From Micromonospora sp. U21 (lineage in GTDB: Bacteria; Actinomycetota; Actinomycetes; Mycobacteriales; Micromonosporaceae): a DNA stretch of 64,000 nucleotides. The position numbers and the translations under genes were made by a program. Position 1 is the first letter of the stretch; every line of letters starts with the position of its first letter. The DNA lies in the NCBI RefSeq assembly GCF_018070045.1, contig NZ_JAGPYK010000018.1, positions 62,001-126,000 of the forward strand. Reading direction: 5' to 3'. This document shows, in pieces, positions 1-64,000 of this stretch. The notes under the pieces were generated by a model, which saw only the letters and a program-made list of their open reading frames with translations, ran no database searches and was not told the origin of the DNA.

Positions 1-49
1 CGGTGGGTCCACTTGCGCGCGACACGGTCCCGCGCGGGAGACTGAGCGG

Positions 50-700
50 GTGAGTCTCTTCGGCCCCGAGCGGGCGCCCGGCTGGCCGGCGGTGCTGGTC
101 GACGGCCCGGTGCTGCTGCGGCCCTACCGGCGCTCCGACGCGGCGGCCTGGTCGGAGGTGCGCCGGGCCAACCAGTCCTGGTTGTCACCCTGGGAGTCGT
201 CGCTGCCCGGCGACTGGGACGAGCTCAACTCGCCGGCCGCGTTCCGCTGGGTGCACCGTGACCAGCGGCGTTCGGCCCGCGAGGGCGAGGGCATGCCGTT
301 CGCGGTCTGCCTGCGCGAGGCCGACCGGGACCGGCTGGTCGGGCACATCAACGTGGGCAGCATCGTGCGGCGGGCGTTGTGCTCCGGGTACGTCGGCTAC
401 TGGGTGGATGCCCGGGTGGCCGGTCAGGGCGTGATCCCAACCGCGCTCGCGCTGGCCGTGGACCACGCGTTCGGTCCGGGTGGGCTGCACCGGGTGGAGA
501 TCAACATCCGGCCGGAGAACCGGCCGTCCCGGCGGGTGGTGGAGAAGCTGGGCTTCCGCGAGGAGTCGTACCACGTGCGCTACATGCACATCGACGGCGC
601 GTGGCGGGACCACATCGGATACGCCATGACGAGTGAAGAAATAGCTGCCGAGGGTGGCCTGTTGGCCCGATGGCACCGGGTACGCGCCAGTGCGCGGTAA
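50..700 (+). CDS. rimJ: GNAT N-acetyltransferase, RimJ-like
   Basis: Encodes a 216-aa GNAT-fold acetyltransferase of the ribosomal-protein-alanine N-acetyltransferase type, which moves acetyl from acetyl-CoA to a protein N-terminus. The middle has the acetyl-CoA-binding stretch (GQGVIPTALAL), followed by the family's HRVEINIRPENRPSRRVVEKLGF region, written here in part as NRPSRRVVEKLGF. The GTG start at 50 gives the usual family length. Its place just before sepX and tRNA-Ala matches the Rv0995-Rv0996 order of mycobacteria, where a moeA-type gene would lie upstream, outside the window. The family is clear; the substrate is not proven. The stop codon lies directly against an inverted-repeat element. 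Confidence 0.9.
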   Translation: MSLFGPERAPGWPAVLVDGPVLLRPYRRSDAAAWSEVRRANQSWLSPWESSLPGDWDELNSPAAFRWVHRDQRRSAREGEGMPFAVCLREADRDRLVGHINVGSIVRRALCSGYVGYWVDARVAGQGVIPTALALAVDHAFGPGGLHRVEINIRPENRPSRRVVEKLGFREESYHVRYMHIDGAWRDHIGYAMTSEEIAAEGGLLARWHRVRASAR

Positions 701-792
701 GAGGCTGTCGGAAAATCCCGGATCGACCTCCGACGCCGCCGGTCGTCGGCTGGGTTCGCTTGTAGCCGCGACGGGATCTGCCGACAGCCTCT
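700..792. repeat. MITE-like inverted-repeat element
   Basis: AGAGGCTGTCGG at 700-711 is repeated as a perfect inverted copy, CCGACAGCCTCT, at 781-792. A second stem inside (ATCCCG near 714 and CGGGAT near 772) is separated from the outer one by a 3x3 internal loop. The tetranucleotide CGGT occurs at 695-698 and again at 793-796, which could be remains of a target duplication although one A separates the left copy from the terminus. The structure looks like the ends of a miniature transposable element. It could also be a long terminator hairpin for rimJ. Confidence 0.45.
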
Positions 793-977
793 CGGTCGTC
801 CCACGGACGGGATCGGCGCGGCGCGGCGGCATCCCGGTCGGCGCGCCGTAACCTCAAGTAACTGCAAGCTTCGGCAAGCGCCGCCCATCCGGACGATCCA
901 CGCAACCAAGCGCGATCGGTGGAAGATCCTGCGGTCGGGTGGTGGTTGCTCCGAATTCGGTGACGGGAGGGGTGAGG

Positions 978-1754
978 GTGCCGACCTCGGTGCTCCTCGC
1001 CGTCCTCGCCGCCGCCGGCCTGCTCGCCCTGGCCCCGGCGCTGGTTCGCCGGTACGACGCCACCGAGCGGCTGGTGGCGGAGCGGGCGCAGTCGACGGCG
1101 CGGGTGCTCCAGCGCCGCCGGCGGCGCCGCACTGTGCCGGGGCGGCGACCCGTGCACCCGCCGCGATCGCTTGTCGTCACCCTCAGTGAAGATGCGGCTA
1201 CCGGAGCGTTGACAGCGCCGGTCTCCGCGCCCCCGGCGGGCCGCCGCTCCGGCCGGCTGCGCGCCGTGCCGCCCGCACCGAAGCGGTCCCGGCGCCGCCC
1301 GCCGCCCCGCCGGCAGCACACCCCCGCCGTGTACCGGCGCCGCCGTGTGCTCGCCGCCCTGCTGCTGCTCAACGTCGTCGAGTTGATCGGCGTGCTGTTC
1401 GTCAGCCCCGGCTTCTGGATCGGCTTCTCGGTCACCTTCATGCTGCTGGCCGTGTACGTCGTCCACCTGCGCGGCCGGGCCCTGGCCGGCCGGCGCCGGC
1501 GCCGGGCCCGGGCCCGGGAGGCGGCCTGGCTGGCCGCCCGGCAGGCCGAGGTGCGCCGCGAGCAGGCTCGCCGAGCCGCGGCCCGCCGGGAGGCGCAGCG
1601 CCGGCTGGCAGCCCAGCGCGAGGGGGTACGCCGCGCCGCGATGGGCCTGGACCGCCCGGGGGACCTGCCGGCCGCTGTCAACGGTGGCTCGGTCTCCTAC
1701 CGGCGGTCCGGTGGGCTGCGCGGGCGCCCCTACGAGGCCGGCCGCGGCGCCTGA
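978..1754 (+). CDS. sepX: SepX/GlpR-type divisome membrane protein
   Basis: Encodes about 258 aa. A membrane segment lies at residues 1-20 and a second hydrophobic region at about 124-163. Basic, Arg/Ala-rich linkers lie between them and after them (about 168-228), the latter likely coiled-coil. This layout and the location after rimJ match the actinobacterial SepX family (Rv0996-like), which in Streptomyces supports FtsZ-dependent septation with dynamins. The GTG at 978 is preferred because GGGAGG ends at 970, giving 7 nt of spacing; an in-frame GTG at 972 would be too close. The function is transferred by synteny and architecture rather than by catalytic motifs. Confidence 0.75.
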   Translation: MPTSVLLAVLAAAGLLALAPALVRRYDATERLVAERAQSTARVLQRRRRRRTVPGRRPVHPPRSLVVTLSEDAATGALTAPVSAPPAGRRSGRLRAVPPAPKRSRRRPPPRRQHTPAVYRRRRVLAALLLLNVVELIGVLFVSPGFWIGFSVTFMLLAVYVVHLRGRALAGRRRRRARAREAAWLAARQAEVRREQARRAAARREAQRRLAAQREGVRRAAMGLDRPGDLPAAVNGGSVSYRRSGGLRGRPYEAGRGA

Positions 1755-1780
1755 CCGGCCTGACCCGATCCGCGCTGGCG

Positions 1781-1905
1781 CTGGCGCTTGATCGACTCCA
1801 TATCGGCGATGTGGAGGGGTGCTGGCGCTTGATCCACTCGGTTTCCTGAAGGTCGGGGTGTCACGGCGTCCTGGATACCCCGATTTCCGGGAGGTGGAGT
1901 GGATC
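1781..1905. repeat. Direct repeats plus nested inverted repeats
   Basis: CTGGCGCTTGATCGACTCC at 1781 is repeated with one change at 1822. From 1831 a stem-loop can form: GATCCACTC (1831-1839) pairs with GAGTGGATC (1897-1905), and inside it TCGGGGT (1853-1859) pairs with ACCCCGA (1877-1883). There is no credible gene in 1755-2026. This is probably a dispersed intergenic palindrome. Confidence 0.45.
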
Positions 1906-1964
1906 TTTCGGTGGGTGGGAGCGCCGCGCTGGGGGCGGATTCGCGGTCGGGGCCGACGACCTGT

Positions 1965-1970
1965 TAGCCT
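1965..1970 (+). promoter_or_regulatory. Possible -10 box for tRNA-Ala
   Basis: TAGCCT fits the actinobacterial TAnnnT -10 consensus and lies about 57 nt before the tRNA. No clear -35 box is visible, so this is a weak call. Confidence 0.35.
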
Positions 1971-2026
1971 TGCTGCCGGCCCGCCCGGTGTAAGCCGGGT
2001 CGGACCGAAGCCGGTTCGCCGGCGGA

Positions 2027-2100
2027 GGGGCTGTGGCGCAGACTGGTAGCGCACCTCGTTCGCATCGAGGGGGTCAGGGGTTCAAATCCCCTCAGCTCCA
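2027..2100 (+). tRNA. tRNA-Ala (CGC)
   Basis: A full cloverleaf can be drawn. The 7-bp acceptor stem GGGGCTG/CAGCTCC contains the G3:U70 wobble pair that identifies alanine tRNAs. The anticodon arm is CCTCG-TTCGCAT-CGAGG with anticodon CGC. The T arm is AGGGG-TTCAAAT-CCCCT and the discriminator base is A (2100). CCA is not encoded. Its 3' end is duplicated at 3731-3757, marking it as an integration target. Confidence 0.97.
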
Positions 2101-2103
2101 CCC
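2077..2103. repeat. Left attachment-site copy (att core)
   Basis: These 27 bp, covering part of the T arm, the 3' acceptor strand and three following Cs, recur identically at 3731-3757. This is what tyrosine-integrase elements leave when they insert in a tRNA 3' end and restore the gene. Confidence 0.85.
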
Positions 2104-2108
2104 AGTTC

Positions 2109-2143
2109 AAAGGCCGTTTCCCGTGGTGGGAGACGGCCTTTTT
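2109..2143 (+). terminator. Rho-independent terminator after tRNA-Ala
   Basis: A 14-bp stem (AAAGGCCGTTTCCC with GGGAGACGGCCTTT, one G:U pair), a five-base loop and a T tract. An almost identical hairpin follows the duplicated tRNA end at 3764, so the integrated DNA carried its own copy of the terminator as well as of the tRNA tail. Confidence 0.9.
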
Positions 2144-2150
2144 CGACTCC

Positions 2151-2172
2151 GTACAGCAGCGAAGTACAGCAG
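2151..2172. repeat. GTACAGCAG direct repeats
   Basis: GTACAGCAG occurs at 2151-2159 and 2164-2172, 13 bp apart, just inside the left end of the element. A third copy is at 2690-2698. Short direct repeats next to an attachment core are typical of arm-type integrase binding sites, so that is the proposed role. Confidence 0.45.
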
Positions 2173-2207
2173 TTGCTGGCCCTGGGCTCGATGGAGCTGA
2201 CCGCGAG

Positions 2208-2652
2208 CTAATCCGGCAGTGGCGTGGGGTGCATCGTCAGGTAGATCAGCCCCTGCTCCTGGTGAACCGTGCAACCCAGTTCGTAGGGCTCGACAGCGCC
2301 GATGCGGAAGATGAGGGTGACTCGATCCTGCACGAATCTCTGTGTGCCGGTGAGCTCCCCGAAGACGTTGGTGATCTCTTGCTGGTCCAACCCTGCCCGT
2401 AGGGGGGAGCCGGAGCGCGTCGGTCATGCTCTGGACCGTTGGCTCCGGCAGGGCGACGAGGTCGATCGCTACCGAACGCGTCACCTCGGGATCCGATTCA
2501 AGACGAAGCCACTGTGTGAAGCCCGACGCCTCCCCGACCCAGCAACGCTCCAGGTACTCCCAGCCGCGAAGCTGCTCAAGGTGCTCCAGCGCTATGAAGT
2601 CGGCCAGGCGAAGCCGACCGAAGGCGTCATGCGAGATCCCCAACGGCTCCAC
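2208..2652 (-). pseudogene. Frameshifted element gene, unknown function
   Basis: Two minus-strand frames join into one 147-aa protein if a single base is removed from the C6 tract (G6 on the plus strand, 2402-2407). The first part runs from a GTG at 2652 (upstream AGAAGGGG, 7 nt spacing) through HLEQLRGWEYLERCWVG to MTDALRLP. The second continues as GLDQQEITNVFGELTGTQRF and ends ...TMHPTPLPD at the TAG at 2208-2210. Composition is that of a soluble globular protein and no family was recognised. The shift may be a true inactivating mutation, phase variation in the homopolymer, or a sequencing error. A TTG at 2703 is an alternative upstream start. Confidence 0.55.
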
Positions 2653-2783
2653 CCTGACGCCCCTTCTGTTGATCGAGACCGGGGCGACAGTACAGCAGCT
2701 CAATGGAACTGCTCGCCGAGCCGGCTGAGTGCCGTCTCGGTCGCCTCCGAGGCGACCTGCGCGTCGATGTTCATGGTCACGGG

Positions 2784-3020
2784 CAGGGAGTGGAAGGTGC
2801 CCTCATCGGGCCAGCCGGCCGCCTCACGCCAGGTCCGCCATATCTGGGACCAGCGTTGGTCATGGATCGGCCGGCCCTGATCGTCGGTGACCAGCAGCGG
2901 GACCAGGCGGTGCTTGGGTTGCTTTCCGCGGTCCGGGGTGCCCGCGGTGATGTCTGGCAGCTCCACCAGGACGGGTGGGTACGCGCGGATTACTGGCGAA
3001 TGCTCAGGGAGGTCGCAGCG
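2784..3020 (-). pseudogene. Tyrosine integrase fragment
   Basis: The minus-strand reading contains GRPIHDQRWSQIWRTWREAA followed by GWPDEGTFHSL, which resembles the stretch of phage/plasmid tyrosine recombinases leading to the catalytic HxLRH box. It breaks off at FHSL, exactly where the second catalytic Arg should follow, and then runs into unrelated sequence. The N-terminal DNA-binding part, the first catalytic Arg and the C-terminal Tyr are all missing. It cannot be active and marks how the surrounding element was inserted. Confidence 0.7.
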
Positions 3021-3236
3021 ACCCGCTGCGACTGCTGAAGAATCAAGAGACAGTACGAGGCTCGGCTGGAGCGCACTGACCGTAACCTTCACTTACGAAG
3101 TTATTGCTATTTCGAGCCGCAACCCGCCCTTGACGTTCACGCTTCCGCCGGCGGCGCGCCATACCAGACGAAGCCCCAGCCGCTTGAGTGGTCAGGCAGG
3201 TCCTCGAAACCGAGTCCTCCGCTGTGCGCAACACGA

Positions 3237-3242
3237 TAATTT
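3237..3242 (+). promoter_or_regulatory. -10 box of micro-ORF (leaderless)
   Basis: TAATTT ends 6 nt before the ATG at 3249, the spacing expected for a leaderless actinobacterial transcript. Confidence 0.45.
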
Positions 3243-3248
3243 TGCGAT

Positions 3249-3404
3249 ATGGGCATCACCGGGGGCATAGCATGCTTCTTTCTGGTCGTCGTCATCGTGG
3301 CGGTCATCGCGTTCTGGGTGGTGCGGTACGGGCTCGGCCCGAAGAAGCCGCCACCACCATCGGACGTTCTGGAGCCGCCGCAGCACCCGCGCGACCGTCG
3401 CTGA
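3249..3404 (+). CDS. 51-aa single-pass membrane micro-protein
   Basis: An ATG at 3249 opens a 51-aa frame. It has a short N-terminus (MGITGG), one strong membrane helix rich in V, I and F (about residues 7-26), a basic turn (RYGLGPKK) and a proline-rich, charged tail ending RDRR. A hydrophobic helix followed by positive charges suggests an N-out, C-in membrane protein. There is no Shine-Dalgarno, but a TAATTT hexamer 6 nt upstream would make a leaderless mRNA. It lies inside the tRNA-Ala element, so it may be element cargo. The function is unknown. Confidence 0.55.
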   Translation: MGITGGIACFFLVVVIVAVIAFWVVRYGLGPKKPPPPSDVLEPPQHPRDRR

Positions 3405-3730
3405 CGCGGCGACCGACGGAAGCGGGGCTTCCGAGTCTCAGCAGCAAGAACAATTGCCCCCGCCGGACGGGCAGGCAACCAGGTTCCACAGCCCCGACCG
3501 ATTGTCGGGGGGCGTGGTGGTTGCGGGACGGAGTCATCCCACCCACCTGCCCAAGGGGTGCCAGCACGGCACCGGGGTGTCAAACGATGGAGCGTGTCTG
3601 ACACCCGCACAGATCCGGCACAACGGGAGCGAAAAGCCGTGTCAAACGTCGACAGACCTTGGCGACGGCTGTGCGGGTGGTGCCGCGGATCCGCACGATT
3701 CAAGATGATCTATCAAATTCGAAGGTGCGC
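3405..3730. other. Non-coding right end of the element
   Basis: No convincing gene is visible. GTGTCAAACG occurs at 3577-3586 and 3639-3648, and GTGTCA at 3577 has an inverted partner TGACAC at 3599-3604. These lie 80-150 bp inside the right attachment copy and may be integrase or excisionase arm sites. Confidence 0.4.
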
Positions 3731-3757
3731 GGGGTTCAAATCCCCTCAGCTCCACCC
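3731..3757. repeat. Right attachment-site copy (att core)
   Basis: An identical 27-bp copy of 2077-2103. Upstream of it there is no tRNA body, so this is the displaced original 3' end of the alanine tRNA gene. Confidence 0.85.
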
Positions 3758-3763
3758 CGGATC

Positions 3764-3797
3764 AAAGGCCGTCTCCCAGTGTGGAGGCGGCCTTTTC
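3764..3797 (+). terminator. Original tRNA-Ala terminator
   Basis: The stem AAAGGCCGTCTCC pairs with GGAGGCGGCCTTTT and closely matches the hairpin at 2109-2143. It is probably the native terminator pushed away from the tRNA by the insertion. Confidence 0.75.
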
Positions 3798-3831
3798 GAT
3801 CTTGTGCCGTCGTGGAGGCGGCGGCCAGGCC

Positions 3832-4257
3832 CTAGTAGTGGTTGTCGATGGGTTGGCGCGCCTCGTCAAACAGCGCCGGGCCCTCGTACCGCACCGGAGG
3901 CAGTGGCGGGGTGGCGGGCTTGACCTCCTCGAACTGTTCGGTGGACAGGGCGTACACCACCCGGCCGAGGCCGGACCGATCGATCGCGGTCGCGCACATC
4001 GGGCAGGGCTGGCAACTGGTGAACATGGTGGTGCCGGCCGCCACGTCGGGGGCGAGTTCCCGGGCGGCCCAGCGGGCCAGCTTCAGCTCCGGGTGGGCGG
4101 TGATGTCCGAGTCGGAAACCACGGTGTTGTGGTCCTCGATCAGGACTGTGCCGTCCGCATCGACAAGCAGCGAGCCGAACGGCCGTTCGCCGGACGCCCC
4201 GGCCTGGCCTGCGATTTCCACGGCACGGCGGAGAAACTTCTCATCGTCGGGGGTCAT
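3832..4257 (-). CDS. CMP/dCMP-type nucleoside deaminase
   Basis: A 141-aa zinc deaminase of the cytidine/guanine/tRNA-adenosine deaminase fold. The zinc and proton-transfer residues are visible as H55-P-E57 and C85-x-x-C88 (CQPCPMC). Most relatives have HAE rather than HPE. The family hydrolyses amino groups of purine or pyrimidine bases or nucleosides; this subgroup is often called guanine or nucleoside deaminase and the substrate cannot be fixed from sequence. Its ATG overlaps the stop of the upstream oxidoreductase by four bases, so the two are translated from one mRNA. Confidence 0.85.
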   Translation of the reverse strand: MTPDDEKFLRRAVEIAGQAGASGERPFGSLLVDADGTVLIEDHNTVVSDSDITAHPELKLARWAARELAPDVAAGTTMFTSCQPCPMCATAIDRSGLGRVVYALSTEQFEEVKPATPPLPPVRYEGPALFDEARQPIDNHY

Positions 4258-5105
4258 CGGTCCTCCTGGGATTTGTGGTGAGCGGCCACGGCCGCGAGTG
4301 TCTGCCAGGCGCGTTCGGGCTGGCGGATCTCGGTCAGGTCGCCGTTGAACGGGTCGAGCACCACCGCCTCCGCGCCGAGCTGGCGCACCTGGTCGATGTC
4401 GGCGATGATCTGCTCGATGGTGCCGATACCGGCGAGCCGGTCCGGGTCGCTGACCGGCTCATGGGTCTCCCGAAGTGCCATGCGCGGCACCAACGCGGGC
4501 ACCGCGCGACCCAGTTCGTCGGCGATGGCCTTGAGCCGCTCGGCCGCCTCCGTCAACCATCCAGGCGTGAACCGCAGCGGGTGCCAGGCGTCACCGAGTC
4601 GGACGGCGCGTCGCATGCCGGCGTCGCTGTTGCCGCCGACCCAGATCGGGACCGCCTCCGTGTCGTAGTCGTCGGTGTCGCGCCAGGCGTCACGCATGGC
4701 GTTCAGGTACTCGTCGGTCAGCGCGCCGCGCCGGCGGTACGGCACGCCGAGCGCCTCGAACTCCTGCCGGGCCCAGCCGACGCCGACGCCGAGGACGAGC
4801 CGGCCGCCGCTGAGCCGGTTGAGGTTCGCCGCCATTCGGGCGGTGAGCAGCGGATGCCGGTACGGGACGATGAGCACGGTGGTGCCCAGCCGGACCCGGC
4901 GGGTCAACGCGGCCAGCCACGACAGCGTGGTGAACGGCTCATAGAACGGCGCGGGATACTGCTCGGCCACGTCCGGGGTCACCGCGATGTGGTCGGAGAC
5001 CATCAGCAGGTCGAAGCCGAGCCCCTCGACCGTCTGCGCCCACCGCCGCAGCATCTCGGGATCGGTGCCCGGGGCGAAGTTGGGTACGTTCACGCCAATC
5101 TGCAC
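4254..5105 (-). CDS. LLM-class F420-dependent oxidoreductase
   Basis: A 283-aa luciferase-like monooxygenase-fold protein. The start (IGVNVPNFAPG), the barrel motif GFDLLMVSDHIAVTPDV and VGVGWARQEFEALGV are characteristic of the actinobacterial TIGR03560/F420-dependent subgroup. Members use coenzyme F420 or FMN to oxidise or reduce small metabolites. A GTG start at 5105 is preceded by TAGCCT and exactly 7 nt, indicating a leaderless mRNA. It forms a two-gene operon with the downstream deaminase. The cofactor is inferred from the family and the substrate is unknown. Confidence 0.85.
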   Translation of the reverse strand: MQIGVNVPNFAPGTDPEMLRRWAQTVEGLGFDLLMVSDHIAVTPDVAEQYPAPFYEPFTTLSWLAALTRRVRLGTTVLIVPYRHPLLTARMAANLNRLSGGRLVLGVGVGWARQEFEALGVPYRRRGALTDEYLNAMRDAWRDTDDYDTEAVPIWVGGNSDAGMRRAVRLGDAWHPLRFTPGWLTEAAERLKAIADELGRAVPALVPRMALRETHEPVSDPDRLAGIGTIEQIIADIDQVRQLGAEAVVLDPFNGDLTEIRQPERAWQTLAAVAAHHKSQEDR

Positions 5106-5112
5106 GGGTTCA

Positions 5113-5118
5113 AGGCTA
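5113..5118 (-). promoter_or_regulatory. -10 box of LLM oxidoreductase (leaderless)
   Basis: TAGCCT on the minus strand, 7 nt before the GTG at 5105. Confidence 0.6.
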
Positions 5119-5137
5119 GTCAGCGTGGAACCGACGC

Positions 5138-5572
5138 GTGAACATCGTTTTCACGGGCCTTGGTGGCTCCTGGCTGAATCCACGCATGATGCGGCTGGAG
5201 GCGACCGGTGTGATCACGGGCTACCGCGCCGAGGTCGACCTGACCAAGGCGGGCTTCGTCGTGCTCGCGGTGGTGCGGCTGGAGTACCCCGGCAGCCGGC
5301 ACGAACCGCTGCGCCGGCTGCTGGAGCGACGGTGGGAGATCCTGGAGTGCCTGCGCACCACCGGTGACGACTGTCACGTGCTGAAGGTCGCCGCGACGTC
5401 CATGGCACACCTCGAACAGATCGTCAACGAACTCGCCGCGTTCGGCAGCACCACCACCAACGTCGTCTACAGCGCCACCCTGCCCTATCGCGGCCCGCGC
5501 CCGAGGCAGCCCCGACCTGCACAGGATGGGCGAGGCCCTCACGCCGGCCCTCGCCGGACACGATCGGGATAA
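5138..5572 (+). pseudogene. Lrp/AsnC regulator lacking its HTH
   Basis: From about residue 17 the frame reads RLEATGVITGYRAEVDLTKA and then a ligand-binding (RAM) domain, including LECLRTTGDDCHVLKVAATS, typical of Lrp/AsnC regulators. In an intact protein about 35-40 residues of helix-turn-helix precede RLEATGVI. Here the frame starts only 48 bp upstream with unrelated residues, and the space back to the neighbouring gene is too small to hold the domain. The gene is therefore a remnant or, less likely, a HTH-free oligomerisation partner. The tail after TLPYRG is Pro/Arg-rich and probably not original. Confidence 0.7.
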
Positions 5573-5577
5573 CCACG

Positions 5578-6336
5578 TCAGGAGAAACGCTCCGTCATCA
5601 CGGGTACCAGGCCGTGCTGTCGCATGACGTTCGTCAACTCGTGCAGGGTTGCGCTCAATGCCGCGGAGGGACCGTCTCTCAACAGGACGGTCACGTCGAG
5701 GCACCAGGCAACGTCTCGACCGACTCGGCGCACGTCCCAGGCGAACTGGTCGTCGCCCTGATCCAGGCGGCCGGCGACGACTGACCCCGGAGAACGCGGT
5801 GTGCCGTCGACCGTCGACTGCCAGAGCGTCCTGAGGCTCGTCACATGATCCTCCCGGAGATCCTTCGCGAAGAGGATGCGGTAGACGCGCCGTTCGTGGA
5901 ACCCGGCGGGTGGGTGCGCGGGGCCGAGCCGCAGCGGCGGAGCGGTGGCGAACGGCTGGTGGTCGCGGAAGTAGGTGCGCAGGACCGCTTCGGGTGGCAA
6001 CTGCCCGCCGCCGAGCTCGCGGTAGACGCTCTCGGCCTTCTTACGGGAGGTGGGAACGACCCGGTCCAGCACTTCGCGATCCCTGCGCAGGCTCCGGCTG
6101 AACGAAGCGGAGCTCCACCAGTCGGCACCTGACGGCGTCCAGCCGGCGCTGTCCAGCCCCGCCGTCGAGAAATCAGCGTGTCGGGTGAACTCCTCGACGA
6201 CGATCCCGTCCACATCGGCGGTCGGACCACGGTCGCCCGGATTCGTCAGGAGCAGGTAGTAATCGAGCGGAAGCCGCCGCTCGGTCGCCTCGACGACCGT
6301 CGTCCCAGGTTCTGTGCGAAGCGGCGCGGTAGGCAT
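5578..6336 (-). CDS. Conserved hypothetical protein
   Basis: A 252-aa soluble protein with no signal peptide or membrane segment. I recognise no family. It starts with a Thr/Pro-rich stretch, then LPLDYYLLLTNPGDRGP, and contains aromatic-rich segments (SGADWWSSASFSRSL). The C-terminal half is marked by FHERRVYRILFAKDLREDHV and an amphipathic end. The ATG at 6336 is preferred over 6345 because GGAGG lies 9 nt before it. It is convergent with the AsnC remnant and divergent from the Gfo/Idh/MocA gene. Codon usage is native, so it is probably a real gene. Confidence 0.65.
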   Translation of the reverse strand: MPTAPLRTEPGTTVVEATERRLPLDYYLLLTNPGDRGPTADVDGIVVEEFTRHADFSTAGLDSAGWTPSGADWWSSASFSRSLRRDREVLDRVVPTSRKKAESVYRELGGGQLPPEAVLRTYFRDHQPFATAPPLRLGPAHPPAGFHERRVYRILFAKDLREDHVTSLRTLWQSTVDGTPRSPGSVVAGRLDQGDDQFAWDVRRVGRDVAWCLDVTVLLRDGPSAALSATLHELTNVMRQHGLVPVMTERFS

Positions 6337-6413
6337 CAGCGACATCCTCCGTCTTCGGTCTCGATCGGGGATTCCGGGCCACCGTAGCGAAGGGAGGCGG
6401 TGTCCCGGGCGGC

Positions 6414-6419
6414 TAGCAT
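6414..6419 (+). promoter_or_regulatory. -10 box of Gfo/Idh/MocA gene
   Basis: TAGCAT lies 24 nt before the ATG, leaving room for a short leader with GAGGAG as ribosome-binding site. Confidence 0.5.
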
Positions 6420-6443
6420 CCGGTGTCGACGTGAGGAGTCCAC

Positions 6444-7529
6444 ATGAAACCGGCGCCCCAGACTCGGTTCGGCCTCGTCGGCAGTGGTTGGCGGGGCGAG
6501 TTCTTCCTCCGCCTGGCTCGACTCCTGCCGGAGCGGTTCCGGGCGACCGGGGCGGTCACGCGTACCGAATCGCGCGGTGCCGCGGTGACGGCCGAGTGGG
6601 GCGTGCGGACCTTCCGCACGGCGGCCGAACTGCTCGCCCACGAACGGCCGGACTTCGTCATCGTGTCGGTGCCCTGGCCGGTGACGCCCGAGGTGACCCG
6701 CGACCTGGTCGCGGCCGGCGTGCCGGTACTCGCCGAGACGCCGCCGGCGCCCGACCTGGCCGGGCTGCGGTCCCTCTGGTCCGACGTCGGAGAAAGCGGC
6801 CTGGTGCAGGTCGCCGAGCAGTACCTGCTGATGCCCGGGCACGCGGCCCGTCTGGAGGTGGTCCGCGCCGGGGTGCTCGGTGAACCGACCTCGGTCCAGG
6901 TCTCCTCGACGCACCTGTACCACGCGGTCTCGCTGATCCGTGGCCTGCTCGGCGTCGGGTACGACGCCGCCGAGGTCAGCGCGCGGGCGTTCGTCGCGCC
7001 GCTGGCCAACCCGTTGTCACCCGCCGGCTGGAGCGGTGACGCCACTCCGCAGCAGCTCTCCACCACCCTGGCCACCATCGACTTCGGCGGGCGGATGGGG
7101 TTGTACGACTTCACCGACAACCAGTGGTGGAACCCCCTGCGTGCCCGTCGGTTGGTGGTGCGGGGGTCGCTCGGCGAGTTGGTGGACGATCGGGTCGTCC
7201 GCCTGGTCGACCCGACCACGCCGGTGGAGTCGTCCCTGGTGCGGCGGCAGACCGGCGTCGACCTGAACCTCGAAGGGCTCGACCTGAAGCACATCAGCTT
7301 CGACGGCAGCGTGGTGTACCGGAATCCGTTCGTCGGCAGCGGAATGTCCGACGACGACATCGCCGTGGCCGACATCATGGCTCGTGCCGGCGCCTGGGCG
7401 CGGGAAGAAGGCCCGGCGCCGTATGCCCTGGCGGAGGCGTGCCAGGACCACCTCATCAGCCTCGCCATCGAGGAATCGGTACGCACCGACCGTCCGGTCG
7501 TCACCGCCAGGGAGGCGTGGGCACGGTAG
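6444..7529 (+). CDS. Gfo/Idh/MocA-family protein, variant active site
   Basis: A 361-aa two-domain protein. The Rossmann NAD(P) loop is at the N-terminus (FGLVGSGWRGEFFLRLARLL). The family normally has an (A/C)EKP motif whose Lys acts in catalysis; here the equivalent stretch reads E98-T99-P100 (VLAETPPAPDL), so the Lys is missing. The C-terminal half matches the beta-sheet substrate domain. With Lys absent, the protein may have a different mechanism or a non-catalytic role. The ATG has a clear GAGGAG at 6-7 nt. It stands alone, so no pathway is indicated. Confidence 0.8.
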   Translation: MKPAPQTRFGLVGSGWRGEFFLRLARLLPERFRATGAVTRTESRGAAVTAEWGVRTFRTAAELLAHERPDFVIVSVPWPVTPEVTRDLVAAGVPVLAETPPAPDLAGLRSLWSDVGESGLVQVAEQYLLMPGHAARLEVVRAGVLGEPTSVQVSSTHLYHAVSLIRGLLGVGYDAAEVSARAFVAPLANPLSPAGWSGDATPQQLSTTLATIDFGGRMGLYDFTDNQWWNPLRARRLVVRGSLGELVDDRVVRLVDPTTPVESSLVRRQTGVDLNLEGLDLKHISFDGSVVYRNPFVGSGMSDDDIAVADIMARAGAWAREEGPAPYALAEACQDHLISLAIEESVRTDRPVVTAREAWAR

Positions 7530-7585
7530 CCGCAGCCGAGATCGATCTGTGCTCCGGTCGTGTTCGGGTCCTGACTCGCCGTGGC

Positions 7586-7591
7586 TAGCGT
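7586..7591 (+). promoter_or_regulatory. -10 box (leaderless)
   Basis: TAGCGT, 7 nt before the ATG at 7599. Confidence 0.55.
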
Positions 7592-7598
7592 GCCGGGT

Positions 7599-8057
7599 AT
7601 GACGCCACCGATGCACACGCCGTCCGGGGTCGTTGGCCAGCGGAGCTGGGGGCCGTGGGCCGTCGCCGCCGCCTGCGTGGTGGGGCTGCTGGCGGCGGCA
7701 ATCCCTCCGGTGCTCGGCTTTCTGGTGTTGGCGTACGGCGGCCCGGACATCGATGAGCCGCGAGTCGCAGCCGATCGGTTCGTGCAGCACCTGGAGCAGC
7801 ACCAGGACGACGCCGCTTACCGCTCGATGTGCTCGCAGGCGAAGGACCGGATCACCGTCGCAGAGTTCACCGAGGCGGTGGAGCGCCTGGGCCGCCCGGT
7901 CTCCCACGATCTCGGGCGGGCCGGATTCGGCAACGAAGCCGGCAGCAGTGCGTTCGTGACCGTGCGACTGACCGGCCGCTCAGGTGCGGCGACGTCGGTG
8001 AGTCTCCGGCTCGAGACCGAACCGGGCTGGCGCGTCTGCAGCGACACCTTCGGCTGA
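7599..8057 (+). CDS. Membrane-anchored extracytoplasmic protein
   Basis: About 152 aa: a short cytoplasmic start, one transmembrane helix at about residues 20-45 (AVAAACVVGLLAAAIPPVLG), and an outer domain of about 100 aa. That domain resembles the small NTF2-like lipoprotein domains (DUF4878 style): an initial helix (ADRFVQHLEQHQDDAAY), two Cys, and strands with a repeated VTVRLTG pattern. The resemblance is by pattern only. TAGCGT 7 nt before the ATG at 7599 supports this start over an upstream one. No operon partner is visible. Confidence 0.65.
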   Translation: MTPPMHTPSGVVGQRSWGPWAVAAACVVGLLAAAIPPVLGFLVLAYGGPDIDEPRVAADRFVQHLEQHQDDAAYRSMCSQAKDRITVAEFTEAVERLGRPVSHDLGRAGFGNEAGSSAFVTVRLTGRSGAATSVSLRLETEPGWRVCSDTFG

Positions 8058-8173
8058 CCGTCGTCCTGCGCGTGCACGACGAACCCGAGAGGGTGAGTGC
8101 CGATCGTCGCCCGGCTGCAAGCGGTGCGGTCGCGCCCCCGACACATAGGCCGGAGGCGCCACGTCGTGATGGG

Positions 8174-8365
8174 TCAGCTGGTGAAGTCGTCCGAAACGTC
8201 CCGGGCGTCCTCCTGGACGTGCTCGCCGGGCTTGTTGCCCCGGATTTCATCCCGTTGCGCCACCCGATCCGCCTGCGACCGCTCGTTCTGGGTCATGTTG
8301 CCCACCTGCGCCCCGGCGGGACCGGCCACGCGCTCGACCTGGTCGTTCGCTCTCTCGACGCTCAT
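8174..8365 (-). CDS. Small charged hydrophilic protein
   Basis: A 63-aa, highly charged, Asn/Gln/Asp-rich protein (MSVERANDQVERVAG ... NMTQNERSQADRVAQRDEIR) without cysteines, aromatic core or membrane segment. It is probably disordered or helical in solution. An excellent GAGGGAGG lies 6-7 nt before the ATG and the stop is followed by non-coding DNA, so it is likely real. Its composition recalls small stress-induced proteins (CsbD-like), but no motif proves that. Confidence 0.6.
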   Translation of the reverse strand: MSVERANDQVERVAGPAGAQVGNMTQNERSQADRVAQRDEIRGNKPGEHVQEDARDVSDDFTS

Positions 8366-8600
8366 GTCGCCTCCCTCTCGTCCGGCGGGATGCCTCTCCT
8401 GACCCGCGTCCCCGCCCTCCGTTGGGGAAAACCCTGGGCAGCTCCCGAAGGATGACCCGGAATTGGTTTCTGGGTGCTCCTATCCGGTCCCGGCCGGACG
8501 AGATGTGTTCGCGGCGTGCAGATCTCATGGAGGTCCGTCGCTACTCGTTGTGGCGCCAGAAGCCGTCCGCATAGCGTTCGAGGAGCGGCGATGAAGATGG

Positions 8601-9389
8601 GTGGGCAACGTGAGTTTCGAGGATTGGGTACGACGGTTCGCGGACAATGCCGAGCGCCGCCGGCTCGATGGAGACCCGGCGTGGGAAGCGGCGCGCCCAT
8701 TGGACCCGGCCCTGATTCAGAGCGTGCAGCGATTCCAGGCCGGCGAGGACGGCGACGGCGCGAGGCTCATCCACAAGAGCGACCTGGTCGGCGACCCGCA
8801 CTACCTGGCGGCCATTCGGCTGTTTGTCGCCGAGGAACAGAACCACGCACGGCTTCTCAAACATCTGTTGCTCAGTGCGGGTGCCTCCACGATCGACGGC
8901 CACTGGAGCGATCGGGTGTTCGTGGCGTTGCGGCGCGCACTGGGGCTGCGACTCGAACTGATGACGCTGATGGTCGCGGAGGTCGTCGCGTTGCGCTACT
9001 ACCGAGCGGTACGCGACGGGACAGCGGATCCGCTGGTCACGGATGTTGGTCGCCGCATCCTGGCCGACGAGGAGTCACACGTGCCGTTCCACACCCAGCG
9101 GCTCGGCGAGGGCTTCGCCGGGCTGGGCCGGCCGGCGCGGGCAACGGTGGCGGCCGGTTGGTGGGCACTGCTGCTCGGCGCGGCATGCGTGGTCGCGTAC
9201 GGGCACGGCTCGGCTCTACGCCTGCTCGGTGTCGGTCGGCTCCGCTTCATCGCCGAAACCGCGACGCTCTTTCGACCAGTCGTGCGCGACGTGCTGTTTG
9301 AACGGTGTCGGTCCGACCGTGACGAGCCGCCGGGACAGCACGGGGCTGAGCAGCGAGACAGGCGCGGACACCGCCACCTCGCCAGGTAG
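8601..9389 (+). CDS. Ferritin-like di-iron protein
   Basis: A 262-aa protein with the ligand pattern of a four-helix-bundle di-iron protein: E79-x-x-H82 (AEEQNHARLL), E128 (MVAEVVALRYY) and E158-x-x-H161 (LADEESHVPFH). These would hold two irons, as in the ferritin/ribonucleotide-reductase-like superfamily. A hydrophobic segment (VAAGWWALLLGAACVVAYG, about 185-203) follows, possibly membrane-associating. The C-terminal 30 residues are low complexity. Likely roles are oxygen or peroxide chemistry or a substrate oxidation, and nothing nearby narrows this. The start at 8601 (GTG) is provisional and 8610 is an alternative. Confidence 0.75.
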   Translation: MGNVSFEDWVRRFADNAERRRLDGDPAWEAARPLDPALIQSVQRFQAGEDGDGARLIHKSDLVGDPHYLAAIRLFVAEEQNHARLLKHLLLSAGASTIDGHWSDRVFVALRRALGLRLELMTLMVAEVVALRYYRAVRDGTADPLVTDVGRRILADEESHVPFHTQRLGEGFAGLGRPARATVAAGWWALLLGAACVVAYGHGSALRLLGVGRLRFIAETATLFRPVVRDVLFERCRSDRDEPPGQHGAEQRDRRGHRHLAR

Positions 9390-9428
9390 GCGGAGCCGGT
9401 CCGGTTGGACCGACTCCACCCCAGAGCG

Positions 9429-10361
9429 TCACGGCTTCCAGGAGCCGGAGGTCTCGAACTCGTGCTGGTACTCCAGCGCGCCCTTGGTGTCGGGCACGTC
9501 GAACACGACGCTGCCGGTGCGCTTGGTGCCGGCGGTCAGGTCGTTGCCGGCGGGCATGGGCTTGCCGCACCCCGACAAGGCCCCACCGATCGCATTGGTC
9601 TCGGTGCCGTCGGCGGCGACCCACTGGAAGTAGAACGGGTTCGCCGAGCCGGTGCCCTTGGTGACCGTGAAGGTCACGTCGGCGATCACGTACATGCCCT
9701 CGTCGGGCTTGAGGCCGTACGACTTGCAGGGCTTGGTGGAGGTGCTGAACTTCGTCACCGTGACCTCGACGGTGCCGTCGTCGCCGTCGATGACCAGGGT
9801 GTCCCCGGGCGACATGTTCCGAGTGTCGTCGTCGGCCGATGGCGGGGCCGACGAGGGGGCGTCGCTCGGCGGCTGCCCGACGCCCCGGGTCACGCCCGGG
9901 GTGGGCAGAGCGTCCGTCACGTCGTTGGCGGCATGGTTCGCGCCGATGACCACCGCCACGATGCCGCCGGCGCAGCACAGCAGGGTGAGCACGGCCGCGG
10001 TGACCGCGACGACCACCACCGTCCTGTTGGAGTTCTTCGCCGGCACGGGCGGCGGCATGGTGAGCGGGTAGCCCGGCCCGCCGGGTGGCGGGTAGCCGCC
10101 GCTGCCAGCCGCCGGGTACGCGCCGCCCGGGAGCGGCGGTTGCGGCCAGGCCTGGCCCGGCGGGGTCGGGTACGGCGTGCTGGCGTACGGCGGCTGAGGC
10201 GTGTTCCCCTCTGCCGACCACGGGTTCGGCGGTACGGGTGCCTGCGGGACCGTCGGCTCGGCGGCGGACTGCTGCGGTGTCGCCGGGAACGGCTGGGTCG
10301 GCGGCTCCGGGTTCGGCTGTTGGGGGTCCTGCGGCCCGACGGGGGGCTGGGGGTGGGTCAC
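9429..10361 (-). CDS. Membrane protein with DUF4352-like domain
   Basis: 310 aa. The first ~110 residues are Pro/Gln/Gly-rich and probably cytoplasmic and unfolded. One transmembrane helix (TVVVVAVTAAVLTLLCCAGG) follows, then a Pro/Ser linker and an outer beta-rich domain (TVEVTVTKFST ... YVIADVTFTVTKG ... GSVVFDVPDTKGALEYQ) like the DUF4352 immunoglobulin-type domain of Gram-positive surface proteins. The GTG at 10361 has AAGGAG 5-6 nt upstream; the open frame extends further but without a credible start. The function is unknown. Confidence 0.75.
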   Translation of the reverse strand: MTHPQPPVGPQDPQQPNPEPPTQPFPATPQQSAAEPTVPQAPVPPNPWSAEGNTPQPPYASTPYPTPPGQAWPQPPLPGGAYPAAGSGGYPPPGGPGYPLTMPPPVPAKNSNRTVVVVAVTAAVLTLLCCAGGIVAVVIGANHAANDVTDALPTPGVTRGVGQPPSDAPSSAPPSADDDTRNMSPGDTLVIDGDDGTVEVTVTKFSTSTKPCKSYGLKPDEGMYVIADVTFTVTKGTGSANPFYFQWVAADGTETNAIGGALSGCGKPMPAGNDLTAGTKRTGSVVFDVPDTKGALEYQHEFETSGSWKP

Positions 10362-10570
10362 CGTACTCCTTGGCGCCTCGGTACGTGCGGTTCGCGAACC
10401 CGCCGACGCTACCGTGCGTCGCCGACCGCCCGGTCGTCGCGCCGGATCCGGTCGCACGCCCGGTGCGAGCCCGACGGGGCGTGTGATCGTTACCGACCCA
10501 CCACCAAGGACGGTCGGCGGCAAGCTGAATCAGGGAAAGCTCACACCAGGGAGAGGTGAACGCCTGGGCG

Positions 10571-11227
10571 TCAGCGGAGCGGGAGCACGGCGGCCGTGCG
10601 GACCAGCCCGTCGGCGACCACGAACCGGCCGCTGACCGTGGCCGGAGGGTCGGCGACCGCCGCCGCGTCCACCCGGGCCGGCGAGATCCGGGCGGTGAAA
10701 GTGCCGGCGTCCGGGTCGACCTCCAGCCGGGCGTCGTGGAAGTCCAGCCAGCTTCCGACGACCGGGTGCCAGACCTTGTAGACGGTCTCCTTGGCGCTGA
10801 ACAGCACGACCGGCCAGGAGATGCCGCGGGGCAGCCGCGCGCAGGTCTCCTCCTCCTCGGGCAGGAGCACGAGTCGGCGTACTCCCGCATTGACCTCGCG
10901 GTGCTGCTCGGCGTCCATGCCGACGGACCGGAGGTCGGTGCTGCGTGCCGCCGCGGCGGCGCAGTAGCCGGTGGTGTGGGTGATGCTGCCGACCACCCCG
11001 GCCGGCCAGACGGGCGCGCGGTCGGCGGCGGCCGGCACGGCGGCGGGCGGCAGGCCGAGACCGGCCATCGCCCGCCGAGCGCAGACCCGCCCGGCGGTGA
11101 AGTCCCGCCGGCGGGTCTGAACCGCCCTCTCGCCCAGGCACGCCTGCTCGGCGGCGAGCAGCTCCCCGGCCCAGTCGTCCGGGCGGGCGACGGCCACCGC
11201 GACCGTCGGCGGCAGCAGGTCACGCAT
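10571..11227 (-). CDS. 4'-phosphopantetheinyl transferase, EntD type
   Basis: A 218-aa transferase that moves phosphopantetheine from CoA to carrier proteins of fatty acid, polyketide or peptide synthases. The family signatures are present: GVVGSITHTTGYC before the metal site, the Mg-binding G103-M-D105-A-E107, and the F-S-A-K146-E147-T-V-Y-K151 box. The length is normal for the Sfp/EntD class. No biosynthetic cluster is next to it, so it is probably a general activating enzyme used in trans. Confidence 0.92.
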   Translation of the reverse strand: MRDLLPPTVAVAVARPDDWAGELLAAEQACLGERAVQTRRRDFTAGRVCARRAMAGLGLPPAAVPAAADRAPVWPAGVVGSITHTTGYCAAAAARSTDLRSVGMDAEQHREVNAGVRRLVLLPEEEETCARLPRGISWPVVLFSAKETVYKVWHPVVGSWLDFHDARLEVDPDAGTFTARISPARVDAAAVADPPATVSGRFVVADGLVRTAAVLPLR

Positions 11228-11438
11228 CGCGGGCTACCGGTCGGTAGGAACGGAGGCGCGGCGACGACTTTCGGTCGACCGTCAACTTTCCGACTGTCAC
11301 GAGGGGAGAACGTACCGGAAGGATGTAACACCGGAGGGACGCACAGCGCTCGCCCTGATGGCACCCGGGGGGCCACCATCAACCGCTGACCGGGGCACGG
11401 CAACCGCCAGCCCCACGGACATCTGGAGAGGACGTGCG

Positions 11439-11708
11439 ATGACCGATGGTGCGGAACGGCCGGGGGGCCGGGCTGACGATCACGCGCCGACAACCCCCGG
11501 CTGGAGCTGCGGCTCCTGCGGCGACGAGTGGCCGTGCGCGACGAAGCGCAGCCGGCTGCTGGCCGAATACGGGGGTGACCGGGCGATGCTCAGCGTCTAC
11601 CTGGGCTCCTGTCTCGCCGCCGCCACGGAGGACCTGCGCGCCGCCCCGGTGATGTCCCTCCAGGATCGGTTCATCGGCTGGTTGCCGCGCGGCTCGCGAC
11701 GCGGCTGA
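11439..11708 (+). CDS. Small Cys-rich WPC-motif protein
   Basis: An 89-aa protein with the motif W-x-C24-x-x-C27-G-x-x-W-P-C33-x-x-x-R, followed by a helical region (RLLAEYGGDRAMLSVYLGS). Short proteins of this pattern are common in Micromonosporaceae and are sometimes labelled flavin reductase without evidence. The three cysteines could bind a metal with another ligand. The ATG at 11439 has GAGAGGA 7-8 nt upstream. The function is unknown. Confidence 0.65.
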   Translation: MTDGAERPGGRADDHAPTTPGWSCGSCGDEWPCATKRSRLLAEYGGDRAMLSVYLGSCLAAATEDLRAAPVMSLQDRFIGWLPRGSRRG

Positions 11709-11759
11709 GCCCGCCGGTGACCCCACCCGTCGGGCGGGGCCACCGAGGGCCGGGCTCGT

Positions 11760-12542
11760 TCAGGCGCGCCGGGGCCGCCGGGTCAGGGCGAAGCCGACGA
11801 CGCCGGCCACCGCGGCGAGCACGCCGCCGATGCCCGTCCAGACCCAGCGCGAGCCGAGATCCGGCAGCCAGTCCGTCAGCGGGTCACCCTCGTCGTCGGC
11901 CTCCGCGTCGGCCGCCGGTACGGCGTTGAGCACCGTGCCGGCCCTGGTGTTCGGCACCAGCGGCGCGGCCAGCTCGCCGTCGTCGGCCGAGGCGCCCCGG
12001 TCGGCGGCGGTGCCGACCAGCAGGTCCACGTCGATCGGCGCGCCCAGGTCCGGCTCCGGCAGGTCCACCACGGAGAGCCGGACGACGTACGTGCCGGGCA
12101 GCGGATCGGCCGACCACGGCTCCGCCCAGGGCCGCACCTCGCGCAGCGTGCAGCCCAGCGCCACGCTCGACGCCTGCGCGTCCACGGTCGGGGTCTGCGC
12201 CCCGGCGGTGCACGCCTGCCGCCGGCGCAGCCCGTCGAAGACGTCGACCGTCCAGGTGGACGCACCGCTGCGCGCCTTCGGGAAGGTGACGGTGGCGCTG
12301 ATCTCCTGCACCTGACCGGCCCTTGCCGGGAAGGACCAGTAGAGGTGGTCGCCGACCGAGGCGTCCACCCGCACCGGTTGCCCGGCGGTGATCGGCGTGG
12401 CGGTCAGGAACGACGTGCCGGCCCGGGTCACCGGCGTGGCACCCGGCGATGGGGTGGGGGCGGCGACGGCCGCCGCGGGCAGCAGCGCGGATCCGCCGGC
12501 GGCGAGGACCGCCGCCAGCGACCGGAACAGTGCGATGCGCAT
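11760..12542 (-). CDS. Secreted, C-terminally anchored partner of VWA protein
   Basis: 260 aa: a signal peptide (FRSLAAVLAAGGSALLPAAAVAA), an extracytoplasmic beta-rich domain including GDHLYWSFPARAGQVQEISA that resembles pre-peptidase-type domains, and a C-terminal transmembrane helix followed by RRPRRA. The domain repeats the style of the C-terminal half of the upstream VWA protein. The ATG overlaps the upstream stop by one base (TGATG), so translation is coupled. The pair is probably displayed on the cell surface as one complex. Confidence 0.75.
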   Translation of the reverse strand: MRIALFRSLAAVLAAGGSALLPAAAVAAPTPSPGATPVTRAGTSFLTATPITAGQPVRVDASVGDHLYWSFPARAGQVQEISATVTFPKARSGASTWTVDVFDGLRRRQACTAGAQTPTVDAQASSVALGCTLREVRPWAEPWSADPLPGTYVVRLSVVDLPEPDLGAPIDVDLLVGTAADRGASADDGELAAPLVPNTRAGTVLNAVPAADAEADDEGDPLTDWLPDLGSRWVWTGIGGVLAAVAGVVGFALTRRPRRA

Positions 12543-13825
12543 CAGTTCTCCCTCCAAGTGGCGACCCACCAGCGGGTGAGCAGGCCGGCGAGCAATCCGG
12601 CGAGCAGGCCGGCCACGGTGAGCAGGGCGAGCAGCGCCCAGCCCCGGCCGAGGTCGGGCCCGTCCGGCGCGGGCGCGGCGGCGACCACATCGATGGTCAG
12701 CTCCACCGGCATGCCGGGCGTCGCCGCGGTGCCGGGGCGCGGGGCGAAGGAGTTGCTCACCACCAGGCAGACGGTGGTGGGCTCGATGGCCGCCGTGGCG
12801 GTCTCCTCGACCTCGGCGGCGTCCTCGTCGTCGGCGCTGGCCGACCAGCGCAGCCCGGCGGAGAGCACGTCGGCCCGCCCGCTGCCGGCGTCCGCGCCGC
12901 GGACCAGTTCCCGGCCGTCCGCCGCGGTGGCCCGCAGCAGCACCCCGTAGTCCCGGTTCACCGGCCGGTCCAGGGCCATGCTCACCGACGCCCGCAGCTC
13001 CTGGCCGGGGCGCACCGGCACCCGGTAGTACCGGTGCTCGGAGAACGCCTCCCGGTCGGCGTAGACGCCGGGGGCCAGCAGCGGCGCCGAGTCGCAGGCG
13101 TTCGCGCCGCCGACCACGGTCGGGGCCAGGGTGTGCGTGTCACCGGCACGCTCGACGAGTTGCTTGATCCGGTCGGTCAGCTCCTCGGCGCTCTGCGCCG
13201 CGGTGTAGGTGCCGCCGGTCGCCCCGGCGATGCAGAGAAGTTGCCGGCGGACCTTCTCGTCGGGAGCCAGGCCGAGCGTGTCGACCACCAGGCTGGTGCC
13301 CTGGGCGGCCAACTCGCGGGCCACCTCGCACGGGTCCGGCGGGGCGCAGGTGTCCTCCCCGTCGGTGATCAGCACGATCCGTCGGGTGGTGGCGCCGGTG
13401 CCCAGATCCTGCGCGGCGGAGCGCAGCGCGAGGCCGACCGGCGTGAACCCGGTCGGCCGCAGCGTCGCCACCGCCGCCTTGGCGCGGGCCCGGTCCACCG
13501 GCCCGACGGGCACGATCTGCTGGGTGTCCTGGCAGCCGACCTTCTTGTCCTTGCCCTTGTAGGTCGCGCCGAGCACCCGGATGCCGAGCTGGGTCTCCGC
13601 GGGCAGCGCGTCCACCACCTCGTTGAACGCCTGTTGAGCGACCGAGATTCGGCTACGCCCGTCGATGTCCGCGGCCCGCATCGAGCCGCTGACGTCGAGC
13701 ACCAGCTCGACCCGGGGCGGCTCGGCCACCGGCTCCTCGTCGGCCGCAGCCGGGACCGGCCCGGTCAGTGCGGTGGTCGCCAGCAGTCCGAGAAGGACGG
13801 CCGCCGATCGTCTGAAGTTGATCAC
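12542..13825 (-). CDS. Secreted von Willebrand factor A protein
   Basis: 427 aa. A signal peptide (about residues 1-29) precedes a VWA domain with the metal-binding MIDAS sequence D44-V-S46-G-S48, a downstream Thr (RPTGFTPVG) and the Asp of LITDGEDTC. A second beta-rich region and a C-terminal membrane helix (LLALLTVAGLLAGLLAGLL) follow. VWA domains bind protein partners through a divalent cation. The GTG at 13825 is chosen because TACACT lies 7 nt upstream; a GTG at 13849 would interrupt a clean signal peptide. It heads a two-gene operon with the next gene. Confidence 0.82.
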   Translation of the reverse strand: MINFRRSAAVLLGLLATTALTGPVPAAADEEPVAEPPRVELVLDVSGSMRAADIDGRSRISVAQQAFNEVVDALPAETQLGIRVLGATYKGKDKKVGCQDTQQIVPVGPVDRARAKAAVATLRPTGFTPVGLALRSAAQDLGTGATTRRIVLITDGEDTCAPPDPCEVARELAAQGTSLVVDTLGLAPDEKVRRQLLCIAGATGGTYTAAQSAEELTDRIKQLVERAGDTHTLAPTVVGGANACDSAPLLAPGVYADREAFSEHRYYRVPVRPGQELRASVSMALDRPVNRDYGVLLRATAADGRELVRGADAGSGRADVLSAGLRWSASADDEDAAEVEETATAAIEPTTVCLVVSNSFAPRPGTAATPGMPVELTIDVVAAAPAPDGPDLGRGWALLALLTVAGLLAGLLAGLLTRWWVATWREN

Positions 13826-13832
13826 GGCCCGC

Positions 13833-13838
13833 AGTGTA
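13833..13838 (-). promoter_or_regulatory. -10 box of VWA operon (leaderless)
   Basis: TACACT on the minus strand with a 7-nt gap to the GTG at 13825. Confidence 0.55.
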
Positions 13839-13849
13839 GTGAGATCCAC

Positions 13850-14100
13850 ATTGGATGATCATTCGGGTGGCGGTTGGTGATCGCCGAGCGCCCGGTCCGC
13901 AGCGGTCTCCGTCACCCGTTGATGCCGGGCCGCGGGCACGAGTGGCGGGTGCCGGTGGTGGGTGCGGCGAGCCGGATCACGCGGCCTCGGACCTGCTCGT
14001 TCAGGGCGCTGAGTCCACGCCGGGTCACCCACGGTCAACGGCTGGAGGGGAGGCGTCGGCCCTGCCGGTATCCGTCGGAAATCTGACCCAAGTCGACCCG
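13850..14100. other. Intergenic region without visible gene
   Basis: Lies between the divergent VWA operon and the candidate sRNA. No reading frame has a start site, motif or plausible composition, and no repeat was noticed. Confidence 0.5.
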
Positions 14101-14129
14101 TTGTGTCGGTGGTGCGCGGTGGTTAAGCT
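14101..14129 (+). promoter_or_regulatory. SigA-type promoter of candidate sRNA
   Basis: TTGTGT (14101-14106), a 17-bp spacer and TAAGCT (14124-14129). This is one of the best -35/-10 pairs in the window and points to transcription starting near 14135, with no reading frame behind it. Confidence 0.6.
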
Positions 14130-14134
14130 CTTCA

Positions 14135-14230
14135 TGCGCGCCCCAATCGCCCGCTTCCCCCGTGGCAGGCGATCGGGGCGCGCGTCTTTGTGGAACGGGC
14201 CCGCACGCCGAAGCGTGCGGGCCCGTTTCG
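14135..14230 (+). ncRNA. Candidate small RNA with two hairpins
   Basis: The predicted start falls at the foot of hairpin 1: GCGCGCCCCAATCGCC (14136-14151) pairs with GGCGATCGGGGCGCGC (14168-14183), one mismatch, with a C-rich 16-nt loop. After 10 nt comes hairpin 2: AACGGGCCCGCACGC (14194-14208) pairs perfectly with 14213-14227 around the tetraloop CGAA, followed by TTTCG, which resembles an intrinsic terminator. A promoter, a structured body and a terminator within ~130 bp of otherwise gene-free DNA suggest an sRNA of ~95 nt. A pair of tandem terminators for the flanking minus-strand gene is the alternative. Confidence 0.55.
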
Positions 14231-14263
14231 TCGCGCGCTGAGCGGCGCGTCGCCTGTCGATGC

Positions 14264-15973
14264 TTATATCCAGCGCCCGTCCAGCCACATCCGGGCCAGC
14301 CAGTCCGAGTACGGCATCACGCGGCCCACGAAGATCGGATAGAAGTACGCGAAGCAGAGCGCCACCAGCAGCACGTACGCACCGGCCACGACGCTGCCCA
14401 CCAACCGGCGTTCGTAGCCCGGGTCGCCAGGCACCAGTGGCGCCACCTCGCCGACGTCACCCCCGGTCGGGGCGATCAGCGCACCCAGCACGTAGACGAC
14501 GGCCAGCACCAGGAAGGGCAGTGCCGGTGCGGCGTAGAACGAGAACATCGTCCGGCCTTCGAGGGCGAACACGAACCAGGGCAGCAGCCCGGCCGCCACG
14601 CTGAGCAGCAGCGCACCGGCCCGCCAGTCGCGGCGAGCCACACCCAGCCAGACCAGCGCCACCAGGGCGGGCAGGAACGACCACCAGAGCAGCGGGGTGC
14701 CGAGCAGCAGGATCTCGGAGGCGCAGGTCGGCGCGCCACAGGCGCCCTCGCCGGACCAGTGGAACGCCACCGGACGGCCGAGCAGAAGCCACTGCCATGG
14801 CCACGACTGGTACTTGTGTGTGTCGTCCAGCCCGGTGTGGAAGCCGTACGCCGCCCGGTGGTACTCGAAGAGGTTGATCAGCGGGCCGATCACCGGGGCG
14901 TCACTGAGCGGTGCGCTCGGATAGGACGACGCGAGCCGGTAGTAGCCGTCGTCGCTGAGCAGCCAGCCCGACCAGGTGGCAAGGTAGGTGCCAACCATCA
15001 GCACACCGGCCAGCGCCAGCCAGGGCAGCTCGTCGAGCAGGGTGTCCCGCCAGGGCCGGCGGACCCCCGCCGAACGGCGCACGCCGACCTCCCAGAGGAG
15101 CACCAGCAGTGCGAAAGCCGGCACGAAGTAGAGCGCGCTCCACTTCACCGCACAGGCGCAGCCGAGCAGCACGCCGGCGGCGAGCCGCCACCACGGCCAG
15201 GTGCGCCAGCCGGTCGGCGGTCGGCCGGCGCTGCCGGGCAGCGACGGGTCGAGCCCGTCGTCCAGCGCCCGCGCCCAGCGCCGGCGGCGGGCGTCGCGGT
15301 CGAGCACCAGCGCGCCGAACGCGGCCAGCACGAAGAAGAGCAGGAAGATGTCGAGCAGCGCGGCGCGGGACAGCACCAGGTGGAAGCCGTCCAGGGCGAG
15401 CAGCAGGCCGGCCGCGCACCCCAGCACCGTCGAGCGGAACAGCCGCCGGCCGATGCGGACCAGCAGCAGCACCGACAGCGTGCCGACCACGGCCGCCGAG
15501 AACCGCCAGCCGAACTCCGGGGCAGTGGTGATCAGGTGCCCGGGGACGGAGACCTTGGAATCCGCGTCCTGATAGCCGAAGGCCCACTCGCCGAGGCCGA
15601 TCAGCCACTTGCCCAGCGGCGGGTGCACCACGTACGACGGGGCGTTGTCCTTGTAGTTCCACTCGACGCCACGGCTGATCAGCCCGTAGGCGTCCTTGGC
15701 GTAGTACGTCTCGTCGAAGATCTTGCCCTTCGGGCTGGACAGGCCGACGAAGCGCAGGATCGCCGCGATGGCCACCACCACGGCGGTGGCCAGCCACGAG
15801 AAGCGGTCCAGTCGGGTGTCGACGGTGGCGAACCGTCGGCGGACCACGCCGGACACCCCGCTACCGCCGGCGCTGGGCGCCGCGGGCTCCTGGTCGGGGC
15901 TCTGGTCGCTCGTCACGTCGACCATCTTTGCCGGGTCGGCGCTCGGGCTCTGCGCTGTCGACGCACTCGTCAC
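14264..15973 (-). CDS. pmt: Protein O-mannosyltransferase (GT39)
   Basis: 569 aa with about ten membrane helices. The GT39 signature is present: after the first helix the acidic pair D87-E88 (GKIFDETYYAKDAYG), then WNYKDNAPSYVVHPPLGKW, as in Rv1002c and eukaryotic PMTs. These enzymes transfer mannose from polyprenyl phosphate mannose to Ser/Thr of exported proteins at the membrane. The N-terminal ~55 residues are disordered. The GTG at 15973 is preceded by TACGAT and 6 nt, suggesting a leaderless start. It is divergent from rsmI, the same arrangement as in M. tuberculosis. Confidence 0.92.
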   Translation of the reverse strand: MTSASTAQSPSADPAKMVDVTSDQSPDQEPAAPSAGGSGVSGVVRRRFATVDTRLDRFSWLATAVVVAIAAILRFVGLSSPKGKIFDETYYAKDAYGLISRGVEWNYKDNAPSYVVHPPLGKWLIGLGEWAFGYQDADSKVSVPGHLITTAPEFGWRFSAAVVGTLSVLLLVRIGRRLFRSTVLGCAAGLLLALDGFHLVLSRAALLDIFLLFFVLAAFGALVLDRDARRRRWARALDDGLDPSLPGSAGRPPTGWRTWPWWRLAAGVLLGCACAVKWSALYFVPAFALLVLLWEVGVRRSAGVRRPWRDTLLDELPWLALAGVLMVGTYLATWSGWLLSDDGYYRLASSYPSAPLSDAPVIGPLINLFEYHRAAYGFHTGLDDTHKYQSWPWQWLLLGRPVAFHWSGEGACGAPTCASEILLLGTPLLWWSFLPALVALVWLGVARRDWRAGALLLSVAAGLLPWFVFALEGRTMFSFYAAPALPFLVLAVVYVLGALIAPTGGDVGEVAPLVPGDPGYERRLVGSVVAGAYVLLVALCFAYFYPIFVGRVMPYSDWLARMWLDGRWI

Positions 15974-15979
15974 CCGGCG

Positions 15980-15985
15980 ATCGTA
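15980..15985 (-). promoter_or_regulatory. -10 box of PMT gene (leaderless)
   Basis: TACGAT on the minus strand, 6 nt before the GTG at 15973. Confidence 0.5.
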
Positions 15986-16057
15986 GGCTGCCAACGTGTC
16001 CGGTGGCGCCCGTCGTCCCTGATACCGGTATCCGCTGTCAACGAAGGAGACGATCCT

Positions 16058-16906
16058 GTGGGTGAAATGTCCGAAGCTGGGCGCCTGATCCTGCTCGGCG
16101 CCCCGCTCGGCAACCCCGCCGACGCCTCGGCCCGGTTCCGGGAGGTGCTGACCAGCGCCGACGTCGTGGCCGCTGAGGACACTCGCCGGCTCACCCGGCT
16201 GGCCCGCGACCTCGACATCACCGTCGGCGGCCGGATCGTCTCCTACTTCGAGGGCAACGAGGAGCGGCGGACCCCCGAGCTGGTCGAGGTCATCCTCGGC
16301 GGATACGTGGTGGCGCTGGTGACCGACGGCGGGATGCCGAGCGTCTCCGACCCCGGCTACCGGCTCGTCCGGGCCGCACTGGACGTCGGGGCGTCGGTGA
16401 GCGTCGCACCCGGGCCGAGCGCGGTGACCACCGCGTTGGCGATCTCCGGGCTGCCCTGCGACCGGTTCTGCTTCGAGGGCTTCCTGCCCCGTACCGCCGG
16501 CGCCCGCCGATCCCGGCTGCGCGCACTCGCCGCCGAGGAGCGCACCCTGGTCTTCTTCGAGGCGCCGCACCGGATCGGCGCGGCGCTCGCCGACCTGGCC
16601 GAGACGTTCGGCGCGGACCGGCCGGCGGCGCTCTGCCGGGAACTCACCAAGACCTACGAGGAGGTGCTCCGCCGCCCGCTCGGCGAGCTGGCCCGGTGGG
16701 CGGCCGAGGGAGATCCGCGCGGGGAGATCACCCTGGTGGTGGCCGGGGCGCCGGTGACCGCCGCGGAACGCCCCGACGACGACACCCTGCGCGCGGCGGT
16801 CGCCGAGCGGGAGGCGGCCGGCCGGTCCCGCCGCGACGCCATCACCGACGTCGCCACCGAGTACGCCCTGCGCCGCCGCGACGTCTACACCATCGTGCAC
16901 AGCTGA
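16058..16906 (+). CDS. rsmI: 16S rRNA C1402 2'-O-methyltransferase
   Basis: A 282-aa SAM-dependent methyltransferase that methylates the ribose of C1402 in the decoding centre of 16S rRNA. The tetrapyrrole-methylase fold motifs are seen: LLGAPLGNPADAS near the start, VVAAEDTRRLTRL, VTDGGMPSVSDPGYRLVRAA, and FEAPHRIGAALADL later. The GTG at 16058 has AAGGAGA 7 nt upstream; ATG 16067 is the alternative. The reading frame stays open far upstream without protein-like sequence, so the long frame is ignored. Confidence 0.93.
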   Translation: MGEMSEAGRLILLGAPLGNPADASARFREVLTSADVVAAEDTRRLTRLARDLDITVGGRIVSYFEGNEERRTPELVEVILGGYVVALVTDGGMPSVSDPGYRLVRAALDVGASVSVAPGPSAVTTALAISGLPCDRFCFEGFLPRTAGARRSRLRALAAEERTLVFFEAPHRIGAALADLAETFGADRPAALCRELTKTYEEVLRRPLGELARWAAEGDPRGEITLVVAGAPVTAAERPDDDTLRAAVAEREAAGRSRRDAITDVATEYALRRRDVYTIVHS

Positions 16907-16969
16907 ACCGCGCTCCCGGCGCGCCGGTCACCGAATGGCCGGGCCAGCGCCTTCACCGGGCGGACGGGT

Positions 16970-18190
16970 TCACCACGCGGCGGCGAGGAAGCCGAGGGTG
17001 ATCAGCACCGGGCCGGCGACGGCGACGGTCACCGCCCAGCGGCGGTTCCGCCGGCCGGGCAGCCGCGTCGCCCCGGTCCACCGGGCGATGCCGGCGGCGC
17101 AGCCGAGCACCACCAGCAGGCCGGGCAGCCAGCGGAGGTGCCGGGCCACGCCGGTGTCGACGTACGCGGTGCCGCCGTCGGGGCCGGCCATCCGCGCCGG
17201 TAGCGCCGTCCCGGAGACGTCCCGGCCGGCGGGTACGCCGCCGACCCGTACCCCGTGCGCCAGGAACCGCCCGTCGTCCGCCGTGAAGACGCCCCGGCAG
17301 CGCTGGGTGAGCCCACCGCCGGTGCAGTCGTCGATCACCACCGTGCCGACCCGGGCATGCCCGACCGCGAGCCAGAACGGGCCGGCGCTGACCCAGGCGA
17401 AGAAGGCCGCGACCAGGCTCAGCAGCACCAGCACCGCGAGCCCGGGCAGCGGGTCGGGCGGCGGAATGGTGCGGGCCGGCGTCCGGGGTCGGGCCGCGCC
17501 GGCGCCGCGGTCCCGCTCCGGCGCGGGATCTTCCCGGACCGGGGTGCCGTCCCAGTGCACCTGCTCGATCGGCGCCCAGAAGGTGCCGTCGTCACCGTCC
17601 GGCGGTGTGTCGCCGTCGGCCCGGCGGGCGCCCCGGTGCCAGCGGCTGTGCTGCCGGACCGGCACCCTGCGCGGCACCGCGTCCACCGGCGCCCCGGTGG
17701 TCGGCTCCAGCTCGACGGCCGGCGCCGGCTCTCCGCCGGCCGGTGCCCTGCCGCCCGACGGGCCCGCCGGACCGGGACGGGCCGGGGTGGGTGCCGGTGC
17801 GGCCGGCGTGGGATGGGCCGGGGTCGGTGTCGGCGCGGCCGGCGTGGGACGGACCGGAGTCGCGGCGATTACCGCCGTGTCCTCCGGCTTCGGCGTGACG
17901 GCCCGCCCCGCCGGCGTGGGCCGCTGCCTGCCCGGCCGACCGGCGGCGGGGGGCGGTGCAGGGGTGGCGCCCGGTCGAGGGCTCGGGCCGGACCGTGCGG
18001 TGGCGCCCGGCCGGGGGGTGGCGTCGTCCGGCGTACGGCTCGGGTCGGCGCCGGGCACCAGCCGGGGCTGGGGTGCGACCGTTCCGCCACGGGCCCCACC
18101 GGGCTCGGGGCTGGTGTCGTCGCCGACCGCCGGCCCGGTGGGACGGTCGTCATGGTCCCGAGCCGCTCGTCTGCCAGTCACGACGTTCAT
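16970..18190 (-). CDS. Proline-rich membrane protein, unknown function
   Basis: 406 aa. The first ~220 residues are Pro/Ala/Thr/Arg-rich low-complexity sequence, probably cytoplasmic and disordered, and end near [12 protein letters not shown] membrane helix ([20 protein letters not shown]), an outer loop with a Cys pair ([14 protein letters not shown]) and two further C-terminal helices follow. The Cys pair could form a disulfide. It lies between rsmI and metG, convergent with the first. No family recognised. Confidence 0.65.
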
Positions 18191-18325
18191 TGCACACCGC
18201 TACCGGAGTCGGATCGGGCAGCTTGAGTGCGTGTCGGCGACAAATCGGACCAATGGGCGGGGTGTCCGGCCCGGTCCGCCGACCCGGCACCCCCTATTGG
18301 TTCGCGGGCGTCCCGGAGAGGTCAC

Positions 18326-18331
18326 TAGGCT
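18326..18331 (+). promoter_or_regulatory. -10 box of metG (leaderless)
   Basis: TAGGCT ends 8 nt before the ATG of metG, which has no ribosome-binding site. Confidence 0.55.
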
Positions 18332-18339
18332 TGCTGCTC

Positions 18340-20142
18340 ATGAGTCACGTTCTCGCGGCAGTGGCCTGGCCGTACGCCAACGGCCCACGCCACATCGGCC
18401 ACGTTTCCGGTTTCGGCGTTCCCTCCGACGTCTTCGCCCGGTACATGCGGATGGCCGGCCACGACGTGCTCATGGTCTCGGGCACCGACGAGCACGGCAC
18501 CCCCATCCAGGTGCAGGCCGACGCCGACGGGGTCACCCCGCGCGAGTTGGCCGACCGGTACAACCGGGTGATCGTCGAGGACCTGCACGGCCTGGGGCTC
18601 TCCTACGACCTGTTCACCCGCACCACCACCCGCAACCACTACGCCGTGGTGCAGGAGCTGTTCGAGGGGATGTACCGCAACGGCTACATCGTGCCGAAGA
18701 CCACCATGGGCGCGATCTCCCCGTCCACCGGGCGCACCCTTCCCGACCGGTACATCGAGGGCACCTGCCCGATCTGCGGGTACGACAGCGCCCGCGGCGA
18801 CCAGTGCGACAACTGCGGCAACCAGCTCGACCCGATCGACCTGATCGACCCGAAGTCGCGGATCAACGGGGAGACCCCGAAGTTCGTCGAGACCGAGCAC
18901 TTCTTCCTGGACCTGCCCGCCCTGGCCGACGTCCTGCGGCAGTGGCTGGACACCCGGGAGGGGTGGCGGCCCAACGTGCTGCGGTTCTCCCGCAACCTGC
19001 TCGACGACCTCCAGCCCCGGGCGATCACCCGAGACCTGGAGTGGGGCGTACCGATCCCGCTGGACGGCTGGCGGGACCGGCCGGACAAGCGGATCTACGT
19101 CTGGTTCGACGCGGTGATCGGCTACCTGTCCGCCTCGATCGAGTGGGCCCGCCGCACCGGCGACCCTGAGGCGTGGCGGAAGTGGTGGTCCGCCGACGGT
19201 GAGGGCAAGGACGCCCGGTCCTACTACTTCATGGGCAAGGACAACATCGTCTTCCACTCGGTGATCTGGCCGGCGCTGCTCTCCGGATACTCCGGCGAGG
19301 GCTCCCGCGACGGTGAGCCGGGTGAGCTGGGCCAGCTCAACCTGCCCACCGAGGTGGTCTCCAGCGAGTACCTGACCATGGAGGGGCGCAAGTTCTCCTC
19401 GTCCCGCAAGGTGGTCATCTACGTCCGGGACTTCCTGGAGCGCTACGACGCCGACGCGCTGCGCTACTTCATCGCCGCCGCCGGCCCGGAGAGCAACGAC
19501 ACCGACTTCACCTGGGCGGAGTTCCTCCGCCGCAACAACGACGAGCTGGTCGCCGGCTGGGGAAACCTGGTCAACCGGTCCGTCTCGATGGCGGCGAAGA
19601 ACTTCGGCGCCATCCCGCCGGTCGACCCGGCCGGGCTCACCGAGGCGGACGAGGCACTGCTCGCGGTGGCCCGTGCCGGCTTCACCACGGTCGGCGACCT
19701 CATCGGCCGGCACCGGCAGAAGCAGGCGATCGGCGAGGCCATGAAGGTGGTCGCCGAGGCCAACCGGTACCTCTCCGAGCAGGCGCCGTGGAAGCTCAAG
19801 GACGAGGCGGACAAGCCCCGGATGGGCACCATCCTGCACGTCGCCCTCCAGGTGGTCAGCGACGCCAACACGCTGCTCACCCCGTTCCTGCCGCACTCCG
19901 CGCAGCAGGTGCACGAGCTGCTCGGCGGCACCGGCGTGCACGCGCCGATGCCGGTCATCGAGCAGGTCGACGACCTGGACGGCGGGCCGGCGTACCCGGT
20001 GCTGACCGGGGACTACACGGTCGGCGCGCGCTGGGAGTCGGTGCCGCTGGAAGCCGGCCGGCCGCTGGCCACGCCGAAGCCGGTGTTCCGCAAGCTCGAC
20101 CCGTCGATCGTCGACGAGGAGCTGACCCGGCTGGCCGGCTGA
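18340..20142 (+). CDS. metG: Methionyl-tRNA synthetase
   Basis: A 600-aa class I aminoacyl-tRNA synthetase that charges tRNA-Met. The ATP site motif HIGH is present as H18-I-G-H21 ([10 protein letters not shown]). The connective domain has a zinc knuckle with C143-x-x-C146 and C156-x-x-C159. The KMSKS loop reads K351-F-S-S-S355. This FSSS variant marks a MetRS subgroup distinct from the shorter enzyme of M. tuberculosis. The C-terminal anticodon-binding helices are complete. No Shine-Dalgarno is present and a TAGGCT 8 nt upstream suggests a leaderless transcript. Confidence 0.96.
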
Positions 20143-20167
20143 CCACGACGCGCCGCCGCACGGCTGA

Positions 20168-20199
20168 GCGCGGCCCCGGGGAAATCCCCGGGGCCGCGC
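20168..20199. terminator. GC hairpin between metG and the next gene
   Basis: A perfect 14-bp stem, GCGCGGCCCCGGGG and its complement, with AAAT loop. It has no T tract. It sits between convergent genes and probably terminates both. Confidence 0.7.
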
Positions 20200-20225
20200 C
20201 TCATCTGTGAACCGGGCGGCCGGTG

Positions 20226-21473
20226 TCACATCGCGTACCGGGTGTCCATCACCTGATCGTCGGTCACCTCGGCGCCCGGCGCCCAGGTCTCGTAGACGCC
20301 GCGATCGTGGCACTGCGCCCCGGTCGCGAACACCGTGTCCGGATCCGGGTGGCGCAGCCGCAGCCGCAGCCAACCGGCCTCCTCCCGCAGCACCAGGCAG
20401 GACACGCCCCGCCACCACGCGAACCGGAGCCGGCGGGCCACCGTCTCCACCGGGTAGCGGGCCGCCCGGGTCATCGCCAGTACCCGGAACCCGCCGGGAA
20501 GGTCCGCCACCGCCTCGTACTCGCCGTCACCGTGCACGCCGACCAGCTGGGTGGAGCGCGGCGCGTCCCCGGTCGGCACGTACTCCTGGTCCGGGGAGAG
20601 ACCCGGCACCGCGGCCAGCAGATGCCGCCACTGCGGGCCCACCATCCGCAACCACCCGCGCTGCTCGGCCTGGTAGGTGTAGAGCACCACCTCCACCCCC
20701 TCCGCCGGGTAGGCGAGCAGGGCCGCGTTCGCGGGCATCGGCAGGTCGGCGAAGTCCCGGGTGATGAACTCCGGGATGAGCTGGGCGTTGCTCGGCACGA
20801 AACCCGTACCCAGCACGGGCGGACCCAGCCGGTCCCGGGGAGCCAGCGCGGTCAGGCCCTGGTGCGCCTCGCCGACCGGCACGTCGTAGTCGCCCGGGTC
20901 GGCGGCCCGCCAGCGCAGCGCGTACGCCACATCCAGGCCGTCCCGGTCGACCTCGCCGTCGGTGCGCAGCACCGTGGTCGCCGCCGGCGTACGCAGGTGT
21001 GCCACGTCGTGCTCCCGGTAGCAGAAGCCGTGCGGCAACCACCCCCGCACGTACCCGGCGAGCTGTCGGGGGGAGAGCACCTTCACCATCCGGGTGCCCC
21101 GCCGGACCACCGCCGACGCACGCGCCGCTGCCAGCATCGGATCACCCGCCGCGGCCGGCTGCTGGCTGAGCTGGTGCAGCTGCCTCCACCCCCGCTCCCG
21201 GTGCGCCGGCAGCATCAGCGGAGTGTCCGGCTCCTCGGCCGGCTCCGCCGCCCCGTGCACCGCCGTCACCTCGGTGACGTGCACGAACCGGCGCCACGGC
21301 AGGGCGCTGTTCGGTCGGGGAGCCCACTCGAAGCCGGGCACCTCGTCGGCGCTGAACAGCTCGTACGCGGCGCCGCGGGCGATCTCCTCGGCCGGGTGGA
21401 CGCCGCCACCGAACGCCACCCGCAGCCCGGTACGTTCGCTGGCGGCGCCGCCGGCCTGGGGGGTGACGCTCAC
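20226..21473 (-). CDS. Conserved hypothetical protein, 415 aa
   Basis: A soluble protein without signal peptide or membrane helix; I recognise no family. Features include an N-terminal glycine turn (LRVAFGGGVHPAEEIARG), repeated Trp/Arg-rich segments (FEWAPRPNSALPWRRFVHV, RLRFAWWRGVSC) and a C-terminal DDQVMDTRYAM. The last 120 residues resemble the first half in style, possibly two related beta-rich domains. GAGGCGAC precedes the GTG start. Codon use is native and the length is well maintained, so this is a real but uncharacterised gene. Confidence 0.65.
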   Translation of the reverse strand: MSVTPQAGGAASERTGLRVAFGGGVHPAEEIARGAAYELFSADEVPGFEWAPRPNSALPWRRFVHVTEVTAVHGAAEPAEEPDTPLMLPAHRERGWRQLHQLSQQPAAAGDPMLAAARASAVVRRGTRMVKVLSPRQLAGYVRGWLPHGFCYREHDVAHLRTPAATTVLRTDGEVDRDGLDVAYALRWRAADPGDYDVPVGEAHQGLTALAPRDRLGPPVLGTGFVPSNAQLIPEFITRDFADLPMPANAALLAYPAEGVEVVLYTYQAEQRGWLRMVGPQWRHLLAAVPGLSPDQEYVPTGDAPRSTQLVGVHGDGEYEAVADLPGGFRVLAMTRAARYPVETVARRLRFAWWRGVSCLVLREEAGWLRLRLRHPDPDTVFATGAQCHDRGVYETWAPGAEVTDDQVMDTRYAM

Positions 21474-21719
21474 GCCGTCGCCTCGCTCCGCCCGGCCGCG
21501 GCGCGAGGCGCCACGCTGCTGTGCCTCATGGTCCGCTCGCTGCGCTCGCTCACGTCGTCACCTGCCTTCTCCCGGCGAGATGCGGGGCGTCACGTTGCCG
21601 CGCCCGCCCGGTCGCGCACACCGTGCGCTCACGCGGCGACGGTAGAGTCGCGCGGCGTAGTCGAGGTGAACGTCGGGTGGCGGGCGGATGGACAGCCCCG
21701 GTGTGTGATGCTGTCGCTG

Positions 21720-22607
21720 ATGAGCGAGCCCACTGAAACCCGCCGAGAGCGTGCCGCCCGGCGGGCCGGAGAGTTCCCGCCCGCCCCCGAGCCGCTGCCC
21801 CGGCCGGTGCCGGACAGCCACACCCACCTGGACATCACAGTCAGCGAGGCCGGCGTACCCGGCGGCGGGCCGGCCGACGATCCGGTCGCGGTGGCGATCG
21901 CACTGGCCACCAAGGTCGGCGTGGATCGGCTGGTCCAGGTGGGTGTGGACGTCGCGTCCTCCCGGTGGGGTGCGGAGATCGCCGACCGGCATCCCGCGGT
22001 GCTGGCCACGGTGGCGCTGCACCCCAACGAGGCGCCCCGGCTGGCCGACCTCGACGAGGCGCTGCGGGAGATCGAGTCACTCGCCGCCCGCGACCGGGTC
22101 CGGGGGATCGGCGAGACCGGGATGGACTTCTTCCGGACCGGCGACGAGGGGCGCGCCGCGCAGGAGGAGAGCTTCCGGGCGCACATCGCCATCGCCAAGC
22201 GGTACGGCAAGGCGCTGGTGATCCACGACCGGGACGCGCACGCCGACGTGCTGCGGATCCTCGACGACGAGGCTGCGCCGGACACCGTGGTGCTGCACTG
22301 CTTCTCCGGTGACGCCGACTTCGCCCGCGAGTGCGTTCGCCGTGGCTACCTGCTCAGCTTCGCCGGCACCGTCACCTTCGGCAGCGCCACCGCGCTGCGC
22401 GAGGCCGCCGCGCTCACCCCGGTGGACCAGATCCTGGTGGAGACCGACGCCCCGTACCTCACCCCGACGCCGCACCGCGGCCGGCCGAACGCCTCGTACC
22501 TGATTCCGCTCACCGTCCGCTCGCTCGCCGCGACCACCGGCACCGACCTGGACGAGCTCTGCGCGGCCATCTCCGCCACCGGTGACCGCGTCTTCGGCCC
22601 CTGGTGA
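21720..22607 (+). CDS. tatD: TatD-family metal-dependent hydrolase
   Basis: A 295-aa TIM-barrel nuclease of the TatD family, which degrades DNA 3'-5' and acts in DNA repair or quality control. The metal ligands can be followed: H34-x-H36 (DSHTHLDI), the Glu of [10 protein letters not shown], the His of VIHDRDAH, the His of LHCFSGD and the Asp of VETDAPYL. The ATG at 21720 is provisional; in-frame ATG 21708 and GTG 21666 are possible and none has a strong ribosome-binding site. The metG-tatD-rsmA-ispE order is conserved in Actinobacteria. Confidence 0.9.
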
Positions 22608-22634
22608 CGCCCCGCGCCACCCGCCCGGACGTTG

Positions 22635-22680
22635 GGAAGGGCACCTTGCAATCGCCTGCTGTTGTGCAAGGGGCCCTTCC
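22635..22680. repeat. Palindromic repeat between tatD and rsmA
   Basis: GGAAGGGCACCTTGCA (22635-22650) is followed after 14 nt by its inverted copy TGCAAGGGGCCCTTCC (22665-22680), one mismatch. It can act as a terminator for tatD. The AGGAAGGG...CCCTTCCT pattern resembles palindromes that I expect to be dispersed in micromonosporal genomes. Confidence 0.6.
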
Positions 22681-22701
22681 TAAGGGCGGAGTGGGGGCGC
22701 A

Positions 22702-22707
22702 TACGCT
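22702..22707 (+). promoter_or_regulatory. -10 box of rsmA (leaderless)
   Basis: TACGCT, 7 nt before the ATG at 22715. Confidence 0.6.
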
Positions 22708-22714
22708 GCCAACC

Positions 22715-23584
22715 ATGACCGGTCTCCTCGGCCCGGCGGAGATCCGGGAGCTCGCCGCCCGGTTGGGCGTCGCGCCCACCAAGAAGCTGGGCCAGAACTT
22801 CGTGCACGACCCGAACACGGTGCGGCGGATCGTCACCGCCGCCGGCCTGACCCCCGACGACGTGGCCCTCGAGGTCGGCCCCGGGCTGGGCTCGCTCACC
22901 GTCGGGCTGCTGCCGGTCGCCGGGCACGTGCACGCCGTGGAGATCGACCCGGTGCTCGCCGGCGCGCTGCCGGAGACCGCCGCCCGGCACGCCGCCGCGG
23001 ACGCCGGTCGGCTCACCGTGCACCGTGCCGACGCGCTGCGCATCGACGCCGCCGAGCTGGCCGACCCGCCGCCGACCGCGCTGGTGGCCAACCTGCCCTA
23101 CAACGTGGCCGTGCCCGTGGTGCTGCACCTGCTCGCCGAGCTGCCCAGCCTGCGGAAGGGACTGGTGATGGTGCAGAAGGAGGTAGCCGACCGGCTGGTC
23201 GCCGGTCCCGGCTCCAAGGTGTACGGCATCCCGTCGGTCAAGCTCGCCTGGTACGCCCAGGCCCGGGGCGCCGGCCGGGTACCGCCGAACGTCTTCTGGC
23301 CGGTGCCCAACGTCGACTCCGGCCTGGTCGCCTTCACCCGCCGCGAACCACCCCGGGCCGACGTACCCCGGCAACGGGTCTTCGCCGTGGTGGACGCGGC
23401 GTTCGCGCAGCGCCGAAAGACCCTGCGCGCCGCGCTGGCGGGCTGGGCGGGCGGCGCGGACCGGGCGGCCGCCGCGCTCACCGCCGCCGGCGTCGACCCC
23501 GGCGCCCGGGGGGAGTCGCTCACCGTCGAGCAGTTCGCCGCCATCGCCGCGTCGGCTCCGGTCGGTACGCCGGCCGCGAAGTAG
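22715..23584 (+). CDS. rsmA: 16S rRNA A1518/A1519 dimethyltransferase
   Basis: A 289-aa KsgA-type enzyme that dimethylates two adjacent adenines near the 3' end of 16S rRNA late in 30S assembly. It shows the family start ([17 protein letters not shown]), the SAM loop ([14 protein letters not shown]), the acidic VEIDP and the catalytic N-L-P-Y motif ([17 protein letters not shown]). The ATG at 22715 is preceded by TACGCT with 7 nt, pointing to a leaderless start; an earlier in-frame start would run through the palindromic repeat. Also known as ksgA; loss gives kasugamycin resistance. Confidence 0.95.
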
Positions 23585-23616
23585 GCTGACGCCGTGCCCG
23601 CCGAGGAGGTGTACGA

Positions 23617-24201
23617 GTGACCGCGCAGCCGATCGAGCCCACCGCCCAGGGGATGTGGAGCCCGGATCCCATGCGGCAGCGGCTGGCCAACCACACCATC
23701 GAGGACGTGCTGGCCCTGCCCGACGAAGCCCCCCGCGTCGAGCTACGTGACGGAGTCCTCGTCGTGGTCCCTTCCCCGACCTTTGGTCATCAGAACATCG
23801 GCAACCTGTTGTGGATGTGGCTGCGGCAGCATGCTCCGGCCGAGTTGACGCCGGCCACCGCCGTCGGGGTGGCGATCAACTACCGGAACACTCTCGAACC
23901 CGACGTCGTCCTGCTGCAGCGTCCGGTGGCGGCCGACCACCACTACTTCGAGGCTGATCAGGTTGTGCTCGCCGTCGAAGTCGTCTCGCCCGGCACCCGT
24001 CGTCGGGACCGGCTGGAGAAGCCGGCCGACTACGCGGACGCCGGCATCCCGCACTACTGGCGGATCGAGCAGGGCCCGCTGCACGTGTACGCGTACGACC
24101 TGGTCGGTGGCCGGTATGAGCTGGCTGCCGACTCCGCCGAGGAGCTGATCGTGGCCAAGCCGTTCGATATGCCCCTGCGCGTGCGGGACATCACCCCGTG
24201 A
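23617..24201 (+). CDS. Uma2-family (DUF820) putative endonuclease
   Basis: A 194-aa protein of the Uma2/DUF820 family, a PD-(D/E)XK-like nuclease fold. The conserved core is EPDVVLLQRP, then VLAVEVVSPGTRRRDRLEKP, YADAGIPHYWRIE; the Asp, Glu and Lys of these strands would form the site. The biochemical role of the family is unsettled. The GTG has a strong GAGGAGGTG upstream. It sits between rsmA and ispE and overlaps the ispE start by four bases, an insertion into an otherwise conserved core order. Confidence 0.85.
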   Translation: MTAQPIEPTAQGMWSPDPMRQRLANHTIEDVLALPDEAPRVELRDGVLVVVPSPTFGHQNIGNLLWMWLRQHAPAELTPATAVGVAINYRNTLEPDVVLLQRPVAADHHYFEADQVVLAVEVVSPGTRRRDRLEKPADYADAGIPHYWRIEQGPLHVYAYDLVGGRYELAADSAEELIVAKPFDMPLRVRDITP

Positions 24202-25148
24202 CCGAGGCCTGGCGACCGGACGACGAGGACGGGCGGCGCGGGGCCAGCGGGCCGGTGAAGGTCCGGGTGCCCGCCAAGGTCAACCTGCACCTCGGGGTGG
24301 GCCCGCTGCGCCGCGACGGCTATCACGAGCTGAACACCGTCTACCACGCGATCTCCATCTACGACGAGCTGACCGCCCGCCGGGGCGACACGCTCGCCCT
24401 GACCATGGAGGGCGAGGGCACCGGCGAGCTGGCGCTGGACGACACCAACCTGGTGATCCGCGCCGCGCACGCCCTGGCCGGGTACGCCGGGGTGCTGCCA
24501 CACGCCCGGCTGCACCTGCGCAAGCAGATCCCGCTCGCTGGCGGGCTGGCCGGCGGCAGCGCCGACGCGGCCGCCGCGCTGGTGGCCTGCGACGCGCTCT
24601 GGGGCACCGGGCTGTCCCGTGACGAGCTGGCCGGGATCGCCGCCGACCTCGGGTCCGACGTGCCGTTCCTGATCTACGGTGGCACCGCGCTGGGCACCGG
24701 CCGGGGTGAGGCGGTCAGCCCCGTGCTGGTCCGCCCCACTTCCTGGCACTGGGTCGTGGCCATCGCCGACGTGGGCCTGTCCACGCCGGCCGCCTACCGT
24801 GAGTTGGACCGGCTCCGCGACACCGGCACCGCCGGCGCACCGCTGGGCAGCACCGACGCGCTGCTGGGCGCGCTGCGCCAGCGCGACCCCCGGGTGCTCG
24901 CCGCCACGCTCGGCAACGATCTCCAGGATGCCGCGCTGGCCATGCGCCCGGCGCTGGCCGACACCCTGAAGGCCGGCGAGGGGGCGGGCGCGCTCGCCGG
25001 CATCGTCTCCGGCTCCGGCCCGACCTGTGTGTTCCTCGCCGCCGACGCGGCCCACGCCGAGCGGATCGCCGCTGAGCTGACCACCGGGGGTGTGTGCCGG
25101 GAGGCCCGGGTCGCGCACGGCCCGGTCGCCGGCGCTCGCGTCGGCTGA
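24198..25148 (+). CDS. ispE: 4-diphosphocytidyl-2-C-methyl-D-erythritol kinase
   Basis: A 316-aa GHMP kinase that phosphorylates CDP-methylerythritol in the MEP route to isoprenoids. Seen are the start VRVPAKVNLHLGVGPLRRDG, GYHELNTVYHAI, the ATP loop PLAGGLAGGSADAAAALVA and the C-terminal SGSGPTCVFL. The GTG overlaps the upstream stop (GTGA), indicating coupled translation with the Uma2 gene. Upstream rsmA completes the rsmA-ispE pair seen in most Actinobacteria. Confidence 0.95.
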   Translation: MTEAWRPDDEDGRRGASGPVKVRVPAKVNLHLGVGPLRRDGYHELNTVYHAISIYDELTARRGDTLALTMEGEGTGELALDDTNLVIRAAHALAGYAGVLPHARLHLRKQIPLAGGLAGGSADAAAALVACDALWGTGLSRDELAGIAADLGSDVPFLIYGGTALGTGRGEAVSPVLVRPTSWHWVVAIADVGLSTPAAYRELDRLRDTGTAGAPLGSTDALLGALRQRDPRVLAATLGNDLQDAALAMRPALADTLKAGEGAGALAGIVSGSGPTCVFLAADAAHAERIAAELTTGGVCREARVAHGPVAGARVG

Positions 25149-25282
25149 CCCCGGCGTACCAGCGGGCCGCCGCTGGGACCTGCGGGCGTGCGGCGCGGGC
25201 GACCGCGGGGTCCGCGTACCCTTGGGTCAGGCGTCCAGGTGCCCGCCGGCACCGGGACGCCTTGATCATGAAGGGTGGGAGC

Positions 25283-27088
<1,806 letters not shown>

Positions 27089-27111
27089 CCGGGCCGGGCG
27101 CGCCGGCCCGG
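27089..27111 (+). terminator. GC hairpin after the ABC-F gene
   Basis: CCGGGCCGG pairs with CCGGCCCGG around GCGCG, immediately after the stop codon. No T tract. Confidence 0.6.
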
Positions 27112-27190
27112 GGGCCGTGTGCGGCGTCACACCGCCACATGCGGGACAATCGTCCGCGACACCTCACCCCACGGCGTTGGAGACTCAGAC

Positions 27191-27646
27191 ATGGCCCACA
27201 CCCCCGTCAACCACCCCGCGCGGCCGATCTACCGGGCGATCGGCGGGCTGACCGGTCTGTACCTGGTGGTCTTCGGTGTGCTCGGCATCATCACGAGCGC
27301 CGGGACCGAGGTCCTCGCGCAGGACGACACCAAGGTCCTCGGCCAGGGCACCAACCTCGGCTTCTCGCTGCTCAGCGTGCTGCTCGGGCTCCTCGTGCTG
27401 GCTGGCACCGCGCTCGGCCGCAACATCGACGTGGCGATCAACCAGTGGCTGGCGTACGCCCTGATGGTGATCAGCCTGGCCGGCCTCGCGTTCATCCGGA
27501 CCGACGCCAACTTCTTCAACTTCAGCATCACCACCGTGATCGTGGTGATGAGCGCGGCCCTGGTGCTGCTCATGGTCGGCATGTACGGCAAGGTCGGCAC
27601 GGAAGAGGAGTCGGAGGCCTGGAAGAAGGCCCGCCTGGTCCTCTGA
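27191..27646 (+). CDS. DUF4383 membrane protein (copy 1)
   Basis: 151 aa with four membrane helices. It begins MAHTPVNHPARPIYRA, the N-terminal signature of DUF4383 proteins, and has the conserved FIRTDANFFNFS in the third loop before helix 4. The C-terminus is charged (GTEEESEAWKKAR). No enzymatic residue is apparent; the family function is unknown. A GGAG about 10 nt upstream supports the ATG. It is a tandem paralogue of the gene at 27853. Confidence 0.85.
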   Translation: MAHTPVNHPARPIYRAIGGLTGLYLVVFGVLGIITSAGTEVLAQDDTKVLGQGTNLGFSLLSVLLGLLVLAGTALGRNIDVAINQWLAYALMVISLAGLAFIRTDANFFNFSITTVIVVMSAALVLLMVGMYGKVGTEEESEAWKKARLVL

Positions 27647-27665
27647 TTCTGTTCCCGCTCTGGTG

Positions 27666-27739
27666 GGTTTTCGCCGGAGCCCGAGCTGCTCCGGGCGATC
27701 AGGCTTGATCCCTGCGCAGCTCGGGCTCCGGCGAAAACC
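27666..27739. repeat. 23-bp perfect inverted repeat
   Basis: GGTTTTCGCCGGAGCCCGAG and three following bases (27666-27688) recur as an exact inverted copy at 27717-27739, with a 28-nt loop. It lies between the two DUF4383 genes. Such a long perfect stem is a strong terminator in either direction, or the remains of a mobile or duplicated sequence. Confidence 0.75.
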
Positions 27740-27852
27740 TGACGTGGTCCGGCCTTTGGCGGACCTCCCGCATTTGTGGTTCCCCGGACATGCCCGGTTT
27801 CTCGGGCGACAATCCTCCTGAAACGGTCAATTCAGGTGGAGGGGATCAGGGC

Positions 27853-28332
27853 ATGGCGCACTTTCCGGTGAACCATCCGGCACGGCCGCTCTACCGGGTC
27901 CTCGCCGGCATGATCGGCGTCTACATCCTGGTCTTCGGCGTCTGGGGAGTCGCCCAGACGATCGGCGATCCGCTCTTCGATCGGGGCAGCAACTGGGTGC
28001 TGGGGCTGCGCACCAACCTGGCCTTCTCACTCGCCTCGGTGGTCTTCGGAGTCGTTCTGATCGTCGGGGCGTCCCGGCGCAGCAACCTCGGCCACTACAT
28101 GAACCTCACCGCCGGCGTGGTGTTCCTGCTGACCAGCATCCTGATGATGTCGGTGCTGCAGACCGATGCGAACTTCCTCAACTTCTCGATGTCGACCGTG
28201 GTCGTGTCGATGCTGTTCGGCCTGATCCTGCTCGGCACCGGCCTCTACGACAAGGTCGGCCCCGAGGACCACGCCGAGGCGGCACGGCGCAACCGCAGTC
28301 ACCCGGTGGCCGAGGTGCACACCCGCCGCTGA
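27853..28332 (+). CDS. DUF4383 membrane protein (copy 2)
   Basis: 159 aa, four predicted helices, starting MAHFPVNHPARPLYRV and carrying VLQTDANFLNFSMSTVV. It is clearly homologous along its length to the gene at 27191 and so a product of tandem duplication, though diverged in the first outer loop. GGTGGAGG precedes the ATG by about 9 nt. The tail is longer and basic (ARRNRSHPVAEVHTRR). Function unknown. Confidence 0.85.
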   Translation: MAHFPVNHPARPLYRVLAGMIGVYILVFGVWGVAQTIGDPLFDRGSNWVLGLRTNLAFSLASVVFGVVLIVGASRRSNLGHYMNLTAGVVFLLTSILMMSVLQTDANFLNFSMSTVVVSMLFGLILLGTGLYDKVGPEDHAEAARRNRSHPVAEVHTRR

Positions 28333-28338
28333 CCGCGG

Positions 28339-29019
28339 TCAGCGGCGGCGGGCCGTGATCAGTGTCGGCTTCGCCTCCAGGTGGGACAACCCGTTCCAGG
28401 CCAGGTTGACCAGGTGCGCCGCCACCGTCTCCTTGCGCGGCTTGCGCACCTCCAGCCACCAGCGGCCGGTCAGCGCCACCATGCCCACCAGCGCCTGCGA
28501 GTACAGCTCGGCCAGCTTCGGGTCGTAGCCGCGGCTCTTGAACTCGGCGCCCAGGATGTGCTCGACCTGGTGTGCCACGTCGTTCATCACGCTGATGAAG
28601 TTGCCCGTCCCGGACATCACCGGCGACTCGCGGACCAGCACCCGGAACCCGCTGGTCTCCTCCTCGATGTAGCCCAGCAGGGCCATCGCCGCCTGCTCGA
28701 GCAACTCCCGCGGGTGCCCGGCGGTCAGCGCCGTGGTGATCCGGTCCAGCAGCGCCCGGACCTCCCGGTCCACCACCACCGCGTAGAGCCCCTCCTTGCC
28801 GCCGAAGTGCTCGTACACCACCGGCTTGGAGACCTTGGCGCGGGACGCCACCTCCTCGATGGAGGTGGCGTCGAAACCGCGCTCGGCGAAGAGCTGCCGG
28901 CCGATCGCGATCAGCTGCTCCCGCCGCTGGGTCGCTGACATGCGAACCCGGGAAGTGGGTTTGGGTGGTGGAGCCGGCGCCGCACGCCGGCCACCCGTTC
29001 CGTCGGTGAGCTCAGGCAT
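28339..29019 (-). CDS. TetR/AcrR-family transcriptional regulator
   Basis: 226 aa. The N-terminal HTH is seen in RREQLIAIGRQLFAERGFDA, TSIEEVASRAKVSKPVVYEHF and GGKEGLYAVVVDREV; the rest is the helical ligand-binding and dimerisation domain. The ATG at 29019 has GAGGCGGCGAC just before it; the longer frame adds a start without ribosome-binding site. It lies downstream of a fatty acid desaturase on the same strand, with 224 bp between the two coding regions. TetR regulators near desaturases often control them, and palindromes at the desaturase promoter fit that idea, but the link is inferred. Confidence 0.88.
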   Translation of the reverse strand: MPELTDGTGGRRAAPAPPPKPTSRVRMSATQRREQLIAIGRQLFAERGFDATSIEEVASRAKVSKPVVYEHFGGKEGLYAVVVDREVRALLDRITTALTAGHPRELLEQAAMALLGYIEEETSGFRVLVRESPVMSGTGNFISVMNDVAHQVEHILGAEFKSRGYDPKLAELYSQALVGMVALTGRWWLEVRKPRKETVAAHLVNLAWNGLSHLEAKPTLITARRR

Positions 29020-29243
29020 GTCGCCGCCTCGCTGGCGCTCGGTGACGCCCTGCCGTGGGATGGTGCCTCCGCTGTGCCCGTTCACGTCGTCGCCTCACTG
29101 GCGGGCGGTCGGACCGCCCAGCCGCGCCGTCCGACCGTACCCGGATCGGGCCCGGCCCCCCGTCCGCCGAGCCGTCCGGTCCCCCCGCGTCGCTCGATCA
29201 CCCAGCCATCCTGCCAGGCGGCCTCCCGGAGCACCGCCCGCTT

Positions 29244-30209
29244 TTACCGGGGTGCGACCGGCTTCACCAGCTTTGCCGCGAGGCGCTCCGGCTTCGGCCA
29301 GCGCACCTGCGACGCCGCGCCGGTCCTCTCGAACAGCCAGATCACCCGGGCGGAGATGTCCACCTGACCACGCAGCACGCCGTGCCGGGCGCTGGTCGGG
29401 TCGGCGTGGTGCAGGTTGTGCCAGCTCTCCCCGAACGACAGGATCGCCAGCGGCCAGAAGTTCGACGCCCGGTCGCCCTGGCGCATGGCGAACGGGCGCT
29501 CGCCGTAGACGTGGCAGACCGAGTTGATCGCCCAGGTCACGTGGTGCAGCAGGCCGATCCGGACCAGCCCGGCCCAGAAGAACGCGGTCAGCGCGCCCTG
29601 CCAGGACCAGGTCACCAGGCCTCCGACCAGCGCCGGGCCGAGCAGCGAGATGGCCACCAGCATCGGGAAGAGCCGGTCCACCCGGCGGATGTCGTGGTCG
29701 GCGAGCAGGTCGGGGGCGAACCGCTCGCGGTTGGACAGTTCGCGCCGGAACAACCAGCCGACGTGCGCGTGGAACAGGCCCCGGGTCAGTGCCCACAGGC
29801 TGGTGCCGAAGCGCCACGGCGAGTGCGGGTCACCCTCGAGGTCGGAGAAGGCGTGGTGCCGCCGGTGGTCGGCCACCCACTGGATGATCTCGCCCTGCAC
29901 CGCCAGCGAACCCGCGACCGCCAACGTCACCCGCAGCCACCGCTTGGCCTTGAACGAGCCGTGCGTGAAGTAGCGGTGGAAGCCGACCGTGATGCCGAGC
30001 CCGGAGACCACGTACCAGACCAGGCCGATGACGATGTCGGTCCAGCCCAGCCAGCCGCCCCACGCCACCGGCACGGCGACCAGCAGGGCGACGAAGGGGA
30101 TCACGACGAAGGCCCAGAGGGCGACCAGGATCCCGGGGGTCTGGCTGCCGTCGGTGAGGGGTTTCGGGCCGGGCCCGGCGGTGTCGGGTTCGAGCAGAGC
30201 GGTGGACAT
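29244..30209 (-). CDS. Membrane acyl-CoA/acyl-lipid desaturase
   Basis: 321 aa, four or more membrane helices, with the three histidine boxes of membrane di-iron desaturases: H78-RYFT-H83, H115-RR-H118-H119 and H264-NL-H267-H268. These bind the iron pair that, with O2 and an electron donor, introduces a cis double bond, most often at carbon 9 (DesA3/stearoyl-CoA type). It would tune membrane fluidity. The donor protein is not encoded nearby. Palindromic sites cover its promoter. Confidence 0.92.
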   Translation of the reverse strand: MSTALLEPDTAGPGPKPLTDGSQTPGILVALWAFVVIPFVALLVAVPVAWGGWLGWTDIVIGLVWYVVSGLGITVGFHRYFTHGSFKAKRWLRVTLAVAGSLAVQGEIIQWVADHRRHHAFSDLEGDPHSPWRFGTSLWALTRGLFHAHVGWLFRRELSNRERFAPDLLADHDIRRVDRLFPMLVAISLLGPALVGGLVTWSWQGALTAFFWAGLVRIGLLHHVTWAINSVCHVYGERPFAMRQGDRASNFWPLAILSFGESWHNLHHADPTSARHGVLRGQVDISARVIWLFERTGAASQVRWPKPERLAAKLVKPVAPR

Positions 30210-30241
30210 GGCACCTCGCAGAGGGGACGGGAACGATCACG

Positions 30242-30278
30242 AAGCTACGCCTACGTCACCGTAACTTACGGCACCGTA
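30242..30278 (-). promoter_or_regulatory. Desaturase promoter with palindromic operators
   Basis: CCGTAACTTACGG (30259-30271) is a perfect 13-bp palindrome. It overlaps TACGG-CA-CCGTA (30267-30278), a second inverted repeat. On the minus strand a TAGCTT (30242-30247) could be the -10, so the palindromes cover the spacer and -35 region. This arrangement suits a repressor of TetR type. Confidence 0.55.
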
Positions 30279-30303
30279 GATCGCACGGCGAAGTTTCCGA
30301 AAG

Positions 30304-30672
30304 CCCTTGCAGAACCCTGCTGAGACGCAGGTCAGAGCCTTGATCGGGGGTGCGGTCGGCGGCACGTTCGGCCCGCACGGCGGGGTTGGCGCGGCGCTGC
30401 GGATCGCGCTGCGCAGCCGGGCGGCATCGAGGCTCGGCGGTGCGCCGAACTGGCGGCGGTACTCCCGACCGAACGCGCAGAACATCGACGTCGCCGGCGG
30501 GTCCAACCTCTGGTCGTCGCGTCCCTGACCTTCGGACGGCCCGCCCGGCCGTCGACCGGCGGGGCGCCGGCCGCTCGGGCATGGCGGAATGAGCGCTGGC
30601 GTCCGGCGGCCGGGGCGCTAAGGTGTAGCGGCGGGATCCCCATCCCCGGATGTGACGCGCTTGCGTCGCTGA
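30304..30672. other. Gene-poor region before tRNA-Gln
   Basis: No complete gene is supported. A plus-strand frame at 30307-30528 lacks motifs. The minus strand keeps a short AraC-like remnant. The 30540-30660 part is GC-rich intergenic sequence without clear signals. Confidence 0.5.
30405..30506 (-). pseudogene. AraC-type HTH remnant
   Basis: The reading FGREYRRQFGAPPSLDAARL resembles the end of AraC-family HTH domains (F-S-R-x-F-R-R-x-F-G-x-P-P-S). Only about 30 residues match and both sides decay, so it would be a fossil. A chance resemblance is possible. Confidence 0.3.
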
Positions 30673-30744
30673 TCGGCCGTGGTGTAATTGGCAACACCCG
30701 GGTCTTTGGTACCCGTGTTTCAGGTTCGAACCCTGGCGGCCGAG
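30673..30744 (+). tRNA. tRNA-Gln (TTG)
   Basis: The acceptor stem TCGGCCG/CGGCCGA closes with T1:A72. The anticodon arm is CGGGT-CTTTGGT-ACCCG with anticodon TTG (reads CAA). The T loop is TTCGAAC and the discriminator is G. CCA is not encoded. It lies directly upstream of glmU, as in other Actinobacteria. Confidence 0.95.
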
Positions 30745-30807
30745 CTGCCCCCTAAGTCTGGTTTGGGTTGCAGTGGGGTAAGGCGGAGACGTCCCGGGCC
30801 CCGCGGT

Positions 30808-30813
30808 TAGCAT
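30808..30813 (+). promoter_or_regulatory. -10 box of glmU
   Basis: TAGCAT, 39 nt before the GTG start, which itself has GGGAG at 7-8 nt. Confidence 0.45.
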
Positions 30814-30852
30814 GACCGCGAGAGTGTCCGCCGTCCCGACGGGAGCCACATC

Positions 30853-32385
30853 GTGCCCCAGCCCCACCTTCGTACCGTCGTCGTGCTCGCCGCCGGTGAG
30901 GGCAAGCGGATGAAGTCGACACTGCCCAAGGTCCTGCACCCCCTGCTCGGCCGGACCCTGCTCGGTCACGTGCTGAGCGCGGCCGCGCCGCTGGCCGCGG
31001 ACCGCACCGTCGTGGTGGTGGGGCACGGCGCCGACCAGGTCCGGGGACACCTGAGCGAGGTCGCCCCGGACGCCACACCGGTGCTCCAGGCCGAGCAGCT
31101 CGGCACCGGGCACGCCGTCCGCATCGCGCTGGACGCCGTGCCGGAGGGCGCCGGCACGGTCGTGGTGATCAACGGGGACGTGCCGCTGCTGCGCCCGGAG
31201 ACGGTGGGCGCGCTGGTGGCCGCGCACGAGGAGGCCGCCGCGGCGGCCACCGTGCTGGCCGCCGAGGTGCCCGACCCGACCGGGCTCGGGCGGATCGTCC
31301 GGGACGCCGACGGCCGGCTGGAGCAGATCGTCGAGGAGCGGGACGCCGACGCGACGCAGCGCGCGATCCGGGAGATCAACGCCGGCATCTACGCGTTCGA
31401 CGCGGTGCGGCTGCGCGCTGCGCTGGGCAAGCTCTCCACGGACAACGACCAGGGTGAGGAGTACCTGACCGACGTCTTCGGCCTGCTCCGCTCGGCCGGC
31501 GAGCCGGTCGCGGTGCACGTGGCCGTCGACCACGTCGAGACGCTGGGCTGCAACGACCGGGTGGAGCTGGCGACGCTGCGCCGGCTGCTACGCGACCGGA
31601 TCAACGAGGCGTGGATGCGCACCGGCGTGAGCCTGCTGGACCCGGCGACCACCTGGATCGACGTGACGGTGGCGGTGGACCGCGACGCGGTGATCGACCA
31701 GAACACCCAGCTGTGCGGCGGTACGGTGGTCGGGGCGGGCGCGCAGATCGGCCCGGACGTGACGCTGGTCGACACGATCGTCGGTCCCGGCGCGTCGGTG
31801 GTGCGCAGTCACGCGGTGGGCGCGGAGGTGGGCGCGGGTGCCAGCGTCGGGCCGTACGCGTACCTGCGGCCGGCGGCGCGGCTGGCCGACAAGGCGAAGA
31901 TCGGCACGTTCGTCGAGGTGAAGAACTCCCAGATCGGCGCCGGCTCCAAGGTGCCGCACCTGACGTACGTGGGTGACGCGACGATCGGCGAGCAGAGCAA
32001 CATCGGCGCGGCGTCGGTCTTCGTGAACTACGACGGTGTGAACAAGCACCGGACGGTCATCGGCAGCCACGCCCGGACGGGGGCGGACAACATGTTCGTG
32101 GCGCCGGTCGAGGTGGGCGACGGCGCGTACACGGCGGCCGGCTCGGTCATCGTGGACGACGTGCCGCCGGGGGCGATGGGTGTCGCCCGGGCACGCCAGC
32201 GCAACATCGAGGGCTGGGTGGTGAAGCGGCGGGCCGGCACGGCCGCGGCGGAGGCCGCGCAGCGCGCCCGCGACGCTGAGGGTGCGTCGGACGGGGTCGG
32301 CGCCGCAAGCGACAGTGAGGCAATGCACGGGCAGGCCGAGACGGTGGGCGGCGGCTCCGGCGCGGGAGATACTGCAACCGAATAG
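30853..32385 (+). CDS. glmU: Bifunctional GlcNAc-1-P uridyltransferase/acetyltransferase
   Basis: 510 aa. It acetylates glucosamine-1-phosphate and then makes UDP-GlcNAc for peptidoglycan. The N-terminal uridyltransferase domain has [21 protein letters not shown] and the metal-binding NGDVPLL. The C-terminal left-handed beta-helix begins at about residue 255 with hexapeptide repeats and includes [22 protein letters not shown]. An Ala/Asp-rich tail of about 50 residues follows and is probably disordered. It is followed by prs, as is usual in this group. Confidence 0.96.
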
Positions 32386-32442
32386 TCCCCGACCCACCAC
32401 CACCGGGCCGGGTACCACCGAGAAACGGGAGCAGACGGGCCC

Positions 32443-33423
32443 ATGGGCAGCATCGTCGCCGAAAACCGCAAAAGCCTGATGCTCTTCTCCGGACGTGGCT
32501 TTCCGGAGCTGGCCAAGGAGATCGGCGAGGTGCTCGGCGTCGCGCCGACGCCGGCCGACGCGTACGAGTTCGCCAACGGCGAGATCTTCGTACGGTTCAA
32601 GGACTCGGTGCGTGGTTCGGACGCCTTCGTGGTGCAGTCCGTGACGCACGGGGTGAACACCTGGGTCATGGAGACCCTGATCATGGTGGACGCGCTGAAG
32701 CGGGGGTCGGCCAAGCGGATCACCGTGGTGCTGCCGTTCTACCCGTACGCGCGGCAGGACAAGAAGCACCGGGGTCGCGAGCCGATCTCGGCCCGGCTGG
32801 TGGCGGACCTGCTGAAGACGGCCGGCGCCAACCGGATCCTCACCGTCGACCTGCACACCGCGCAGATCCAGGGCTTCTTCGACGGTCCGGTCGACCACCT
32901 CTTCGCGATGGACATCCTCGCCGAGTACGTGGAGCACAAGTACGCGGGTCGGCCGATGACCGTGGTGGCGCCGGATTCGGGCCGGGTGCGGGTGGCCGAG
33001 CGGTGGACCGACCGGCTGGGCGGCTGCCCGCTGGCGTTCATCCACAAGACCCGTGACCCGATGAAGCCGAACCAGGTCGTGGCGAACCGGGTGGTCGGTG
33101 AGGTCGAGGGTCGGGTCTGCCTGATCGTCGACGACATGATCGACACCGGTGGCACGATCGCCCGGGCGGCGGACATCCTCAAGGAGTCGGGCGCGGCGGA
33201 GATCGTGGTGGCCTCGACCCACGCGCTGCTGTCCGACCCGGCGACCGAGCGGCTGAAGAACAGCCCGATCAGCGAGATCGTGGTGACCAACACGCTGCCG
33301 TTGCCGCCGGAGAAGCAGCTGGACAAGTTGACCGTGCTGTCGATCGCGCCGCTGCTCGCCCGGGCGATCCGGGAGGTCTTCGACGACGGTTCGGTGACCA
33401 CCCTGTTCGGTGGGCTGAGCTGA
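32443..33423 (+). CDS. prs: Ribose-phosphate pyrophosphokinase
   Basis: 326 aa. It makes PRPP from ribose-5-phosphate and ATP for nucleotides, His, Trp and, in Actinobacteria, decaprenylphosphoryl arabinose. The flexible loop and active-site region read YPYARQDKKHRGREPISARL, and the PRPP-binding loop is CLIVDDMIDTGGTIARAADI. A 57-nt gap separates it from glmU, so the two are probably co-transcribed. A hairpin after the stop ends the unit. Confidence 0.97.
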   Translation: MGSIVAENRKSLMLFSGRGFPELAKEIGEVLGVAPTPADAYEFANGEIFVRFKDSVRGSDAFVVQSVTHGVNTWVMETLIMVDALKRGSAKRITVVLPFYPYARQDKKHRGREPISARLVADLLKTAGANRILTVDLHTAQIQGFFDGPVDHLFAMDILAEYVEHKYAGRPMTVVAPDSGRVRVAERWTDRLGGCPLAFIHKTRDPMKPNQVVANRVVGEVEGRVCLIVDDMIDTGGTIARAADILKESGAAEIVVASTHALLSDPATERLKNSPISEIVVTNTLPLPPEKQLDKLTVLSIAPLLARAIREVFDDGSVTTLFGGLS

Positions 33424-33445
33424 GCGTCGCGCTGCGGTGAGGCCC

Positions 33446-33475
33446 GTTCCCGCCGGCTGGGACGCCGGCGGGAAC
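33446..33475 (+). terminator. Terminator hairpin after prs
   Basis: GTTCCCGCCGGC pairs perfectly with GCCGGCGGGAAC around TGGGAC. No T tract. Confidence 0.7.
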
Positions 33476-33561
33476 GCGCCCGACCGGCGTCGGTCGCGCG
33501 GCCGGCGCGCCGGTGGGAGCGGTGACCTGGGGACTGCCGGGAACCTCGGAATCCGCTCGGG

Positions 33562-33742
33562 TAGACTGGTGCGGTTGCCACGGCGAGGGTGCCCGGCGGG
33601 CCGCTGAATAGCGCCGCACGGAGGCACCGTCATCGACGCGGTGCTCCGGGCAGTCGTTCATGACGCATGAGCCCCAGCGAGCCCCTCGCCCCAGCACCGC
33701 AAGACGACAAGCCGCCGCAGCGAAAGCATCAGGAGTTTCCCC
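33562..33742 (+). promoter_or_regulatory. rplY promoter and long structured leader
   Basis: TAGACT (33562-33567) is a good -10 box. The implied transcript has about 170 nt before the rplY start, with possible stems such as GCACCG/CGGTGC near 33628. Ribosomal protein genes often carry autoregulatory leaders; that role is suggested, not shown. No gene is seen in 33476-33742. Confidence 0.45.
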
Positions 33743-34441
33743 GTGTCCGAGGTAAAGATCAGCGCCGAGCCCCGTACCGAGTTCGGCAAGGGTGGTGCCC
33801 GTCGTACCCGCCGGGCCGGCAAGGTGCCCGCCGTGCTGTACGGCCACGGCGAGAAGCCCAAGCACATCGCGCTGCCGTCCCGGGAGTTCGCCGCGGCGAT
33901 CCGCAAGGGTGGCGCCAACCAGCTCTTCGCGATCGACATCACCGACGGCACCCAGGTGCTGGCGCTGCCGAAGGCGATCCAGCGTGACCCGATCCGCGAC
34001 ACCTTCGAGCACGTTGACCTCATCCTGGTCCGCCGGGGCGAGAAGGTCACCGTCGAGGTCCCGATCCAGCTGACCGGCGAGGCCGCACGGGACACCCTGA
34101 TCGTGCACGACCACGACACCCTCTCGGTGACCGCCGACGCCACCAAGGTGCCGGACCACCTCGAGGCGTCGATCGAGGGCCTGGAGGCGGGCTCCCAGGT
34201 GACCGCCGGCGACGTGCAGCTGCCGGCCGGTGTCGAGCTGGCCGTCGACCCGGAGCTGACGGTCGCCGCGGTGACCGCCGCGCCGACCGCCGAGCAGCTC
34301 GAGGCGACGCTGCCCGAGGTCGAGGAGGCCACCGAGGAGGCCGAGGCCGAGGTCGGCGAGGTCACCGAGGGCTCCGAGGGTGCGGACGCCGCCCCGACCG
34401 CCGAGGGCGGGGAGAACAACGAGGCGCGCACCGAGGCCTGA
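33743..34441 (+). CDS. rplY: 50S ribosomal protein L25/general stress protein Ctc
   Basis: 232 aa, the long two-domain form of L25 (TL5/Ctc), which binds 5S rRNA. The N-terminal L25 domain reads [39 protein letters not shown], and the TL5 C-terminal domain [17 protein letters not shown] to about residue 185. The remaining ~45 residues are Glu/Ala-rich acid tail. It is followed by pth, a pairing kept from mycobacteria to streptomycetes. Confidence 0.95.
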
Positions 34442-34457
34442 TCGGTTCGTACTGTGC

Positions 34458-34491
34458 GGCAGGCGTCCCCGAGGGTTCGGGGGCGCCTGCC
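34458..34491 (+). terminator. Hairpin between rplY and pth
   Basis: GGCAGGCGTCCCCGA pairs with TCGGGGGCGCCTGCC around GGGT. It may attenuate read-through from rplY into pth. Confidence 0.6.
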
Positions 34492-34535
34492 GTCGTATCG
34501 GGAGTCGGTGGGACGGACGTCGGGAGGGGCGGGTC

Positions 34536-35126
34536 GTGACGGACGAGGCGGGGCCGTGGCTGGTGGTCGGCCTGGGAAACCCGGGTCGGGAGTACGCCGG
34601 GAACCGGCACAACGTCGGGTTCATGGTGGCCGATCTGCTGGCCGGGCGGGTCGGCGCGCGGTTCGGCCGGCACAAGCGGGCGGTCGCCGAGGTGGCCGAG
34701 GGGCGACTGGGCTTCGGCGGGCCGAAGCTGGTGCTGGCGAAGCCGCTGACGTACATGAATCTCTCCGGCGGGCCGGTGGCGGCGCTGGCGCAGTTCTACA
34801 AGGTGCCGCCGGCGCAGGTGATCGCACTGCACGACGAGCTGGACATCGGGTACGGCCAGGTGCGGGTCAAGTGCGGTGGCGGCGAGGGTGGGCACAACGG
34901 CCTGCGCTCGATGTCGAAGTCGCTGGGCACCAGGGAGTACATCCGGGTGCGGTTCGGCGTCGGCCGGCCGCCCGGGCGGCAGGACCCGGCGGACTACGTA
35001 CTGTCGGATTTCGGCGCGGCGGAGCGCAAGGAGCTGGATTTCCTGGTGGACCGGGCTGCCGACGTGGTGGAGTCGGTGATCGTCAAGGGCGTGGAGCCGA
35101 CGCAGAACCTCTACCACGGCGGTTGA
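34536..35126 (+). CDS. pth: Peptidyl-tRNA hydrolase
   Basis: 196 aa. It frees peptides from prematurely released peptidyl-tRNA. The active-site residues are in place: [20 protein letters not shown] with catalytic H25, [25 protein letters not shown] with the Asp, and GGHNGLRSM. The GTG at 34536 has GGGAGGGGC upstream; the frame is open further but without a start. Confidence 0.96.
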
Positions 35127-35259
35127 GCCGGGCGGGGCGTACCGGGTCGGGGTTGGCCGGCCGGTAGTCTGCGCCTTTCGGCGTGCCGCGACCGGCGACG
35201 CGGGTCGCGGTGTGGCGATCCGGGTGGGTACGGGTCGCGGCGAGGCGACGGGAGTGGCA

Positions 35260-36090
35260 ATGAGCAGTCCTCCGATGATCGACGGCGCGTTCGCCCGGTG
35301 GTTGGCGGCCAGGGCCGGTCAGGCGCTGCTCGACCTGCGGGCGGAGCTGGGTTTCGCGGACACCGGCGCCCTGAAGTCGGCCGGGGACAAGGTGTCGCAC
35401 GACCTGATCCGCACGGAGCTGGCGAAGTGGCGGCCGGACGACGCGGTGCTCTCCGAGGAGGACGAGGGGTCGCGGCTGGCGTGGGCGGCGGAGGTGAACG
35501 CCGAGGCGGTGTCCCGGCTGGCGGCGGACCGGGTGTGGATCATCGATCCATTGGACGGCACCCGGGAGTACGCCGAGGAGGGCCGCTCGGACTGGGCGGT
35601 GCACGTGGCGCTCTGGGCCCGCAACGCCCCGAGTCCGCACGGGCTCGTCGCCGGCGCGGTGGGACTGCCGGCGCAGCACCGGGTGCTGGGTACGGACTAC
35701 CCGCCGGCGTACCCGCCGATGACGGTGGAGGCGGCGACGGCCGGCGCGCGGGTGATCCGGTTGGCGGCGAGCCGGAGCCGGCCGCCGGTGTTCCTCACCG
35801 ATCTGGCCGAGGACGTGGGGGCGAAACTGGTGCCGATGGGGTCGGCCGGGGCGAAGATCGCCGCGGTGGTCACCGGTGAGGTGGATGCCTACATTCACGC
35901 CGGCGGGCAGTACGAGTGGGACTCGGCGGCGCCGGTGGCTGTGGCGACGGCCACCGGACTGCACGCTTCCCGTATCGACGGTTCTGCGCTGAGATACAAC
36001 GAGGCGGATCCGCGCCTGCCGGACCTGCTGGTCTGCCGCAGGGATCTCGCCAGCCGGTTGCTTGCAGCGCTGCAGAGGCATTCCGGGTAG
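35260..36090 (+). CDS. cysQ: 3'(2'),5'-bisphosphate nucleotidase, CysQ-like
   Basis: 276 aa of the inositol monophosphatase superfamily. Metal-binding motifs are VLSEEDEGSR, then WIIDPLDGTREYAEEG, and YEWDSAAPVAVA near the end. CysQ enzymes remove phosphate from PAP, the by-product of PAPS-using reactions. Its position directly before cysD-cysN supports that role, though activity on inositol phosphates or fructose bisphosphate cannot be excluded. The ATG at 35260 has GGGAG at 5 nt. Confidence 0.88.
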   Translation: MSSPPMIDGAFARWLAARAGQALLDLRAELGFADTGALKSAGDKVSHDLIRTELAKWRPDDAVLSEEDEGSRLAWAAEVNAEAVSRLAADRVWIIDPLDGTREYAEEGRSDWAVHVALWARNAPSPHGLVAGAVGLPAQHRVLGTDYPPAYPPMTVEAATAGARVIRLAASRSRPPVFLTDLAEDVGAKLVPMGSAGAKIAAVVTGEVDAYIHAGGQYEWDSAAPVAVATATGLHASRIDGSALRYNEADPRLPDLLVCRRDLASRLLAALQRHSG

Positions 36091-36163
36091 CCTGAGGCAC
36101 TTCTTGACATGCCCGACCGGAAAGGTCTGGAAATCGGATGAGCGAGCGAATCGAGCCGGTGTC

Positions 36164-37075
36164 GTGACCACCCCCGCGGCTTACCGGGTCTCCCATCTGG
36201 ACGCGCTGGAGGCGGAGAGCGTCTTCGTGATGCGCGAGGTGGTCGCCGAGATGGAGCGCCCGGTGCTGCTCTTCTCCGGCGGCAAGGACTCGATCGTCAT
36301 GCTGCGGCTGGCGCAGAAGGCGTTCGCCCCGGCCAACATCCCCTTCCCGGTCATGCACGTGGACACCGGGCACAACTTCCCCGAGGTCCTGGAATACCGC
36401 GACCAGCGGGTCGCCGAGCTGGGGTTGCAGCTCATCGTGGCGAGCGTGCCGGAGGCGCTGGCCAGCGGGCTGGTCCGGGAGTCCGGCGACGGGATGCGCA
36501 ACCGGATCCAGACGCCGGTGCTGCTGGACGCTGTGGAGAAGCACCACTTCGACGCGCTCTTCGGTGGCGCCCGCCGGGACGAGGAGAAGGCCCGGGCCAA
36601 GGAGCGGGTGTTCAGCTTCCGCGACGAGTTCGGCCAGTGGGACCCGAAGAACCAGCGGCCCGAGCTCTGGTCGCTGTACAACGGCCGGCACCACCCGGGC
36701 GAGTCGATCCGGGTCTTCCCGCTGTCCAACTGGACGGAGCTGGACGTGTGGCACTACATCGCCCGGGAGCGGATCCCGCTGCCGTCGATCTACTACGCGC
36801 ACGAGCGCGAGGTGATCGAGCGGGACGGCATGTTCTACGCGGTCAACGAGTTCTTCCGTCCCCGGGCGGGTGAGGAGCGCTTCAAGGCGCAGGTGCGCTA
36901 CCGCACCGTGGGCGACGCCTCCTGCACGGCGGCGGTCCGCTCGGACGCGGACACCGTGGAGAAGGTCATCGAGGAGGTGGCGGCCACCCGGATCACCGAG
37001 CGCGGCGCCACCCGTGGTGACGACCGGGTCAGCGAGGCCGCCATGGAGGACCGCAAGCGGGAGGGCTACTTCTGA
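36164..37075 (+). CDS. cysD: Sulfate adenylyltransferase subunit 2
   Basis: 303 aa. The catalytic subunit makes adenosine phosphosulfate from ATP and sulfate. The PP-loop is S38-GGKDS (LLFSGGKDSIVMLRL), followed by MHVDTGHNFPEVLEY and the family's FGGARRDEEKARAKERVFS. The only credible in-frame start is the GTG at 36164. It ends in an ATGA overlap with cysN, its GTPase partner. A TTGACA at 36104-36109 may be a -35 box, but no good -10 box follows at the right distance. Confidence 0.95.
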   Translation: MTTPAAYRVSHLDALEAESVFVMREVVAEMERPVLLFSGGKDSIVMLRLAQKAFAPANIPFPVMHVDTGHNFPEVLEYRDQRVAELGLQLIVASVPEALASGLVRESGDGMRNRIQTPVLLDAVEKHHFDALFGGARRDEEKARAKERVFSFRDEFGQWDPKNQRPELWSLYNGRHHPGESIRVFPLSNWTELDVWHYIARERIPLPSIYYAHEREVIERDGMFYAVNEFFRPRAGEERFKAQVRYRTVGDASCTAAVRSDADTVEKVIEEVAATRITERGATRGDDRVSEAAMEDRKREGYF

Positions 37076-38370
37076 TGACCACCGAGATCGTGGCCCCGGC
37101 TCCCGAAGCCCGACCGATGGACCTGCTGCGGTTCGCCACCGCCGGCAGCGTGGACGACGGCAAGTCGACCCTGATCGGCCGGCTGCTCTACGACACCAAG
37201 TCGCTCTTCACCGACCAGCTCGCCGCGGTGGAGGCGGTCAGCGCGGCCCGCGGGGACGAGTACACCAACCTGGCGCTGCTCACCGACGGCCTGCGCGCCG
37301 AGCGGGAGCAGGGCATCACCATCGACGTGGCGTACCGGTACTTCGCGACGCCGCGGCGCAAGTTCATCATCGCCGACACCCCGGGACACATCCAGTACAC
37401 CCGCAACATGGTCACCGGGGCGTCCACGGCCGACCTGGCGCTGATCCTGGTGGACGCGCGCAAGGGCCTGGTCGAGCAGTCCCGCCGGCACGCGTTCCTC
37501 TGCTCGCTGCTGCGGGTGCCGCACCTGGTCCTCTGCGTCAACAAGATGGACCTGGTGGACTGGTCGCAGGAGGTCTACGAGCGGATCGCCGACGAGTTCA
37601 CGGCGTTCGCCGCGAAGCTCGACGTGCCGGACCTGACCGTGGTGCCCATCTCCGCGCTGCGCGGCGACAACATCGTCACCCGGTCGGAGAACATGCCGTG
37701 GTACGAGGGCCCGTCGTTGCTGCACCACCTGGAGCGGGTGCACATCGCCAGTGACCGCAACCTGGTCGACGTCCGGTTCCCGGTGCAGTACGTGATCCGG
37801 CCGCAGTCCACCACGGTCACCGACTACCGCGGCTACGCGGGTCAGGTCGCCTCCGGCGTGCTGAAGCCGGGCGACGAGGTGATGGTGCTGCCGTCCGGCT
37901 TCACCAGCCGGATCGCCGCGGTGGAGACCGCCGACGGGCCGGTCGCGGAGGCGTTCCCACCGATGTCGGTGACGGTACGGCTGGCCGACGAGATCGACAT
38001 CTCCCGGGGTGACCTGATCTGCCGGCCGAACAACGCGCCGGCGGTGGCCCAGGACATCGAGGCGATGGTCTGCTGGATGGACGAGTCCCGCCCGTTGCAG
38101 GTCGGCGGCCGGTACGCGATCAAGCACACCACCCGGTCGGCGCGGGCGATCGTGCGCGGGCTGCACTACCGGCTGGACGTCAACTCGCTGCACCGCGACG
38201 AGTCGGCCGACGCGCTGCGGCTCAACGAGATCGGCCGCGTGCGACTGCGCACCACGGTCCCGCTGCTGGCCGACGAGTACCGGCGTAACCGGACCACCGG
38301 CGGGTTCGTCATCATCGACGAGGCCACCAACCGCACCGTCGGCGCCGGCATGATCGTCGAAGCCAGCTGA
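37075..38370 (+). CDS. cysN: Sulfate adenylyltransferase subunit 1 (GTPase)
   Basis: 431 aa. An EF-Tu-like GTPase whose GTP hydrolysis drives APS formation by CysD. The P-loop is at 24-32 (GSVDDGKST), the switch DTPGHIQYTRNMVTGAS, and the specificity motif NKMD. The length is that of CysN alone; the APS kinase (CysC) domain fused to it in mycobacteria is absent, and no cysC follows. PAPS synthesis, if present, needs a gene elsewhere. Confidence 0.95.
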   Translation: MTTEIVAPAPEARPMDLLRFATAGSVDDGKSTLIGRLLYDTKSLFTDQLAAVEAVSAARGDEYTNLALLTDGLRAEREQGITIDVAYRYFATPRRKFIIADTPGHIQYTRNMVTGASTADLALILVDARKGLVEQSRRHAFLCSLLRVPHLVLCVNKMDLVDWSQEVYERIADEFTAFAAKLDVPDLTVVPISALRGDNIVTRSENMPWYEGPSLLHHLERVHIASDRNLVDVRFPVQYVIRPQSTTVTDYRGYAGQVASGVLKPGDEVMVLPSGFTSRIAAVETADGPVAEAFPPMSVTVRLADEIDISRGDLICRPNNAPAVAQDIEAMVCWMDESRPLQVGGRYAIKHTTRSARAIVRGLHYRLDVNSLHRDESADALRLNEIGRVRLRTTVPLLADEYRRNRTTGGFVIIDEATNRTVGAGMIVEAS

Positions 38371-38409
38371 CCCTCGCTCGGTTCCCGAGCAAGATCACGC
38401 TCGATCCAT

Positions 38410-38448
38410 GAAGTAGTGGCCTCGCCCGAGGGACGTGGCCACTACTTC
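38410..38448. terminator. Hairpin between convergent cysN and galK
   Basis: GAAGTAGTGGCC (38410-38421) and its perfect inverted copy (38437-38448) around 15 nt. It is placed to terminate both cysN and galK transcripts. Confidence 0.65.
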
Positions 38449-38488
38449 CATGAACGGGCACGATCTCCCCCTGCCGTTTGGGTGGGGG

Positions 38489-39658
38489 CTAGTCGAGGCG
38501 GGCGGCGCCGGGGGCGGGGAGGACCGTGACGGCGCCCGGCGCGGTGAAGCCGCGCTCGGCGTAGGCGGCGGTCACGGCGGCGGCGACCGCGTCGGCCCGA
38601 TCCGTGCCGACCAGGGCGAGGACGCACCCGCCGAAACCGCCGCCGGTCATCCGGGCGCCCAGCGCGCCGGCGGCGAGCGCCGACTCGACCGCGGTGTCGA
38701 TCTCGGGCACGGTGATCTCGAAGTCGTCGCGCATCGAGACGTGCGAGGCGGTGAGCAGCGGGCCGATGTCCCGGACCCGGCCGGCACGCAGCAGCGCCAC
38801 CGTGTCCAGCACCCGCTGGTCCTCGGTGACCACGTGCCGAACCCGCCGCCGGGTCTCCTCGTCGTCGAGCCGGGCAAGTGCGGTGTCGAGCTGGTCGACG
38901 GCCACGTCGCGCAGCGCGGGGACGCCGAGCGCCTTGGCCGCCGCCTCGCAGGACCGGCGGCGGGCGGCGTACTCGCCGTCGGCGTGCCGGTGCGGCGCCC
39001 GGCTGTCGATGACCAGCACGGCAAGCCCGGCGGCGTCCAGGTCGAACGGGATGTGCTCGACGGACTCGTCACGGCAGTCGAGGAAGAGTGCGTGCCCGAC
39101 GCGGCCCCGGATCACGGCGGACTGGTCCATGATCCCGGTCGGCGCGCCGACGTAGACGTTCTCCGCCCGCTGCGCCAGCCGCGGCTGCCGCTCGGTGGGC
39201 AGCTCCAGCCCGCCGAGGTCGAGCAGCGCGGCGAGCACGGCCGACTCCAGCGCGGCCGAGGAGGAGAGACCGGAGCCGAGGGGCACGTCGGAGGTGATCG
39301 CGAGCCGGGCGCCGGGCACCGGGTGGCCGGCCTCGCGCAGCGCCCAGACCACACCGGCCACGTACGCGCCCCAGCCGGTGACCCGGCCCGGCTCGGCGAC
39401 GTCGTCCGCGCCGAAGGTGATCGTCTCGTCGGAGAGCTCCGACCAGACCGTCCACCGCTCGCCGTCCTGCCGGTCGGCGGCGACGACGGTCCGCAGTGGC
39501 AGCGCGAAGGGCAGCACGAACCCGTCGTTGTAGTCGGTGTGCTCGCCGATCAGATTGACCCGGCCAGGAGCCGCCCAGCGGCCGGCGGCCTGGTCGCCGT
39601 ACTGCGCGGTGAAGCCGGCGGCGGCCCGCTCGGCGACGTCACCGGTCGGCCGGGTCAT
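38489..39658 (-). CDS. galK: Galactokinase
   Basis: A 389-aa GHMP kinase that phosphorylates galactose at C1. The galactokinase signature GRVNLIGEHTDYNDGFVLP lies at about 32-50, the ATP loop is PLGSGLSSSAALE, and the C-terminal GARMTGGGFGGCVLAL completes the fold. The start overlaps the galE stop (ATGA), so galE-galK is one operon. The third Leloir enzyme, galT, is not adjacent. Confidence 0.96.
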   Translation of the reverse strand: MTRPTGDVAERAAAGFTAQYGDQAAGRWAAPGRVNLIGEHTDYNDGFVLPFALPLRTVVAADRQDGERWTVWSELSDETITFGADDVAEPGRVTGWGAYVAGVVWALREAGHPVPGARLAITSDVPLGSGLSSSAALESAVLAALLDLGGLELPTERQPRLAQRAENVYVGAPTGIMDQSAVIRGRVGHALFLDCRDESVEHIPFDLDAAGLAVLVIDSRAPHRHADGEYAARRRSCEAAAKALGVPALRDVAVDQLDTALARLDDEETRRRVRHVVTEDQRVLDTVALLRAGRVRDIGPLLTASHVSMRDDFEITVPEIDTAVESALAAGALGARMTGGGFGGCVLALVGTDRADAVAAAVTAAYAERGFTAPGAVTVLPAPGAARLD

Positions 39659-40638
39659 GACTGCTCCAGGATGTGCGTGCGGTAGAAGGTCCAGGCGTCC
39701 CCGACCATGTCGTGCAGGGTCGGCTTCTGCGGCACCCAGCCCAGCTCGTCACGGGCCAGCGCGGAGGAGGCGACCAGCTCGGCCGGATCGCCCTCGCGAC
39801 GCGGCGCCACCTCGACCGGCAGTGGGTGCCCGGTGACCTCGCGGACGACGTCGACCACCTGCCGGTTGGTGAAGCCGTTGCCGTTGCCCAGGTTGTAGAT
39901 CCGGTGCTGGCCCGCGGTCGCCGCGTCCAGCGCCAGCAGGTGGGCCCGGGCCAGGTCGGCGACGTGGATGTAGTCGCGGACGCAGGTGCCGTCCACGGTG
40001 GGGTAGTCGTCGCCGAAGAGCTGGAGCTTCTCCCGCCGGCCGGCGGCGACCTCCAACGCGATCGGGATCAGGTGCGTCTCCGGGTCGTGGCGCTCGCCGA
40101 GCGCGACGTCACCGGCGAGGTGCGCGCCGGCCACGTTGAAGTAGCGCAGCGACACGGCGGCCAGCCCGTGGGCGATCGCCTCGGAGGTGAGCGCCATGTC
40201 GACGGCGAGCTTGGTGGCGCCGTACGTGTTGGTGGGCGCCTTGACCGCGGTCTCCGGGATGGGCAGTTCCGTGGGGTTGCCGTAGACGGCGGCGGTGGAG
40301 GAGAAGACCATCCGGGGCACCCCGGCGGCCCGGACCGCGTCGATCAGGGCCAACGTGCCGACCGTGTTGGTCTGCCAGTACAGCTCCGGCTTGACCATCG
40401 ACTCGCCGGCGGCGATCAGAGCGGCGAAGTGCAGCACCCCGTCGAAGCCGGCGTCGGGGGTGACGATCCGCGCGGCGTCGTGGATGGACGCGTCGACGTG
40501 GGTCGCGTCCGGAGCGAGCGCCTCGCGGTGGCCGGTGCGCAGATCATCCAGGACCACCACCTGGTGACCCGCGTCGAGCAGCATCCGGGTCACTACGCTG
40601 CCGATAAAGCCGGCACCCCCGGTGACGAGCAGTTTCAC
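39655..40638 (-). CDS. galE: UDP-glucose 4-epimerase
   Basis: A 327-aa short-chain dehydrogenase-fold epimerase joining UDP-galactose and UDP-glucose. The NAD loop is GGAGFIGSVV at the N-terminus, and the catalytic YxxxK is in NTYGATKLAVDM, with STAAVYGNP supplying the Ser. The GTG start has AGGAGG 8 nt upstream. It is first in the operon with galK. The region upstream holds repeats that may be operators. Confidence 0.96.
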   Translation of the reverse strand: MKLLVTGGAGFIGSVVTRMLLDAGHQVVVLDDLRTGHREALAPDATHVDASIHDAARIVTPDAGFDGVLHFAALIAAGESMVKPELYWQTNTVGTLALIDAVRAAGVPRMVFSSTAAVYGNPTELPIPETAVKAPTNTYGATKLAVDMALTSEAIAHGLAAVSLRYFNVAGAHLAGDVALGERHDPETHLIPIALEVAAGRREKLQLFGDDYPTVDGTCVRDYIHVADLARAHLLALDAATAGQHRIYNLGNGNGFTNRQVVDVVREVTGHPLPVEVAPRREGDPAELVASSALARDELGWVPQKPTLHDMVGDAWTFYRTHILEQS

Positions 40639-40673
40639 GTCCTTGCCTCCTGCCTGGCCCGCCCGGGACGTGG

Positions 40674-40793
40674 CCTCGGTGAATCACCCTACGGCGGCGG
40701 GTGATGTGCCTCGGTGGATCACCCGCCACCCCTATTCCATCATAATCTCTCATGATTAAACAGAGCCGAACATTCGGTTCGCTCCATGCGAAC
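40674..40793. promoter_or_regulatory. galE promoter region with repeats and palindromes
   Basis: On the minus strand TATGAT (40739-40744) is an excellent -10 box for galE. In the leader, CCTCGGTGAATCACCC (40674-40689) is repeated with one change at 40709-40724. Upstream, CCGAACATTCGG (40766-40777) and GTTCGC-N5-GCGAAC (40777-40793) are adjoining inverted repeats. They lie between galE and the divergent corC-like gene and may bind a galactose regulator. Confidence 0.5.
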
Positions 40794-40818
40794 CCCGGTG
40801 CGACGGGCCGCCGATGTC

Positions 40819-40824
40819 TACCAT
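40819..40824 (+). promoter_or_regulatory. -10 box of corC-like gene (leaderless)
   Basis: TACCAT, 7 nt before the ATG at 40832. Confidence 0.5.
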
Positions 40825-40831
40825 CTCTGTC

Positions 40832-41977
40832 ATGCGGGAAGCGGCCCGTACCGGGCTCCGGCGAGGCGCGCGGGGGAGGCCCCGTCGCGACCCTGGCCCG
40901 CTCGCCCGGGCCGTCGCCCGGGTGCTGGTCCGCGCCGCCGACGGCGCCACCCGTCTCGTCACCGACCTATTGGGGACCGGCCCGGCAGCCGGCCGGGAAC
41001 GCATCTCCGAGGCCGAACTGCGGGACCTGGTCGCGGCGAACACGCTGCTCGACCCGGATGAGCGGCGGATCATCGACGAGGTTCTGGTGGCCGGCGCCAG
41101 CCTGGTCCGCGAGGTGATGATGCCCCGCACCGAGGTGGTCTTCCTGTCCGCCCGGCTGACCATCGCCGAGGCCGCCCAGCTGGTCCGTGCCGAGACGCAC
41201 ACCCGCTACCCGGTCACCGACGGCACCCATGACGACGTGGTCGGCTTCGTGCACCTCCGCGACGTGCTGCTGCGCCCGGAGGCCGACGCGTGCGCCACCG
41301 TCGGCGAGCTCACCCGGGAGGTGAAGCGGCTGCCCGGCAGCAAGCGGGTGCTGCCCGCGCTGACCGAGATGCGTCGGGAGGGTCAGCACCTCGCGGTGGT
41401 GGTCGACGAGTACGGCGGCACCGCCGGGATCGTCACCCTGGAGGACCTGATCGAGGAGTTGATCGGCGAGATCCACGACGAGTACGACGTCGCGCCGGAC
41501 CCGGTGCACGCCGGCCTGCCCGCCGTGGTGGACGGCCGGCTCAACCTCGCCGACTTCGCCGAGCGGACAGGGGTGGCGCTGCCCGCCGGGCCGTACGAGA
41601 CGGTCGGCGGGTTCGTGATGGCCGCGCTGGGCCGACTGCCGGTCACCGGCGACGAGGTGCCCGTCCCCGCTGAGCCGGCCGAAGCCGGCGCGCCCGACCC
41701 GACCGACCCACCGGGCGGTTGGCTGCTGCGGGTGCTGGCACTGGACGGACGCCGGGTGGCCCGGCTCGCCGTCTCCGCCCTGCGCGTGCCGGAGCAACGC
41801 CGTGAGTCCGGCGCCGGGTCGGCGCGGGACGCCGGGGCGGAGCAGGCGTGGGAGGTCGTGGCGGGGCAGCAGCGCGAGGCCGGTGTCGCCCCCGCCCGCC
41901 GGGTCGGCGCGAGGGAAGCGCGCGAGGTCAACGCCCCGACACCGGCGGGCCGCGGCCGACCCGCCGGGCCGTCATGA
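40832..41977 (+). CDS. CorC/HlyC-type CBS-domain protein without membrane domain
   Basis: 381 aa. After ~60 basic residues come ISEAELRDLVAANTLLDPDERRI and REVMMPRTEVVFL, the start of the CBS pair in the CNNM/CorC (TlyC) family, then VVVDEYGGTAGIVTLEDLIE and the C-terminal CorC_HlyC domain. The N-terminal membrane DUF21/CNNM domain is missing, as in E. coli CorC. The C-terminal ~60 residues are low complexity. Relatives take part in Mg/Co efflux or membrane homeostasis. The ATG at 40832 is chosen for its TACCAT at 7 nt; ATG 40814 is an alternative. Confidence 0.82.
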   Translation: MREAARTGLRRGARGRPRRDPGPLARAVARVLVRAADGATRLVTDLLGTGPAAGRERISEAELRDLVAANTLLDPDERRIIDEVLVAGASLVREVMMPRTEVVFLSARLTIAEAAQLVRAETHTRYPVTDGTHDDVVGFVHLRDVLLRPEADACATVGELTREVKRLPGSKRVLPALTEMRREGQHLAVVVDEYGGTAGIVTLEDLIEELIGEIHDEYDVAPDPVHAGLPAVVDGRLNLADFAERTGVALPAGPYETVGGFVMAALGRLPVTGDEVPVPAEPAEAGAPDPTDPPGGWLLRVLALDGRRVARLAVSALRVPEQRRESGAGSARDAGAEQAWEVVAGQQREAGVAPARRVGAREAREVNAPTPAGRGRPAGPS

Positions 41978-43036
<1,059 letters not shown>

Positions 43037-43049
43037 CGCCGCGGGACAG

Positions 43050-43631
43050 GTGGGCGGGTCGGTGGCCGAAGGGGCGGCGCGGAGCGTGGATCGCAGTGGT
43101 GGGGTGCCGCCGACCGGTGACACCATCCAGATCGGCATCGCGGTGGACATCCCGGAGCCGTGGGGGGCCCTGCTCACCCGGCGGCGGGTCGAGGCCGGTG
43201 ACCCGCTGGCCGTACCCGCGCACGTGACGCTGCTCGGGCCCACCGAGATCCCGACCGCCAACCTGCCGACCGTCGAGCGGCACCTCGCCAGCGTCGCCGC
43301 CGCGCACCTGCCGTTCACGCTGCACCTGCGGGGCACCGGCACGTTCCGCCCGGTGACCCAGGTGGTGTTCGTGGCGGTGGCCGCCGGGATCAGCGAATGC
43401 GAACTGCTCGCCTCCGCCATCGCCGCGACGCCGGGCCTGCACCGCCAGACCCGCTTCCCGTACCATCCGCACGTCACCGTGGCGCAGGACGTGGCGCCCG
43501 AGGCGCTGGACAAGGCGTACGAGGATCTGGCCGACTTCTCCGCGATGTTCGAGGTCGAGGCATTCACCCTGTTCTCGCACAGCGGGCAGGCCCGGTGGCA
43601 GCCGCGTCGGGACTTCCGCCTCGGCGGCTGA
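43050..43631 (+). CDS. 2'-5' RNA ligase/phosphodiesterase-type protein
   Basis: 193 aa with the two H-x-T motifs of the 2H phosphoesterase superfamily, H58-V-T60 (PAHVTLLGP) and H141-V-T143 (YHPHVTVAQD). Members ligate or cleave 2',5' or cyclic phosphodiesters in RNA or nucleotides; the physiological substrate in bacteria is unclear. It starts 14 nt after trpS, so the two are probably co-transcribed, and the yihY-type gene follows. Confidence 0.85.
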   Translation: MGGSVAEGAARSVDRSGGVPPTGDTIQIGIAVDIPEPWGALLTRRRVEAGDPLAVPAHVTLLGPTEIPTANLPTVERHLASVAAAHLPFTLHLRGTGTFRPVTQVVFVAVAAGISECELLASAIAATPGLHRQTRFPYHPHVTVAQDVAPEALDKAYEDLADFSAMFEVEAFTLFSHSGQARWQPRRDFRLGG

Positions 43632-43710
43632 CCGGCCTGCGCCGCGTCGCCCGGCGAGCAGGGGAAGCCGGTTGCCACCACGGCGGCAGGAGATCGGCGA
43701 GGATGACCGC

Positions 43711-44634
43711 GTGAACGTGATCGGCCGGATCGAGGCGGGCATCGACCGCTGGGTGAGCGCCGCGCGCTGCCGGTCGGGGCTCTTCGACCACGTGTGGCGA
43801 GCCGGCGCGCTCTACGCCGAGGTGCTGGCCGGGCGGCTGGCGGCGGCGATCGCCTACTACGGCTTCTTCGCGGTGTTCGCCCTGGCGCTGGTCGCGTACT
43901 CCATCTTCGGCGCGATCCTGGAGGACAACGACGAGGTCAGCGCGGCGGCGGCCGGGTTCCTGAAGGAGAACCTGCCGTTCCTGGACGCGGAGCAGATCGC
44001 CAACTCCAGCGGAACCGTCGGTGTGGTGGGCCTCGTCATCCTGGGCTTCACCGGGATCGGCTGGGTGGAGGCGATCCGCTCCTCGCAGCGGTTGATGTAC
44101 CGGCTCAACCAGCAGCCCGGCAACCTGGTGATCCGGCGACTGGTCGACCTGGGGGTGATGGTCGGCGTCTTCGTGCTGCTCGGTGTCTCGGTGGCGGCGG
44201 TGGACGCGTTGGAATCCCTGCTGCGCTTCCTGCTGCGCAGCACCGGCTCGGTCGGCCTGACCACGATCAGCGCCGTGCTCAGCGTGCTGATCAACGCCGT
44301 GCTCGCCACCGCGCTGCTGCTCGCGGTGCCCCGCCTGCGGATGAGCCGGTCCCGGCTGCGCCCGGTGGTGGTGCTGGTCGCGATCGGCATCACGCTGCTG
44401 AACACGGTCGGGCGGTATTACGTGGTGCGTACCGAGCGGAACCCCGCGTACACGGTGGTGGCCGGCGCCGTCGGCCTGCTGCTCTACCTCTATCTGCTCA
44501 ACCAGCTGGTGCTGTTCGGGGCGGCCCTCCTCGCGACCAGCACGCGCGGGCGGGTGGTCGACCTGGCGGAGGGCGCCCGGCCGGCGAATCTCGACGAGGA
44601 CACCGATCCCGGTACGCCGGGCGGCGCGGGCTGA
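43711..44634 (+). CDS. YihY/BrkB-family membrane protein
   Basis: 307 aa with six or seven membrane helices. The family motifs are LAAAIAYYGFFAVFALALVAYSIFG, quoted in part as AIAYYGFFAVFALALVAY, and the C-terminal YLYLLNQLVLFGAALLA. Earlier naming as RNase BN is obsolete; transport or envelope functions are proposed for the family. The GTG at 43711 has GAGGA 7 nt upstream. The stop overlaps the next gene's first possible ATG (TGATG). Confidence 0.87.
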   Translation: MNVIGRIEAGIDRWVSAARCRSGLFDHVWRAGALYAEVLAGRLAAAIAYYGFFAVFALALVAYSIFGAILEDNDEVSAAAAGFLKENLPFLDAEQIANSSGTVGVVGLVILGFTGIGWVEAIRSSQRLMYRLNQQPGNLVIRRLVDLGVMVGVFVLLGVSVAAVDALESLLRFLLRSTGSVGLTTISAVLSVLINAVLATALLLAVPRLRMSRSRLRPVVVLVAIGITLLNTVGRYYVVRTERNPAYTVVAGAVGLLLYLYLLNQLVLFGAALLATSTRGRVVDLAEGARPANLDEDTDPGTPGGAG

Positions 44635-44651
44635 TGGCGGAAGGTGCGCAG

Positions 44652-45020
44652 ATGCTGATCTCGGTCGACCCGGACTCGTCGGTGGCGCCGTACGAGCAGG
44701 TGCGCGGGCAGCTCGCCGAGCTGATCGGCGACGGCCGGTTGCCGGTGGGCAGCCGACTGCCCACCGTCCGGCAGCTCGCCGCGGACCTGCGGCTGGCGGC
44801 GAACACGGTGGCCCGGGCGTACCGGGAGCTGGAGGCGGCCGGGCTGCTGGAGACCCGGGGGCGTAACGGCACCTTCGTCGCCCCGGGCCGGGACGACGCC
44901 GTCGACCGCCTGCACCGGGCGGCGGCCGGTTACGCCGCCGAGGCCGTCCGGCTCGGCGTGCCGCCGGCCACCGCGCTCGCCCTGGTCCGCGCCGCCCTGG
45001 ACGCCGTCCGCCCCGGCTGA
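44652..45020 (+). CDS. GntR-family regulator, YtrA subfamily
   Basis: About 122 aa: a winged HTH (PYEQVRGQLAELIGDGRLPV, SRLPTVRQLAADLRLAANTVARAY) and a short C-terminal helix pair, the YtrA layout, which usually controls ABC transporters or membrane protein genes. The ATG at 44652 has GGAAGG at 7 nt; the ATG at 44634, overlapping the upstream stop, is an alternative. Its coupling to the YihY/BrkB gene suggests it may regulate that operon. Confidence 0.85.
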   Translation: MLISVDPDSSVAPYEQVRGQLAELIGDGRLPVGSRLPTVRQLAADLRLAANTVARAYRELEAAGLLETRGRNGTFVAPGRDDAVDRLHRAAAGYAAEAVRLGVPPATALALVRAALDAVRPG

Positions 45021-45101
45021 CCGGCGCCTGATCGGGCGCCGGACGGGCGACAACCGAGGCGAACGGCGTCGCCGCTCGCGTTGGCGGACCATGATGAGCC
45101 G

Positions 45102-45539
45102 GTGGGCGCACTCATGACACTGGACCTGCCGGCCGACTCGCCGATGCTCGGCCTGCCGTGGATCATCACCTTCGGCCCGCTCGGTGACCTCGACGAGTGG
45201 GAGCCGGTGGTCTGTGGCCCGTACGAGCGGCCGCACGCGCTGGCACTGGCCGAGGCGGTGGTGGCTGAGGAGCAGCTGATGGCCGTTGTGGAGCCGCTGC
45301 TCCCGGCGCTGTCCGCCGACGAGATCCGCAGCGAGATCGCCGCCGCGCAGGTCGCCGCCGAGGATGAGGCCCGGCAGGTCGAGGGAGCCGACCTGTACGG
45401 CGACTTCGAGGACGTGATCGACGAGGAGCTGGACGCCGCCGCCGACGAGGCGGGCCATGGCGAACCCACCGAGCCGCCGGACGAGGCCGAGGTGCGCGCC
45501 GGCTTCACCCGGATCGCGGCGCTGCTCACCGCGAAGTGA
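45102..45539 (+). CDS. Hypothetical acidic protein
   Basis: A ~145-aa soluble protein with a very acidic second half (EDEARQVEGADLYGDFEDVID). The N-terminal half has WIITFGPLGDLDEWEPVVCG, strand-like and likely folded. No family recognised. The GTG at 45102 is preceded by CATGAT and 6 nt, a possible variant of the leaderless signal; ATG 45114 is an alternative. Confidence 0.6.
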   Translation: MGALMTLDLPADSPMLGLPWIITFGPLGDLDEWEPVVCGPYERPHALALAEAVVAEEQLMAVVEPLLPALSADEIRSEIAAAQVAAEDEARQVEGADLYGDFEDVIDEELDAAADEAGHGEPTEPPDEAEVRAGFTRIAALLTAK

Positions 45540-45585
45540 GCGGCTTCGGGTCGGCGACACCGTCCGCCCGCCGGTGACGGCGCGG

Positions 45586-45957
45586 TCAGCGGGTCGGCGC
45601 GGAGTTCAGTACGCAGAACTCGTTGCCCTCGGGGTCGGCGAGCACCGTGAACTGCTCGGTCCCGCTCTGCCCGATGTCGACGTGCCGCGCGCCGAGCCCG
45701 ACCAGCCGCCGCACCTCGGCCTGCGGGTCACCGTCGGCGGTGAGGTCGAGGTGCAGCCGGTTCTTGCCCCGCTTCGGCGTGCCGGAGCCCTGCAACCAGA
45801 TGGTGGGCGCCGCGGCGGAGGGCTGCCCCGGCGGCCAGAGCTTGGCGCTGCCGTCGTCGCCCTGTTCGATCTCGTAGCCGAGCGCCGCCGACCAGAACGC
45901 GACCATCAGGTCGAGGTCCTCGACGTCGATTGTGCACTGCGCCATCCGTACCACCAT
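45586..45957 (-). CDS. VOC-family (glyoxalase-like) protein
   Basis: 123 aa of the vicinal oxygen chelate superfamily, two beta-alpha-beta-beta-beta units. Start MAQCTIDVEDLDLMVAFWSA, middle NRLHLDLTADGDPQAEVRRL, end VLADPEGNEFCVL, where H of LHLDL and E of GNEFCV correspond to usual metal ligands. Subfamily members often confer tolerance to small molecules or lack a known substrate. The ATG at 45957 has an almost perfect AGGTGA site at 5-7 nt; upstream extensions are rejected. Confidence 0.85.
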   Translation of the reverse strand: MVVRMAQCTIDVEDLDLMVAFWSAALGYEIEQGDDGSAKLWPPGQPSAAAPTIWLQGSGTPKRGKNRLHLDLTADGDPQAEVRRLVGLGARHVDIGQSGTEQFTVLADPEGNEFCVLNSAPTR

Positions 45958-46163
45958 GGGGGTCACCTCCACCGCGCCGGTGTCCCATGCGGTACCCGCG
46001 GTGGCGACGGAGTACACCTCGGCCCGGACGGACACCGGCGCCGCGCGGAGCGGACTCCGCGTGGCGCCGGCGCCACCTCACCCCCCACCACAAGGGGCCG
46101 GTAGCCCAGTCGCCCGTCGGCGCGGGGCACGACGGACGACCAGGTCGATGACGGGTTACCCGC

Positions 46164-47798
46164 TCAGCGCCGTTCCAACCAGGCGGCCGCGTCAACCGGC
46201 AGCAGGTGGCCGGAGCCCTGCCCGGTGAGCGCCTCGCTGGCGACGAGCGGTTCGCCGTACCCGTCGATCGGGACCGGTGCGCCGCTGAGGTTGACCACGC
46301 AGGTCAGCACGGTCGCGCCAGCGGTGCGGGAGAACGTCAGCACGCCCGGCCCGCCCTCCAGCCAGGTCACACCGCCGGCGTCGACGGCCAGCGCCGGGTG
46401 CTCGTGCCGGATCCGCAGCGCGGCCCGGTACAGCTCCAGCGTGGAGCCGGACACGCCGGTCTGCGCGGTCACCGAGAGGGCCGACCAGGTCGCCGGCGCC
46501 GGAAGCCAGCTCAGCTCGCTGCCGGCCGGTCCGAAGCCGTACGGGGCCAGCTCGCCGCTCCACGGGATGGGTACCCGGCAGCCGTCCCGGCTCTCGCCGG
46601 TGCGCAGGAACGCCGGGTCCTGGCGCAGCTCGTCCGGGAGGTCGAGCACCTCGGGCAGCCCCAGTTCCTCGCCCTGGTAGAGGTAGGCGCAGCCGGGCAG
46701 TGCGAGCATCAGCAGGCTGGCCGCGCGGGCACGGCGCAGCCCTTCGGCGCCGTCGCCGTAGCGGGTGACGTGTCGCTGCTTGTCGTGGTTGGAGAGCACC
46801 CAGGTGGTGGGCGCGCCGACGACGGTCGATTCGGCCAGCGCGGTGTCGATCACCTTGCGGAACGAGTCGGCCGACCAGGTCGCGTCGAGGAAGTCGAAGC
46901 TGAACGCCTGGTGCAGCTCGTCCGGGCCGATGTAGCGGGCCAGCCGCTGCGGGGTCTCGGCCCACGCCTCGGCGACGGCCATCCGACCGCCGGGGTAGCT
47001 GTCCAGGATGGGCCGCCAGGCGCGGTAGATGTCGTGCACCTCGTCCTGGTCGAAGTAGGGCAGCCGGCCCTTGCCGAGCAGCTCGACCTGGCGCTGGCCG
47101 GTGGTCGTCGTGCTGAAGCCGACGTCCGGCAGCCCCTCGGCCTTGATCATGCCGTGTGCCACATCGATCCGGAAGCCGTCCACGCCCCGGTCCAGCCAGA
47201 ACCGCAGCACGTCCTCGAACTCGGCGCGGACCTCGGGGTGGCGCCAGTTCAGGTCCGGTTGGGACGGGTCGAACAGGTGCAGGTACCACTCGCCGTCCGC
47301 GACCCGGGTCCAGGCCGGGCCACCGAAGATGCTCTCCCAGTCGTTCGGCGGCAGCTCGCCGTGCGCGCCCCGGCCGTCGGCGAAGAGGTAGCGGGCCCGG
47401 TCCGGCGAGCCGGGGCCGGCGGCGAGGGCGGCGGTGAACCAGCGGTGTGCGCTGGAGGTGTGGTTGGGCACCAGGTCGACGATGATCCGCAGGCCGAGCG
47501 CGTGCGCGTCGGTGATCATCGCGTCGAAGTCGGCGAGGGTGCCGAACATCGGGTCGACGTCCCGGTAGTCGGCGACGTCGTACCCGCCGTCGACCATCGG
47601 GGAGGTGTAGAAGGGGGTCAGCCAGAGCGCGTCCACCCCGAGGTCGCGCAGGTACGGCAGGCGCTGTCGGATGCCCTGGAGGTCGCCGGTGCCGTCGCCG
47701 TCGCTGTCGGCGAAGCTGCGGACGTACACCTGGTAGACGACCGCGGAGCGCCACCAGTCGTCGTCGGCGGTGCGGGGCGGGGTGGCGGTGCTGATCAT
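46164..47798 (-). CDS. GH13 alpha-glucosidase
   Basis: 544 aa. A GH13 barrel that hydrolyses alpha-glucosidic bonds, with VVYQVYVRSFADSDGDGTGD near the start and the catalytic residues D212 (GFRIDVAHG), E277 (AVAEAWAE) and D339 (SNHDKQRH). The sequence type fits oligo-1,6-/alpha-glucosidases of intracellular maltodextrin use. There is no signal peptide. It lies 32 bp after the lacI-type gene on the same strand and next to malEFG, so it likely acts on imported malto-oligosaccharides. Confidence 0.92.
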   Translation of the reverse strand: MISTATPPRTADDDWWRSAVVYQVYVRSFADSDGDGTGDLQGIRQRLPYLRDLGVDALWLTPFYTSPMVDGGYDVADYRDVDPMFGTLADFDAMITDAHALGLRIIVDLVPNHTSSAHRWFTAALAAGPGSPDRARYLFADGRGAHGELPPNDWESIFGGPAWTRVADGEWYLHLFDPSQPDLNWRHPEVRAEFEDVLRFWLDRGVDGFRIDVAHGMIKAEGLPDVGFSTTTTGQRQVELLGKGRLPYFDQDEVHDIYRAWRPILDSYPGGRMAVAEAWAETPQRLARYIGPDELHQAFSFDFLDATWSADSFRKVIDTALAESTVVGAPTTWVLSNHDKQRHVTRYGDGAEGLRRARAASLLMLALPGCAYLYQGEELGLPEVLDLPDELRQDPAFLRTGESRDGCRVPIPWSGELAPYGFGPAGSELSWLPAPATWSALSVTAQTGVSGSTLELYRAALRIRHEHPALAVDAGGVTWLEGGPGVLTFSRTAGATVLTCVVNLSGAPVPIDGYGEPLVASEALTGQGSGHLLPVDAAAWLERR

Positions 47799-47830
47799 CT
47801 GAGCAATATGCCGGCCCGCCGCTGCAAGAG

Positions 47831-48877
47831 TCAAGCAGATCTTGCGTAAGCCAGTCGCGCGGAGCTCGGGGCGACGGCGGTGGAGCCGCGCACCACCAGC
47901 TCCGGGCGGAACAGGTACTCCGAGTGCGGAGCGCCGTGCCCGTTGATCTCGTCCACGAGGGCCCGGACCGCGGCCACCGCCATCGCGATGACCGGCTGCC
48001 GCATGGTGGTCAGCGGAGGGTCGGTGAAGGCCATCAGCGGCGAGTCGTCGTAGCCGACCACGGAGAGGTCGCCGGGGACGGTCAGGCCGCGCTGGCGGGC
48101 CGCCCGGATCGCGCCGAGCGCCATCAGGTCGGAGCCGCACACCACACCGGTCACGCCGCGGTCCAGCAGCCGGCCGGCCGCGGCCTCGCCGCCCTCCACA
48201 CCGAACAGCGACAGCTCGGCCAGTGGGCCCAGGTCGGCCTCGGCGACGCCGGCCAGCCGGGTCATCGCGGAGCGCCAGCCGGCCACCTTGCGCCGCACCG
48301 GTACGAACCGGTCGGGGCCGGTGATCAGGCCGATCCGGCGGTGTCCGAGTGCGACCAGATGGGCCACCGCCAGCTCGGCGGCCTCCCCGTCGTCGCAGGA
48401 GACGAAGGGGGCGCCGATGCCGGGCACGTACCCGTTGATCATCACGACCGGCAACGGCCGGGCGATCAGCGCCCGGTAGCGGTCGTGGTTGGCGGCGGTG
48501 TCGGCGTGCAGGCCGGAGACGAAGACGATCCCGGAGACCTGCCGGTCCAGCAGCATCTCGACGTACTCGTCCTCGGTGACGCCGCCGGCGGTCTGGGTGC
48601 AGAGCACCGGGGTGAACCCGCTCTGGGCCAGCGTCGACTCGATGACCTGGGCGAAGGCGGGGAAGATCGGGTTGTCCAGCTCCGGCACCACCAGGCCGAC
48701 CAGTCCGGCGCTGCGCTTGCGCAGCCGGGCTGGTCGCTCGTACCCGAGCACGTCGAGGGCGGTGAGGACGGCCTGCCTGGTCTCGGGGGCCACGCCGGGG
48801 CGGTCGTTGAGCACCCGCGACACCGTGGCCTCGCTGACTTCGGCCTGCTGGGCGATGTCGGACAGTCGAGCGCGCAT
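47831..48877 (-). CDS. LacI-family regulator of the maltodextrin locus
   Basis: 348 aa. The HTH is LSDIAQQAEVSEATVSRVLN at about 5-24, with the hinge helix VLTALDVLGYERPARLRKR, then a periplasmic-binding-like sugar domain ending VPGDLSVVGYDDSPLMAFT. Divergent from malEFG and upstream of the alpha-glucosidase, it matches MalR-type repressors that respond to maltose or maltodextrin. Two GCAA-N4-TTGC palindromes in the intergenic region are its likely operators. Confidence 0.92.
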   Translation of the reverse strand: MRARLSDIAQQAEVSEATVSRVLNDRPGVAPETRQAVLTALDVLGYERPARLRKRSAGLVGLVVPELDNPIFPAFAQVIESTLAQSGFTPVLCTQTAGGVTEDEYVEMLLDRQVSGIVFVSGLHADTAANHDRYRALIARPLPVVMINGYVPGIGAPFVSCDDGEAAELAVAHLVALGHRRIGLITGPDRFVPVRRKVAGWRSAMTRLAGVAEADLGPLAELSLFGVEGGEAAAGRLLDRGVTGVVCGSDLMALGAIRAARQRGLTVPGDLSVVGYDDSPLMAFTDPPLTTMRQPVIAMAVAAVRALVDEINGHGAPHSEYLFRPELVVRGSTAVAPSSARLAYARSA

Positions 48878-48897
48878 GGCGGCACTTTAGCCCACCG

Positions 48898-48956
48898 GCA
48901 AGTTCTTGCGGGGCTTTCTGCAAGCCCTTCCATAATCTGCAACCTCTTGCTAACGT
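48898..48956. promoter_or_regulatory. Paired LacI operators and malE -10 box
   Basis: GCAAGTTCTTGC (48898-48909) and GCAACCTCTTGC (48939-48950) share GCAA-N4-TTGC and start 41 bp apart, near four helical turns. The second abuts TAACGT (48951-48956), a likely -10 box for malE. The first lies just upstream of the divergent regulator gene. The same protein could repress both directions. Confidence 0.65.
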
Positions 48957-49076
48957 CCCGGCAACATGCGAGAGCAGCGGCGCGGTATCGATGCGCCGGT
49001 TGGCAAGATTTTCCAGAGGTTCCCACTGGTGGGCCGCCCTTCCCCCGGCGGACCCGCCTTGACGACAGGAGTACCG

Positions 49077-50324
49077 ATGCGCATCCGTACCGCGGGTGTG
49101 GTCGCCCTCTTCGCCCTGGCGCTCGCCGCCTCCGGCTGTGGTGGCGACAGCGACGAGCCGGCCGCGAAGGAGTCCCCCAAGGCCGTCGGCGGCAAACTGG
49201 TGATCTGGGCGGACGACAAGCGGACGGCCGCCCTCAAGCCGTTCGCCGAGAAGTTCGGTCAGGAGAACGGCGTCACCGTCGAGGTCCAGGCCGTCAGCAA
49301 GGACCTGCAGACCAACTTCGTCACCGCCTCCCAGCAGGGCAGCGGCCCCGACGTGGTGGTCGGCGCGCACGACTGGATCGGCAACCTGGTGCAGAACGGC
49401 GCCATCGACCCCGTGCAGCTGGCCGCCGAGCAGAAGAGCGCCTTCAACGAGACCGCCATCAAGGCGGTCACCTTCAGCGGCCAGCTCTACGGCGTGCCGT
49501 ATGCGCAGGAGAACCTGGCGCTGATCCGCAACACCGAACTGGCCCCCGAGGCACCGAAGACCATCGAGGACCTGGTCGCCACGGGCAAGCAGCTCAAGAC
49601 GGCGAAGAAGGCCACCGAGACGCTCTGCCTCCAGGTTGGCCAGAACGGCGACGCGTATCACATCTACCCGCTGTACACGTCGGCCGGCGGCTACCTCTTC
49701 GGCACCGGCGCCAACGGCGACTACGACCCGAAGGACCTGGGCGTGGGCAAGCCCGCGTCGATCGAGGCGTTCAAGAAGATCGGCGCGTTGGGCGAGAAGG
49801 GCGAGGGCGTGCTCAAGCGTTCCATCGCGGACACCAACTCGATCGCCACCTTCACCAGCAAGAAGTGTGCGTACCTGGTCTCCGGCCCGTGGGCGGTGGC
49901 CGACGTCAAGAAGGCCAACATCAAGTACGACATCTCCGCCATCCCCGGCTTCGCCGGTGGCAAGGAGGCCCAGCCGTTCGTGGGTGTGCAGGCGTTCTAC
50001 GTCGCCAGCAAGGGCAAGAACAAGGCGCTGGCCCAGGAGTTCGTGGCCAACTACACGACCACCCCCGAGCTGGCCGTCGCGCTGTACAACGCCGAGCCCC
50101 GCCCGCCGGCGCTGACCGCCGCCCTCGACCAGGTCAAGGGCAGCGACCCGGACCTGGCCAAGTTCCAGGACGCCGGCAGAAACGGCCAGGTGCTCCCGGC
50201 GATCCCGGCGATGGCCGCGATCTGGGATCCGTTCGGCAAGGCTGAGGCCGCCGTCATCGGTGGCGCCGACCCGACCAGCACCATCACCGCGGCCGGCAAG
50301 ACCATCTCCGGCCAGATCAAGTAA
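49077..50324 (+). CDS. malE: Maltodextrin-binding lipoprotein
   Basis: 415 aa. A signal peptide with lipobox LAASGC places Cys at residue 21 for lipid attachment. The mature part is a sugar-binding protein (KLVIWADDKRTAALKPFAEK, VVGAHDWIGNLVQNG, PWAVADVKKANIKYD), like MalE/CycB-type proteins. The ATG at 49077 has ACAGGAG upstream. It heads the malE-malF-malG operon and delivers alpha-glucosides to the membrane pair; the exact ligand is inferred from the locus. Confidence 0.93.
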   Translation: MRIRTAGVVALFALALAASGCGGDSDEPAAKESPKAVGGKLVIWADDKRTAALKPFAEKFGQENGVTVEVQAVSKDLQTNFVTASQQGSGPDVVVGAHDWIGNLVQNGAIDPVQLAAEQKSAFNETAIKAVTFSGQLYGVPYAQENLALIRNTELAPEAPKTIEDLVATGKQLKTAKKATETLCLQVGQNGDAYHIYPLYTSAGGYLFGTGANGDYDPKDLGVGKPASIEAFKKIGALGEKGEGVLKRSIADTNSIATFTSKKCAYLVSGPWAVADVKKANIKYDISAIPGFAGGKEAQPFVGVQAFYVASKGKNKALAQEFVANYTTTPELAVALYNAEPRPPALTAALDQVKGSDPDLAKFQDAGRNGQVLPAIPAMAAIWDPFGKAEAAVIGGADPTSTITAAGKTISGQIK

Positions 50325-51961
50325 TGAGCACGCCGCTGTCCGGTCCGGGGTCTGCCACGCAGGCCCCGGGCCAGGGGCCTGTCGGCTCCCGCCCCCCGCG
50401 CTCCCGTGCCACGCGCGACCACGCGCCCATCACCCTGACCGGCCTGGCCGGCAAGGTGCTCCTGCTCGGCCTGACCGCCGGTATCGCGGTCTGGGCGGCC
50501 TTCCCGCTCATCGACACCGGGAAATGGGCTGGCCTGGCCCTGCTGGCGGCGACCACCGCCGGACTGTTCTACCTGTACCTCACCCCCCGGCACATTCCCG
50601 CCAAGTACCTGGTCCCGGGCACCCTGTTCCTGATCGCCTTCCAGGTCTTCCCGGTGCTCTACACGGCCAGCACCGCCTTCACCAACTTCGGCGACGGGCA
50701 CCGGGGCGGCAAGGACGACGCGATCGTCGCGATCCAGACCTCCTCGGTCACCCAGGTGCCCGGCTCCGCCGAGTACGCCCTGTCGATCGCCACCAAGGGC
50801 GACCCGGCCACCGGGGCGCTGCTCTTCCTGGTCACCGACCCCGCCACCGGCACGGTCTCCGCCGGCGACGGCGGCGGGCTACGCCAGCTCGACGCCGCCG
50901 ACGTCACGGTCACCCCGGGCGGCAAGGTCACCGCCGCCGACGGCTACACCGTGCTGAACTTCGGCCAGGCCAGCGCCCGCAGCAGGGAGATCACTGACCT
51001 GGTGGTGCCCACCGCCGGCGGCGCGCTGCGGTCCAGTGGCCTGTCCCGCGCGTACGAGGGCAAGGCGGTGCGGGCGTACGAGGCCGGCTGCGACTGCGTC
51101 CGGGACGCCGAGACCGGGCAGACCTGGACCGCCGACCAGGAGCTGGGCGCCTTCGTCGCCGCCGACGGCGAGCGGCTCGCCCAGGGCTGGAAGGTCAACG
51201 TCGGGCTGAGCAACTTCACCCGGGTGCTCACCGACAAGAACATCTCCGGCCCGTTCCTCGGCACCCTGATCTGGAACTTCGCCTTCGCGGTCGCTTCCAC
51301 CGGCGGGACGTTCCTGCTCGGCATGCTGATCGCGCTCGTGCTGCACTCGCCCCGGATGCGCGGCACCAACGTCTACCGGGTGCTGCTGGTCCTGCCGTAC
51401 GCCATGCCGTCGTTCGCGATGCTGCTGGCCTGGCGGGACATGTTCAACGCCGACTTCGGCCTGATCAACAACCTGTTCGGCCTGGACGTGGACTGGTTCG
51501 GCCAGCCGTGGACGGCGCGCTTCGCGGTCATCCTGGTGCAGCTCTGGCTCGGCTATCCGTACATGTTCCTGGTGGCCACTGGTGCGTTGCAGGCCATCCC
51601 GCGGGAGTTGACCGAGGCGACGTCGGTCGACGGGGCCTCGCCCTGGCAGTCCTTCCGCGCGGTCACCCTGCCCCTGCTGCTGGTCGCGCTCTCCCCGCTG
51701 CTGATCTCGTCGTTCGCGTACAACTTCAACAACTTCAACGCGATCTACCTGACCACCGAGGGTGCGCCGTTCCCGGCCGACAACCCGACCAACGGCGCGA
51801 CGGACCTGCTGATCACGTACACCTACCGGCTCGCCTTCGGCGGTCAGGGCGCGCAGTTCGGCTTCGCCGCCGCGATCTCGCTGTTCATCTTCGCCATCGT
51901 CGCGGTGGTCTCGGCGGTCAGCTTCCGGCGGACCCGTAAGCAGGAGGAGGTGTACTCGTGA
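50324..51961 (+). CDS. malF: Maltodextrin ABC permease MalF
   Basis: 545 aa. After a disordered N-terminus come helices at about 45-115 and a large extracytoplasmic insert (about 120-300), the hallmark of MalF, followed by the core permease helices. The EAA loop that contacts the ATPase reads ELTEATSVDGASPWQSFRAV, then TLPLLLVALSPLL. The stop of malE overlaps its ATG by one base (TAATG). It forms the channel with MalG. Confidence 0.94.
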   Translation: MSTPLSGPGSATQAPGQGPVGSRPPRSRATRDHAPITLTGLAGKVLLLGLTAGIAVWAAFPLIDTGKWAGLALLAATTAGLFYLYLTPRHIPAKYLVPGTLFLIAFQVFPVLYTASTAFTNFGDGHRGGKDDAIVAIQTSSVTQVPGSAEYALSIATKGDPATGALLFLVTDPATGTVSAGDGGGLRQLDAADVTVTPGGKVTAADGYTVLNFGQASARSREITDLVVPTAGGALRSSGLSRAYEGKAVRAYEAGCDCVRDAETGQTWTADQELGAFVAADGERLAQGWKVNVGLSNFTRVLTDKNISGPFLGTLIWNFAFAVASTGGTFLLGMLIALVLHSPRMRGTNVYRVLLVLPYAMPSFAMLLAWRDMFNADFGLINNLFGLDVDWFGQPWTARFAVILVQLWLGYPYMFLVATGALQAIPRELTEATSVDGASPWQSFRAVTLPLLLVALSPLLISSFAYNFNNFNAIYLTTEGAPFPADNPTNGATDLLITYTYRLAFGGQGAQFGFAAAISLFIFAIVAVVSAVSFRRTRKQEEVYS

Positions 51962-52893
51962 CCACCCTCACCGGGGCCGCGCGTACCGGCGACACGGCGG
52001 GCCGCCCGCCAGCGGCCAACCGCAACGTCACCGGCCGGCGGCGCAACCGCTGGTTCGCCCAGGTCGGCTGGCGGCACCTGGTCGCCGTGCTCGGCGTGCT
52101 GTTCAGCCTCTTCCCGATCGTGTTCGTGCTCTCCGCGGCGCTCAACCCGCTCGGCACGCTCTCCACCACCGAGCTGGTGCCGACCGGCGGGGTGTCGCTC
52201 GGCAACTTCGGCGGGTTGTTCGAACGGACCGCCTTCGAGCGGTGGTTCCTCAACTCGCTGCTGATCGCCGGGGTGGCCTCGTTCGCGTCGGTGTTCCTCT
52301 CCGCGCTGGCCGCGTACGCCTTCTCCCGGATGCGGTTCCGCGGCCGCCGGGTGGGGCTGCTCGCCCTGCTGTTGATCCAGATGTTCCCGCAGTTCCTGGC
52401 GATCGTGGCGATCTACCTGATCTTCGGCACGATCACCGACCTGTGGCCGTCGATCGGTTTCAACACCCCCTGGGGGCTGTTGCTGCTCTACATGGGTGGC
52501 GCGCTCGGGGTGAACACCTGGCTGATGAAGGGCTTCTTCGACACCCTGCCCCGGGAGCTGGACGAGTCGGCGACCATGGACGGGGCGTCGCACGCCCAGG
52601 TCTACTTCCGGATCATGTTGCCGCTGGTGGCGCCGATCCTGGCGGTGACCGGGCTGCTGGCGTTCATCGGCACCATCAACGAGTTCCTGATGGCCAACGT
52701 GTTCCTCACCAGCACCGACTCGAAGACCCTGGCGGTCGGCATGTACGGCATGTTGCAGGGCAACGAGCGCAACAACAACTTCGGCATCTTCGCGGCCGGC
52801 ACCCTGCTCACCGCGATCCCCACCGTGCTGGTCTTCCAACTGCTCCAGCGGTACATCGTCTCCGGGCTGACCGCCGGCGCGGTCAAGGGATAG
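51958..52893 (+). CDS. malG: Maltodextrin ABC permease MalG
   Basis: 311 aa, six membrane helices after a basic N-terminus. The EAA motif is ELDESATMDGASHAQVYFRI, then MLPLVAPILAVTGLL. GTGA overlap with malF. No ATP-binding gene follows; in Streptomyces and relatives such transporters use the shared ATPase MsiK, which would be encoded elsewhere. Confidence 0.94.
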   Translation: MTTLTGAARTGDTAGRPPAANRNVTGRRRNRWFAQVGWRHLVAVLGVLFSLFPIVFVLSAALNPLGTLSTTELVPTGGVSLGNFGGLFERTAFERWFLNSLLIAGVASFASVFLSALAAYAFSRMRFRGRRVGLLALLLIQMFPQFLAIVAIYLIFGTITDLWPSIGFNTPWGLLLLYMGGALGVNTWLMKGFFDTLPRELDESATMDGASHAQVYFRIMLPLVAPILAVTGLLAFIGTINEFLMANVFLTSTDSKTLAVGMYGMLQGNERNNNFGIFAAGTLLTAIPTVLVFQLLQRYIVSGLTAGAVKG

Positions 52894-52942
52894 CCGGCCG
52901 GTTCCGGCCACGGCTCGGCGGCATCCCGACACCCTGCTCAAC

Positions 52943-53027
52943 GCCTTTGCTCTGCTTCAACCCGCGCAACAGCCGGTGTCCGCTATCCGGACACTGCCCG
53001 TTGCGTGGGCGTAAGCAGAGCAAAGGC
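52943..53027. repeat. 85-nt three-stem hairpin
   Basis: GCCTTTGCTCTGCTT (52943-52957) pairs perfectly with AAGCAGAGCAAAGGC (53013-53027). Inside, CCCGCGCAAC pairs with GTTGCGTGGG (one mismatch), and inside that GTGTCCG pairs with CGGACAC around CTATC. It lies between malG and the second GH13 gene. It may stabilise the malEFG mRNA, end it, or be a dispersed palindromic repeat. Confidence 0.75.
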
Positions 53028-53098
53028 GGCGCGAGAGGGAGGCTGCTGCCCAGGCGCGGGCCGAACCCTGACGAGTACGTCCGAGAGGAAGAACTGCC

Positions 53099-54904
53099 GT
53101 GCAGCCGCACCACGACGGATCCCCGCTCCACGTCCCTCAGCAGGAGCCCGCGCTGGGGGAGGTCGTCGACGTCTTCGTCCGGGTGCCGGCCGGCGCCGAC
53201 GTGAGCCAGGTGCATGTGCGCACCACCGGCGACGGCGAGCCGCGCTTCCGCGAGGCCATCGTGGACCGCACCGAGGGCGGGGACGTCTGGTGGCGGGCCG
53301 AGGTGCCGGCCCGCAACCCGGTGAGCAACTACCGCTTCCTGCTCTCCGGGCAGCGGCGTCCCCGGTGGCTGACGGCCGCCGGGATGGTCGACCACGACGT
53401 GCCCGACCACGGCGACTTCAAGCTGGTCACCCACGCGCCACCGCCGGCCTGGGCGCGGGATGCCGTGATCTACCAGATCTTCCCGGACCGGTTCGCCCGC
53501 TCCGCGGAGGCCGACGCCCGGCCGCTGCCGGACTGGGCGATCCCGTGCGACTGGGACACCCCGGTGATCGGGCGGGGCCCGGAGACACCGCACCAGCTCT
53601 ACGGCGGCGACCTGGACGGGATCGCCGAGCGGCTGGACCACCTGGACCGGCTCGGGGTGAACACGCTCTACCTGACCCCGATCTTCCCGGCACGCTCCAA
53701 CCACCGCTACGACGCGGCCAGCTTCGACCGGGTCGACCCGCTACTCGGCGGGGACGCCGCGCTGGCCCGGCTCGCGGACGCGGTACGGGCGCGGGGCTGG
53801 CGGCTGCTCGGCGACATCACCAGCAACCACACCGGCGACGCGCACGACTGGTTCACCGCTGCCTCCTCGCAGGTACACGCGCCCGAACGGGAGCTGTACT
53901 ACTTCGACGAGATCTCCGGGGACTACGAGTCCTGGAACGGGGTGAAGTCCCTGCCGAAGCTGAACTGGGGAAGCGCCGAGCTGCGCCGCCGCTTCGGCAC
54001 CGCCGAGGACGCGGTGCTGCGTCGCTGGCTGCGTCCCCCGTACGGGCTGGACGGGTGGCGGGTGGACGTGGCGAACATGACCGGCCGGCGCGGCGCCGAC
54101 GAGTACACCCACGAGGTGGCGGCGCTGCTGCGCTCGGTGGTGGCCCAGGACCGGCCGGACGGCCTGCTGATGGCCGAGCATGGCCACGACCACACCGGTG
54201 ACCTGGACCGCGACGGCTGGCACGGCACCATGAACTACGTCGGCTTCACCGACCCGGTCTGGTCCTGGCTGCGCTACGGCGAGCAGCCGGTGCCGAACTT
54301 CCTCGGCACACCGGGCGGGGTGCCCCGCCGGGACGCGGACGCGGTGTTGGCCACCATGGACACCTACCGGTCGCTGGTCTCCTGGCGTTCATACGTGCAC
54401 TCGTGGCAACTGCTCGGCTCGCACGACTCGGCCCGGATCCGGACGGTGGTCGGCGACGCGGCCCGACACGAGGTCGCCGCCGGCCTGCTCGCCACCATGC
54501 CCGGCATCCCGATGGTCTTCGCGGGGGATGAGCTGGGCCTGACCGGCACGAACGGCGAATCGTCGCGTACCCCGATGCCGTGGCACCGCCCGCAGAGCTG
54601 GGACGCCGGCACGCTCGCCGCGTACCGGGCGCTGATCGCGCTGCGGAGAGGCGAGCCGGCGCTGCGCCACGGCGGCCTTCGGCGGCTGTACCACGACCCG
54701 GACACGCTCGTCTTCCTGCGCGAGGCGCCGACCGGCGCGGTGCTGGTGCTGGCCCGCCGGGCGGCTGGCCGCCCGGTGCGGCTGGCCGGGCTGCCCGCGG
54801 CGCAGAATGTGTACGGAGGTGCGCCGGCGCTTCGACCCGGACCGGACGGCTCGTTGACCCTGCCCGGTGACGGCCCCACCTTCCAGGTCTGGCGGCTGTG
54901 CTGA
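53099..54904 (+). CDS. GH13 cyclomaltodextrinase/neopullulanase-like enzyme
   Basis: 601 aa. An N-terminal immunoglobulin-like domain (to about 115, DVFVRVPAGADVSQVHVRTT) precedes the barrel, as in GH13_20/GH13_21 enzymes that act on cyclodextrins and pullulan. Catalytic residues: D323 (GWRVDVANM), E360 (LLMAEHGHDH), D443 (LGSHDSAR). No signal peptide, so cytoplasmic. GAGGAAG lies about 8 nt before the GTG. It complements the alpha-glucosidase on the other side of malEFG, cutting imported dextrins for it. Confidence 0.9.
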   Translation: MQPHHDGSPLHVPQQEPALGEVVDVFVRVPAGADVSQVHVRTTGDGEPRFREAIVDRTEGGDVWWRAEVPARNPVSNYRFLLSGQRRPRWLTAAGMVDHDVPDHGDFKLVTHAPPPAWARDAVIYQIFPDRFARSAEADARPLPDWAIPCDWDTPVIGRGPETPHQLYGGDLDGIAERLDHLDRLGVNTLYLTPIFPARSNHRYDAASFDRVDPLLGGDAALARLADAVRARGWRLLGDITSNHTGDAHDWFTAASSQVHAPERELYYFDEISGDYESWNGVKSLPKLNWGSAELRRRFGTAEDAVLRRWLRPPYGLDGWRVDVANMTGRRGADEYTHEVAALLRSVVAQDRPDGLLMAEHGHDHTGDLDRDGWHGTMNYVGFTDPVWSWLRYGEQPVPNFLGTPGGVPRRDADAVLATMDTYRSLVSWRSYVHSWQLLGSHDSARIRTVVGDAARHEVAAGLLATMPGIPMVFAGDELGLTGTNGESSRTPMPWHRPQSWDAGTLAAYRALIALRRGEPALRHGGLRRLYHDPDTLVFLREAPTGAVLVLARRAAGRPVRLAGLPAAQNVYGGAPALRPGPDGSLTLPGDGPTFQVWRLC

Positions 54905-55004
54905 ACGCGGCCGGCCGGCCGCGACGCACTTGTCGGCGAGCACCGACGCGCTGATCGCAGGACCCCCTACTACAAAGTGTCGTTGATAGGGGAGGATGGG
55001 CGGC

Positions 55005-55346
55005 GTGGAAGCGCTGCGACTGACCCTCCTCTATGTCCATCTGATCGGTTTCGCCCTGCTGCTCGGCGGCTCGATCGCCCAGTACATCAGCGGCCGGCTG
55101 CGGATCAACCCGGCCATGCTCTGGGGGTCGGTGATCCAGTTGCTGACCGGGCTCGGCCTCTCCGCCCCGCTGCGCGACGGTGACGAGCCGGCACCGGCGA
55201 AACTTGTGACGAAGTTGGTGCTCGCGCTGCTGATCTTCGTCATGGTCTTCTTCTCGCGGAAGCGGGACGTGGTCAATCGCGGTCACTTCCTCGCGATCGT
55301 CGGTCTGACGCTGGTCAACGCGGCGGTCGCGGTCTTTTGGCGGTAA
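55005..55346 (+). CDS. Small four-helix membrane protein
   Basis: A 113-aa protein with four hydrophobic segments: LTLLYVHLIGFALLLGGSIA, AMLWGSVIQLLTGLGLSAPL, LVTKLVLALLIFVMVFF and FLAIVGLTLVNAAVAVF. The first His-containing helix resembles CopD/DUF2269-like small membrane proteins, without proof. GGGGAGG at 54989-54995 gives 9 nt to the GTG at 55005; the ATG at 54996 is too close. It has no partner gene. Confidence 0.7.
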   Translation: MEALRLTLLYVHLIGFALLLGGSIAQYISGRLRINPAMLWGSVIQLLTGLGLSAPLRDGDEPAPAKLVTKLVLALLIFVMVFFSRKRDVVNRGHFLAIVGLTLVNAAVAVFWR

Positions 55347-55422
55347 CGTCCGGGGAGGGGGCCGCCCCGAAAAACGGACGTTCGTGACGCCTCGGCTGCT
55401 CGCCTACCAGCACGAAGAGTGA

Positions 55423-55510
55423 CTTGCCCCACGCAAGGGTTACACCCGGGTAACAGGCGCTCAACAGTCGTGCACGATTGTCGGCCGGTGGGTGGGCGCG
55501 GGCGTACGCT
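55423..55510 (+). promoter_or_regulatory. Nucleoside operon promoter with three inverted repeats
   Basis: TACGCT (55505-55510) is a likely -10. Upstream lie CTTGC-N5-GCAAG (55423-55437), GTTAC-N6-GTAAC (55439-55454) and ACAGTCGTGCACGATTGT (55464-55481), an 18-bp near-perfect palindrome with a 10-bp perfect core. The last is next to the -35 region and is the best operator candidate. Confidence 0.55.
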
Positions 55511-55604
55511 CCCGTCCGTAACGTGGGACAGCCGGCGGCAACCCGCAGGTCGGCTGATGGGCTGCCACCGCACTAGGCGCGGTGTGCAATGGGAAGGAGA
55601 CGTC

Positions 55605-56690
55605 TTGCGCTCGGTGCGTGGGATGCGGATCGCCTCGATCTTCGCGGTGGGTGGGCTCGTGCTCAGCGCCGCCGCGTGTGGCGAGGCCCCCGAGGATGAC
55701 AACAACGCCGGCAGTGGCGCCAAGAAGTTCAGCGCCTGCATGGTGACCGACGTCGGCGGCATCGACGACAAGTCGTTCAACGCTTCGGCCTGGAAGGGCC
55801 TGCAGGAGGCCAAGGCCGCCAACGACAACATCGACATCAAGTACGTCGCGTCGAAGGCCGAGGCCGACTACGAGCCGAACCTGACGCAGTACGTCAACCA
55901 GAAGTGCGACTTCATCCTGGCCGTCGGTGGCCTGATGTCGAACGCCACCTCGAAGATCGCCAAGGCGAACCCGAACCAGGAGTTCGGCATCGTCGACGCC
56001 AACCCGGGTGACGCCAACGTCTACCCGATGCAGTTCGACACCGCCCAGGCCGCGTTCCAGGCGGGCTACCTGGCAGCCGGGCTGACCAAGAGCGGCAAGG
56101 TGGCCACCTACGGCGCCCTGCCGATCCCGCCGGTGACCATCTTCATGGACGGCTTCGTCGACGGCGTGGCGTACTACAACACCACCAAGAAGAAGAACGT
56201 CCAGGCGCTCGGCTGGGACAAGGCAACCCAGAAGGGCTCCTTCACCAACGATTTCGCCAAGCAGGACGAGGGCAAGAAGGTCTCCGACGCGCTGGTCGCC
56301 CAGGGCGCGGACATCATCATGCCCGTCGCCGGTGGCGCCGGCCTCGGCACCACCTCCGCGGCCAAGGCCTCGGGCGGCAGGTACAACACCATCTGGGTGG
56401 ACGTCGACGGCTGCGAGAGCACCCCGGACTGCTCCGCGATCGTGACCACCGTGGTCAAGAACATTCCGGAGGCTGTCAAGGAGGCCGTGGTCAAGGCCGC
56501 CGCTGGCGACAAGCTGCCGGCCAAGCCGGGCTTCATCGGCACCCTGGCCAACAACGGTGTCTCGCTCGCCCCGTACCACGACTTCGACAGCAAGGTTCCG
56601 GCCGAGCTGAAGGCCGAAGTCGACAAGATCAAGGCGGACATCGCCGCCGGCACCATCACCGTCACCTCGAAGGCCCAGCCGACCAAGTGA
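55605..56690 (+). CDS. bmpA: BMP-family nucleoside-binding lipoprotein
   Basis: 361 aa. A signal peptide with lipobox LSAAAC puts the lipid anchor at C25. The mature part follows the BMP family (DVGGIDDKSFNASAWKGLQE, QYVNQKCDFILAVGGLM, TIWVDVDGCES), which binds purine or pyrimidine nucleosides. The TTG at 55605 has AAGGAG 5 nt upstream; in-frame GTG 55614 and ATG 55623 are possible. It starts the transporter-salvage operon. Two strong hairpins follow it, which should make it the most abundant product. Confidence 0.92.
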   Translation: MRSVRGMRIASIFAVGGLVLSAAACGEAPEDDNNAGSGAKKFSACMVTDVGGIDDKSFNASAWKGLQEAKAANDNIDIKYVASKAEADYEPNLTQYVNQKCDFILAVGGLMSNATSKIAKANPNQEFGIVDANPGDANVYPMQFDTAQAAFQAGYLAAGLTKSGKVATYGALPIPPVTIFMDGFVDGVAYYNTTKKKNVQALGWDKATQKGSFTNDFAKQDEGKKVSDALVAQGADIIMPVAGGAGLGTTSAAKASGGRYNTIWVDVDGCESTPDCSAIVTTVVKNIPEAVKEAVVKAAAGDKLPAKPGFIGTLANNGVSLAPYHDFDSKVPAELKAEVDKIKADIAAGTITVTSKAQPTK

Positions 56691-56696
56691 CGACCG

Positions 56697-56800
56697 GCCG
56701 ACCCCTCCGGTGAGATCATCGGAGGGTCGGCGGGGGACAGGTACGACGGATCCGGCCGCTCCGGCGCCGCGGGTAACCACCCGTGGGGCCGGAGCGGCCG
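56697..56800 (+). terminator. Two hairpins after bmpA (attenuators)
   Basis: Hairpin 1 (56697-56731): GCCGACCCCTCCG with CGGAGGGTCGGC, one bulged base. Hairpin 2 (56753-56800): CGGCCGCTCCGGC pairs perfectly with GCCGGAGCGGCCG, with CGGGT-AACC-ACCCG inside. Neither has a T tract. They probably protect bmpA mRNA or reduce read-through to the ATPase and permease genes. Confidence 0.65.
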
Positions 56801-56847
56801 ATCGCGCGCCACGGTGACCGGGCCGGTCCGGCCCGGTCAACGGCAGC

Positions 56848-56853
56848 TACGCT
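56848..56853 (+). promoter_or_regulatory. Possible -10 box before the ATPase gene
   Basis: TACGCT, 20 nt before the ribosome-binding site AGGAGG (56873-56878). It could give the ATPase and permease genes a second promoter. Confidence 0.4.
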
Positions 56854-56883
56854 GCACCATCGCTCGCACTCCAGGAGGTTGCG

Positions 56884-58491
56884 CTGAGACTCGAACTGCG
56901 CGGCATCACCAAGCGGTTCGGTGATCTGGTCGCCAATGACCACATCGACCTGACGGTGGAGCCTGGAGAGATTCACGCCCTGCTCGGCGAGAACGGCGCG
57001 GGCAAGTCGACCCTGATGAACGTGCTCTACGGGCTCTACCAGCCCGACGAGGGCGAGATCCTGGTCGATGGCAAGCCGCTGAAGCTGAAGGGCCCGTCCG
57101 ACGCGATCGCGGCCGGGATCGGCATGGTGCACCAGCACTTCATGCTGGTACCGGTCTTCACCGTCACCGAGAACATCATGCTCGGCGCCGAGCAGGTCCG
57201 AGGCGGCATCGCCGGCTTCCTGGACCGGCGGCGGGCCCGGCGCCAGGTCGCCGAGGTGTCCGAGCGCTACAACCTGCGGGTCGACCCGGACGCGGTGATC
57301 GAGGACCTGCCGGTCGGCATCCAGCAGCGCGTCGAGATCGTCAAGGCGCTCACCCGCGACGTCGACCTGCTCATCCTGGACGAGCCGACCGCGGTGCTCA
57401 CCCCGCAGGAGACCGAGGAACTGCTGACGGTCATGCGGTCGCTGAAGGCCGCCGGCAAGTCGATCGTCTTCATCACCCACAAGCTCGGCGAGGTCAAGGC
57501 GATCGCCGACCGCATCACCGTGATCCGGCGCGGTAGGACCGTCGGCACCGCCCTGCCGGAGGCCAGCCGCGACGAGCTGGCCGCGCTGATGGTGGGGCGC
57601 AGCGTCCGGCTCACCGTGGAGAAGGGCACCGCCACGCCGGGCGAGCCGATGCTGGAGGTGGCCGGCCTGGTCGTGGACGACGACCGGCAGGTCCGGGCGG
57701 TCGACGGCGTGGACCTGACCGTGCGCGCGGGCGAGGTGCTCGGCGTGGCGGGTGTGCAGGGCAACGGCCAGACCGAGCTGATCGAGGCGATCATGGGCCT
57801 GCGCCCGGTGCTCGCCGGCACGGTCAGCCTGGGCGGCGACCGGATCGACGGCTGGAAGACCAAGAAGGTGCTCCGCGCCGGTGTCGGCTACGTGCCCGAG
57901 GACCGCAGCGTGGACGGCCTGGTCAAGGAGTTCAGCGTCGCGGAGAACCTGGTGCTGGACATCTACGACCGGCCGCCGTTCGGTGCCGGGCTCGCGCTCA
58001 GGCCGGACGCGATCGCGACGTCGGCGAAGGAGCGGATCGAGCAGTTCGACGTCCGCACCTCATCGGCCGACGCGCCGGTGGGCACCCTGTCCGGCGGCAA
58101 CCAGCAGAAGGTGATCGTGGCCCGGGAGCTGTCCCGGCCGCTGAAGCTCTTCATCGCCGCCCAGCCGACCCGCGGCGTCGACGTCGGATCGATCGAGTTC
58201 ATCCACAGCCGGATCATCCGCGAGCGGGACATCGGCACCGCCGTCATGGTGGTCTCCAGCGAACTCGACGAGGTGATCGGGCTGGCCGATCGGATCGCGG
58301 TGATGTACCGCGGCCGGATCATCGGCATCGTCGGCCCGGACACCCCGCGCGAGGAGATCGGCCTGCTGATGGCCGGCATCAGCCCGGACGCGGTCTCCGA
58401 GCGCGGCGCGGACGCCGCGCCGACCGACGGCACGGCTACCGACGGGGGCCCGGCGAGCGACGCAGGCTCCGCGAACGAGGACGAGGCATGA
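56884..58491 (+). CDS. Nucleoside ABC transporter ATPase, CTG start
   Basis: 535 aa with two ATP-binding cassettes in one chain, as in sugar/nucleoside (RbsA, NupA-like) transporters. Walker A of cassette 1 is at 35-43 (GENGAGKST), with [17 protein letters not shown]; cassette 2 has [14 protein letters not shown] and [12 protein letters not shown]. The first strands ([20 protein letters not shown]) lie before the first ATG/GTG/TTG, and no such codon exists upstream in frame. CTG at 56884, 5 nt after AGGAGG, is therefore the likely start. It ends in an ATGA overlap with the permease. Confidence 0.9.
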
Positions 58492-59846
58492 GCGACCCCA
58501 ATCCGCAGTCCGGCTCGCCGGACAAGGAGCCGGCGAGCGAGGCGCAGGCCGCGCAGACCGCTCTCGGCAACACCGAACAGGCCGAGCCGGCGACGCCGGG
58601 CCGGTCGGCGCCGGAGTCGGAGCCGAAGCCCAGCCTGGGCCGGCTGTTCCTGGACAACCTCTGGGCGGCCAACACCTTCACGGTGACCCTGCTGTCGCTG
58701 GTGCTGGCGATCGTGGTCGGCGCGGTGCTGATGATCATTTCTGATCCGGATGTGCTCTCCACCTACTCGTACATCACCTCCCGCCCGTCCGATGCGCTCA
58801 ATTCCAGTTGGACGCTGGTGAGTGAGGCGTACGCGAACCTGTTCAAGGGCTCGATCTTCGACCCGGAGGCGTTCTCCGGCTGGCTGAACGGCGACAACGG
58901 CTGGCAGGCCGTGCTCGCGCCGATCTCCGAGACGCTCACCTACGCGGCCCCGCTGGTCTTCACCGGCCTGGCGGTGGCGCTGGCCTTCCGCGGCGGGCTG
59001 TTCAACATCGGTGCGCAGGGTCAGGCCACCATCGGCGTGATCCTGGCCGCGCTGGCCGGCTTCCTGCTGCCGCTGCCGCCCGGCCTGCACCTGCTGGTGG
59101 CGGTGCTGGCCGGTGCCCTGGGCGGGGCGATCTGGGGCTTCATCCCGGGCATCCTCAAGGCCCGCGCCGGTGCGCACGAGGTGATCAACACGATCATGCT
59201 CAACTACGTGGCCACGTATTTCCTCACCTGGCTCATCGTGCAGAACGGGGTGCAGGACCCCACCCGCACCGACGCGATCAGCAAGGCGGTGGACACGTCC
59301 GCCCAGCTGCCCCGGCTGCTCGGAGACAACCTGCGGGTGCACGCCGGCATCCTGCTCGCCGTGCTGGCCACCTGGGGGGTCGCCTGGCTGCTCAACCGCT
59401 CCACGCTCGGCTTCGAGCTGCGCGCGGTCGGCGCCAACCCGGATGCCGCCCGCACCGCAGGCATCAGTGTCACCCGGACGTACACCCTGATCATGGTCTT
59501 CTCCGGGATCCTGGCCGGTCTCGGTGGCTCGAACATGGTCCTCGGCTCCACCGCCAGCGCGTTGACCCCGCTGGTGGTCGCGCAGATCGGTTTCGACGGC
59601 ATCCTGGTGGCGCTGCTCGGCCGGGTTAAGCCCTGGGGGGTGCTGCTGGCCGCGCTGCTGTTCGGGGCGCTCCAGGCGGGCGGCAACCGGATGCAGTCGT
59701 ACTCGGGGATCTCGCTGGAGCTGGTGACCGTGCTCCAGGCGCTGATCGTCATCTTCATCGCCGCACCCGCCCTGGTGAAAGCGATCTTCCAGCTCCGGGC
59801 CGCACGGGCCGCCCGGTTGCAGACGAGCCTGGCGAAGGGCTGGTAA
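58488..59846 (+). CDS. Nucleoside ABC permease 1
   Basis: 452 aa of the BPD_transp_2 family. A hydrophilic N-terminus of about 60 residues, then about ten helices. The conserved loop [20 protein letters not shown] and the later [20 protein letters not shown] are typical of NupB/RnsC-type permeases. Start overlaps the ATPase stop (ATGA). Pairs with the next permease to form the channel. Confidence 0.93.
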
Positions 59847-59849
59847 CTC

Positions 59850-61130
59850 ATGTCCACCATGGCTGTCCCCGACGTCGCGGTCGCCCCGGTCGACGCGGGC
59901 TTCTGGACCCGGAACCGCAAGGTCGGCCTCGTGCTGCTGGCGCTCGGCCTGCTCGCGGCGGTGCTCTTCGGTGCGCTCGCCACCGACCAGCAGGCCCGGT
60001 TCACGCTCAGCGATGACGCGGCCGGCGCCGCGCTGGAGATCAACGGCACGATCGGGGCGATCCTGTTCGGGATCATCGCGATCGCCGCCGGTGCGGCGCT
60101 GCTCGCCGGGGTGCCGAAGCGGTGGTTCCTCACCGTGCTCGGTGTCGGGCTGGTCGGCTTCGTGCTCTCCTTCCTCTGCTGGCAGGTCTCCGCCGCGCCG
60201 ACCGGGCAGAACTTCATGCCCCTGGTCAACATCATCCGAGGCACCTTCATCCTGGCCCTGCCGCTGATCTTCGGTGCGCTCGCCGGGGTGCTCTGCGAGC
60301 GGTCCGGCGTGGTCAACGTGGCCATCGAGGGGCAGTTGCTGATGGGCGCGTTCAGCGGCGCGCTGTTCGGCAGCCTCTCCGGCAGCGTCTGGGTGGGCCT
60401 GGTCGCCGCAGCCATCGGCGGCGCGTTCATCTCGCTGCTGCTGGCCGTCTTCGCCATCCGCTACCTGGTCGACCAGGTGGTCATCGGCATCGTGCTGAAC
60501 CTGCTGGCGGTCGGCGTCACCGGCTTCCTCTACGAACGGCTGATGCAGACCGACGCGACGAAGTACAACAGCGCGCCCCGCTTCGGCAACTGGAACATTC
60601 CGCTGCTCGAGGACATCCCGGTGCTCGGCCCGGCGCTGTTCCGCGGCAACATCTTCCTCTACCTCGGCCTGCTCCTGGTGCTGGTGATCCACATCGGGCT
60701 GTTCCGTACCCGGTGGGGGCTGCGGACCCGCTCGGTCGGTGAGCACCCGACCGCCGCCGACACGCTCGGCGTCAAGGTGCTGCGGGTGCGCTACCGCAAC
60801 GTGCTGCTCGCCGGTGTGGTCGCCGGCATCGGGGGCGCGTCCTACACGCTGGCGCTCTACTCGTTCACCAAGAACATGATCGGCGGCAAGGGCTTCATCG
60901 CGCTGGCCGCGCTGATCTTCGGCCGGTGGAACCCGACCGGGGCGCTGCTCGCCGCGCTCTTCTTCGGCTTCGCCGACCAGCTCGCCACCTACCTGGGTGC
61001 GATCAACAGCGTGATCCCCAGCCAGTTCCTGGCCATGCTGCCCTACCTGGCGACGATCCTGGCGGTGGCCGGGCTGGTCGGCCGGGTCCGGGCACCGGCC
61101 GCCGACGGCAAGCCGTACATCAAGGGCTGA
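59850..61130 (+). CDS. Nucleoside ABC permease 2
   Basis: 426 aa, BPD_transp_2 family, with three extra N-terminal helices before the conserved LCERSGVVNVAIEGQLLMGA loop; later RTRSVGEHPTAADTLGVKVL and GGKGFIALAALIFGRWNPTG. It is the NupC/RnsD-type partner. The gene starts 3 nt after its neighbour's stop. Together with bmpA and the ATPase it makes a complete nucleoside importer. Confidence 0.93.
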   Translation: MSTMAVPDVAVAPVDAGFWTRNRKVGLVLLALGLLAAVLFGALATDQQARFTLSDDAAGAALEINGTIGAILFGIIAIAAGAALLAGVPKRWFLTVLGVGLVGFVLSFLCWQVSAAPTGQNFMPLVNIIRGTFILALPLIFGALAGVLCERSGVVNVAIEGQLLMGAFSGALFGSLSGSVWVGLVAAAIGGAFISLLLAVFAIRYLVDQVVIGIVLNLLAVGVTGFLYERLMQTDATKYNSAPRFGNWNIPLLEDIPVLGPALFRGNIFLYLGLLLVLVIHIGLFRTRWGLRTRSVGEHPTAADTLGVKVLRVRYRNVLLAGVVAGIGGASYTLALYSFTKNMIGGKGFIALAALIFGRWNPTGALLAALFFGFADQLATYLGAINSVIPSQFLAMLPYLATILAVAGLVGRVRAPAADGKPYIKG

Positions 61131-61202
61131 GCCCGGTGCCGACGCGGCGGGGCCGAGGTGGTCCCGCCGCAGGCCACGATGACGGTGCGGCAGAATGATG
61201 GG

Positions 61203-61913
61203 ATGACTGAGATCGACTGGGCGCGGTTGCGCGCCGCCGCCGCGGACGCGATGCGGCACGCCTACGCGCCGTACTCGACGTTCCCGGTCGGTGCGGCCGC
61301 GCTGGTCGACGACGGCCGGGTGGTGGTCGGCTGCAACGTGGAGAACGCCGCGTACGGGGTGACGCTCTGTGCCGAGTGCGGTGTGGTCTCCAGCCTGCAC
61401 GCCACCGGGGGCGGCCGCCTCGTCGCGCTCTCCTGCGTCGACGCCACGGGTGAGCCGTTGATGCCGTGTGGCCGGTGCCGGCAGCTGCTCTGGGAGCACG
61501 GCGGGCCGGAGTGCCTGATCGAGTCCAAGGGCCGCCCGCTGCGGATGGCCGAGTTGCTGCCGCACGCCTTCGGTGTGGAGGACCTGGAGGCGGTGACCGG
61601 CGAGACGCCGGTGCCGGTGGTGCCGGAGCGGTTGGCCGCCTGGCGCGGGCGCGGCACGGTCTTCGTGCACCCGGACATGTCCGCCGGGCAGCAGGTCTGG
61701 ACGGCCTACTGGGAGCGGTCGGCCGGGGATGACGCGGGCGCCGAGACCGGCGTGCTGGAGGAGGCTCCGAGCTGGGACGACCCGGCGGAGGCGATCACCT
61801 GGGGGATGGCCCGGACGCCCCGTGTGGTCGTGGTGGACGCGACCGGCACCATCTTCTGGGCTGGTGAGGGTGAGCCGCCTCTGGAGATTCCTGTTCGCTG
61901 GTCTGCTGAGTAG
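61203..61913 (+). CDS. cdd: Cytidine deaminase with C-terminal extension
   Basis: 236 aa. Residues 1-130 form a normal cytidine deaminase: C56-A-E58 (TLCAECGVVSSLHA) and C89-G-R-C92 (PCGRCRQLL) hold zinc and protons; cytidine and deoxycytidine become uridine and deoxyuridine. The remaining ~105 residues are unusual, because single-domain bacterial enzymes end near 130. The extension contains VFVHPDMSAGQQVWTAYWER and a last unit VVVVDATGTIFWAGEGEPPL. No family was recognised for it. The gene lies between the importer and deoA. CAGAAT 6 nt before the ATG may be a weak leaderless -10. Confidence 0.9.
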   Translation: MTEIDWARLRAAAADAMRHAYAPYSTFPVGAAALVDDGRVVVGCNVENAAYGVTLCAECGVVSSLHATGGGRLVALSCVDATGEPLMPCGRCRQLLWEHGGPECLIESKGRPLRMAELLPHAFGVEDLEAVTGETPVPVVPERLAAWRGRGTVFVHPDMSAGQQVWTAYWERSAGDDAGAETGVLEEAPSWDDPAEAITWGMARTPRVVVVDATGTIFWAGEGEPPLEIPVRWSAE

Positions 61914-61925
61914 GAAGAACTTCTG

Positions 61926-63206
61926 ATGAGTGGGTTTGCTGCCGTCGATGTCATTCGGGTGAAGCGGGACGGGGGTGTGCTGTCGGACGCGCAGATCGAC
62001 TGGGTGCTGGATGCGTACACCCGGGGGGTGGTGGCCGAGGAGCAGATGTCCGCGCTGGCCATGGCGATCCTGCTCAACGGCATGACCGGCCCGGAGATCG
62101 CCCGGTGGACCGCCGCGATGATCGCCAGCGGTGAGCGGCTGGACCTCTCGGCGGTGCGCCGCCCGACGGTCGACAAGCACTCCACCGGCGGCGTCGGCGA
62201 CAAGATCACTCTGCCGCTCACCCCGCTGGTGGCGGCGTGCGGCGCGGCCGTGCCGCAGCTGAGCGGGCGCGGCCTCGGGCACACCGGCGGCACGCTGGAC
62301 AAGCTGGAGTCCATCCCGGGCTGGCGGGCCGCGCTCAGCAACGACGAGTTCATCACCCAGCTCGGCGACGTCGGCGCCGTGATCTGCGCGGCCGGCGCCG
62401 GGCTCGCCCCCGCCGACCGCAAGCTGTACGCACTGCGCGACGTCACCGGCACCGTGGAGGCGATCCCGCTGATCGCCAGCTCGATCATGAGCAAGAAGAT
62501 CGCCGAGGGCACCGGTGCGCTGGTCCTCGACGTCAAGGTCGGCTCGGGCGCCTTCATGAAGTCCGTCGACCAGGCACGTGAGCTGGCCCGCACCATGGTG
62601 GAGCTGGGTGGTGCGCACGGCGTGCGGACGGTCGCCCTGCTCACCGACATGTCCACCCCGCTCGGCCTGGCGATCGGCAACGCGGTCGAGGTGACCGAGT
62701 CGCTCGAGGTGCTGGCCGGAGGCGGCCCGGCCGACGTGGTGGAGCTGACGCTGGCCCTGGCCCGGGAGATGCTCGACGCCGCCGGCCTGCCGGACGTCGA
62801 TCCGGCAGCGGCGCTGCGGGACGGCCGGGCGATGGACTCCTGGCGGGCGATGATCCGGGCGCAGGGCGGCGACCCGGACGCGCCGATGCCGGCCGCCCCG
62901 GAGATCGAGGTGGTCCGCGCCGAGCAGGACGGGCACGTGGCGGCCGTCGACGCGTACGCCATGGGGGTGGCGGCGTGGCGGCTCGGCGCGGGCCGGGCCC
63001 GCAAGGAGGACCCGGTCAGCGTGCCGGCCGGGGTGGTGCTGCACAAGCGGCCCGGCGATCCGGTGCGGGCCGGTGACGTCCTCTACGAGCTGCGCGCCGA
63101 GGACCGGGCGCGGATCCCGGCGGCGCTCGCGGAGGCCGCCAGCGCGGTGCGGATCGCGCCGACCGCGCCGGTGCCGACGCCGCTGGTCATCGAGCGGATC
63201 GGCTGA
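61926..63206 (+). CDS. deoA: Thymidine/pyrimidine-nucleoside phosphorylase
   Basis: 426 aa. It phosphorolyses thymidine or deoxyuridine to base and deoxyribose-1-phosphate. Motifs: DAQIDWVLDAYTRGVV, TVDKHSTGGVGDKITL for phosphate, and the family signature SGRGLGHTGGTLDKLESIPG. The C-terminal domain is complete. It starts 12 nt after cdd with GGAAGAAC before the ATG, so it is the last gene of the salvage operon. It uses the uridine/deoxyuridine released by Cdd. Confidence 0.95.
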   Translation: MSGFAAVDVIRVKRDGGVLSDAQIDWVLDAYTRGVVAEEQMSALAMAILLNGMTGPEIARWTAAMIASGERLDLSAVRRPTVDKHSTGGVGDKITLPLTPLVAACGAAVPQLSGRGLGHTGGTLDKLESIPGWRAALSNDEFITQLGDVGAVICAAGAGLAPADRKLYALRDVTGTVEAIPLIASSIMSKKIAEGTGALVLDVKVGSGAFMKSVDQARELARTMVELGGAHGVRTVALLTDMSTPLGLAIGNAVEVTESLEVLAGGGPADVVELTLALAREMLDAAGLPDVDPAAALRDGRAMDSWRAMIRAQGGDPDAPMPAAPEIEVVRAEQDGHVAAVDAYAMGVAAWRLGAGRARKEDPVSVPAGVVLHKRPGDPVRAGDVLYELRAEDRARIPAALAEAASAVRIAPTAPVPTPLVIERIG

Positions 63207-63252
63207 CTCGGCCCGAGGTCGGGGCGGCGTGGTGCCGGTCACCAGGGAGCGC

Positions 63253-63258
63253 TATTCT
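63253..63258 (+). promoter_or_regulatory. -10 box of DUF4272-like gene
   Basis: TATTCT fits TAnnnT and lies 27-32 nt before the TTG start. Confidence 0.5.
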
Positions 63259-63284
63259 CGCAGGCCAAGGGGGGATAGCCGGCC

Positions 63285-63998
63285 TTGAGCCGTCGCGAGC
63301 AGACAGGAAAATTTGCCGTGACCGTACCTGCCCCCAACCCACGCGAGGTGCGCGAGGCGAGCCTGGACGAGTTGTCCCGGCTCGGCCTGCCGTTGCCGCC
63401 AGCCCAATTCCCGCTCGTCTGGGAGCCGGGTGACGAGATCGAGCTGCGCCCCACGGTGGAGATCGAGGCGCGGATCGCCGTGCTGCACCTGATCCTGGCC
63501 CGCTGCTTCGGGATGCCCCCGCAGGCGGCGATGACCTGGCTGCTCGGCTCGCACCTGATGGAGATGGTGACCCCGCCGGAGTGGCAGTTCGTGATCGGCG
63601 GCAAGGGCGACCACCGCTCGTTCGTGCTGCACCACGACGCGCTGTTCGCGCTGGCCTGGGTGCTCGGGCTGAGCAAGCAGCTCGACCCGACCCTCGCCGT
63701 CGACGAGCGGCTGGTCGAGCGGCTGCCGCACATCGCCGAGGGGGAGACGTTCCCGCGCTGGCGGTCCCGGATCCTCGCCGCGCCGCAGCATCCCGCCGAC
63801 GCGGCCGCGCTGCTCGACCTGCACTACTGCCTGGACTGGGCCTACCTGGAGACCGAGCGGGTCGGGCGGTCGCTGCCCGGGCTGGTCGACGCGAACGCGA
63901 TCGGGCAGCGGCGCTGGGCGCTGGAGTGGGCGGTGGTCCTGCGCGGGCCGTACCACGATGAGCCACCCGGCTGGGAAGAGGTCGACCTCTCCACCTGA
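63285..63998 (+). CDS. DUF4272-like protein
   Basis: 237 aa, soluble, mostly helical. The pattern REASLDELSRLGLPLPPAQF, then LRPTVEIEARIAVLHLILAR and QRRWALEWAVVLRGPY matches DUF4272 proteins, whose function is unknown. The TTG at 63285 has AAGGGGGG 8-9 nt upstream and a TATTCT box before it; a GTG at 63318 is the alternative start. The stop codon lies two bases before the window end, so the gene is complete. It has its own promoter and is outside the nucleoside operon. Confidence 0.75.
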   Translation: MSRREQTGKFAVTVPAPNPREVREASLDELSRLGLPLPPAQFPLVWEPGDEIELRPTVEIEARIAVLHLILARCFGMPPQAAMTWLLGSHLMEMVTPPEWQFVIGGKGDHRSFVLHHDALFALAWVLGLSKQLDPTLAVDERLVERLPHIAEGETFPRWRSRILAAPQHPADAAALLDLHYCLDWAYLETERVGRSLPGLVDANAIGQRRWALEWAVVLRGPYHDEPPGWEEVDLST

Positions 63999-64000
63999 GG

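Follow-up and report, generated by a model that had tools for sequence, protein, structure and literature searches.

The window, that is, the whole 64,000-nucleotide stretch of the Micromonospora sp. U21 genome that was analysed (assembly G000; 7.47 Mb in 99 contigs), contained a tRNA-Ala(CGC) gene at 2027-2102 on the forward strand and only one other tRNA, a tRNA-Gln at 30673 (ARAGORN). The 27 bases at 2077-2103 (+), which hold the 3' end of tRNA-Ala, recurred exactly at 3731-3757 (+), an identity beyond chance expectation within 64 kb, and the base immediately upstream differed between the two copies. As the earlier note had stated, the second copy had no tRNA body; a complete second tRNA upstream of 3731, which that note had named as evidence against an insertion, was absent according to ARAGORN run over the 64-kb window. 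Direct repeats of the tRNA 3' end with an intact tRNA on one side only are those of a tRNA-targeting element, and 2027-2102 is taken as its restored target site. Elements that enter tRNA genes restore the tRNA; Williams reportedly set out in 2002 that tyrosine-integrase elements supply the missing 3' part. Two overlapping repeats lay upstream of the tRNA at 1777-1905, one tandem-like (41 bases, 71%) and the other inverted (32 bases, 72%). Directly behind an acetyltransferase gene, at 700-792, was an inverted repeat whose 21-base arms, 90% complementary, enclosed a loop of 51 bases.

A hairpin of the same type (AAAGGCCGT..GGCCTTT) followed each copy of the tRNA tail, T1 at 2109-2143 (+) and T2 at 3764-3796 (+). 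The hairpins had been described as almost the same; they were similar, but T1 and T2 were 75% identical over 50 nt, a similarity below that of the tRNA tails, and the wording was somewhat strong. The 55 nt behind the window tRNA folded with -27.2 kcal/mol (z -4.9), and both T1 and T2 would be expected to terminate transcription, the fold having been computed for the T1 stretch.

From before the tRNA through an integrase C-terminus, window positions 1961-2782 were 90% identical to genome G169, where the ORFs for the integrase and the HTH protein are uninterrupted and, as read from the sequence, followed by a RepSA-like frame. The shared stretch included a pair of direct repeats, GTACAGCAG, behind T1 (2151-2172, +; copies at 2151-2159 and 2164-2172, spacing 13), which are likely arm-type integrase sites, and a cargo gene. 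The latter, at 2208-2651 (-), had been counted among unrelated small genes; it corresponds to a 147-aa ORF adjoining the G169 integrase but has suffered a frameshift, and the two pieces of it that were scanned had no Pfam match. The C-terminus of a tyrosine integrase at 2700-2782 (-) aligned with the final part of the G169 integrase ORF (405 aa), and a third GTACAGCAG lay beside it at 2690-2698 (+). Four copies of GTACAGCAG were found in 64 kb, three of them at this locus, and four were reached in 0 of 100 shuffles; the fourth copy, at 42437-42445 (-), was far from the tRNA. Judged by sequence, the left boundary, consisting of the tRNA, T1, the GTACAGCAG pair and the integrase C-terminus, is the left end of a pSAM2-type actinomycete element, hereafter E. 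A different contig of the same genome (C36:35903-36034) carried a further sequence related to the C-terminus of the E integrase, with 59% identity.

The integrase fragment seen in the earlier note was real, an ORF at 2700-3092 (-), but proved to be a chimera of two integrases, switching from the E type to a second type, A, at about 2782/2783. Positions 2705-2782 matched E integrases, and 2783-2989, or most thereof, was 83-86% like the A integrases of G028, G032, G048 and G040 and 77-79% like those of G059, G013 and G025. The A-type part (2783-3038, -) was internal, corresponding to residues about 260-349 of 418, and was fused in frame to the E C-terminus. A Pfam scan of the fused ORF gave a single match, below the cut-off and to an unrelated family, and a scan of a 51-aa ORF at 3249-3404 (+), with a hydrophobic stretch by eye, gave none. 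An actinomycete integrative and conjugative element (AICE) has an intact integrase, a replication gene and an FtsK-type Tra; the insert, 1.65 kb long, held integrase fragments only, and is therefore a remnant and not an AICE. Phage and plasmid collections returned mostly short tRNA matches and no record covering 80% of the query, the best coverage among the matches listed being 43% for phages and 75% for a Nonomuraea record (75.6% identity).

The 124 nt before the right copy (3607-3730, +) matched the right end of element A in G044, with 77% identity running through the att copy. They carried the site CACAGATCCGGCAC at 3608-3621, which was present at both A ends in G044 and G013 and once in the window, at 3608. 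The right copy began at the T arm, like the copies in G004, G032, G044, G048 and G013, and corresponds to an A-type attR. A host-type terminator followed the tail at the right ends in G004, G032 and G044, and its first arm was visible in G048, where the stretch ends; the right copy in G013 had no host-type terminator behind it. The terminator nearest to T2 was the one at the G004 attR (88%), which also precedes a deaminase block, and all others were at most 83% identical; T2 would be the older terminator, displaced by A. In G032, A contained RepSA (1e-132), FtsK_SpoIIIE and NUDIX together with a 418-aa integrase ORF, a close relative of which, equal in length, matches Phage_integrase in G028; A has thus the components of an AICE. 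By comparison with these relatives, the right boundary (CACAGATCCGGCAC, the second tRNA tail and T2) is the right end of another pSAM2-type actinomycete element, A. In G059 (L049 1234-1335, L048 3188-3713), the left end was of A type and the tRNA identity of the right copy was longer than in other A elements; it is possibly another mixed stack.

The locus was compared with 60 genomes of the same genus and 40 of the same order, and the tRNA-Ala region was fetched for 58 of the 60 (all except G010 and G057). Relatives with tRNA-Ala, one terminator and the deaminase operon, and with the insert absent, had been predicted. An empty site was found in G034, with one terminator, no second tail and a relative of the gene at window position 5580 about 50 nt further on, and the order was the same, with longer gaps, in G045, G002, G029 and G030; but the deaminase operon was not the usual next neighbour. 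In the window, a block of deaminase, luciferase-like and Lrp-like genes (3811-5577) stood close behind tRNA-Ala. Among the 58 relatives it was closely behind tRNA-Ala only in G004 and G054, in both cases behind inserts, and was about 11 kb off in G053; among the fetched copies, those of G047 and G057 had other surroundings. The block seems to relocate as a unit. That it was part of a further element was considered and rejected, given its shared location elsewhere in G002, G028 and G040 and the absence of a third tRNA tail from the first 20 kb of the window.

Four readings of the duplicated tail and terminator were weighed. A local duplication that was not site-specific, with the small genes arriving later, has the presence of the repeat as its sole favourable point; the integrase pieces, the element-specific sites on both sides and the occupied and empty sites of relatives speak against it and make it extremely improbable. 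A single integrative element, as the earlier note had proposed, would by now have decayed, its att segment having extended into the terminator. Such an element would fit one small insert flanked by two tRNA tails and two terminators, and single elements of this layout exist, in G179 and as a 1.5-kb remnant in G178. A tyrosine-integrase scar at the tRNA 3' end was confirmed, but its ends match different families: the right copy starts at the T arm and has an A site, E sites lie on the left side, and the integrase ORF fuses two families, so that a single element is quite unlikely. The different ends and the integrases fused near 2782/2783 therefore point to accretion followed by deletion rather than to one element, and the 1.65-kb stretch most likely consists of the joined remains of two distinct conjugative elements that had entered at tRNA-Ala.

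In this history of accretion and deletion, A would have inserted first at the 3' end of tRNA-Ala, so that T2, until then the terminator of the gene, came to lie at the right end of A. E, of pSAM2 type and with a different integrase, would have inserted next at the restored tRNA; with an E attachment site spanning the anticodon loop, the terminator and the GTACAGCAG pair, the tRNA would have gained a new 3' end and terminator T1. The second terminator would thus be present because the E attachment site includes one. A deletion between the two integrase genes would then have taken out the greater part of E and of A, and the remaining 1.65 kb would comprise the left end of E, the in-frame E/A integrase fusion, the right end of A and two terminators. 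The order A, E, deletion would be the simplest history, and this succession, with E bringing T1 to the restored tRNA and the inter-integrase deletion leaving both terminators, is very probable.

More complete E elements were found elsewhere. Among the best 20 loci for the E C-terminus, 8 were beside tRNA-Ala(CGC), 6 beside tRNA-Pro(CGG), and for the other 6 the sequence returned contained no tRNA; open-frame E integrases stood at tRNA-Ala in G179, G164, G169 and others. The G179 element measured 11.46 kb between repeats and contained a tyrosine integrase, HTH_17, RepSA (E 8e-143) and NUDIX. With Phage_integrase, HTH_17 and RepSA at this locus (L127), E has the constitution of a pSAM2-type AICE; no Tra/FtsK was found among 8 scanned ORFs, which were part of the ORFs of the G179 element. 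Between the anticodon loop and the end of the terminator, the two G179 repeats differed only by a 1-base indel. The anticodon loop was also where the repeats of G111, G178 and G014 began; the hairpin loops differed in G111 and in G014, and in G022 identity started a few bases past the start of the anticodon loop. Pairs of GTACAGCA with spacing 13 flanked the G179 and the G111 elements on both sides. The GTACAGCAG and GTACAGCA repeats presumably bind the integrase.

From 84,980 species genomes, the best 80 of 145 confirmed relatives of the E integrase were used; in 65 of these 80 loci, no more than 900 nt separated the integrase end from a tRNA. The 15 loci without such a tRNA were excluded, and addition of the window gave 66. 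The target tRNAs were Ala(CGC), Ala(UGC), Val(CAC), Val(GAC), Pro(CGG), Lys(UUU), Thr(CGU) and Arg(ACG), plus a divergent Val(UAC) group. A GTACAGCA pair (at most 3 mismatches in 16) started 45-54 nt behind the tRNA in 57 of 66 loci, window included, compared with 0 of 6600 shuffles, and was missing at the expected place in 9 of 66. A significant hairpin stood behind the tRNA in 60 of 65 loci (61 of 66 with the window), the five without it all being among the ten tRNA-Lys loci. Hairpin and pair occurred together in 53 of 66 loci, a hand count from two lists. In the seven Val(UAC) loci, with integrases 41-42% identical, the hairpin was present and the pair absent. The window had the same layout, the pair starting 48 nt after 2102 with spacing 13 and the hairpin having a z of -4.9. 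The family-wide order was tRNA, hairpin, paired sites, integrase.

The stretch from the tRNA to the pair had a mean identity of 73% within a target and 59% between targets, in comparisons that are non-independent and among targets that also differ in host genus; the pair stretch, in likewise non-independent comparisons, had 93% within and 92% between. Since the former varies with the target and the latter is constant, the terminator appears to follow the target, and the sites the integrase. The terminator was not duplicated incidentally: an attachment site laid out with a hairpin is usual for the family of the left element.

Terminator T1 could instead be the host's original one, E having recombined downstream of it and carried only arm sites and integrase behind the terminator. 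T1 resembles terminators at sites without a visible E signature: its nearest matches (94% over 50 nt) were in G111, where the copy is E-borne, in G020, which shares the E left-end sequence, and in G016, which had no E signature within the 3.5 kb examined, and it was 90-92% identical to the terminators of G038, G019, G017 and G018, where no E signature was seen. Which of the two terminators is native could not be settled by their similarity alone, and the crossover in the window cannot be placed because the right end of E is deleted. Against T1 as the host's original, the terminator is part of the right copies of E elements, which begin at the anticodon loop.

The tRNA-Pro(CGG) sites bear on the same alternative and give the clearest evidence that the left terminator arrives with the element. 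Eight loci were examined, two of which had no forward tRNA-Pro; among the other six, G059 had no second copy in its contig. In G124, G103 and G121, the repeats ceased to be identical at the tRNA end or a few bases from it. The left hairpin was of the AGAGGGCACATCC-like type of the family, with a variant in G121, and differed from the right hairpin. Repeats that are shared no further than about the tRNA end place the crossover inside the tRNA, so that the left hairpin came with the element. Both hairpins were of the family type in G174 and G130. Of 20 stretches from relatives, 19 contained an intact tRNA-Pro, and the hairpins behind these genes fell into some five sequence types unrelated to one another. 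One of them was the E type, which also stood behind tRNAs where nothing pointed to E, and this speaks for a host origin of T1. The element may have acquired its hairpin from a host terminator, or hosts theirs from the element. On balance, an original host terminator at T1 is unlikely, and E seems to renew not only the tRNA end but also its terminator.

Hairpins were also found behind tRNA-Ala at sites occupied by other elements. Occupied sites sorted into families by the sequence behind the tRNA, and the left ends of classes A, B and C were unrelated to the host terminator; classes A, B, C and N were assigned by eye, and an E signature was present at no fewer than four of the N sites (window, G022, G014, G020). 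Across the 58 relatives and the window (59 genomes), the 55 nt behind the tRNA had z < -2 in 34 of 34 host-type sites, at least four of which carry E, in 8 of 8 B, in 5 of 5 C and in 7 of 12 A; no significant hairpin was found at the remaining 5 of 12 A-type left ends. In control stretches 400 nt further on, z < -2 was reached in 1 of 34 host-type sites, 1 of 8 B, 0 of 5 C and 3 of 12 A. Class B (L035, L065, L066, L083, L092, L094, L097, L101) and class C (L064, L067, L068, L069, L081) had left ends unrelated in sequence, each with its own strong hairpin just behind the tRNA. No second tRNA tail was seen in some class B or C genomes (e.g., G024), in which the hairpin end may be the sole remainder of an element.

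Beyond the restoration of tRNA 3' ends ascribed to Williams (2002), E would also bring a hairpin that resembles a terminator and corresponds to the target tRNA. In the parts available of the sources that describe them, AICEs insert in tRNA 3' ends and have identity segments and arm-type sites (PMC3364876, PMC3218068), and repeats flanking the identity segment are described as like arm-type sites for pACPL and pSAM2 (PMC3364876). The elements at the window locus resemble pSAM2-type AICEs, such as pACPL of Actinoplanes (PMC3364876) and those of the AICE survey (PMC3218068), in the integrase next to att, the HTH xis, RepSA, the tRNA 3'-end target and the flanking repeats, but the window retains only ends and integrase fragments. 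Paired GTACAGCA sites and a terminator between the tRNA and the sites are not described for pACPL or in the AICE survey, within the same portions of these sources (PMC3364876, PMC3218068). In Streptomyces, according to the portion available of PMC9513070, a single tRNA can accumulate several AICEs that differ in their integrases and degenerate into remnants; the window locus is alike in stacking and decay at one tRNA, but its stack seemingly collapsed via an in-frame integrase fusion, leaving a duplicated terminator.

The word terminator was absent from the main text of PMC3218068 and PMC9513070 and appeared once, on another subject, in that of PMC3364876. In titles and abstract beginnings, with few subscription papers covered, no paper was found on terminators as part of AICE attachment sites, which is a weak negative.

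The scar itself is ordinary in kind; the fixed, target-matched terminator in the attachment site is its noteworthy part. It is moderately probable that E represents an actinobacterial element family in which a target-fitted terminator between the core and the paired sites is a fixed part of the attachment site, so that insertion would renew both the tRNA 3' end and the transcription stop and shield the integrase gene from read-through, and that unrelated elements at the same tRNA meet this need with unrelated hairpins. If so, terminator restoration would show what else an insertion must keep to be harmless, and tRNA, hairpin, paired sites and integrase would form a simple attachment-site signature. 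It could also explain the occurrence of unrelated terminator classes at one tRNA gene among related species.
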